From: Candidatus Woesearchaeota archaeon
GTDB lineage: Archaea; Nanobdellota; Nanobdellia; SCGC-AAA011-G17; GW2011-AR18
Assembly: GCA_018302235.1 (NCBI GenBank)
Contig: JAGVZW010000036.1
Coordinates: 1 to 43,540 of the forward strand
Reading direction: 5' to 3'
Length of the DNA stretch: 43,540 nucleotides
Below, piece after piece: positions 1 through 43,540 of the stretch (its first letter is position 1; each line of letters starts with the position of its first letter). The notes beneath the pieces were generated by a model. That model was not told the origin of the DNA, searched no databases, and saw only the letters and a list, made by a program, of their open reading frames with translations. The translations under genes were made by a program, and so were the position numbers.

Positions 1-1
1 A

Positions 2-646
2 AAGAAAGTTTATGTTGATAAAGAAGGAATAAAACAATTTCTTGCAACATTGAAATATCCTCTCTACTATCTTGATTTTGAGACATTTTCAACAGCAATT
101 CCGATGTTTGATGGCTTGAAAGCTTACTCGCAAATTCCTTTTCAATTTTCGTTGCATATTGTCAAGAAAGAAGGCAGTAAGCCAGAGCATCACGCTTTTT
201 TGTATGATGAAAATGGCGATCCACGAGAAGAGTTTGTTATTGCATTAAAAAAAGTAATTGGAGAGAAAGGAACCGTCTTAGTGTATAACCAAAGCTTTGA
301 AATTGGAAGGCTGAAAGAGCTTGCAGAATATTTTCCAGAGCATAAAGAATGGATTGATAATGTTTTGAAAAGAATAGTTGATTTGCTTGTTCCATTCAGG
401 GAATTTAGCTATTACAATCCCAAACAGCAAGGCAGTGCTTCTATCAAGGATGTTCTTCCTGCAATAACTGGAAAGAGCTACAAAGGCATGGTAATTGGAG
501 ATGGAGGAACAGCTTCTGTCGAGTTTTATAATATGTGTTATAATAATGGAAAAGATGTTAGAGAATCTCTATTGAAATATTGCGAGTTAGATACTTTATC
601 AGAGGTTATGATAGTGAACGAGCTTCAAAAAATTGTAAGTGAATAA
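2..646 (+). CDS. DUF2779-like nuclease-related protein, C-terminal part (N-terminus beyond window edge)
   Basis: Frame is open from base 2 (KKVYVDKEGIKQFLATLKYPLYYLDFETFSTAIPMFDGLKAYSQIPFQFSLHIV); YLDFET + IPxFxGxxxYxQIPFQ(Y)S resembles DUF2779 family. The ORF-track start at 50 is a TTG inside the open frame. Confidence 0.7.
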   Translation, partial: KKVYVDKEGIKQFLATLKYPLYYLDFETFSTAIPMFDGLKAYSQIPFQFSLHIVKKEGSKPEHHAFLYDENGDPREEFVIALKKVIGEKGTVLVYNQSFEIGRLKELAEYFPEHKEWIDNVLKRIVDLLVPFREFSYYNPKQQGSASIKDVLPAITGKSYKGMVIGDGGTASVEFYNMCYNNGKDVRESLLKYCELDTLSEVMIVNELQKIVSE

Positions 647-715
647 ATCTAGTAGGCTAGGGTTTTATTGTTTAGATTTTAAGAATAGTTAAGTTTAGGC
701 TATGTTAAGGGTGTT

Positions 716-794
716 TTTTAAGATAATCTCAACTTAAATGGATTAGGGTGGAATACAGAAGAATAATGTTGCTCATTTTTAATTGGTTATTATG
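716..794. repeat. 79-bp direct repeat copy 1, leader/start region of the 1046 gene
   Basis: Identical to 970-1048 (offset 254); ends exactly at ATG, followed here by CTA TGA. Confidence 0.95.
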
Positions 795-969
795 CTATGA
801 AAATGCCATATTTTGACTGTTTGTTTATATAAGAATGCCAATAATTATAATGTATATGATAAAATGAAGAGAGTTATTATTTGATCGCCATTCCGACCCA
901 TACTGTAAAGCTATTATCCTTTCTTATAATTATGTATTTTATGACCCTATAATAGTGAGAATTTTATAA

Positions 970-1048
970 TTTTAAGATAATCTCAACTTAAATGGATTAG
1001 GGTGGAATACAGAAGAATAATGTTGCTCATTTTTAATTGGTTATTATG
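970..1048. repeat. 79-bp direct repeat copy 2, ends at ATG start of downstream gene
   Basis: Identical to 716-794 by eye. Confidence 0.95.
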
Positions 1049-1525
1049 TTATTAGAAAGATTTAAATGGCTAAAGATATTGAAAAAATCCATGTCAACCG
1101 ATAAACCTGATAAAATCATGGAATATTTGGAAGATTTAAATAAAAGGATTTCCGATATAGAAAATAATCTATCAACGAGAAATCCAGAAATTTCAGTAGA
1201 ACAAGATCCTTTCAAGGCAGTTAAACAAGAGTCATTCATAGAGTTTTTTAAAAAATTCGATCCAAAGAACGAAACAGACAAAACATTAGTTATTATGTTT
1301 TTCTTAGAATCGAGAAGGAATATTAAACATATAACCACAAAAGATATTGCTGAAGGATATAAAGAAGTTAGGGAAAAAACTCCTGTAAACGTTTCTGATA
1401 AAGTGCAACTCTTACATAAAAAAGGTTTGATAATGCCAGGAGAGATAGTTAATAATTTAAAAGGATGGATAATTACAAGATCTGGTCTAGAATATTTGAA
1501 AAAACTGAAAAATGAAACAAAATAA
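1046..1525 (+). CDS. Hypothetical protein, N-terminal coiled coil + winged-helix-like C-terminus
   Basis: ORF; ATG at 1046 preferred over TTG 1037; pattern GLIMPG...KGWIITRSGLEYLKKL resembles wHTH wing. Confidence 0.65.
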   Translation: MLLERFKWLKILKKSMSTDKPDKIMEYLEDLNKRISDIENNLSTRNPEISVEQDPFKAVKQESFIEFFKKFDPKNETDKTLVIMFFLESRRNIKHITTKDIAEGYKEVREKTPVNVSDKVQLLHKKGLIMPGEIVNNLKGWIITRSGLEYLKKLKNETK

Positions 1526-1733
1526 AGGTAAGAAGAGTGTAGCAGAGAAAATAGCAGAACTTGGCAGATTTTTAGATATTCCAAGGACTGCAGAAGAGAT
1601 TAAAAAAGAAATAAAGGATAAGAAAGGGAATAACATTCCGTTGCAAGATATTCGCGTGAATCTTCTATATCTCTTAAGAAGAGAAAAACTAAAACGGAAA
1701 AAAGAAGGTAATTTTTATAGGTATCACAATTAA
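1512..1733 (+). CDS. Small winged-helix-like protein
   Basis: Overlaps previous stop; EEIKKEIKDKKG...IRVNLLYLLRREKLKRKKEGNFYRY. Confidence 0.6.
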   Translation: MKQNKGKKSVAEKIAELGRFLDIPRTAEEIKKEIKDKKGNNIPLQDIRVNLLYLLRREKLKRKKEGNFYRYHN

Positions 1734-1735
1734 AA

Positions 1736-2182
1736 ATGGACGAAGAAATTAGAAAGAAATTAGAAAAAATTGAAAAAAGGCTTAGTGTATTAGAAGGTCT
1801 GTCTAAAAAAGAAAATCTTTTATTACAAGAAAATCTTTCAGACGAGATTTTTGAAGAACAAGATGGAAAAATTGTTGTGACACAAATTACCGGAGAAACT
1901 CCAAAGGAGAAGGCAAAAAATATTGTTTTATTAAGCCTTTTAGGATACAAACAAAAATTAGGAGAATTAGATGTTCATGCTTCTAAACTACGTGAGAATG
2001 TCGCTATTCATCAAATTCCTTTAGAAAATTTTGGGACATGGGTAAAAGAATTAAGTCCCCAATCAATTATAAAAAAAGGTAAGAGGGGGAGTACAAAGAT
2101 CACATATAAACTAACTACTTTTGGGGAAGCAAAAGCTAAGAATTTATTAAAAGAGATACTTGCAAATGGAAAAACAGGATGA
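1736..2182 (+). CDS. Hypothetical protein, coiled-coil N-terminus + wHTH-like C-terminus
   Basis: Starts 3 nt after previous stop; C-terminus ...TKITYKLTTFGEAKAKNLLKEI. Confidence 0.6.
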   Translation: MDEEIRKKLEKIEKRLSVLEGLSKKENLLLQENLSDEIFEEQDGKIVVTQITGETPKEKAKNIVLLSLLGYKQKLGELDVHASKLRENVAIHQIPLENFGTWVKELSPQSIIKKGKRGSTKITYKLTTFGEAKAKNLLKEILANGKTG

Positions 2183-2933
2183 ATTTATAAAAATCTTTAG
2201 CAGTATGCCGAAAGAGTTAAGAGAAAATTTAGAAAAATACTTTCTTGAGATTATTAAAAATTATAAAGAGAATAGGTGGGAACCATCAGAACTTAACGGA
2301 GCCAAATTTTCGGAAGTGGTTTTTAGAATATTAGAATGGCACACAAATAATAGTTACACTCCCTTTGGTACTAAAATACAACCTTTCAACGATAAGCTAA
2401 AACAATTTGAAAATAAAACAAATTTTTCCAATAGCATAAAGTTTCATATTCCTAAAATGTTGGCCGTTATCTATTCGCTACGTAATGATAGGGGTGTAAG
2501 TCATGTCGGGGGAGATGTAAATCCAAATCACATGGACTCTGTAGCAATAGTCTATATATCTAAATGGATTTTAGCAGAAATAATTCGTATTGTTCATACA
2601 TTGTCAATTTCTGATGCTCATGGACTAGTTGAAAAAATTGTGGAAAAAGAGATTCCGATTGTATGGACTATTTTCAATAAAAAACGAGTACTTAATATAA
2701 ATCTCAATTTTGAAGACAAAACCCTTGTTTTATTATATTCTGAGTACCCAAAAGAAATTAACGAAAAAAATTTATGCACATGGGTAGAGCACTCTAACTC
2801 TTCAATTTACAAGAATATAATTAAAAAGTTACATAAAGAAAAATTTATAGAATATGATAAAGAATCTTCTTCAGTCATAATATCCCCAAAGGGAATTAAG
2901 AGGGTGGAGCAGGAAATTGATTTTATGTTTTAG
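2166..2933 (+). CDS. HEPN/Abi_C-like protein with C-terminal winged helix
   Basis: Overlaps upstream ORF; motif LRNDRGVSHVGGDVNPNHMDSV (R-N-x5-H) resembles HEPN Rx4-6H / abortive infection C-terminal region. Confidence 0.6.
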   Translation: MEKQDEFIKIFSSMPKELRENLEKYFLEIIKNYKENRWEPSELNGAKFSEVVFRILEWHTNNSYTPFGTKIQPFNDKLKQFENKTNFSNSIKFHIPKMLAVIYSLRNDRGVSHVGGDVNPNHMDSVAIVYISKWILAEIIRIVHTLSISDAHGLVEKIVEKEIPIVWTIFNKKRVLNINLNFEDKTLVLLYSEYPKEINEKNLCTWVEHSNSSIYKNIIKKLHKEKFIEYDKESSSVIISPKGIKRVEQEIDFMF

Positions 2934-2939
2934 TCTCAT

Positions 2940-4699
2940 TCATCTCAAACTCTCCTCAATAATTTTCTGTTCTTCTTTTGTCAGCCCATAGATCCTATAA
3001 ACTTCTTGATCTATCTTATCATCTGTTTCTTTGATTTCTTTCTCTAAGCGTGTTTTTTCATCAGTTTGTTTGTCTTTGATTTCGTTTAGACGTTTGTTAA
3101 GAGAAAGCATTTTGTCTACGAGTTTTATTATTTCTTTAGATTCATCATTGTTTATTATCTTAATTGGAAAGCTTCTTGCATACTCATACATAAATTCCAT
3201 AGTTAATTGTGAACGATTCCATAAATATCTATGCGCAAACCAACTTATCAATTTTGAATTCAATAACCCAAGTAAATATTTTAAATCTACTTTTGATTCC
3301 CAGATTAAGGTTACTGTCTTATCTGCATAAAATTCATCATTTGTATATGTTCCTACTAATCTAGCATTTCTATAATTAGCGATTAGTTTCTTACCTTGCC
3401 TCGAGACTATTCTTTGGAAAATTAGTTTCTCTCCTTTAATATAATAAGAAGAAACAATATCCTTTACTTTGATAAAATAATCAGAATTGAAATTATATCT
3501 ATTAATCTCTCTTCCTCTTAAACAATTTGTAGAATGAGTAGTTTTTTCTTTAGACAAATATTTAGCTACGGGACCACCCCAATTTATTTTCGCTATCTCG
3601 CTCAATTTTACAGTATTTTTTAATACATTATCAAAAATGCTTTGATTTTTATCTGTTATCCATAATGGAAATCTTTTATTAGTAAAATATGTTATTTTTG
3701 ATCTATTTTCCTCAAATACTTTATTATTTGTAAAACCAACCACTATACTATTAGAAATTTTTTTCTTTTTTCTACAAATAAAAATAATTTGTTCTAATTC
3801 AACATCTTCAAAAGCTTCTGAAGCGTCTATTATTCTTATAACATCAAATTTTAAAAGTTGTTTTCTTGTCTCTTCCCATGAATTGATATAGGTTAATTGT
3901 TTTGGTACTATAAATGAAATAATGCCTCCGTCTCTTAGTAATTCTAAACCTCTAAATATGAAAAAAGAAGCGGTATTTCCTGTTTTATCTTTGTACTTGG
4001 ACTTCAAAAATATCTTGTCCTTATCTGATATTTCTGCACCGTAAGGTGGATTTCCAATCACAACATCAAAACCGCCATTATTCATAACATCTTTAAATTC
4101 TTCTTCCCATTTGAATGCTTTATCTCCTGCTACAGCAGGATAGTCAATCAATGAATTTCCAACTTTAATATTCTCCTGCAATGTTGGCAGTCTATGTTTT
4201 TTCTCTGCAGTTTTTAACAATAAATTTAATTGAGCAATTTCCACAGCTTTTGGATCTAAATCCACGCCAAAAATATTTTCTTTTAGAATCTCAACTTTTC
4301 TCCCATAGCTTGCAGATGCACCAGTTAAGTCCAATTTGGTCTGAGTAATTTCTCCGTTTTTCTTTTTGTCTAAAGTAACTAGGTAATCAAAAGCTTTCAT
4401 TAAGAAACTTCCAGAACCACATGCAGGATCTAAAACTTTAATGTTTTTCAAATCGAATTTCTTATCTTTAGCTAACTCACCAATTGTATTTTTTACAATA
4501 TAATCAACAACATAAGTAGGTGTATAGTATATTCCTTGCTCCTTTCTGTATGCCTTTCCTTCTGTCAAACTTGCTCGTTTCGCAGTTTTCTTTAGTATAT
4601 GACCTAAATACTGCTCATAGATATTTCCAAGAACATCTGCATCAATAGCTGAAAAATCGTAATGAACTGTATTATCTGCTGTTTTGAATAAGCCATAAA
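2940..4699 (-). pseudogene. Type IIG restriction-modification enzyme, N6-adenine methylase/specificity part
   Basis: VLDPACGSGSFLMKAFDYL, DVVIGNPPYGAEIS (NPPY); frame is open upstream of the track TTG start (IIYGLFKTADNTVHYDFSAIDADVLGNIYEQYLGHILKKTAKRAS...) with no ATG. Confidence 0.8.
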
Positions 4700-5398
4700 T
4701 TATTCGAGAGTTCTAATGAATATTAGCCTATCAATAATTCTCTGGACAGCTTCTTCTAAATCTTCTTCAGTTAGATTTTTTGCAGAATTATTTTTAAGAA
4801 TATTTTTAGTTAATAATTCTCTAAATCTTGTTAAGTCGCTAAGAAGCTGTTTATCTATTGGGATTTTCTTTGCTTTTTTACCCCATTTCTCAGCTTCTTT
4901 ATCTATTAATCCGAGTTCTAAACTTTCCCTTGATAAAAGCCACAATTGTTCAAAATTATCTAAAAATTGTCTGCAGTTTATTGAAAAGAATTGATTTTGC
5001 AAATAATTAACAGATTTCCATTCGGCATTAAAAACTTTTATTCCTTCAAAGTCTGTTAGAATTGCCCACGTTGCACCTTTGTGCCATGCGTAATTGATTG
5101 CTTGCTCAGCAAACTCTTTTCTATCTAAATCTTCTCTCAGAGATTTAGCCTCGAGAAAAAGTTTAGGTATTCCTTCAATTCTAAAAGAATAATCTACCCT
5201 TCCTTTTGATATTTTCTCTTCAGCAGTAACTTCATCACCATCTTCAACGCTCCAACCTAAAGCACGAAATAAAGGAAGAATAAAATCTTTCTTTGTCATT
5301 TCCTCGTTATAGGATTTAGCTTTCCCAGATTCTATTAATTTGTTATATTTTTCTACTAATTTTTTGACTTCCTCTCGTGCTTGTTCTTTTGTTATCAT
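4700..5398 (-). pseudogene. Type IIG restriction-modification enzyme, N-terminal PD-(D/E)XK nuclease part
   Basis: GRVDYSFRIEGIPKLFLEAKS nuclease motif; ends FIRTLE* immediately before the out-of-frame IIYGLF of the methylase part. Confidence 0.75.
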
Positions 5399-5541
5399 TT
5401 TTTCTCACTTTTTCTTGGAGTATTCCAATACGGACTTTTGCATTTATGGCAGACTTTTGGCTCTTCAGTTGTTGTTTCTCGAGGAACCCATTTATGCCCA
5501 CATAGTTCACAAACATAGCCTTCTAGTTTAACTTTTCCCAT
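5395..5541 (-). CDS. Small zinc-ribbon (rubrerythrin-like) protein
   Basis: MGKVKLEGYVCELCGHKWVPRETTTEEPKVCHKCKSPYWNTPRKSEKK*; two CxxC pairs; ATGA overlap with R-M start at 5398. Not in ORF track. Confidence 0.8.
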   Translation of the reverse strand: MGKVKLEGYVCELCGHKWVPRETTTEEPKVCHKCKSPYWNTPRKSEKK

Positions 5542-5561
5542 ATCAACCAATTGTATTCTCT

Positions 5562-5717
5562 TTAGAATATTTTATATAAAATAACCTCTATTACGGTTAT
5601 TATTACGATTAAGATCACTACAGTCATAGGGGTTAACATTATCTTTGATTTTATAGTTTCGGAATATTTTAATAGGCCTCCACCAGATGAGGGTAAATGA
5701 ATTTTATTTTCTGCCAT
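5562..5717 (-). CDS. Preprotein translocase subunit Sec61beta
   Basis: MAENKIHLPSSGGGLLKYSETIKSKIMLTPMTVVILIVIITVIEVILYKIF*; PSSGGGLxxY + single C-terminal TM is Sec61beta architecture. Not in ORF track. Confidence 0.85.
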   Translation of the reverse strand: MAENKIHLPSSGGGLLKYSETIKSKIMLTPMTVVILIVIITVIEVILYKIF

Positions 5718-5769
5718 GTTGATTTAATATTATTAACTTTTATAAACCTTGCTATTTATTTTTATAGTT

Positions 5770-7602
5770 ATGGAATTGTTAGTACCAGTAGGTTCAATGG
5801 ATTGTTTAAAGGCTGCAGTATTAAATGGAGCTGATGCTGTATATTTGGGTTTAAAGGATTTTTCTGCTAGAAAGTTTGCAAGAAATTTTTCTATATTTGA
5901 ATTGAAAAAGGCCATAGAGATTTGTCATGGATATGATATTAAGGTTTATTTAGCAATGAATATCTTGGTTAAAAATAATGAAATAAAAAGATTTTTTTTG
6001 AATTTAAAAGAGGCATATCAGTTAGGAATAGATGCAGTAATAATCCAAGATTTAGGTTTAATAAATTTAATTAAAAAAAATTTTCCAGATTTAAAGATTC
6101 ATTTATCTACTCAAAATTCTGTTTTTAATTCATTATCTGTTCGAGATAATGTTGAAAGAATAATTTTACCAAGGGAATTGGGTTATGAAAACATAAAGAA
6201 TTTAAAAATAAATAAAGAACTGGAGATTTTTGTACATGGTGCTATTTGTGTGTCAGTTTCTGGACAATGTTTATTATCCTCTTTTTTAGGGGGCAGATCA
6301 GGAAATAGAGGGGCTTGTGCACAACCATGTAGAAAGAGATACAATAATGAATATTTTTTGTCAACAAAAGATCTTTGTTTGATTGAAAAGATTCCAGAAT
6401 TAATTAAGATAGGGATTACAGCCTTGAAGATTGAGGGTAGAATGAGAAGACCTTTTTATGTTGCAATTGTTACTAGATTATATAAGACTGCAATTGAATA
6501 TGCTGGGAGTGGTAAAGTGTTTAAATTGTCTCAAGAGGCATTGAATAAGCTTAAGTTAGCATATAATAGGGAATTTTGTTGTGGAAAGATATTTGATGAT
6601 TTTATTTTTGCAAGGGATTTTTCTTCTCATCGTGGACTTTTAGCAGGTAAAAAGAATTTTTCGTTATCTTTTGATTTTGAAAGGAATGAAGAGGTTGTTG
6701 TTAAAGAGAGTGGTATTTTGAAAACAGTTATTTTAAAAAAAGATTATAAAAAAAATGATATTCTTTTGGATTTTGATGAGATATATAAATTAAAAGTAGA
6801 TTATTTTAGCAGACCTTTAAAGAAGGTTAGTAAGGTAAAATATAAAAGAATAAATAAAGAATTGTTTTTACCAAGGTTTTCTAGTATAAAGAATAATGAT
6901 AAAATAAGATTTTTTGTGAGGGTTTATAATAAAAAAGATGCTTTTTTAGCGTATGAGTATGGTGCTGATGTTATTTATGTTGATGTATTTAATCTGGATT
7001 TAGATGAAATTAAAAAAAGAATAGGAGATAAATTATTTTTGTATATTCCTAGAATCATTTATGATAAAGATATTAAGATTATTCAAAAAATTATTAGAAG
7101 AATACAACCTAAGGGTTTATTAGTTGGAAATCCTGCTTTTTTGAATGAAAAATTGGAGATTCATCTGGATTATAATTTTAATGTTTTTAATGATATAGAT
7201 TTGATTTATTATAAAAATTATTTGGTGATTATTTCTCCAGAATTAAGTATTAAAGAACTTGCTTTTTTTTCTAATAAAAGATTTATTTGTTTGTTACATG
7301 GTAAGATTATTTTAATGACCTTTGCACATAATTTTCAGGAAGCAGTATTGAGGGATGAAAGGGGTTTTTTTAGGATTAATGGGATCTATAATGGTTCAGA
7401 GTTAATTAATGGCCGTGAGATTGCTCAACTAAATTTAATTATGAAATTGATTAATGAGGGAATAAAGTATTTTTATTTAGATTTAGAGAAAAATATTGAA
7501 ATTATTAAGATTTATAGGGCAATTATTAATGGAGAGAATGTAAATATGACTATTTATAAGAAGAATGCTACGGTAGCTTGGTTTTTTAACGGGGTTGATT
7601 AG
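5770..7602 (+). CDS. Peptidase U32 family protein
   Basis: MELLVPVGSMDCLKAAVLNGADAVYLGLKDFSARKFARNF and SGQCLLSSFLGGRSGNRGACAQPCRK motifs. Confidence 0.9.
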   Translation: MELLVPVGSMDCLKAAVLNGADAVYLGLKDFSARKFARNFSIFELKKAIEICHGYDIKVYLAMNILVKNNEIKRFFLNLKEAYQLGIDAVIIQDLGLINLIKKNFPDLKIHLSTQNSVFNSLSVRDNVERIILPRELGYENIKNLKINKELEIFVHGAICVSVSGQCLLSSFLGGRSGNRGACAQPCRKRYNNEYFLSTKDLCLIEKIPELIKIGITALKIEGRMRRPFYVAIVTRLYKTAIEYAGSGKVFKLSQEALNKLKLAYNREFCCGKIFDDFIFARDFSSHRGLLAGKKNFSLSFDFERNEEVVVKESGILKTVILKKDYKKNDILLDFDEIYKLKVDYFSRPLKKVSKVKYKRINKELFLPRFSSIKNNDKIRFFVRVYNKKDAFLAYEYGADVIYVDVFNLDLDEIKKRIGDKLFLYIPRIIYDKDIKIIQKIIRRIQPKGLLVGNPAFLNEKLEIHLDYNFNVFNDIDLIYYKNYLVIISPELSIKELAFFSNKRFICLLHGKIILMTFAHNFQEAVLRDERGFFRINGIYNGSELINGREIAQLNLIMKLINEGIKYFYLDLEKNIEIIKIYRAIINGENVNMTIYKKNATVAWFFNGVD

Positions 7603-7610
7603 TTATCACC

Positions 7611-7630
7611 GTGTATAGTATAATTAGAGA
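7611..7630. repeat. 23S rRNA processing stem, 3' side
   Basis: gtgtatagtataattagaga, perfect 20-nt reverse complement of 10540-10559. Confidence 0.9.
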
Positions 7631-10539
<2,909 letters not shown>

Positions 10540-10559
10540 TCTCTAATTATACTATACAC
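10540..10559. repeat. 23S rRNA processing stem, 5' side
   Basis: tctctaattatactatacac, complement of 7611-7630. Confidence 0.9.
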
Positions 10560-10630
10560 AGATGAACATGAAGTCATCAATCAGCTCTTAACTATCAGTT
10601 AAAGAGCATCATTATTTCATAGTTAAAACT

Positions 10631-10723
10631 TGGACCCGTCGGGATGTTCACAATTTTTTGATTGTTTTGAACCCGAAACCCCCGCCTTGCAGGGGCGGTG
10701 CTCTACCGTTGAGCTACGGGCCC
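10631..10723 (-). tRNA. tRNA-Ala(UGC) with 21-nt T-loop intron
   Basis: GGGCCCG TA GCTC AACGGTA GAGC A CCGCC CCTGCAA GGCGG GGGTT TCGGG TTCAAA[intron]T CCCGA CGGGTCC A; 93 nt genomic, 72 nt spliced. Confidence 0.9.
10645..10665 (-). other. Predicted BHB intron in tRNA-Ala at position 59/60
   Basis: T-stem TCGGG/CCCGA; central helix TTCA/TGAA; 5' bulge AA^A; 3' bulge CA^T; intron helix CAAT/ATTG; excision restores TTCAAAT. Confidence 0.85.
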
Positions 10724-10767
10724 GGATGAATATGAGTAATAAGCATTGATGTGAGAATATAATTATT

Positions 10768-12238
<1,471 letters not shown>

Positions 12239-12387
12239 ATTGTTTTGTACGACCAAATAATATGAATGCTTGATTGGAACAAGCTTAAATTTCACATCAA
12301 TATTGCTTTCTCATACTCAATCTTAAAGATAAGAGTATTCATTTTAACTATGAATTAACAAAAATAATAAAGAACAGATATTTAAAA

Positions 12388-12492
12388 TTATCTATTAGCG
12401 GCTCTTTTTTTCTTTTCTTTTTTCATTCTCTTTCTCTGCCATTTCCAACGCATCTGTCTTTTTTTCTTCCAACGTCTTGAGCTTCGCTTCAT
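12388..12492 (-). CDS. Ribosomal protein eL41 candidate (34 aa)
   Basis: MKRSSRRWKKKRQMRWKWQRKRMKKEKKKRAANR*; R/K/W-rich WKKKRxRxxKxxRKR pattern of eL41. Not in ORF track. Confidence 0.7.
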   Translation of the reverse strand: MKRSSRRWKKKRQMRWKWQRKRMKKEKKKRAANR

Positions 12493-12530
12493 AATAAAAG
12501 TGAGATTGACCTCATTTAAAAAGCTTTTTG

Positions 12531-12653
12531 TTAGTCGTCTTCCCAGTCTATGCCTTTTTCATCAGATTCTTCATTTTCTTCTTCATCCATGTCATCAAAG
12601 TCCCATGAATAGTCTTCATCTACTGCATCTGTTTGAGCTAATTTGTTTATCAT
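12531..12653 (-). CDS. Small highly acidic protein (40 aa)
   Basis: MINKLAQTDAVDEDYSWDFDDMDEEENEESDEKGIDWEDD*; complete ORF. Confidence 0.5.
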   Translation of the reverse strand: MINKLAQTDAVDEDYSWDFDDMDEEENEESDEKGIDWEDD

Positions 12654-12694
12654 AATTCTTGCTAATTAGAAAAATTTAAAAAACTATCTCTTGA

Positions 12695-12958
12695 ATGAAA
12701 ATATTAATTGCAAGTTGTGATAGTGAGTCTAGTAGAATAGTTGCACATTATTTTTTTAAAAAAAAGAATATCACATTTGATTTATTATGGTGCATCTAAT
12801 TCTGAATACGCTTCTCTGAAATAACTTTAAAACAATTTTTAGATTATGATCATTTAATATTAGCAATGGATGATATATCTGAAACATATTTATTAAGAAA
12901 GGGTCTTGAAGGAATAATAAGAGTTTCTTCAAATGTATACGAATCTATTCTAAAATAG
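12695..12958 (+). pseudogene. Decayed small protein, possibly low-molecular-weight phosphatase-like
   Basis: MKILIASCDSESSRIVAHYFFKKKNITFDLLW...(YGASNSEYASLK in alternate frame)...LKQFLDYDHLILAMDDISETYLLRKGLEGIIRVSSNVYESILK*; start and end share a frame but the middle is shifted with two stops. Confidence 0.4.
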
Positions 12959-14684
12959 CTTTAATTCTTCTTACGCCAGCAGATGATGCTTCTTCTTTGG
13001 TGATTTTAAAGTGTCCTAATTCTGATGTATTATTTACATGCGGTCCACTACATATTTCTTTACTATAGTTGCCAATTATATATATAGAGACTTTAGATGT
13101 ATATTTATGTTCAAACACACCGCTTGCTCTTTGTTTTTTTGCTTCTTCAATACTCATTTCTTCTCTTACTACTGGAACTTTTTCTTTTATTATTTTATTA
13201 ACAAAATCTTCAATTTTGTTTATTTCTTCATTAGTTAATTTTCTGGGAAATGCAAAATCAAACCTTGTTCTTTCTGATGTTATGTTAGATCCTTTTTGAT
13301 GTATACTTTCGTCACATAATATTTCTTTTAGAGCAGCATTTAATAGATGAGTAGCTGTGTGTAGTTTTGTAGTAGCTTCTGAGTGATCAGCTAATCCTGA
13401 TTTAAAAACACCAGCAGATGATGTTCTTGATAACTCTTGATGTTTTTTTAATTCTGAAATATAACCTTCTTCATCTATTCGAATATTTTTCTCTAATGTT
13501 AATTCTTTTGTCATTTCAAATGGAAATCCATATGATTGATATAATAAAAATATATCTTTGCCATTTAATTCTTTTCTATTTTTTATTAGTTTTTCAAACT
13601 CTTTTATTCCATTTTCCAATGTTTCTAAAAATCTTTTTTCTTCTTTTTCCAGTTCTTCTAAAATCTTAGTTTTATTTAGATGTTTATATTCATAATAAAT
13701 TTCAAAAACAGATTCAGCTACTTTTTTTGTAAAATTTTTCATATCTAAAATTTTACCATATCTAATTGCTCGTCTTATTAATCTTCTTAAAACATATCCT
13801 CTTTCAATATTAGAAGGGGTTACACCGTCGCCTATAATAAAAACAGAGGCCTTTATATGATCTGCAATTATTCTTATTGCCTTTTCATTTGTTTTATATT
13901 CTCTTTTTGATGTTTTTTCTATTTCCTTTATTATAGGCTGCCAGCAATCTGTTAAATAATTATCTTCTAATTTGTTTAGTACAGTTAGTATTCTTTCTAC
14001 TCCCCCTCCAAAGTCTATATTTTTTTGTTCAGCAATAATAAAATTGTTTTTATTATCTTTGGTGTATTCCATTAAAACATTGTTTCCTAGTTCTACCCAA
14101 TTTTTATCTTTAGGATCAAAAATTTTTGGTGTAGATTTATTTTTTGGTTTCCAATAGAATATTTCTGTACATGGACCGCATGGACCTGTTAAACCGGCTG
14201 GCCCCCACCAATTGTCTTCTTTAGGTAGAAAAATAATTCTTTCTTTTGGTATATTTAATGACATCCAAATTTTAGCTGCTTCTTCGTCTCTTGGTGCATT
14301 TTCATCCCCTTTAAAACATGTTATTGCTAGCTTTTCTATTGGAATTTTTAGAACTTTAGTTAGAAATTCAAGGGAATATTCTATAGCTTCTTTTTTAAAA
14401 TAACCTCCTAATGACCAATTTCCTAGCATTTCAAAGAAGGTATGATGATAACTATCCCCTACTTCATCTATATCTCCTGTTCTAATACATCTCTGAACAT
14501 TGCATAATCTATTTCCTAAGGGATGTTTCTCTCCTAATAAAAATGGAACAAGTGGATGCATACCTGCTGTTGTAAACAGAACAGTAGGATCATTCTCTGG
14601 GACTAAAGAAAAGTTAATTATTTCTTTATGCTTTTTTGATTTATAAAACTCTATATATTTTTTAATTAATTCTTTTCTATCCAT
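12945..14684 (-). CDS. alaS: Alanyl-tRNA synthetase, short form lacking C-Ala domain
   Basis: DPTVLFTTAGMHPLVPFLLGEKHPLGNRL; WWGPAGLTGPCGPCTEIFYW; editing motifs HTATH and CSGPH; ends just after the editing domain (579 aa). Confidence 0.95.
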   Translation of the reverse strand: MDRKELIKKYIEFYKSKKHKEIINFSLVPENDPTVLFTTAGMHPLVPFLLGEKHPLGNRLCNVQRCIRTGDIDEVGDSYHHTFFEMLGNWSLGGYFKKEAIEYSLEFLTKVLKIPIEKLAITCFKGDENAPRDEEAAKIWMSLNIPKERIIFLPKEDNWWGPAGLTGPCGPCTEIFYWKPKNKSTPKIFDPKDKNWVELGNNVLMEYTKDNKNNFIIAEQKNIDFGGGVERILTVLNKLEDNYLTDCWQPIIKEIEKTSKREYKTNEKAIRIIADHIKASVFIIGDGVTPSNIERGYVLRRLIRRAIRYGKILDMKNFTKKVAESVFEIYYEYKHLNKTKILEELEKEEKRFLETLENGIKEFEKLIKNRKELNGKDIFLLYQSYGFPFEMTKELTLEKNIRIDEEGYISELKKHQELSRTSSAGVFKSGLADHSEATTKLHTATHLLNAALKEILCDESIHQKGSNITSERTRFDFAFPRKLTNEEINKIEDFVNKIIKEKVPVVREEMSIEEAKKQRASGVFEHKYTSKVSIYIIGNYSKEICSGPHVNNTSELGHFKITKEEASSAGVRRIKAILE

Positions 14685-14765
14685 ATGAATTAGATTAATT
14701 TTTTTTTTAAAAATTTATCTGTTTTTAATAATTTCTACAATTTAAGTCAGTAAAAAAAGAAAATT

Positions 14766-15374
14766 TTAATTATTGGATTCCCTAGCTGTTTTAAGTGCTT
14801 TAGCTATCCAGATAAGTTCATCAAAAAATGCTTCCACGCAATCTCCCATAAACCCATGTCTTACAGGCTCGAAAATCTCTGGATTTACTGGAATATTTTC
14901 TTTCATTGCTCTCATAAATACCTCTACAGGAATATTGATAGCATTTCTAATAGGTATCATTTGTAATTCAATGACAACTTCTCTGAGTTGTTCTACAACA
15001 CGGGCCCCACCAACTCCACCGTAACTTACAAAACCAACTGCTTTTTTATTCCATTCTATAAAAATTACATCAAGTGCATTCTTGAGTACAGCAGGGTAAC
15101 CATGGTTGTATTCCGGGGTCACAATAATTATAGCATCGCCATCTTTTATTTTTTTAGCCCAGTTTTGTACAATTGTATTTTCATATTCTCCATTTGCCAT
15201 TATAGGTGGTGTGATAGAATCAAAAAAAGGCATAGGATACTCTCTTAAATCCAAAATTTCTGTTTCAATACCTTCTTTCTTTTTTAACTCTCCAAATATC
15301 CAATGGGCTGGTTTCTCACTAAACCTATTTGGACGAGTACTTCCGATAATAATTTTTATTTTAATCTTATCCAT
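14766..15374 (-). CDS. NAD(P)H-dependent FMN reductase (flavodoxin-like fold)
   Basis: IIIGSTRPNRFSEKPAHWI...IVTPEYNHGYPAVLKNALD. Confidence 0.9.
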   Translation of the reverse strand: MDKIKIKIIIGSTRPNRFSEKPAHWIFGELKKKEGIETEILDLREYPMPFFDSITPPIMANGEYENTIVQNWAKKIKDGDAIIIVTPEYNHGYPAVLKNALDVIFIEWNKKAVGFVSYGGVGGARVVEQLREVVIELQMIPIRNAINIPVEVFMRAMKENIPVNPEIFEPVRHGFMGDCVEAFFDELIWIAKALKTARESNN

Positions 15375-15415
15375 TTTTTGCCTCCTTCAATTTTTTTATA
15401 TATAACTAAGTAGTA

Positions 15416-15853
15416 TTAATATCTTTTTTCATTTTTAGAAGTATATTTTATTTGTGGTCTAAAACCAATTCTATCATAAAGTGTTTCTTTGATAGTTTTA
15501 AATTGATTGTATAGGCGAATATATTCGTTTGCGTTTGTTGTTTTTTTCATATTTTTGAATCTTTGCAATAGATATGCAAGTGATCTTTTTAAAATTGCTT
15601 CTACATCTTCTCTATTTAAAATAGCCAATGAATAGTAGCCATTAAGAAATTCATTATCATCCTCTATAGGTGTTTTTTCTTGTTTAATATAATTTAATAT
15701 TTTTTGTGTCATTTGTTCTGGAGTGCTTAGGGCAATTGTATAAAATAATTTTGGTTCATTATCTTCAAAATTTATTTCTATATTCAACATACTTTTTTCT
15801 TGATTAAATTCTGATAAAATAATATTTCTTACACCAATTTTTTTTATATTCAT
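15416..15853 (-). CDS. Hypothetical protein
   Basis: 145-aa ORF, no recognised family. Confidence 0.5.
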   Translation of the reverse strand: MNIKKIGVRNIILSEFNQEKSMLNIEINFEDNEPKLFYTIALSTPEQMTQKILNYIKQEKTPIEDDNEFLNGYYSLAILNREDVEAILKRSLAYLLQRFKNMKKTTNANEYIRLYNQFKTIKETLYDRIGFRPQIKYTSKNEKRY

Positions 15854-15945
15854 TAGAAAGTTTTTATTTATTTTATATAAAAAGTTATTTGTTTTAAAGA
15901 TTAATTTTATTCATTTAATAGGATATGTACCAGTGAAAATTAAAA

Positions 15946-15969
15946 GTGAGCTGTAAAGTAAACGTCACC
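15946..15969. repeat. 24-bp IS-end-like motif, copy A
   Basis: GTGAGCTGTAAAGTAAACGTCACC; 22/24 match to 32221-32244. Confidence 0.6.
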
Positions 15970-16011
15970 TAAAGAATAAGTTTTTTAAGAAAAAGAGTTC
16001 TTGAAATATCT

Positions 16012-16405
16012 ATGATGGCATATATAATGAGCATAAAAAAAGACTATGGATTGAATCTGTTAGAACATAAATCTCTTTGGGAATATGGGAGAAGAAAAAG
16101 CAGAATCAATATCGGTGATAGAATAATACTATATGCTACTGCTCCCGATAATAAACTAATCGGAGAGTTTATCGTGGGAGTGCTAACGAAGTTTGGGAAA
16201 AAACAAAGGGTGATGTCTGCTATCAGGAAGATGAAGTTATGCCTTATTTAGAATCTGGAGATTTCCGATAGCATTTAAAGTTACTAATCCTAAAAAATAT
16301 CAACAAGCGATCCCAATCAATAAAGTTCCTCTTTTTAGACCTCCAATGAGCTATTGCAGAGCTTCAGAAGAACTTCTATCATTCATAGAAAAACAAAAAG
16401 CATAA
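16012..16405 (+). pseudogene. PUA-like (ASCH/EVE-type) domain protein, two frameshifts
   Basis: MAYIMSIKKDYGLNLLEHKSLWEYGRRKSRINIGDRIILYATAPDNKLIGEFIVG | EVWEKTKGDVCYQEDEVMPYLESGDF | PIAFKVTNPKKYQQAIPINKVPLFRPPMSYCRASEELLSFIEKQKA* spread over three frames. Confidence 0.7.
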
Positions 16406-16429
16406 ATAGGCTCTCATTAAATAACAATT

Positions 16430-17065
16430 ATGCCTAGAGACGTTTTACTTTTAGAAGAGTTTTATGATAGAAAAACAGAAGAAGTTGCTGTTGATTTACT
16501 TGGGAAAATTTTTGTTAGAAGAGTAGATGGAAGAAAGTTGCTTGGAAGAATTGTTGAAGTGGAGGCTTATTTGTGGGAGCATGATGAAGCTGCTCATGCG
16601 GTGGCAGGAAAAACAAATAGGACGCAGATTTTATATGGACCATCCGGACATGCTTATATCTTCAGACTAAGAGCACATCATTGCCTAAATGTAGTCGCAG
16701 AACCAGAGAATTCTCCTGGATGTGTTTTAATTAGAGCATTAGAGCCCCTCAACTACCATGATTATCTAAAAGAAAATAGGAGAAAAAGACCTCATTTCAG
16801 AATAGAAGATTTATGCAATGGCCCTGGAAAGCTTTGCCAATCATTTAAGATTAATCTAGACCAATATGGTATAGACCTTAAAAGTTTAGAGTCAGAAATG
16901 TATATAATTGAACCTTATGACAAAATAGATTTTGATGTTCTAATAACAAAAAGAATTGGAATCACAAAACATGCAGACTGGGAACAGCGTTACATTATTG
17001 CAGAGAATTCTTATGTTTCAGGGAATAAAAGAACTAATGTTGGGCAAATCCTAAAACGCTCATAA
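16430..17065 (+). CDS. DNA-3-methyladenine glycosylase (AAG/MPG family)
   Basis: LLGKIFVRRVDGRKLLGRIVEVEAY...GPSGHAYIFRLRAHHCLNVV...GCVLIRALEP...NGPGKLCQSF. Confidence 0.95.
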   Translation: MPRDVLLLEEFYDRKTEEVAVDLLGKIFVRRVDGRKLLGRIVEVEAYLWEHDEAAHAVAGKTNRTQILYGPSGHAYIFRLRAHHCLNVVAEPENSPGCVLIRALEPLNYHDYLKENRRKRPHFRIEDLCNGPGKLCQSFKINLDQYGIDLKSLESEMYIIEPYDKIDFDVLITKRIGITKHADWEQRYIIAENSYVSGNKRTNVGQILKRS

Positions 17066-17699
17066 CTTCTTCACTTACTCTCTCCAAATTTTTATTTCCT
17101 GTATCAATTACTACGATTCTATCTTTAAACATGTTGGCAATGATGTCATATTGATTAGAAACTTTCTTTTGAAATTCAAGGACATCGTACTTTGATTTGG
17201 TTATTTTAGTTGTTCTTTCATTAACCCTTTTCATAGATGTTTCTGGATTAACTCTTAATAAAACGGTTCTGTCAGGTTCCAATAATATGTCTTGATCAAC
17301 TAAACTTTGATGTTGCGAAACTAAATAATCTAAAGCTTTTCTCTCATCTCCAAAATTGTCTGATAATCTAATACTTTGATATGCAAACCAACTATCATGA
17401 AATCTATCTGCCACAATAGTTTCTCCTCTAGCTAATGCAGGTTCAAGTCTTTTCCTAGAGTTATCTATTCTAGAAGAGAGTAATAGCAATGCTTCACTTA
17501 ATTTATCTATCTTTTCTGATTTTTCAAATATGCTGTATAAGCTCTTCCACGGCTCAACATCTCTCACAGGATCTCTGGTAAGATAAGGCTTACCTCCAAC
17601 GTTAATTATTTCGCGAGCAATCTTTTCAACAATTGTTGATTTTCCTGTTCCATCAATTCCTTCAAAGCTTATGAAATTATATCTCATGTAACTTCGCAA
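17034..17699 (-). CDS. tmk: Thymidylate kinase
   Basis: FISFEGIDGTGKSTIVEKIA P-loop; DRFHDSWFAYQ; convergent overlap with MPG gene. Confidence 0.93.
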   Translation of the reverse strand: MRSYMRYNFISFEGIDGTGKSTIVEKIAREIINVGGKPYLTRDPVRDVEPWKSLYSIFEKSEKIDKLSEALLLLSSRIDNSRKRLEPALARGETIVADRFHDSWFAYQSIRLSDNFGDERKALDYLVSQHQSLVDQDILLEPDRTVLLRVNPETSMKRVNERTTKITKSKYDVLEFQKKVSNQYDIIANMFKDRIVVIDTGNKNLERVSEEVMSVLGFAQH

Positions 17700-17738
17700 T
17701 TACAAAAGTTTATAAATGTTGTTAGGAATTTATTTTAA

Positions 17739-18221
17739 ATGGAATACAAACCGGATGAACAAATCATGAAAGAAGCCATTAAGATGGCTTATCTAGCAAG
17801 AGGGGAGGGAGACTATGCTATAGGAGCTTTAACAGTTAGAGATGGAGAAATATTCACGCTTGGTGAGAATAAAGTAAAAATAGACAATGATCCGACTGCC
17901 CATGCAGAGATAGTCGCAATAAGAAAAGCTACACAAATTACTAGCTCAAGACATTTAGAGGGCGTGGTTCTTTATTCGACTCATGAGCCTTGCCCAATGT
18001 GTACATCCGCAGCAATTTGGGCTAAAATGGATGGAATTATTTCAGGAACTTATATAGAAGATATGGCGGATTACAGAAAATCTCATCCTAGCAGTCAATG
18101 GTTATGGAGAACCATAGACGTCCATCCTAAATATTTAATAGATAATACCGAAGAAAATCTATTTTTAATCAGAGGTTTCATGAGAGATGAATGTTTAAAG
18201 CTGTTTCATTCCACCCAGTAA
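17739..18221 (+). CDS. Nucleoside deaminase (CMP/dCMP/tRNA-adenosine deaminase superfamily)
   Basis: HAEIVAIRKA ... HEPCPMCTSAAIWA zinc motifs. Confidence 0.9.
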   Translation: MEYKPDEQIMKEAIKMAYLARGEGDYAIGALTVRDGEIFTLGENKVKIDNDPTAHAEIVAIRKATQITSSRHLEGVVLYSTHEPCPMCTSAAIWAKMDGIISGTYIEDMADYRKSHPSSQWLWRTIDVHPKYLIDNTEENLFLIRGFMRDECLKLFHSTQ

Positions 18222-18553
18222 CTAATTTCTTCTGAGAAATCAATTTTTCTCTTTTCCCATTCATCGTCAAATTCTTTTTTAATTTTTATCGGCTTTTTAA
18301 TTTTTATAGCGTAAGAAATTTCTTCTATTGTCCCTTTAGACAAACCAAAAATCCAAAACTCATCACATAAATCAATTAATTTCCTGCAATAGTTCATTGT
18401 TTCTTCTCTTCCAACAGAACCGAATTCAAAACGTTCAAGCGGAAATGCAACTAAAGGATTAAATGGAGCACATTTTTCTGATTCCACACAATCCATAATA
18501 AGAGAAGACTTTACATGCATTCTTGATGGTATGGCACAATAAACTAGTTTCAT
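18206..18553 (-). CDS. Nucleoside 2-deoxyribosyltransferase-like / DUF4406-like protein
   Basis: IDLCDEFWIFGLSKGTIEEISYAIKIKKPI pattern. Confidence 0.55.
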   Translation of the reverse strand: MKLVYCAIPSRMHVKSSLIMDCVESEKCAPFNPLVAFPLERFEFGSVGREETMNYCRKLIDLCDEFWIFGLSKGTIEEISYAIKIKKPIKIKKEFDDEWEKRKIDFSEEISYWVE

Positions 18554-18603
18554 TATTATCCTAAATCAATTAAGTTTATAAATTTCATTGTTATTATGTT
18601 CCT

Positions 18604-19167
18604 ATGGATTTATTATTTGTGACAGGCAATAAAAATAAGTTAAAGGAAGCATCTCAAATTTTGGGTTTTGAAGTTAAGGGTATAGAAGTTGATGTGCCTG
18701 AAATACAAGATATTGAAGTGGATAATATAATAGAGTATAAAGCAAGAAAAGCGTATGAAGAGGTAAAAAGACCAATTATCATAGAAGATACCGGGCTTTA
18801 TTTTGAATCTATGAATGGATTTCCTGGAGCACTAATTAAATGGGTTCTTAAATCTGTTGGCAATAAAGGAATTGTCAAAATTCTCAAGAATATGGGGCAC
18901 AGAAAAGCTTATGCAAAAACAAGTATCGGCTATTTCGATGGAGATGAATTTCGTATCTTTAGTGGAATAATTAAAGGAGAGATATGTGAAGAACCGAGGG
19001 GAGAAAATGGATTTGGATGGGACATGATCTTTCAGCCCGAAGGATATGATAAAACCTTTGCAGAGATGACTAATGAAGAAAAAAACGATATCTCAATGAG
19101 GAAGATTGCTTTTGAGAAGACTAGGGAATTTTTATTCAAATTGGATAAAGAGGTTGGATCTTTATGA
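18604..19167 (+). CDS. XTP/dITP diphosphatase (HAM1/RdgB family)
   Basis: LLFVTGNKNKLKEASQIL; IIEDTGLYFESMNGFPGALIKW; GENGFGWDMIFQPEGYDKTFAEM. Confidence 0.95.
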   Translation: MDLLFVTGNKNKLKEASQILGFEVKGIEVDVPEIQDIEVDNIIEYKARKAYEEVKRPIIIEDTGLYFESMNGFPGALIKWVLKSVGNKGIVKILKNMGHRKAYAKTSIGYFDGDEFRIFSGIIKGEICEEPRGENGFGWDMIFQPEGYDKTFAEMTNEEKNDISMRKIAFEKTREFLFKLDKEVGSL

Positions 19168-19521
19168 GACGCCAAATGAAATTATTTAATGAATCTTTTT
19201 TTAGAATTAAAGAGGGAAGAAAAATCATTGAGGTTAGATTATTTGATGAAAAAAGGCAGGAGGTGTCGATAGGCGATGAAATCGGATTCTCACTGATTAA
19301 TAGCCCCCTAATAAGAAGATATTTGTTAAAGTTGTGGACTCTCAAAATTTGGGACATTTGAGGAGTTATATTCAAGCTTTCATTATTCTATGTTTGGGCA
19401 TCCTAATGGGACTACATTAAATGAGCAACTAAAAGATATCATGGAATGTTATTCTAAAGAGGACGAGGAGAAATATGGTTGTCTGGGAATTCATATAGAA
19501 TTAATCGATATTAATAATTAA
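19164..19521 (+). pseudogene. ASCH-domain protein, two frameshifts
   Basis: MKLFNESFFRIKEGRKIIEVRLFDEKRQEVSIGDEIGFSL | KKIFVKVVDSQN | FGTFEELYSSFHYSMFGHPNGTTLNEQLKDIMECYSKEDEEKYGCLGIHIELIDINN* across three frames. Confidence 0.75.
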
Positions 19522-19710
19522 TCTGAAGAAACTAATAGAGTAATAATTTTTCTTGTAAAAATTGCAAATGCTCAAGAATTAGAAGCTGAAATTAAGAAAA
19601 GTAAGCTGGTTGTTAAGAAACCTTAATTTTTTTGTCCAAAATTCCAGACGTTAACTTAACAGCTCAATTAAAAGATAAATTTATATATTCTTATTTTATA
19701 AAAAATTTAT

Positions 19711-19836
19711 CCCCGCTTAGCTCAATGGTAGAGCGCATGGCTGTAGATAAATTCACTGTTTGATTAGGCTGTTGCCATAAATGAAAAACAGATAGCCAAA
19801 ACCATGAGGTTCCCGGTTCGAGTCCTGGAGTGGGGA
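19711..19836 (+). tRNA. tRNA-Tyr(GUA) with about 54-nt intron
   Basis: CCCCGCT TA GCTC AATGGTA GAGC G CATGG CTGTAG[intron]A CCATG AGGTT CCCGG TTCGAGT CCTGG AGTGGGG A; C1-G72 typical of archaeal tRNA-Tyr. Confidence 0.88.
19747..19800 (+). other. Intron of tRNA-Tyr (boundaries inferred from 37/38 position)
   Basis: Extra 54 nt in the anticodon loop; contains ACAG complementary to CTGT (32-35), but the canonical 3' bulge is not clean. Confidence 0.6.
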
Positions 19837-19871
19837 TACTTTTATAAAGAAAAAATATTAAACTGGATAAT

Positions 19872-20312
19872 ATGATAAAAAAGAAGATTAATATCTGGAA
19901 AAGGGTGATAGCTTATTTTATTGATATGTTAATAATTAATTTTGTTATCTTGTTTCCACTTAATAAATTTTTACCATGGAAAAATTTGGATTTAAAAGAA
20001 TTATTTACAAATTCTTCTGCTACTAAAGAACTTGCTATTTTTAGCTTAATTATAGCATTAATAAACTTATTATACTGGATATTATTTGAATTTAAATTAC
20101 ATCAAACCATAGGTAAAATGATAATGAGATTAGAGATAAGAAGTTTATTTGGAAAATTAAAATTCGGACAAGTTCTAATAAGAAATTTGACTAAACCCTT
20201 CTTTTTAGCATTACTCATTGATATAGCTTATATGTTATTATTTAAATCGTCTCAAAGGCTAATGGAGAAGTTTAGTGGAACATATGTAGGTGAAGAAAAT
20301 GAATCTAAATAA
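19872..20312 (+). CDS. RDD family membrane protein
   Basis: IWKRVIAYFIDMLIINFVI...HQTIGKMIMRLEIRS. Confidence 0.85.
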   Translation: MIKKKINIWKRVIAYFIDMLIINFVILFPLNKFLPWKNLDLKELFTNSSATKELAIFSLIIALINLLYWILFEFKLHQTIGKMIMRLEIRSLFGKLKFGQVLIRNLTKPFFLALLIDIAYMLLFKSSQRLMEKFSGTYVGEENESK

Positions 20313-21198
20313 GATAAAAAATGCAATAATAATAGTTTTATTTTTATTTTTAGTAACTTTCAGTATTAGTTGGTTTTTAGAGAAGGATCAAGATGTTATA
20401 GGTGAAAAGATAATTGTTTTGCCATTAGAGGGAACTATAACTAGCGGGGGATCTACTGATTTATTTGGGGGCAGTAGTTTATCTTCTTTGACATTTGCAG
20501 AAAAAATTAGAGAGATAAATGCAGCATCAAATGTTAAAGGTGTAATTATTGAAATAAATAGTGGTGGTGGAAGTGTAATAGGATCTGAAGAAATAGCTGA
20601 TGCTATTAAAGAGTTAAATAAAACTAAATATGCAGTAATAAGGGAAGTAGGGGCCTCTGGAGCATATTGGGTTGCAAGTGCTACTGATAAGATATATGCT
20701 TCGCCTATGTCTATCACTGGGAGTGTTGGTGTAATTGGTTCTTATTTGGAATTTAGCGGTTTATTTGATAAATATGGTGTTGGTTATGAAAGATTGGTTG
20801 GGGGAGAGTATAAAGACATAGGATCCCCATTTAAAAAATTAAGCCTAGAAGAAGAAAAAATAATGCAAAAAAAAATAGATATTATTCATGAATATTTTAT
20901 TGAAGAGGTAGCAAAAAATAGAGAATTAGATGTAGATGTTGTTCGTAGTCTTGCAGATGGACAATTTTATTTAGGTATAGAAGCAAAAGATCTTGGACTA
21001 ATTGATGAATTTGGAGATACTAATAAAGCTAAAAAAGATATGGAAGAAATTATTGGAGAATACAAGCTAGAAAGAATTGAAGAGAAAAAAAGTATACTTG
21101 ATTTTTTTAAATTAACAAGCTATTATCTTGGAAAAGGTATTGGTAGTGAATTAGTAAATAATATAGAATTAAAAAATAAGATGGATATTATTGTATAA
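20290..21198 (+). CDS. Signal peptide peptidase SppA-like serine protease (S49)
   Basis: VKGVIIEINSGGGSVIGSEEIADAI; VGASGAYWVASATDKIYASPMSITGSVGVIG. Confidence 0.93.
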   Translation: MKKMNLNKIKNAIIIVLFLFLVTFSISWFLEKDQDVIGEKIIVLPLEGTITSGGSTDLFGGSSLSSLTFAEKIREINAASNVKGVIIEINSGGGSVIGSEEIADAIKELNKTKYAVIREVGASGAYWVASATDKIYASPMSITGSVGVIGSYLEFSGLFDKYGVGYERLVGGEYKDIGSPFKKLSLEEEKIMQKKIDIIHEYFIEEVAKNRELDVDVVRSLADGQFYLGIEAKDLGLIDEFGDTNKAKKDMEEIIGEYKLERIEEKKSILDFFKLTSYYLGKGIGSELVNNIELKNKMDIIV

Positions 21199-21258
21199 TC
21201 ATTTCTTTTTCTTTATTTTTTTTACTGTTTTTTTTGGAGCACAACATCTACACGCCAT
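21199..21258 (-). CDS. Tiny Cys-cluster/Lys-rich peptide (19 aa)
   Basis: MACRCCAPKKTVKKIKKKK*; complete ORF in a short intergenic region. Confidence 0.4.
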   Translation of the reverse strand: MACRCCAPKKTVKKIKKKK

Positions 21259-21380
21259 AAATTCACCCCCATTATTTTATTAATACCATATTTTATTTAA
21301 AATTAACTATATTTGAAACAATCGTGCGAATAACTTTAAAGAATTAAAGTAGAAAGTCTTGCAGAACAAATAACATACAA

Positions 21381-23246
21381 TTACCCTAATTTTTTAGAAT
21401 GGATTATTTTTAAGATTTCATTTACTGCTTTTTTAGCATTATCCCCTAATAAAATTCTTCCCCCTATTACTTTTTCTAAATCCTGAGTTAAGAATTTACT
21501 AATCTTAGGACTACCATAAATTGGAGGAACAGGATTAATATGAACATTTAAACCCATTGCTAAGAAATAAGATGCTATAGAAAATGCCTTTTCAGTAGCA
21601 AATGCAGGGGAAGAAACTACAAAAGGCAAAGAAGACAAATCCTTATTTAAGTATTCACTTATCTCACTGAAAAATACCCCTATCCTACCACAGTCTACAC
21701 AACTTCCCATATGCCAACAAGGGGGTATATCTACCCTATTCTTTTCTTTTAAAAGACCTAAAAATTCTCTTAATCCATCACCACAATATTTTAAAGCACT
21801 CATATTCATTAATCCATTTTGAGCAGCAACATGACTCCAACATCCAGTCCCTATAACTAAAATATTATTTTTTAGTAATAGTTTAGTTATTTCTTCATGA
21901 ATACTATTATCTACCTTAGGATTAGTACAACCAACCATTGCAACAACCCCTTTTAATTTACCTTTTTTCAAATAATCAACCAGTACCTGCCATTGATTAT
22001 TTTTATTGATTTTAGAGAATAAATCTTTAATAGATTCAACAGAAAAACCAGCAATAACATCATTTTTTTCCTTAGGAATAAAAATTTTAGTTCCTCTTTT
22101 AGTATAGGCTTTAATAGCTTCTCTAATAATAAGTTTAGAGGATATATCAGCATCTTCTACCTTAAAAGGTATGTGCATTGCTCCAGGAATTCTAACAAAA
22201 TCAACTGTAGTAATTAATTTTGTATGATAACAGCTAGCAATATCTTGTAAAGAGGGATATATGCATTGAATATCAACCACAACGACATCAGCTACACCAG
22301 TGACTATAGCTAATTCCTGTTGTACTAAATGACCTATAAATGGCACTCCTTGTCTCATTAATAATTCAGAACCTGTACAGCACATCCCAACAACATTAAT
22401 ACCTTTAGCTCCAACCCCATTAGCCTCTTTCTCTAATTTTTTGCTCCATTCAACTATTTTAGAACCAATGAATGGAATATGTCCATGAACAATAATATTA
22501 ATAGAATCCTCCCTCAGACTTCCAAAATTAGTTGTACTCTTAACTAAATGCGGTACACCAAAAACAATATCAGAAATATCAGATCCCAAAACTAAACCAG
22601 AATAACCATCAACTAAACCCAATTTTAAAACTGTTAATAATAAATGAATGGGATCAGCATCATTTCCCATAGTTGTTTGATGTAAGGCATGAGAAGTCTC
22701 TAAATCAGAATTAATTGGCAAAATGTTTAATCTTTGCCATTTTTTTATTAATCTTTTATTTGCTCTTATCTTTAGCCAATTTAAATAATCTCCCTCTTTT
22801 TTATGATATAACCCCTCTTGTCTTCTGAAATCCTCTAGACCCTCTTCTACTAATCTTTTAGCGATTATTTCTTTATTTCTATTATTGATTCCTAATTTTT
22901 TAGCCAGAAATATTAGTTTTTTTTCATCTTTAATGGAATAATGATTATGTTTTTTTTCAGCAATTTTATATAAAGCAATAAGCATTTCCCTTGCATGATC
23001 AGCATGAGAACTTGCCCCAGAAGCACATATTCTTACCAAATTTCTAGCAATAATGGTTTCAGCATTAACACCACAAATGCCACGTTCAGATTTGCCAGGT
23101 ATAATTCTGCAAGGTCCCTGATGACAATTTTTGCAACATGTTCCATTTAAACCAAAATTACATAATGGTTTTTGTTTATTATATCTATCAAAAACCAATT
23201 CAATACCCTCTTTTTTTGCCTTTTCTATTAGTTCTAGATCACCCAC
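21381..23246 (-). CDS. cooS: Anaerobic Ni-carbon monoxide dehydrogenase catalytic subunit
   Basis: CNFGLNGTCCKNCHQGPCRI cluster motif; VHGHIPFIG, GMCCTGSE, DIQCIYPSL, GCTNPK, GTGCWSHVAAQNG, PPCWHMGSCVDCGR correspond to C-cluster ligand regions; GTG start. Confidence 0.93.
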   Translation of the reverse strand: MGDLELIEKAKKEGIELVFDRYNKQKPLCNFGLNGTCCKNCHQGPCRIIPGKSERGICGVNAETIIARNLVRICASGASSHADHAREMLIALYKIAEKKHNHYSIKDEKKLIFLAKKLGINNRNKEIIAKRLVEEGLEDFRRQEGLYHKKEGDYLNWLKIRANKRLIKKWQRLNILPINSDLETSHALHQTTMGNDADPIHLLLTVLKLGLVDGYSGLVLGSDISDIVFGVPHLVKSTTNFGSLREDSINIIVHGHIPFIGSKIVEWSKKLEKEANGVGAKGINVVGMCCTGSELLMRQGVPFIGHLVQQELAIVTGVADVVVVDIQCIYPSLQDIASCYHTKLITTVDFVRIPGAMHIPFKVEDADISSKLIIREAIKAYTKRGTKIFIPKEKNDVIAGFSVESIKDLFSKINKNNQWQVLVDYLKKGKLKGVVAMVGCTNPKVDNSIHEEITKLLLKNNILVIGTGCWSHVAAQNGLMNMSALKYCGDGLREFLGLLKEKNRVDIPPCWHMGSCVDCGRIGVFFSEISEYLNKDLSSLPFVVSSPAFATEKAFSIASYFLAMGLNVHINPVPPIYGSPKISKFLTQDLEKVIGGRILLGDNAKKAVNEILKIIHSKKLG

Positions 23247-23300
23247 AATATAATCAAAATTAAATAGATTTATAAAAGTTTTCTCTTATTAAATCTCACT

Positions 23301-23579
23301 TTGTCAGATGAATATAAAATAGCCAGAAGATGTTTAATGTGTAGAACAATTGAATTAGTAGATGCAATTCAAATAGGGAATGAAACTATAGAAATACCAA
23401 CATATTATCCACCTGATTTTCTTTTAGAGGGATATATGTTTAGTCATGGTCCACTTTCTACATATTGTATATTACAATTTTATGAATCTTATGGTTTTAA
23501 TGAAGAAATAGATAATCCTGATTCATGGAAAACAAATATTGTTTTTTGTCCATTTGGAAAAGAATATAAACCACTTTAA
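23301..23579 (+). CDS. Hypothetical protein
   Basis: 92-aa ORF, TTG start, Cys residues RRCLMCRT. Confidence 0.45.
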   Translation: MSDEYKIARRCLMCRTIELVDAIQIGNETIEIPTYYPPDFLLEGYMFSHGPLSTYCILQFYESYGFNEEIDNPDSWKTNIVFCPFGKEYKPL

Positions 23580-23591
23580 CTTTAAGATTTT

Positions 23592-24302
23592 ATGTATGTT
23601 ATTATTCCAGCAGCTGGTTATGCAACAAGGCTTTCAGCATTAACAGAAAATCAACCAAAACATTTACTTAAAGTTAAAGATAAAACCATTTTAGACTATA
23701 TAATAGATAAATTAAGTGGGATAGAGGTTGAAGATATCATTATAGTTACTAACAACAAATATTATAAAAATTTTTTAGAATGGAATAAAAATTTTAAAAT
23801 ATTAAATGATAATACTACAAGTAATTCAGATAGGCTAGGTGCTATCGGTGATATTTGTTTTGCTCTAGATCATTTTGACATATATAACGAAGAAATTATG
23901 ATTATTGCAGGGGATAATTTATTCAAATTCTCTTTAGAAAGATTTTATGACTTTTATAAACAAAAAAACTCCCCAGTTGTTGCTGTTTTTGATGTAAAAG
24001 ATCTTAATTTAGCCAAACAATTTGGAAATATTACCTTAGATGCATACAATAAAATTATTAATTTTATAGAAAAACCACAAGATCCAAAAACAACTTTATC
24101 GGCAACAATGTGTTATATCTTTGATAAAGAGTCCACAAAATTATTTAAAGAATATAAGAACCTAGGTTTACCAATGGATAAAATGGGTGATTTTATTTCA
24201 TTTTTAATTAAAAAAAAGAATATATACGGTTACATTTTTAAAGAGGATTGGTTTGATATTGGAAATTTAAGTGAATTAGAAAGGGCACAAAGAGAATTTT
24301 AG
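23592..24302 (+). CDS. Sugar nucleotidyltransferase
   Basis: YVIIPAAGYATRLSALTENQPKHLLKVKDKTILDYIIDKL; IIAGDNLF. Confidence 0.93.
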   Translation: MYVIIPAAGYATRLSALTENQPKHLLKVKDKTILDYIIDKLSGIEVEDIIIVTNNKYYKNFLEWNKNFKILNDNTTSNSDRLGAIGDICFALDHFDIYNEEIMIIAGDNLFKFSLERFYDFYKQKNSPVVAVFDVKDLNLAKQFGNITLDAYNKIINFIEKPQDPKTTLSATMCYIFDKESTKLFKEYKNLGLPMDKMGDFISFLIKKKNIYGYIFKEDWFDIGNLSELERAQREF

Positions 24303-24410
24303 ACCACTACTGTTATTTTGTTAACATAATAAACTAGTTTAAGGAAAGAGGATATAAATCTTTAAGTAATATTCAGAAAGGAATATAAATGGTTTGGTAT
24401 CAAAAAATTA

Positions 24411-25394
24411 ATGAAAGATATAATAATCGGCTTAATAATATTTATTCTCATTTTAGGTTTAATTTTGTTCTACCCAAAAGAAGAATTAAATAAAGAAATA
24501 AAATTATTCTTTCCAATATATGAAAAATTAACAGAAGAAAAAGCAATAGATTTAGCAATGAAATATGATTTATTAATTATGCACTCAATAAACAAAGATA
24601 AAATTTCAATTATTAAAAAAACAAATCCAAATATTATTTTATTAGAATATAAATCATTTTTCTTATGTGATGGTATAGATACAGCAGACACAACAATAGA
24701 GGGTTATAATCAAGCAAAAAACAATTGGTTTACTACGAATAATAACGAAAAAATTAATGACAATGCAGCAAAATCAAACTGTTATCTATTAAATATAAAA
24801 AATAAAGAAGTTATAAATTATGTAAAAAAACAATATCTAAAAGAAGTGAAAGAGGATGGATTTGATGGATTATTTTTAGACGCTGTTTCTTTAGAACCAA
24901 TAGGAAATTATGCAACAGCATTAGATCAGTTTAAAAATAATCAAGATTGGCAAAAAGAATTATTAATTTATTTAGAAACAATCTATAAAGACTTTCAGAA
25001 AGAGAATAAATTATTTATTCTAAACCTAGTAGAAATAGAAACAATAGAAAATTATGGGAATTTTGCAGAAGAAGGACAAGCAATACCACAACTATTTTTT
25101 ATTTCTGATGGTGGTTTAGATGAGATATATTTAATGGGCAAATGGCAAGATAATCTTATTTTCTATAGAAACCCCAAAAAAGCATTAGAGATACAAGAAT
25201 TTGCTTCAAAAAACAATAAGTTTTTTTTAGCTTATTCTCAAATAGAAACATGCCAAAAAAAAGATATTGAATATGTCCTGACAAAGTATAAAACAATTAT
25301 TAATAATAAATCCTATTTAAATCCAACATGCTCAGCACATCATACGTATAACATAGCAGTAAATAACTATGAAAAAATCAAAGAATTTATTTAA
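24411..25394 (+). CDS. Putative membrane-anchored glycosyl hydrolase-like protein (GHL15-like)
   Basis: N-terminal TM; LLEYKSFFLCDG...EDGFDGLFLDAVS. Confidence 0.55.
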   Translation: MKDIIIGLIIFILILGLILFYPKEELNKEIKLFFPIYEKLTEEKAIDLAMKYDLLIMHSINKDKISIIKKTNPNIILLEYKSFFLCDGIDTADTTIEGYNQAKNNWFTTNNNEKINDNAAKSNCYLLNIKNKEVINYVKKQYLKEVKEDGFDGLFLDAVSLEPIGNYATALDQFKNNQDWQKELLIYLETIYKDFQKENKLFILNLVEIETIENYGNFAEEGQAIPQLFFISDGGLDEIYLMGKWQDNLIFYRNPKKALEIQEFASKNNKFFLAYSQIETCQKKDIEYVLTKYKTIINNKSYLNPTCSAHHTYNIAVNNYEKIKEFI

Positions 25395-25936
25395 GCTGCA
25401 ACATAGTCATCTAATGTTCTTCTCGTTACTAAGCTTCTCAAACCAACAATCCTTAACATATTTAAAACATGCACCCCAGAAACACCATATCTAGAACCTA
25501 ATTCTTGATTAGAAATAACAAGACTAGACTCTTCTGCCTCGTGATAATCTCTAAATATTCCAACAATAGTATCATAACTGACTCTACTTCTAGCTGTTTT
25601 TAAAGATAAAATATAATCTATTGCATTTTGTTCTGCAAGTGTTCCCATAGAATAAACACAACTTAATATATTCCTTCTATTTTTAATTTCATCTTGTCTA
25701 GCTAAATGTCTTTTATTCCTTTCATCTCTTTTTCTTTTAATTCGTTCTATTTTTCGTTTAGTCAAACATTCTTCCCTTTTTCCATTATAAGTATGTAATA
25801 AATTTCTAGTTTTAAGAAGCGAGTGTATTCCTTGTCTAGTTTTTAAACCAAAAAAATCAGCTAATTCTTGTTGAGTATAAATACCCGATTGAATCATATC
25901 AATTAATAATAGATCTTTATCCTTTTTTAGTTGCAT
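25391..25936 (-). CDS. HTH-containing hypothetical protein
   Basis: YTQQELADFFGLKTRQGIHSLL and LGSRYGVSGVHVLNMLRIVGL. Confidence 0.5.
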   Translation of the reverse strand: MQLKKDKDLLLIDMIQSGIYTQQELADFFGLKTRQGIHSLLKTRNLLHTYNGKREECLTKRKIERIKRKRDERNKRHLARQDEIKNRRNILSCVYSMGTLAEQNAIDYILSLKTARSRVSYDTIVGIFRDYHEAEESSLVISNQELGSRYGVSGVHVLNMLRIVGLRSLVTRRTLDDYVAA

Positions 25937-25993
25937 AGAGTAGAAGTAATTAACGATCTTATAAATTTTATAAAAAATTAATATATATTTTTT

Positions 25994-26905
25994 TTAACCC
26001 ATTTTTTTCAAATAACTATTCAAAAGTATCTTTGTTTTTTCTTTCAATTCTTTAGTTATATTCAATTCATTAATCTTTTGCTCCCAATTTATTTTAGGTA
26101 ATTTAACTAATTCACTTTCAAAAGGTCCACATTTTAAGGCCCTTTCAACGAATTCTTTAGCCTTATCAGAGCCAAAGACCTTTGTTATAGGGAATTTAGT
26201 AATTGCATTTGCACCAGCCTTCAACAATAAATCCACCTCATGAACCCTTCTTAATGTAATCCCAGCAATTATCTCTAGATTAGGAAATCTAATCCTACAA
26301 TCCTTAATCCAGGTAACATATTCTTCAGTACTTGGACCAGAGGTATAAGTTGTATCTTTAACAGGTTTTAAGGCATAAAAGGTTATTCTATCTAGACCCA
26401 AATTATCAACAAAATCCCAAACATCTTCTTTATTTTCATTCCCTAAACCAATAACTAAAGTAATAGATTTTTTTAAGTCATGTAAGCCCTTTAACATCTC
26501 AATATAAGGTTTAATCTCCTTATCTGGACAAACCATTCTATGTAAGTTTTCATTAACACATTCTATAGATGCAACAACCCCTATAATATAAGGTCTTAAT
26601 TCCTCGATTTCTTGATTATTTAACACACCTAAATTAATCCAAATCTTCTCTCCATATATATCTGAAACTAATTTACAGAAGGCTTTAATCTCTTCAAAAG
26701 AATATATCCTATAACCCCCAGTTAAAAATTCAATCCTCCATTTTAGTTCCCGAGCTAAAAGTGTCTCTACTACTATTGATTCCCTAGATCTTCTAGCATT
26801 TTGCGCATTTTTAATTCTATTCTTTTGTGTAGATCTGTAACAAAATTTACAAGTCCCAATATCACAATACCAACTTAAAAATATACACCTACCATACCAA
26901 GTCAT
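25994..26905 (-). CDS. Radical SAM protein with CX4CX2C motif
   Basis: WYCDIGTCKFCYRSTQ; FLTGGYRIYSFEEI; TIM-barrel-like continuation. Confidence 0.85.
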   Translation of the reverse strand: MTWYGRCIFLSWYCDIGTCKFCYRSTQKNRIKNAQNARRSRESIVVETLLARELKWRIEFLTGGYRIYSFEEIKAFCKLVSDIYGEKIWINLGVLNNQEIEELRPYIIGVVASIECVNENLHRMVCPDKEIKPYIEMLKGLHDLKKSITLVIGLGNENKEDVWDFVDNLGLDRITFYALKPVKDTTYTSGPSTEEYVTWIKDCRIRFPNLEIIAGITLRRVHEVDLLLKAGANAITKFPITKVFGSDKAKEFVERALKCGPFESELVKLPKINWEQKINELNITKELKEKTKILLNSYLKKMG

Positions 26906-27035
26906 ATAATAAGATAAATAATAAAATTTAAAAAACTATTCTGAATTAAATTATTAAACTACAGAAAGTTTTGGATAAGAGTAATATATAAGAGACATAA
27001 CATTACTATAGGAGAGTTAAATACTCAAAACCACT

Positions 27036-27662
27036 TTATAAAGGAATTTTACCGTAATAATCTTTTTTTACACCTATAGATATTTTAGAAGCCAATTGTC
27101 TAGCAGCCTTGCCTTTTTTAAGACTTGTTGAAATAGTTTCATGAGCAAATATAACTCCAAATTTAGGGGGTTTTTCTCCTGATGTTAAATGCCTAAAAAG
27201 AGCCTTTTCAGCACCCAAAACCTGAATTTTAGAAGAAGGCATTTTAGCTAGATTTTCTAAACCACCGGCTATAAGAATTAATTTTGCGCCAATATAACTG
27301 CCACAAATATTAGTTAAATTATTGCAACATCTTCCCATTAAAATTCCTAAATATTTCTCTTCAGAATCTTTAAATTCAACTAGATTATTTATTACTTTTT
27401 TTAATATAAAGATTCTTTCCTTTTCTTCATTATTCTTAAAATTAAATTTGTCTAATTCAGAAAAAAAATCTAGCGTATTTTTAGCAGAACCAAATTCTAA
27501 TTCAAATCTTTCTCTCAAATTAGTTGTTAATTTATTAATAATAAGCAACAAATCATCAATTAAATGCACCGTTTGTATAACTAAAACATCATCCTTTACA
27601 CTTTTTTTTAGATCTTCTTTTGTTTTAAAGATATTTTTTTCCCTTAATTCTTTTAAATTCAT
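27036..27662 (-). CDS. Nop5/Nop56-like C/D-box sRNP protein, N-terminally minimal
   Basis: CCNNLTNICGSYIGAKLILIAGGLENLAKMPSSKIQVLGAEKALFRHL...PKFGVIFAHETI; N-terminal domain missing (208 aa). Confidence 0.9.
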   Translation of the reverse strand: MNLKELREKNIFKTKEDLKKSVKDDVLVIQTVHLIDDLLLIINKLTTNLRERFELEFGSAKNTLDFFSELDKFNFKNNEEKERIFILKKVINNLVEFKDSEEKYLGILMGRCCNNLTNICGSYIGAKLILIAGGLENLAKMPSSKIQVLGAEKALFRHLTSGEKPPKFGVIFAHETISTSLKKGKAARQLASKISIGVKKDYYGKIPL

Positions 27663-27733
27663 AATTTATTAGTATTAAAAAATTATAAAAATTTAACGGA
27701 AATTTTATTAATGAGAAAAAATGTCTTTTAATC

Positions 27734-28210
27734 ATGATAGAAATAACAGAAGAAACAAAAGTAATTGTATTTACTAACAAAGAAGTAGCTATTCATAACC
27801 TATATAAAGGTATAAAAACAGAATTAGAATTAAATGGTTATATTTTTGGAGAGGCGAAACAAAAAATAAAATCACCTGGAAAATATGGCCAAGAAATGGA
27901 ATTTGAAATTAAAGGTTTTAGAGCATTTGATGATTTTGCAAAACACGAGTTGACAATATCTTTAAAATTTGAAAAATTAAAAGCAATTAATAGTTTATTT
28001 AAGGGAAATGGGTTAATTTTGACAGATTCAAGGGTAATTCTAGATTATACAAAAAAATGGGATAAAACTAAATTTACACAGTGGTTATTTGGGAATGTTA
28101 TGTTTCCTGTATTAAGATATCGTTTTTATAAGGCTAAATATTTAGATCCAGGATTAAATATGCAGCTACATATGAATACATTTATTAAAGAACATTTAGA
28201 TCTATATTAA
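27734..28210 (+). CDS. Hypothetical protein
   Basis: 158-aa ORF. Confidence 0.5.
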   Translation: MIEITEETKVIVFTNKEVAIHNLYKGIKTELELNGYIFGEAKQKIKSPGKYGQEMEFEIKGFRAFDDFAKHELTISLKFEKLKAINSLFKGNGLILTDSRVILDYTKKWDKTKFTQWLFGNVMFPVLRYRFYKAKYLDPGLNMQLHMNTFIKEHLDLY

Positions 28211-28301
28211 ATTCAGGAATTTTATTTTGGATTTCAGATTCTTTAGTTTTACACAAACAACAAAATGACATGCTCATAAAATAAATTCAGTTAAAGCTGG
28301 G

Positions 28302-28398
28302 GGTTTCTCACGTGGAACTTCCAACTTAAACCTTTTTCTCTTTCAGAGGTAGGCTTACGCCTAAATGTTTAAGAGAAGTTCCGTTAACATGAGAAACC
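28302..28398. ncRNA. Candidate structured RNA (nested stems, strand undetermined)
   Basis: GGTTTCTCA/TGAGAAACC (28302-28310/28390-28398), GGAACTTC/GAAGTTCC (28314-28321/28375-28382), CTTAAAC/GTTTAAG (28325-28331/28367-28373), hairpin TAGGC-TTAC-GCCTA (28350-28363). Confidence 0.6.
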
Positions 28399-28439
28399 TT
28401 TATAGAACAAACAACCATCTTCAACATAAGGTGGTCGCT

Positions 28440-28529
28440 ATGACTAAAAAACTATATCCACAGAGGTGGGCTAGAAAGTATCTTTGGGGTTTTAGGGGGT
28501 TGGCGAGAAGATTTTTACAAATTAAATGA
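28440..28529 (+). CDS. Small basic/aromatic peptide (29 aa)
   Basis: MTKKLYPQRWARKYLWGFRGLARRFLQIK*, preceded by aaGGTGGtcgct; downstream of candidate structured RNA. Confidence 0.35.
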   Translation: MTKKLYPQRWARKYLWGFRGLARRFLQIK

Positions 28530-29039
28530 ATCAATAATTTCTTTTACTTTGTTCGTAAAAGCAATTGTCTTATGTTGCAATATTTCTGCCTCATCTTTAT
28601 TAAAAATTTTTTGAGTCGAGTAACTTGCCTTTGTTCTCTTGTTTTTTGCTTCAATATAATAGAGAACTTGTTCTTTTTCTAGAGTTGTTTTATTAACCAT
28701 CTCAATTTCTTCTCTGTTCAATTTCGTTTGATAAAACTCTTTAATAAGAATTAAAAGCGTAGCAAGATGGTCTTTTGTTGAATATCCTTTTAGAGCACAT
28801 AAAGCAAGTGAAGCATGATAAATGGAGTAATATGAACTTACAATTGCCCAATCATTGAATTCTTCCAAAGCAAGAGTTGCTTTGACAAACTTCAAATTAT
28901 GATCTGTCTTTTCGAGATGCCCTTGCACAAGTTCTTTAATTTCTATTTCTTTCTTGATTTTTCTATTTTTGAGATAATTTTCAAAATCTTTCTCTCTTCT
29001 TTCTATATTGTCTAACCAAATTTCCCAAAGTTTTTTCAT
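28515..29039 (-). CDS. HEPN-domain protein of MNT-HEPN pair
   Basis: AIVSSYYSIYHASLALCALKGYSTKDHLATLLILIKEF; ATG overlaps the partner stop. Confidence 0.8.
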   Translation of the reverse strand: MKKLWEIWLDNIERREKDFENYLKNRKIKKEIEIKELVQGHLEKTDHNLKFVKATLALEEFNDWAIVSSYYSIYHASLALCALKGYSTKDHLATLLILIKEFYQTKLNREEIEMVNKTTLEKEQVLYYIEAKNKRTKASYSTQKIFNKDEAEILQHKTIAFTNKVKEIIDSFNL

Positions 29040-29659
29040 TTTAATGCCTCTTTGTAAAAGATATAATGTCCAGAGATTATGAATCCTGTTTTGATTGCAT
29101 GAATAATCATATTATCCTCTTGTTTTAAGAGCTGTTCTTTGAAGTAGTCAAAATCGATTATAAATGTTTGGATATTTGTTCCGGTTGTTGCTTCTATTTC
29201 TTTTTTTAACTCCTTATTTTCAGATTCTTTTTTATTATATATGAGAAGAAGGTCTATGTCGCTTTCTTTTCCAAATGTACCTTTCGCTGTTGAACCAAAA
29301 ACTAAAACGATAAGCGGTTTATTTTCAAGTTTTTCTAAGAATTCTATTATTGCTCTTTTTCTTTCTGAAGGAAGTTTGTTGAGTTTTTTGAAGTCGAAGT
29401 AAGAGAAAATTGAATAGATTTGAGGATTTTTTGGGTTAATTTTATAAAAAGTATTGCCGATTTTTTTAGTGGATATGACAAGATTATTTTCTTGAAGATT
29501 CTTAAGATGCTTTAGCGTAGTATTTTGCGTGAGTTTTGTTTCTCTTAGAATCTCGCTGAAATATAACTCTTTACTCCTATTTATATAGAAACATTCTAAT
29601 ATTTTTTCCTTCCCTTTTCCAAATAAATTACTGTTCATTTTTTGTATAATATTGTTCAT
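29036..29659 (-). CDS. wHTH + MNT nucleotidyltransferase
   Basis: LVFGSTAKGTFGKESDIDLLLIY (GSx9-10DxD); N-terminal wHTH. Confidence 0.85.
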   Translation of the reverse strand: MNNIIQKMNSNLFGKGKEKILECFYINRSKELYFSEILRETKLTQNTTLKHLKNLQENNLVISTKKIGNTFYKINPKNPQIYSIFSYFDFKKLNKLPSERKRAIIEFLEKLENKPLIVLVFGSTAKGTFGKESDIDLLLIYNKKESENKELKKEIEATTGTNIQTFIIDFDYFKEQLLKQEDNMIIHAIKTGFIISGHYIFYKEALK

Positions 29660-29964
29660 TTTGTGAACTATTTAAATGTTTCTTAGTTATATTGTATCTA
29701 AGAAGTAGTAATAATAGAAAGATTTATAATGGGTAATGTTCATATGATTGTAGGGTAATTGTAAATAAATCGTTGACTGAATTACTTCAGGAAATTGAAG
29801 GATCAGGATGTATTTTTCAAGACACAATTAGTCCTGATAAGAATTCAGAACTATTTATAAATCTTTTAACTACTGATGGAAGTTCTACAAGAATACCTAA
29901 TTGTATATATAGAGACAAATTGGTGATTATCATATCTCCAACTTATAAACCTCATCGTTTTAAG

Positions 29965-30285
29965 GCCACAAGGTCTTTTCTGAATCTGGAGATAGTCCGA
30001 AAATCAGGGTCAACTTTCTCAGTCAGATACATAAAAATGAAGCTTTCTCTTCTTGCAGATGCTAACTTTCGTGAACTTCATATTCTGAACAGCATACCTA
30101 TGATGATTGTTTTGAGCAGGATTCGAGGATGATGGCTAGCATCAGCGTAAATCAAGTCAAAGCCGGAGAAATCCAGCGTTTCAACAAACTCCTCAACGAA
30201 GAAACAAATATGCTCTTTGGGAATCATGTCTTTGATTGACTGCGGGATAAGCAAGTTCTGGTTTTTGTAAGAATTGATGTATCAC
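29965..30285 (-). pseudogene. Transposase remnant (IS1182/DUF772-like N-terminus)
   Basis: Minus strand: SYKNQNLLIPQSIKDMIPKEHICFFVEEFVETLDFSGFDLIYADASHHPRILLKTIIIGMLFRI*SSRKLASARRESFIFMYLTEKVDPDFRTISRFRKDLVALKR*. Confidence 0.75.
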
Positions 30286-30318
30286 CATACGATTTTATAA
30301 AAAACTTTATAAAGAAAT

Positions 30319-30642
30319 GTGAATTTAAATTCACGTATGAAAGATAAGTGTTACATGTTTTTTGAAACATTAGGAACCAGATTAAAAATGGAAATTATCT
30401 TTAAAATTAAAGAAAAACAAATGAATGTTAATGACTTATCAAATTCATTAAACCAAGAAAGGAGTAAGGTCTCACACGCATTAAAAACACTATTAGATTG
30501 TGGTATTGTGAGAGTTAAAAAGAAAAATAAACAAAGAATTTACTCCTTAAATAACGAGACAATTATACCATTATTTAATATTATAGAAGAACACATAAGA
30601 AAATACTGTAAAACATGTAAAAAGGGGGCAAAAAATGGTTAA
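30319..30642 (+). CDS. ArsR-like winged-helix regulator
   Basis: FETLGTRLKMEIIFKIKEKQMNVNDLSNSLNQERSKVSHALKTLLDCGIVRVKKKNKQRIYSL; C-terminal CKTC. Confidence 0.85.
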   Translation: MNLNSRMKDKCYMFFETLGTRLKMEIIFKIKEKQMNVNDLSNSLNQERSKVSHALKTLLDCGIVRVKKKNKQRIYSLNNETIIPLFNIIEEHIRKYCKTCKKGAKNG

Positions 30643-31168
30643 TTCAGATGCTTTAAAAATATTAATAAAAGAACATGAAAATATATTAATTGTTGTTGAA
30701 AGATTAGAAAAAGAACTTAAAGAATTAAAAAATAAAGAAATTGACACAGATTTTTTTGAAAAGATTATTAAATTCATTAGGGGTTATGCTGATAAATTCC
30801 ATCATGCTAAAGAGGAAGATATTTTATTTAAAGAATTTAACAAATGTGCAGAAGAAGGGTGCGTACATTGCAATCCAGTAGAACAAATGTTATTTGAACA
30901 TGATGAGGGAAGAAAAAATCTTAAATTAATTGAAGCAGGTTTGAAAGAAAAAAATAAGACTAAATTAATTGAAGGTGTAAAGGGTTATATTAGTATAATA
31001 AAAGAACATATATTTAAAGAAGATAACATTTTATATCCAATGGCAGATAGTGCATTTAGTACTAATACTAAAAATAAAATCTTATCAAAATTTAAACTAA
31101 TAGAACAAAAAGAAAAAGATATGAAATATTATTATGGTATTATTAAATCATTCGAAGGAAAAAAATGA
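30635..31168 (+). CDS. Hemerythrin HHE-domain protein
   Basis: LIKEHENILIVVERLEKE...FHHAKEEDILFKEF...EHDEGRKNLK...EHIFKEDNILYPMAD. Confidence 0.92.
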   Translation: MVNSDALKILIKEHENILIVVERLEKELKELKNKEIDTDFFEKIIKFIRGYADKFHHAKEEDILFKEFNKCAEEGCVHCNPVEQMLFEHDEGRKNLKLIEAGLKEKNKTKLIEGVKGYISIIKEHIFKEDNILYPMADSAFSTNTKNKILSKFKLIEQKEKDMKYYYGIIKSFEGKK

Positions 31169-31467
31169 ATTCAATGAAAGATATATCAAAAATAATAGAG
31201 TATCCTAAAGAGGGTATTTTAAGCAAAACAATACATAAGGCTAGTAAAATAGATATAACTTTATTCTGTATGCCTGCTAAAACAAAGATTTCAGAACATA
31301 CATCAACAAGAGAAGGATATATATATGTAATCGAAGGAAAAGGAATTTTTTGCTTAGAAGGAAAGAATATTAAAATGAAACCAAATATATTTATATTTAT
31401 GAAAGAAAATGCTGTTCATTCCCTAAAAGCTGAAAAAAATACATCTTTTATTCTTACTTTATTCTAA
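31165..31467 (+). CDS. Cupin-domain protein
   Basis: ISEHTSTREGYIYVIEGKGIFCLEGKNIKMKPNIFIFMKENAVHSLKA. Confidence 0.9.
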   Translation: MNSMKDISKIIEYPKEGILSKTIHKASKIDITLFCMPAKTKISEHTSTREGYIYVIEGKGIFCLEGKNIKMKPNIFIFMKENAVHSLKAEKNTSFILTLF

Positions 31468-32179
31468 TATTTATTTCTCCAAAATGTTTTTCTTGTTCTA
31501 ATTTAATTCTTTGCTGATTATCTAGATGTAATAATGGAACAAAAGTCCCAATAATTTCATCTCTATTTGGTTTTTCACTTAATAAATTATTAAATTTAAG
31601 ATCGTTTTTTTCTTTTAAATATATAATAATTTTTTCAAATAATTCTTCTATTAATTTATTAATATCAATCTTTTTTTCTGGAATCATTAAATCAGTTGGA
31701 ATCCTTTCTGCTTCTTCTTTTCTTAATAATCTCTTAGTATTTATCTCTAAAGCCTGTTCTAAAGCAGAAATTAAATCTGCAATACTAACCCTTCGTTTTC
31801 TAGCCTGTGGTGTTCTTATTGTTAAATTCGGGTTATCTATAAATTCCAATTTTTTTTGTTCATTTGGTAAGAAATCATCTAATTCGTCTATATTATCGCT
31901 TGGAAACATAATATGATCTAAAGATGCAATATCTTCATTTAATAGTTTTTCACTTTTTAATTTTAATAATATTGCAGAGGCTAAAATCATCTTCCCAGAA
32001 ATAAAAAAATTCATTTCTTGCATCTTTTTAATCTCTTTTAAATATTCCTGAGATATCCAGCTGATATCAATATTCCAAGGATCTATTTCCCCTTTTTTTA
32101 CTAGATCTTGAATTATAGATTGCCAAGTAACATCATTCTTTTGCACCAAAATTTCATATAATTTTCTTTGTTCTTCCAT
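31454..32179 (-). CDS. scpA: Segregation and condensation protein A (kleisin)
   Basis: IDPWNIDISWISQEYLKEIKKMQEMNFFISGKMILASAILLKLKSEKLL. Confidence 0.9.
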   Translation of the reverse strand: MEEQRKLYEILVQKNDVTWQSIIQDLVKKGEIDPWNIDISWISQEYLKEIKKMQEMNFFISGKMILASAILLKLKSEKLLNEDIASLDHIMFPSDNIDELDDFLPNEQKKLEFIDNPNLTIRTPQARKRRVSIADLISALEQALEINTKRLLRKEEAERIPTDLMIPEKKIDINKLIEELFEKIIIYLKEKNDLKFNNLLSEKPNRDEIIGTFVPLLHLDNQQRIKLEQEKHFGEINIRIK

Positions 32180-32220
32180 ATATTTAATTAGAAAAGAAGA
32201 TATATAAATTTATCTTTGAG

Positions 32221-32244
32221 GTGAGCTGTAAAGTTAACGACACC
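32221..32244. repeat. 24-bp IS-end-like motif, copy B
   Basis: GTGAGCTGTAAAGTTAACGACACC. Confidence 0.6.
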
Positions 32245-32258
32245 CGCATTTGATAAAT

Positions 32259-32939
32259 TTAGAATTCACCCAAGTTTTTTTGTTTTTTTATCTTCGCAAC
32301 TTCTTTATATGTAGCCCAAGTTTTTCTAAAAATTTCTGGATACTTATTCCAATTTTCTTTTAAGAATTCTATAGTTTGTAAATCAGAAGGATATCCTGAA
32401 TTAAAATCACCGTAGATTTCTTTTAACTTTGCTATCTCTCTATCTCTTGTAACTTTTGCTAGAATTGAGGCTGCCCCGACCATAACATATTTACTATCTG
32501 CTTTATGTTCACATCTTAATTGAATATTTTCCTTTAAATAGGTCTTTAAATGCTCTGAATATGCTATTATATTATTAGATGGGCAATCAACAATAGCAAT
32601 CTCGGGCTTTAAATAATTAATAATCATAGCGAACTTAATACTTTCTAACCAGTTTAAATTAGTTCCCGGTGTTTCTAAAGTTTTATCAATCTCACCTGGA
32701 GAAATAATCAAAATCTTATATTTTTTTACAATCTTTATTATTCTTCCGTATAATTCTTCTCTTTTTTTTGAAGATAATTGTTTAGAATCCTTTACCCCGA
32801 GTGCAGTTAAAGAAGATAATTTATCTTCTTCAATCAATACCCCAGCTATTACCATTGGACCAATGACAGGGCCTATTGGTAGGTTAACTTAATAGTTAAA
32901 CCTTCTACCAGCGTCATCAGTTCCACAAATTAAAGTCAT
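32259..32939 (-). CDS. rnhB: Ribonuclease HII, interrupted by predicted 30-nt intron
   Basis: Exon 1 MTLICGTDDAGR; exon 2 GPVIGPMVIAGVLIEED...VGAASILAKVTRDREI...SGYPSD. ORF-track start at 32855 is an internal Met. Confidence 0.92.
32875..32904 (-). other. Predicted BHB intron in rnhB mRNA (30 nt)
   Basis: Minus strand TGGT AG^A AGGTTTAAC TATTAA GTTAACCT ACCA AT^A; removal restores GCT GGT AGA GGC CCT (AGRGP). Contains in-frame TAA. Confidence 0.8.
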
Positions 32940-33018
32940 AAAACTCTAAAACTAAATTAATTTTTAAAGATATCTATAATATAAACAAATTTAAATAACT
33001 TTTTATAATGTTACTTTT

Positions 33019-34311
33019 ATGAAGTATTTAGATAAATTAATTAAAGGAGAAATAAAACCATATAGATTAGAAGATTTAATTCTAGGTGGAAAAGAAATAG
33101 ATAGAGCTGAATGGAAAGTTATAGAAAAAAAAGCTCAAAGACTAAGAAGAAGATATTATGAATATTTAGTTAAAAAAACCCAAGGATTACCTCAAGAATG
33201 GACATTAGAAAGAAATTTATTATTTCCATATTCATCACCAGAATGTAAACTAATTGGAAAACCACAAATAGAAAACTCTCTTATTGGTCCATATGGTTTT
33301 GTAGGACCAGTTAATATTCATGGTATATTCGCCAATGGAGATTATTATCCTATTTTATTTACATGGGAAACACAATTAATTAGGGCAATTAATGCTGGAG
33401 CATCACACGCTAGAAGGTATGGTGGGATAAATACAGTAGTAGAAGATAATGGAATGACTAGGGCCCCGTTAATAATTGCAAAATCTGAAAATGAGGCTAT
33501 GGATTTTATTAAATTTGTTCAATCAAAAAAAGGTAGATTAAGAAAACTAATTGATTCCAGAATGAATCACGGTTATTTTATGGGAATTGATTCTTTTAGG
33601 CATGAAAACGCTATTTATCTGAGAATGAGGTTTAATACTGGAGACTCTATGGGAATGAATATGGCAACCTTTGAGGCAGATATAGCTACTAAGTGGTTAG
33701 TAAAACATTTTAGAGGCAATGTTAAATATATTTCAGTATCTAGTAATATGTGTACAGATAAGAAAGTAACCCCAATTAACGCTATTTTAGGTCGGGGTAA
33801 AAGGGTAGATGTGCATATTAAAATTCCATTAGAAGAATTAAAATCTTATCTTGCTGAAAGTAAAAGAAGTATAAGTGAATTTAGAAAAATGATTGATCTT
33901 AAAAACAAAGGCTCAGATATTGCTGGAGGAGGTATAGGCACACATAATACCCATGTTGCTAATATTGTTGGTAATATGTTTCCAGCTTATGCTCAGGATC
34001 ATGGTCAGATCGGTACTAGTTCAATGGCTGACAAGTATTTGGAACTAGAAAAAGGGTTCTTAAAATATTCTTTAACTATGTATTGTTTAGAAGTAGGTAC
34101 TGTTGGGGGTGGAACAGACTATAAACCAGCCAATATATTTTTACAAGCATTGGGATGTAGAGACCCAATAACAGATAGACCCTATAAAAATTCTGCTTTA
34201 AAATTTGCTGAGATCATCGGTGCAACAGCAATCTGTGGTGAATTGGGGACTGATTTAGCATTAATAAAGGGTGTACTTCCTGAATATCATAGAAATGCTA
34301 CAAGGAAATAA
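33019..34311 (+). CDS. Hydroxymethylglutaryl-CoA reductase
   Basis: IENSLIGPYGFVGP; GDSMGMNM; MCTDKKVTPINAILGRGKRV; IGTSSM; VGTVGGGT. Confidence 0.95.
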   Translation: MKYLDKLIKGEIKPYRLEDLILGGKEIDRAEWKVIEKKAQRLRRRYYEYLVKKTQGLPQEWTLERNLLFPYSSPECKLIGKPQIENSLIGPYGFVGPVNIHGIFANGDYYPILFTWETQLIRAINAGASHARRYGGINTVVEDNGMTRAPLIIAKSENEAMDFIKFVQSKKGRLRKLIDSRMNHGYFMGIDSFRHENAIYLRMRFNTGDSMGMNMATFEADIATKWLVKHFRGNVKYISVSSNMCTDKKVTPINAILGRGKRVDVHIKIPLEELKSYLAESKRSISEFRKMIDLKNKGSDIAGGGIGTHNTHVANIVGNMFPAYAQDHGQIGTSSMADKYLELEKGFLKYSLTMYCLEVGTVGGGTDYKPANIFLQALGCRDPITDRPYKNSALKFAEIIGATAICGELGTDLALIKGVLPEYHRNATRK

Positions 34312-34366
34312 TTTCTATTATTTTAAGAATAAAAAATAGCGGGAAAAGGATTTGAACCTTTGACCT

Positions 34367-34396
34367 TTACCCATTCTAACTAAAAAGTTAGATATT
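34367..34396 (-). other. tRNA-iMet intron D (43/44, 30 nt)
   Basis: ACCC/GGGT central helix; bulges GG^A and AA^A; intron helix AT(a)TCTAACT/AGTTAGAAT. Confidence 0.8.
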
Positions 34397-34402
34397 CCGG
34401 GT

Positions 34403-34429
34403 CTCTCGAAGGTACAATACAGTAGCCCA
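34403..34429 (-). other. tRNA-iMet intron C (37/38, 27 nt)
   Basis: CTCA/CGAG central helix (one A·C mismatch); bulges TA^T and AG^A; restores CTCATAA. Confidence 0.75.
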
Positions 34430-34437
34430 TATGAGCC

Positions 34438-34468
34438 ATCCGCGACATCCCTTTAAAAGAGATAACCT
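34438..34468 (-). other. tRNA-iMet intron B (29/30, 31 nt)
   Basis: CCGT/GCGG central helix (one wobble); bulges CG^A and AT^G; intron helix GGT(t)ATCTCT/AGGGATGTC. Confidence 0.75.
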
Positions 34469-34477
34469 CGACGGGCA

Positions 34478-34508
34478 TACAGGAAATTTCTAACGAATCA
34501 GAAATTTT
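34478..34508 (-). other. tRNA-iMet intron A (D-loop, 31 nt)
   Basis: CAGG/CCTG central helix; bulges AG^A and TA^T; intron helix AAATTTCT/AGAAATTT. Confidence 0.8.
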
Positions 34509-34665
34509 CTCCTGACTGCCCTATCCCGCTATAACTTAAAAATAAAATTCAATTCTATTTAAACTTATTTATATCATACTAAGACTACTTGATAGTAAAA
34601 ACAAAACGAAAGTTTTATAAAGAATTATATTTTGAAATATATAAAACAAAAGATGGTTATGGATA

Positions 34666-35298
34666 ATGACAATACAATATAAACAATTAAAAGAGATAGA
34701 AAAGGAATTACTTAAAGGGATATCTATTAAAAAATTAGAAGATGAGTTTAATACAATTACCGGGGTTTATACAGCAACAACAGGTATAAATATAATCTGT
34801 GTTGCCGTAACTATAGACTACAAAACAAAAGAAAAGATAGAAACTGAATTTAAGATTGTTGTTGAAGAATTGCCATATAATCCTAATTTTATTCCGTTTA
34901 GAGAGGGCCCGGTAATTATAGAAACATTAAAATCTCTAAAAATAGAGCCAGAGCTAATAATTGTTGCTGGTTATGGAACAATAAATAAATATAAATTAGG
35001 AGTAGCTTCTTATGTAGGTTTAATGTTAAAAAAGCCAACAATCAGTGTTTCTATAAAATTGAACTATGGTATAATAAAAAATAATGATGTTTATTTTAAA
35101 GAAGAAATACGCGGCAAGATTCTTAAAACTAAAGAATTTGCCAATCCTATTTTTATCTCTCCAGGGCACAATATTGATATAAATACATCATTAGACATAA
35201 CAAAAGAGATATCTACTGGAGTGAAATTACCCATACCATTATTTTTAGCCCATAAAAAGATAATAAAATTAAGAGATGAAATAAATAACAAAATATAA
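34666..35298 (+). CDS. Endonuclease V-like protein, probably catalytically inactive
   Basis: PYNPNFIPFREGPVIIETLKSLKIEPELIIVAGYG...LGVASYVGLMLKKPTISV...PIFISPGHNIDINTSLDI...KLPIPLFLAHK. Confidence 0.85.
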   Translation: MTIQYKQLKEIEKELLKGISIKKLEDEFNTITGVYTATTGINIICVAVTIDYKTKEKIETEFKIVVEELPYNPNFIPFREGPVIIETLKSLKIEPELIIVAGYGTINKYKLGVASYVGLMLKKPTISVSIKLNYGIIKNNDVYFKEEIRGKILKTKEFANPIFISPGHNIDINTSLDITKEISTGVKLPIPLFLAHKKIIKLRDEINNKI

Positions 35299-35323
35299 AA
35301 ACTATGAATTATTTTTATCAACA

Positions 35324-35956
35324 ATGAATCTCATACCTAAAAACTACAAACGTTATAAAATTACAAGAAATTTAACAACATCAAATATAGAGATTAAAGA
35401 TCTTCTTAAATCTTGGATTTTCATTTCAGTAGCATTTGCTATAGTTTTAGGCGGATTATCATATGCAATCTTCAAATCCTTAATAATAACATCTATTGTT
35501 GTAGGAACTGGTTTTTTACTCCATGAATTAGCCCACAAGATAGTTGCACAAAAATATAAAATGTTTGCAGAATTTAGAGCATTTAATGAAATGTTATTTT
35601 TAGCCTTAATAATGTCTTTATTTGGTTTTGTAATTGCAGCCCCAGGAGCAGTTATGATTGCCAATAAAAAAAATCTTAAAAATATCAATGGAAAAATATC
35701 TATAGCTGGCCCATTAACAAATATCTTTTTGTCATTAATCTTTGTATTAATTTATTTTATATCTACAGATTTTATTCAGCTAATAGCAGGATACGGTGCA
35801 AGAATTAATATCTTTTTAGCCTTATTTAATATGATTCCTTTTTCACTATTCGATGGTGCAAAAATATTTAAATGGAGTAAGCTAATATGGTTTGTAACAG
35901 TACTAATATGTATTTTTTTATTAGTATTAAATTTTAAGTATATAGGAGTAATCTAA
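35324..35956 (+). CDS. Site-2 protease-like (M50) membrane metalloprotease
   Basis: GFLLHELAHKIVAQKY (HExxH); multiple TMs; NMIPFSLFDGAKIF. Confidence 0.88.
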   Translation: MNLIPKNYKRYKITRNLTTSNIEIKDLLKSWIFISVAFAIVLGGLSYAIFKSLIITSIVVGTGFLLHELAHKIVAQKYKMFAEFRAFNEMLFLALIMSLFGFVIAAPGAVMIANKKNLKNINGKISIAGPLTNIFLSLIFVLIYFISTDFIQLIAGYGARINIFLALFNMIPFSLFDGAKIFKWSKLIWFVTVLICIFLLVLNFKYIGVI

Positions 35957-36679
35957 ATGATAAATAAAGAACAAAGAGTTGGTATTTTTGTTGACGTACA
36001 GAATTTATATTATTCTGCAAGGTATTTGTATAATTCTAAGGTAGATTTCAAAGAAATCTTAAATCTTGCCTTAAGGGGGAGAAGACTAGTGAGAGCAATA
36101 GCCTATACAATCTCAGCAGATATGAAAGATGAAGTCTCTTTTTTTAAAGCCCTAGAAACAATTGGTTTTGAAGTGAAATCCAAGGATTTACAGGTTTTTC
36201 ATACCGGAGGAAAAAAAGGAGACTGGGATGTTGGTATAGCTATAGATTCCATAGAAATTGCTCCAAGACTAGATGTTATTGTTATAGTCTCTGGTGATGG
36301 AGATTATGTTCCCTTAGTAGAACATCTCAGAAGAGTCCATGGGTGCAAGGTTGAAGCAATGAGTTTTGGTAAAAGTTCTTCTTTATCCTTAAAAAATGCA
36401 GTAGACGAATTTCTAGACTTAGATAAATCTCCAAGATTCTTAATTAATCCCCAAGATTATCATAATAAACAGCATAAAAAAGGTTTTTTACAAAAAATAT
36501 TGCCAAGAAAAGAAGAGATAAAATTAACACCAATACAGCAAGCAATATTAGAAGATAAGCCAATAATAAGCGAGAATAAAGAAGAAATACTAGAGAAACT
36601 AGAAGAGATAAAGATTAAAACAAAAGAAGAAAAAAATAAGAAGATAAAAAAGAAAACTATTAAAAGAAAAAAGAAATAA
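35957..36679 (+). CDS. NYN/LabA-type (DUF88) PIN-like ribonuclease
   Basis: GIFVDVQNLYYSAR...KGDWDVGIAIDSIEI...VIVSGDGDYVPLVEHLRRVHGCKVEAMSF. Confidence 0.92.
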   Translation: MINKEQRVGIFVDVQNLYYSARYLYNSKVDFKEILNLALRGRRLVRAIAYTISADMKDEVSFFKALETIGFEVKSKDLQVFHTGGKKGDWDVGIAIDSIEIAPRLDVIVIVSGDGDYVPLVEHLRRVHGCKVEAMSFGKSSSLSLKNAVDEFLDLDKSPRFLINPQDYHNKQHKKGFLQKILPRKEEIKLTPIQQAILEDKPIISENKEEILEKLEEIKIKTKEEKNKKIKKKTIKRKKK

Positions 36680-36793
36680 TTTTTATTATTTTTTAAACAA
36701 GAAAACTATACGGACTTTGATCTGTAGATGAATGCATTAGAACCCTTTTGTAATGTCCTAATATTTTTTCGTTTTTTTATATTCATGAACTAA

Positions 36794-36910
36794 TTACTGT
36801 ACTCTTCTTTCTGTGATTTTGTAAACTAAGGCTATTTCCTTAGGTTTTTTAGAGAATTTTACCACCTGATCCACCAACCATTTTATTCTCTTTTTATTTA
36901 ATTTAGTCAT
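36794..36910 (-). pseudogene. Transposase N-terminal HTH remnant (IS481-like)
   Basis: MTKLNKKRIKWLVDQVVKFSKKPKEIALVYKITERRVQ*, followed after the stop by LVHEYKKTKKY*. Confidence 0.65.
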
Positions 36911-36956
36911 GCTGGGAATATCTTCCCAATAACTATGAATATGTTTACTAAAAGAG

Positions 36957-37727
36957 ATGAAACAGGCTAAAATTATAGGAATAGTATCATATAAAGGTGG
37001 GGTTGGTAAAACTACTTTCACAACAAATTTAGCTATAGTGTTAACACAAGAATATAAAAAAAATGTTTTGGTGGTAGATGGAAGTATAGGTTGTCCGACA
37101 TTGGGATTACATTTTGGTTATCAAGAGCCAGATAGAACCTTACAAGACTGTTTAAATTCAAAATTTTTAACGATTAAAGATATAATTTATGAGCATAAAT
37201 CTGGACTGCATTTAATAGCAGCATCTCATTCTAAAAAAGTGCAATCATTTGGTAGTTTTAAACCAATGATACGTAGTTTAAGGCGGTATTATGATTTTAT
37301 TTTAATAGATAGTTCACCTATAATAGGAGAAGAAACTTATGCTGTGATGAAGGCCTCTGATTTTTTATTTGTGGTAACAAATACAGATCATGTGAGTTTA
37401 GGAAGTTCAATGAGAACAATAAAAAGTGCTTTAAATAAAGGTATAAATATAAAGGGTGTTATATTAAATAAGGTATTGAATAAAAGATTTGAATTAGATT
37501 TTGCTACTATAGAGGATGCAACCAAACTTCCAATTTTATTATCTATTAATTATGATATGGATTTTATAAAGGCTTTAGGTGAGGGCATGCCTTTGGGTTT
37601 ATATAATCCAAGAAATTCAGAGATTAAGAAACATAAACAATTAGCATCTGCTTTATGTGGAAATTTATCTGAAAAACCAATGAATAAAGAATCAATAAAT
37701 AGGGTTATTTTGAATTTTAAGTCTTAG
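36957..37727 (+). CDS. ParA/MinD-like P-loop ATPase
   Basis: IIGIVSYKGGVGKTTFTTNLAIVLTQEYKKNVLVVDGSIGCPTLGLHFG. Confidence 0.92.
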   Translation: MKQAKIIGIVSYKGGVGKTTFTTNLAIVLTQEYKKNVLVVDGSIGCPTLGLHFGYQEPDRTLQDCLNSKFLTIKDIIYEHKSGLHLIAASHSKKVQSFGSFKPMIRSLRRYYDFILIDSSPIIGEETYAVMKASDFLFVVTNTDHVSLGSSMRTIKSALNKGINIKGVILNKVLNKRFELDFATIEDATKLPILLSINYDMDFIKALGEGMPLGLYNPRNSEIKKHKQLASALCGNLSEKPMNKESINRVILNFKS

Positions 37728-38094
37728 AGAAATAATCTTCTAAGTTTTTTGATCCATACTTTATAGTTTTTAGATTAATTTGGGCTGTTTTTTCATTTAT
37801 TGTATTGCCAGCAACTGTTTTTCTTTTTCTCATGCCTTTTGTGCCCTTTATGTTTAATCCTACACCCTTAGCACTAAATATTTTTCTTTTTATTACGCCC
37901 TGAATGTCTTTGCGCATTGGAAATCCTGAGCTATCACTTCCTCCTCTAATTTCAAATTCGTAGTCCGGTAAGTCATCTAAACCAACTTTTTCTCCTATTT
38001 TTTTACCTTTTAAAGGGTTGTCAACAGAATCTATAATTTTAGTATAACTTTTTTTATTTTTTACATCATTTAATGTAATTTTCACTTCTACCAT
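37717..38094 (-). CDS. rps6e: Ribosomal protein eS6
   Basis: GKKIGEKVGLDDLPDYEFEIRGGSDSSGFPMRKDIQG...KGMRKRKTVAGNTI. Confidence 0.95.
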   Translation of the reverse strand: MVEVKITLNDVKNKKSYTKIIDSVDNPLKGKKIGEKVGLDDLPDYEFEIRGGSDSSGFPMRKDIQGVIKRKIFSAKGVGLNIKGTKGMRKRKTVAGNTINEKTAQINLKTIKYGSKNLEDYFSKT

Positions 38095-38095
38095 T

Positions 38096-39805
38096 TTATA
38101 TACCCCACATTGGATCTTGTTTACGTTTTATTTCTGTAATTTCTTTGAGTATTTCTACTTCGTCCTCATTTAAATACTTTTTTAATTTTTTTAGTCTTAA
38201 AAATTCCTTTTCTTTGATATCAGAATATAATATATCAAATTCATGAATTTGTCGTCCCATAGTTACATTTGGTAACGCTATAGCTATTGCTTCTCCCTTC
38301 TTAGCTTCTTTTATATTTATTCCGTCTTTTTGTATTGTTTTTAGTTCTGTTAATATTTTTTCGTCTTTGATTAAAGTGGTTCCTGTTTTAGCAGTTCCAG
38401 CTAAAACTTCTGCGCCCACGACAGCAGGGTTTGACTGTCTAAATATATAACCTTGTAGGATTTGAATTTTAAATGGTCTTACTAGGTCTTTTATTGTTTT
38501 TTCTTGTATTTGTTTATATTCTTTTTCTCTCCATTCCTCAAAATTTTCTATAAGTTTGTATATTATATTATCAGTAATTATTTTTATTTGTGCATCAATT
38601 TTTTTTATATTAAATCCTAAGATTATTTTATTTAATTCATCTTGTTCAGAATCTGCTTCGGCAATATCTTTTTTAGTAATCTCTCCAACAGATGCTCTTT
38701 TAATATTGACTTTTTTTTCTTTTAATAGATTAATAAGTGCTTCTAGGCTTCCTAGTGTATCTGCTTTTATAACTATACCGTTTTTATTTATTTCTAATGT
38801 GGTGGCTTCTATCTCTTTCTTTATCTCTTCTTTTATATTTTCTTCATTTTTTTCTATAACTCGTAATGGCATTCCAGGAACAACATCCTCTACGTTTAAC
38901 GCAGAGATTTTGATACCAATAGCTGCATTAGCTTCTTGTACAGGCTTAAATTTTTTTCCATCTGGCAGAAACATAGCTTTAATCTTGGTAGTAATTGGTT
39001 CTTGTAATGTGCCTATTATTATTTTGTCTTCTGTTTTAATGCAACCATCATATAGAATTACATCAAGGGTTAGTCCTAGACCCTTTTCTTCCTTTAGTTC
39101 AAGTATAGTGGCTTTTCCAGGGCCACAGATATTACATGTTAAACAAACATCCAGGAATTTTTGTGCTAAACCTACCAAGAACATTAGTAATTCTGGTAGT
39201 CCCTCTCCTGTTTTAGCAGATATTGGTATAACTATAATATTTTTTGTGAAGTCTTGTATTGTGTCGAATCTCTCTATATTTAGATTAAAGTTTTCATATA
39301 ATTCACCTAATAATTTATAGAATTTTTCATCTAAATTTTTTTTTATACTATCAGATTGCGAATTTATATTTTGTAATAATGGGATTTTATTGTTTGATTT
39401 CCATCCTGAAATCAAATCAATCTTATTTAGGGCAATAATGAATGGTGTTTTATTTTCTTTTAAAATTTCTATACTTTCGATTGTTTGTGGTTTTATGCCT
39501 TCATTTATGTCTATAACCAAGATAGCGATATCTGCTAGGCTCCCCCCTCTTTTTCTTAGGTTAGTAAATGCAGCGTGGCCTGGTGTATCAATGAATAATA
39601 GTCCTGGCAGGGTTAAATTTTTATTTTTTAATAAGTCTTTACAAATCTTTTTAATAATTTTAATGTCTAAATTATATGCATTAATACTTTGTGTTATTTT
39701 TCCTACTTCTTTTAGAGCGATAGCTGTTCCTCTTATCTTATCTTGAATTGTAGTTTTTCCATGATCTACATGTCCTAAAAATAAACAAATTGGTTGTCTT
39801 AGCAT
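38096..39805 (-). CDS. infB: Translation initiation factor aIF5B
   Basis: RQPICLFLGHVDHGKTTIQDKIRGT; FIDTPGHAAFTNLRKRGG; NKID. Confidence 0.95.
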   Translation of the reverse strand: MLRQPICLFLGHVDHGKTTIQDKIRGTAIALKEVGKITQSINAYNLDIKIIKKICKDLLKNKNLTLPGLLFIDTPGHAAFTNLRKRGGSLADIAILVIDINEGIKPQTIESIEILKENKTPFIIALNKIDLISGWKSNNKIPLLQNINSQSDSIKKNLDEKFYKLLGELYENFNLNIERFDTIQDFTKNIIVIPISAKTGEGLPELLMFLVGLAQKFLDVCLTCNICGPGKATILELKEEKGLGLTLDVILYDGCIKTEDKIIIGTLQEPITTKIKAMFLPDGKKFKPVQEANAAIGIKISALNVEDVVPGMPLRVIEKNEENIKEEIKKEIEATTLEINKNGIVIKADTLGSLEALINLLKEKKVNIKRASVGEITKKDIAEADSEQDELNKIILGFNIKKIDAQIKIITDNIIYKLIENFEEWREKEYKQIQEKTIKDLVRPFKIQILQGYIFRQSNPAVVGAEVLAGTAKTGTTLIKDEKILTELKTIQKDGINIKEAKKGEAIAIALPNVTMGRQIHEFDILYSDIKEKEFLRLKKLKKYLNEDEVEILKEITEIKRKQDPMWGI

Positions 39806-39996
39806 TAATACTGATGATTTTTATACTATTTATAAATTTTTGTATATATTTTTTTGTTTATTTTCTTTTAGGATTTGATTCATATCTACTAAGATTGTAC
39901 CCTTATAACTTGTAATTATTTTTATCATAAATACTTTATAAAATTTATATATAAATAAATTAAGAACAAGAAATCTTAATTTATGATGCATAACAT

Positions 39997-40269
39997 TTAA
40001 ATGCCAAAGGCATCAGAAAGGGTCTTTATTCTTTTAATTTCTTCAATCAATTCATAGCCTTTTTTTGTCAAACAATATTCTTTTTTATCTTTATTATTTT
40101 TTATTTCTATAATTCCTTTTTCTTCTAGCTCATGAATGAAAACAATCATTCTTTTGTGGGAGAGGTTGCTCTTGTACATAACATTGGTTGGTCTGCTGCT
40201 ACCACCTTTATGTTTTATTGATTCTAATATACTTAGGATGATATTTAATTTATCTCGTCTTTTTTCCAT
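39997..40269 (-). CDS. Winged-helix DNA-binding protein
   Basis: HKGGSSRPTNVMYKSNLSHKRMIVFIHELEEKGIIEIKNNKDKKEYCLTKKGYELIEEI. Confidence 0.8.
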   Translation of the reverse strand: MEKRRDKLNIILSILESIKHKGGSSRPTNVMYKSNLSHKRMIVFIHELEEKGIIEIKNNKDKKEYCLTKKGYELIEEIKRIKTLSDAFGI

Positions 40270-40927
40270 TTTTTTTCACAAGTATTAGAAGATATAATAG
40301 TAAGCTATATCCTATTAGTAGAGTGGCCATACCAAGAACATAAAAATAGATATATTTTATCTCTAAAAAAAAGAATATATGTGCTAGGATTATGGATGTA
40401 AATGCCATAAAGACTAATTTACTTTTTAAATTATTATTAGTGTAATAATTTTTATAGGCGTAATATACAATGGGTATTAGGAATAGTATAGCAAATATAT
40501 TAAATAAATATGGTCTGAAATATAAGATTATAGCAAAGAAAGTGAACAATAAAAACATAATCTTGAATTTATTTTTAAATTTTATATACATAGAGCTCAA
40601 TAAGAAGTAAGCAAACAGATGCATAATGGAGTAGAATATTAAGCAATTATAGAATAAATATTTTATGCTACCTAATTGACAAGATAAAGAGCAGTAATTA
40701 AATTTGATAATATTGTAATAAACATAAGCGTTGATTATTGAGTGAATAAAAAAGTCTAGAGCAATTATCAAAAACCCTAAAAAGAAATATAAAAATTTCT
40801 TTTGTTTAGTAAGCTTGTATGCTTTATACCCATAAACAACTAAACCTAGGACTATTAATGTTAGAATAATCTCAATTATTACATCTATTCCATAGAACCA
40901 TTCAGGGCCCCTAAATGAAATTATCAT
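40250..40927 (-). CDS. Multi-pass membrane protein
   Basis: Repeated hydrophobic segments; overlaps wHTH gene. Confidence 0.65.
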   Translation of the reverse strand: MIISFRGPEWFYGIDVIIEIILTLIVLGLVVYGYKAYKLTKQKKFLYFFLGFLIIALDFFIHSIINAYVYYNIIKFNYCSLSCQLGSIKYLFYNCLIFYSIMHLFAYFLLSSMYIKFKNKFKIMFLLFTFFAIILYFRPYLFNIFAILFLIPIVYYAYKNYYTNNNLKSKLVFMAFTSIILAHIFFFLEIKYIYFYVLGMATLLIGYSLLLYLLILVKKNGKKTR

Positions 40928-41009
40928 ATTTATTTTTGTTTATAGGGTTTATAAGTTTTATGAATTTTAGGTTGTAAAAGTATATAAATAAAGCTATTTT
41001 TTAAATACT

Positions 41010-41210
41010 ATGAAAGCAATACTAAAGATAAAAGGAATGCATTGTGCAAGCTGTAAGAAAGTGATAGAAATGGCTTTAAATGAGCTAAAAGGGATAAATA
41101 AGATAGAGTTTCAGGATGATTTATTAAAGATAGATTATGATAAAATAGAATTAAAAACAATAATAGAAACTATAAAAGAAGAAGGATATGGGGCATATGA
41201 GAAGGTATAA
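41010..41210 (+). CDS. HMA heavy-metal-binding protein (CopZ-like)
   Basis: KIKGMHCASCKKVIEMALNELKGI (GMxCxxC). Confidence 0.92.
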   Translation: MKAILKIKGMHCASCKKVIEMALNELKGINKIEFQDDLLKIDYDKIELKTIIETIKEEGYGAYEKV

Positions 41211-42549
41211 TTTTTTTATTAAAGGAATGGTTTGTGAAAGCTGTGAGAAATTATTAAAAAAAGAACTCAAAAATATTGAGGATATCAGTGAATTTAATGT
41301 AGATTTTAAATCTGGAATTGCATCAGTATCTTTAAGGGAGGATTCACATATAACAATAGAAGAGATATTTAAAAGAATAGAAAAACACGGTTATTTTTGT
41401 TCTATGGAGAAAGATAGTAGATTAAAGTTAATAACTATGTCTTTGGGTTTGTTAGTTATTTTGGTTGGTGGATATTTTTTATTAAAAGATTATTTTTCTT
41501 TTGATTTGAATATTCTAGATGGTAATGTTTCATTAGGAATATTATTTGTTCTTGGTTTATTTACAGGTTTTCACTGTATTGCTATGTGCGGGGGATTTGT
41601 TGTTTCTTATTCTACTGTATCAAAGGGAAAATATAAACCACACATATTATATGGCTCTGGAAAATTATTATCGTATACTATAATAGGGGCTTTTTTCGGA
41701 TTTATAGGTTCAATATTTACCTTTACACCATTAATAAGGGGAATAGCTGCAATATTAGCAGGTTTATTTTTAGTAATTTTTGGAATAGGTATGCTGGATA
41801 TTTTTCAGTCTTTGAAAAGGGTAAGATTTAAACAGCCATCATTCTTTAAATTTAAGAGTAAACATCCAATGGTTATTGGTTTGCTTAATGGTTTAATGAT
41901 AGCATGTGGTCCATTACAAGCTATGTATATATATGCAGCAGGTACATCCTCAATAAAAGAGGGAGCATTAGCTTTATTATTTTTTGGTTTAGGTACTTTA
42001 CCGATTATGCTTTTATTTGGTGTATTTACATCTTTGCTTAGCTCTTCTTTTACTAAAAAAATATTGAAGATATCTGGTGTGATTGTTATAGTGTTAGGTA
42101 TTATAATGCTTAATAGGGGTTTGAGTTTAGCTGGGTATAATTTTAGTTCTATTCCCTCTAATCAAGCAACTGGCAATGTTGTTAGGAGTACAGATGGATA
42201 TCAGGAGATAAGGATGGATGTATCTTCAAAGGGATATGAGCCAAATAGTTTTATAATACAAAAGGATGTACCAGTAAAATGGATTATTAATGTTGTTGAA
42301 TTGAATGGGTGTAATAATGAATTGATCTCTCAAAAATTAGGCATTGATAAAAAACTTCAAAAGGGAGAACAAGTCATAGAGTTTATGCCAAATGAAGAGG
42401 GAAAAATAGGATTTAATTGTGGTATGGGTATGATAAGGGGGGAATTTATTGTTCAGAATGATATTAGTGAGCCTATTGCTGCTACAAATCAAGATTTAAA
42501 AGGAACATGTGGAATGGGGGGTGGATGTGGATGTGGAATGATGATGTAA
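41188..42549 (+). CDS. HMA–DsbD/TauE-like membrane domain–cupredoxin fusion
   Basis: IKGMVCESCEKLL; TGFHCIAMCGGFVVSYS; cupredoxin-like FNCGMGMIRGEFIV; Cys/Met-rich tail CGMGGGCGCGMMM. Confidence 0.9.
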   Translation: MGHMRRYNFFIKGMVCESCEKLLKKELKNIEDISEFNVDFKSGIASVSLREDSHITIEEIFKRIEKHGYFCSMEKDSRLKLITMSLGLLVILVGGYFLLKDYFSFDLNILDGNVSLGILFVLGLFTGFHCIAMCGGFVVSYSTVSKGKYKPHILYGSGKLLSYTIIGAFFGFIGSIFTFTPLIRGIAAILAGLFLVIFGIGMLDIFQSLKRVRFKQPSFFKFKSKHPMVIGLLNGLMIACGPLQAMYIYAAGTSSIKEGALALLFFGLGTLPIMLLFGVFTSLLSSSFTKKILKISGVIVIVLGIIMLNRGLSLAGYNFSSIPSNQATGNVVRSTDGYQEIRMDVSSKGYEPNSFIIQKDVPVKWIINVVELNGCNNELISQKLGIDKKLQKGEQVIEFMPNEEGKIGFNCGMGMIRGEFIVQNDISEPIAATNQDLKGTCGMGGGCGCGMMM

Positions 42550-42995
42550 ATTGTTCTATATGTAATAAGAATTTTAATAGTAAAGATGCTTTGGATCAGC
42601 ATAATCTTGCAAAACATTCTAGCGAAGTAAAAAGCTATAAAAAATTATATATTGGATTATTTATTCTTGTATTGATTATTGGTGTTTTGTTTTTTAATAA
42701 ATATAATACAGATGCTACTAAGGAGATAGTAGACGAGAATATACAAAGAATTACTCTTGGTTTTACTAATAATTATGAGCCTAATACTATATATGTAAAG
42801 TCAGGGATTCCAGTTGAAATTACATTAGATAAAACAGTTAAGGGATGTTTTCGTGGATTTAATATAAATGACTTGGGTGTTTCAAAGCTATCATCAAACC
42901 CAGATGATGTTATTAAATTTACACCAACAAATAAAGGAAGTTTTAGATTTAATTGTGGTATGAACATGGGTTATGGGACTATTGTTGTGGAATGA
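42507..42995 (+). CDS. C2H2 zinc-finger–TM–cupredoxin-like protein (start uncertain, likely 42525 or 42531)
   Basis: CSICNKNFNSKDALDQHNLAKH; TM; YEPNTIYVKSGIPVEITLDKTVKGCFRGFNI...FRFNCGMNMGYGTIVVE. Confidence 0.85.
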   Translation: MWNGGWMWMWNDDVNCSICNKNFNSKDALDQHNLAKHSSEVKSYKKLYIGLFILVLIIGVLFFNKYNTDATKEIVDENIQRITLGFTNNYEPNTIYVKSGIPVEITLDKTVKGCFRGFNINDLGVSKLSSNPDDVIKFTPTNKGSFRFNCGMNMGYGTIVVE

Positions 42996-43081
42996 TTTTA
43001 ATGCCTTATTTTTTTATAATAGGGTTTTTGCAGGTTGTTAAAATCAAAAATATTTAATAGTATATAATGATTTGATTTATT

Positions 43082-43540
43082 ATGGTTTTAGAAAAAGATA
43101 TTGAAGGTTTTAAGGTAGATTTATCTAATCTTTGGGAACTATGTAGACTTTTTGATGGTTATACAGCAGATATTGCAAAAAAATTAGTAGATTTGAATAA
43201 ATTTTCTATGGAGTTAATAAAAATATTAGATTTTTATACAAATGAAAAAGAATCTAAGCAATTATACTCATTTGAATTAGATGAGAAAGAATATAAAAGA
43301 TTATTGCAAAATCATATCTCTGATAATTCTTTGATTGAAAAATGTATAGATTTAAAGAAAGATATAAATAAAAGAATAATGGAAATATATGCTTATATTT
43401 TTGGGGGTAATAATTCAATTTATGATAAATTACAGATTATCCAAAAAGAAAAAAAATTATTAGAAAAATTTTTTAGAGAGAATGGGTGGTGGAGCAGAGA
43501 TACTATGCTTGAGAGTTTTATTAATAATCTGAATGAATGG
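43082..43540 (+). CDS. Hypothetical protein, truncated by window end
   Basis: MVLEKDIEGFKVDLSNLWELCRLFDGYTADIAKKL... open through 43540; absent from ORF track because no stop. Confidence 0.7.
   Translation, partial: MVLEKDIEGFKVDLSNLWELCRLFDGYTADIAKKLVDLNKFSMELIKILDFYTNEKESKQLYSFELDEKEYKRLLQNHISDNSLIEKCIDLKKDINKRIMEIYAYIFGGNNSIYDKLQIIQKEKKLLEKFFRENGWWSRDTMLESFINNLNEW

Follow-up and report, generated by a model that had tools for sequence, protein, structure and literature searches.

Bulge-helix-bulge (BHB) introns in the cbf5 pre-mRNA of Crenarchaeota were reportedly described by Watanabe in 2002. Yokobori et al. (2009) likewise deal with BHB introns in crenarchaeal cbf5 pre-mRNA, while introns in archaeal protein genes other than cbf5 are given as predictions only (PMC2738675), and according to a further paper, cbf5 is the sole mRNA of archaea for which a BHB intron has been reported (PMC7714728). 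A first-pass annotation of the DNA studied here, made from its letters alone, had stated that cbf5-type genes are the only well-known hosts of such mRNA introns, which agrees with both papers. An mRNA can serve as an EndA substrate outside a coding sequence as well, as a BHB in the 5′-UTR of HVO_1309 in Haloferax is cleaved by this enzyme (PMC7714728). The crenarchaeal cbf5 introns are the only archaeal coding-sequence intron family that these papers describe as validated, and the introns analyzed here add to it the gene of RNase HII (rnhB), a DNA-repair nuclease and a universal genome-maintenance function. In comparison to the cbf5 introns, those of rnhB lie in a different gene and at a different site, measure 16-43 nt, and occur in DPANN, Asgard, Thermoplasmata and Thermoproteota, whereas the cbf5 intron occurs in two crenarchaeal orders; splicing has been experimentally shown for cbf5 and is predicted for rnhB. 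The rnhB introns share with archaeal tRNA and rRNA BHB introns a 4-bp central helix, two 3-nt bulges and a cut between the second and third bulge nucleotides, but their exon side is constrained by the DEAGR-GP codons and there is no tRNA or rRNA fold around them. As with HVO_1309, an mRNA would be the substrate of EndA, although the processing site there is in the 5′ UTR and the rnhB intron sits within the coding sequence.

The window, i.e., the whole stretch of 43,540 nt that was analyzed, is contig 14 of an 816-kb Woesearchaeota MAG (37 contigs, 100% complete). On its minus strand, translation from the ATG at 32939 gives MTLICGTDDAG, after which 30 nt at 32904-32875 interrupt the active-site motif of rnhB before the frame resumes with GPVIGPMVIAG; the insert has no second occurrence in the window. 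Exon 1 (32905-32939, minus strand; ATG ACT TTA ATT TGT GGA ACT GAT GAC GCT GGT AG) accordingly holds the start codon, the MTLICGTDDAG segment and two nucleotides of an Arg codon, and exon 2 (32259-32874, minus strand) runs from the last nucleotide of that codon through GPVIGP to the stop. The putative intron between them, AAGGTTTAACTATTAAGTTAACCTACCAAT (32875-32904, minus strand), is delimited by its geometry and fold, by comparison with relatives and by shuffling, and contains an in-frame TAA (32891-32889, minus strand) at which translation of an unspliced mRNA would end. Excision of the 30 nt creates the codon AGA (Arg) and restores the DDAGR-GPVIGP motif. The PF01351 score then rises by 33 bits, being 122.6 bits without and 155.6 bits with excision, and the match gains the first 14 profile positions, so that it starts at position 1. 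The host gene is therefore that of RNase HII (PF01351, 155.6 bits) and not cbf5, and the spliced product aligns without gaps over DDAGRGPVIGP with the solved archaeal RNases HII. The first-pass annotation had proposed a 30-nt BHB intron in rnhB at exactly these coordinates and with this stop codon, and both were confirmed. It had also raised the possibility of a second intact rnhB; the whole 816-kb MAG carries a single RNase HII gene, that of the window.

The geometry of the predicted splice sites is canonical, as had been claimed. The central helix is formed by TGGT in exon 1 (32907-32910, minus strand) and ACCA near the 3′ end of the intron (32877-32880, minus strand), and is flanked by a 5′ bulge AG^A (32904-32906, minus strand; predicted EndA cut 32905/32904) and a 3′ bulge AT^A (32874-32876, minus strand; predicted cut 32875/32874). 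Between them, the fold and an offset test place an intron stem-loop with AGGTT/AACCT and inner pairs (32881-32903, minus strand). Four offsets leave the cut within the Arg codon; among them, one gave 4/4 central-helix pairs and the three others gave 2, 1, and 0; the former also provides the 5-bp intron stem and bulges of 3 nt on each side. Since this unique offset is the one that restores DDAGR-GPVIGP, protein homology and the BHB rule agree on the excision. None of 1000 shuffles of the window's 30 nt produced a BHB as good as the native one, and the fold check that the annotation had suggested gave -23.0 kcal/mol for 71 nt (z = -3.1).

The outer exon helix, which had been put forward as possible, fared less well. 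Apart from a possible short pairing, 9 bp could form between ACTGATGAC (32913-32921, minus strand; 5′ arm) and GTCATTGGT (32859-32867, minus strand; 3′ arm), but only beyond an internal loop; the helix is weak, and the stability of the 104-nt fold is not unusual (z = -0.45). Besides the fold, it is backed by codon usage in relatives: at the Val codon opposite exon 1, GTC is used by 23/38 intron-bearing genes of the non-Asgard set vs. 17/78 intronless ones (Fisher p = 6e-5, relatedness ignored). Exon-exon pairing was stronger in the non-Asgard intron set, and the exon side of the rnhB BHB may be tuned for pairing.

Inserts at the same site were found in relatives on a large scale. A Pfam scan of 61 genomes returned several rnhB genes whose match began just past DEAGR, and on reading the scanned genes ten of these carried inserts at the same codon. 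Together with the window they make 11 introns of 21-32 nt, each with one BHB offset that restores the Arg. A covariance model run against 378 genomes of the class gave full matches of 57-80 nt in about 30 genomes, and most of the other matching genomes had 39-nt matches that correspond to intronless genes; G119 and G171, picked up as short matches, turned out to be intact intronless genes. All GTDB species representatives were searched by pattern and the matches put through the BHB test, in the only survey to cover Halobacteriota and Methanobacteriota. An intron at this site turned up in MAGs named Lokiarchaeota, Thermoplasmatales, Jingweiarchaeum, Nanohalarchaeota, Aenigmatarchaeota, Thermoproteota, and Bathyarchaeota. 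The bacterial pattern matches either failed the BHB test or were intact genes, and none was a real intron. Surveys with a second covariance model then covered the phyla to which five of these MAGs belong. The intron was present in 35/228 genomes for the phylum of the Lokiarchaeal MAG (almost always with 30 nt), in 6/349 for that of the Bathyarchaeal MAG, in 4/293 for that of the Thermoplasmatales MAG, in 2/28 for that of the Nanohalarchaeal MAG and, counting checked cases only, in at least 9 of 135 for that of the Aenigmatarchaeal MAG. Loci L326 and L329, which the motif test did not confirm, were excluded from the count. With later additions counted, the total is about 90 archaeal rnhB genes in at least six phyla (Woesearchaeota/Nanoarchaeota, Aenigmatarchaeota, Nanohalarchaeota, Lokiarchaeota, Thermoproteota/Bathyarchaeota, and Thermoplasmata). 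The window's intron is therefore not an isolated case. It belongs to a family that shares one site across many phyla of archaea, which goes beyond the first-pass annotation.

The inserts at this shared site differ in sequence between archaea. Across the first 80 loci tested, lengths ranged from 16 to 43 nt and fell into all three modulo-3 classes (remainders 43/23/14), while the phase was one and the same in 78/80. BHB excision restored the Arg, as AGA, AGG, or CGA, in 79/80 loci, the lone exception being a truncated relic in G032. The exon 1 protein (GIDEAG) is kept in all intron-bearing relatives, and the comparison with RnhB of relatives that the annotation had called for showed that intronless sister genes are missing exactly the insert. 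In order to measure covariation, a structure-free MAFFT alignment of 10 introns was used, in which 91.3% of cells were paired and 9/12 pairs showed compensatory changes; the covariation score was 0.698 vs. 0.197 when shuffled (0/500), and slid-partner controls scored 0.02-0.20. For 82 introns the score was 0.819 vs. 0.224, in an alignment fitted to the model, with 95% of central-helix cells paired. Both helices, the central one and the intron stem, thus covary strongly among relatives. Taken one by one, 51/51 non-Asgard introns formed a better BHB than their own shuffles (p < 0.05), as did 23/28 Asgard introns, whereas 5/28 did not.

The MAG encodes one EndA of 174 aa (L052 1474-1998, minus strand; PF02778 and PF01974), closest in the PDB to a chain of 3iey (a tRNA-splicing endonuclease) and to other archaeal tRNA endonucleases. 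RtcB is present but incomplete, being cut by a contig end. ARAGORN, with introns allowed, found several intron-bearing tRNA genes in the MAG, among them a tRNA-Tyr(GTA) in the window (19710-19837, plus strand) whose intron of about 54 nt adjoins the anticodon and which represents the ordinary type of EndA substrate in this MAG. The MAG thus has both the conventional splicing machinery and the substrates on which it usually acts. The tRNA-Tyr gene had been overlooked by the default tRNA scan. A 56-nt tRNA-like element (36.2 bits, below normal tRNA length) lies between the 16S and 23S rRNA at 10668-10723 (minus strand), and a tRNA-Lys call with a 111-nt intron at 34336-34531 (minus strand), over the 3′ flank of an HMG-CoA-reductase-like gene, scores poorly and is likely false. 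A scan of about 816 kb of the MAG for BHBs that would connect open frames could detect no additional mRNA introns: 219 ORFs had a candidate at the true acceptor vs. 239-256 at six shifted control acceptors, and there is therefore no excess of BHB candidates. The most protein-like candidate examined proved to be two adjacent genes for the small and large clamp-loader subunits.

Everything in the annotation's BHB-intron reading that is checkable without RNA fits, and the reading is supported. We are confident that the rnhB insert is an archaeal pre-mRNA BHB intron, predicted to be cut by EndA and presumably joined by RtcB. In the transcript, ACCA at the 3′ end of the intron would pair with the Ala-Gly codons of exon 1 (TGGT), leaving a 3-nt bulge on either side; EndA would cleave within both bulges (AG^A, AT^A), and the exons would be joined by a ligase, most likely RtcB, creating the AGA codon and with it the RNase HII active site D-D-A-G-R-G-P. 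Translation of the unspliced mRNA would halt at the TAA in the insert, and production of RNase HII would then depend on splicing. The intron looks like a passenger, tolerated because the tRNA-splicing machinery removes it, that has been lost and/or gained repeatedly, probably by way of spliced RNA intermediates. Some EndA types are strict about their substrates, which together with the weak outer exon helix counts against this explanation, as do the 5/28 Asgard introns that are no better than shuffles at p < 0.05 and the incomplete RtcB at the contig edge.

Other accounts of the insert explain these data less well. Translational bypassing, known from T4 gene 60 and the mitochondrial byp elements, would have the ribosome hop over the hairpin with no RNA removed; it accommodates a short stop-containing hairpin insert in a coding sequence, and hops can skip any length. 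A landing triplet must, however, match the take-off codon, and the triplet preceding GGN-CCN, where reading would resume, is AGA in only 6/79 loci, so that the Arg would be lost; nor does bypassing predict BHB bulges or a helix between the exon and the insert's 3′ end, whereas the pairs of this helix do covary. We consider it highly improbable. Much the same holds for the idea that nothing is spliced, whether because a 198-aa protein is made from the ATG at 32855 without DDAGRGPVIGP or because rnhB is a pseudogene: such an open frame does exist, and in G032 a truncated relic with the intron accompanies an intact copy that lacks it. The segment lost would, however, include the catalytic Asp as well as the GRG motif; about 90 intron-bearing genes that differ greatly in age have kept exon 1; a second RNase HII is missing from most of the genomes checked; and compensatory changes would not be kept in a pseudogene. 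This leaves very little room for it. An assembly or sequencing artefact, which the annotation had named as a concern and which could be suspected as the window's insert comes from a single MAG, is practically negligible, given that differing inserts occupy this very nucleotide position in independent MAGs, which come from many phyla and sources.

How the introns came to be so distributed is a separate matter. On a quick tree of 175 RNase HII proteins with many weak branches, intron presence required at least 36 state changes. In the sampled Lokiarchaeal clade the intron is nearly constant at 30 nt with two absences and looks vertically inherited, and in Nanoarchaeota it varies within one genus (present in G009, absent from G003 and G008). 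A single ancestral intron, perhaps already in the last common archaeal ancestor and followed by dozens of precise losses, is a serious contender, if short of probable, against repeated insertion at a favored site; the identical phase everywhere and the Lokiarchaeal pattern speak for it, and cDNA made from spliced mRNA offers a possible route to precise loss. The 36 or more changes and the presence/absence within a genus fit repeated gain equally, however, and as the tree cannot polarize changes, gain and loss look alike on it. Tentatively, the rnhB site might instead be one at which BHB introns preferentially dock across the archaea, with short introns entering at the same nucleotide repeatedly. 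They would do so either through reverse splicing, involving EndA/RtcB and followed by cDNA-mediated conversion, or by spreading horizontally. If so, mRNA introns would be a recurrent, mobile-like feature of archaeal genomes, those of the Asgard relatives of eukaryotes included.

In their best reading, the rnhB introns are a second archaeal coding-sequence intron family besides cbf5, broader and patchy in distribution, with splicing predicted. The type of intron is known, but that it should be so widespread and recur at a single site was not expected. None of the open-access papers searched links an archaeal BHB intron to RNase HII or rnhB, and as subscription journals and preprints lay outside this search, the novelty is provisional. 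Given about 90 introns at the same point in at least six phyla, archaeal mRNA splicing appears far commoner than the validated cbf5 family suggested. The introns can be as short as 16 nt, they make mRNA splicing testable in Lokiarchaea, and they offer many natural presence/absence pairs, even within a genus, for how BHB introns come and go. Gene callers that ignore the intron truncate or miss exon 1, as does the open-frame list of the window, which gives the 198-aa frame from the ATG at 32855 instead.

Several genomes hold more than one RNase HII sequence. In G032, the intron-keeping truncated relic (L124/L104 at G032:C8) and the intact intronless copy (L050 at G032:C34) share homology only in the 3′ 200 bp (93%) and form no clean empty/occupied pair. 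Four genomes (G384, G388, G389, and G394; L203, L204, L205, and L206) have a second RNase HII match besides the intron-bearing rnhB, that of L203 being very divergent. Two rnhB genes (L299 at G012:C59 and L318 at G022:C3) encode an RnhB intein with LAGLIDADG and HTH domains. Like the introns, these inteins interrupt rnhB within a conserved motif of the active site, but they splice at the protein level and occupy another motif (FGS-GYPSD); the rnhB of G022 carries both an intein and a BHB intron.
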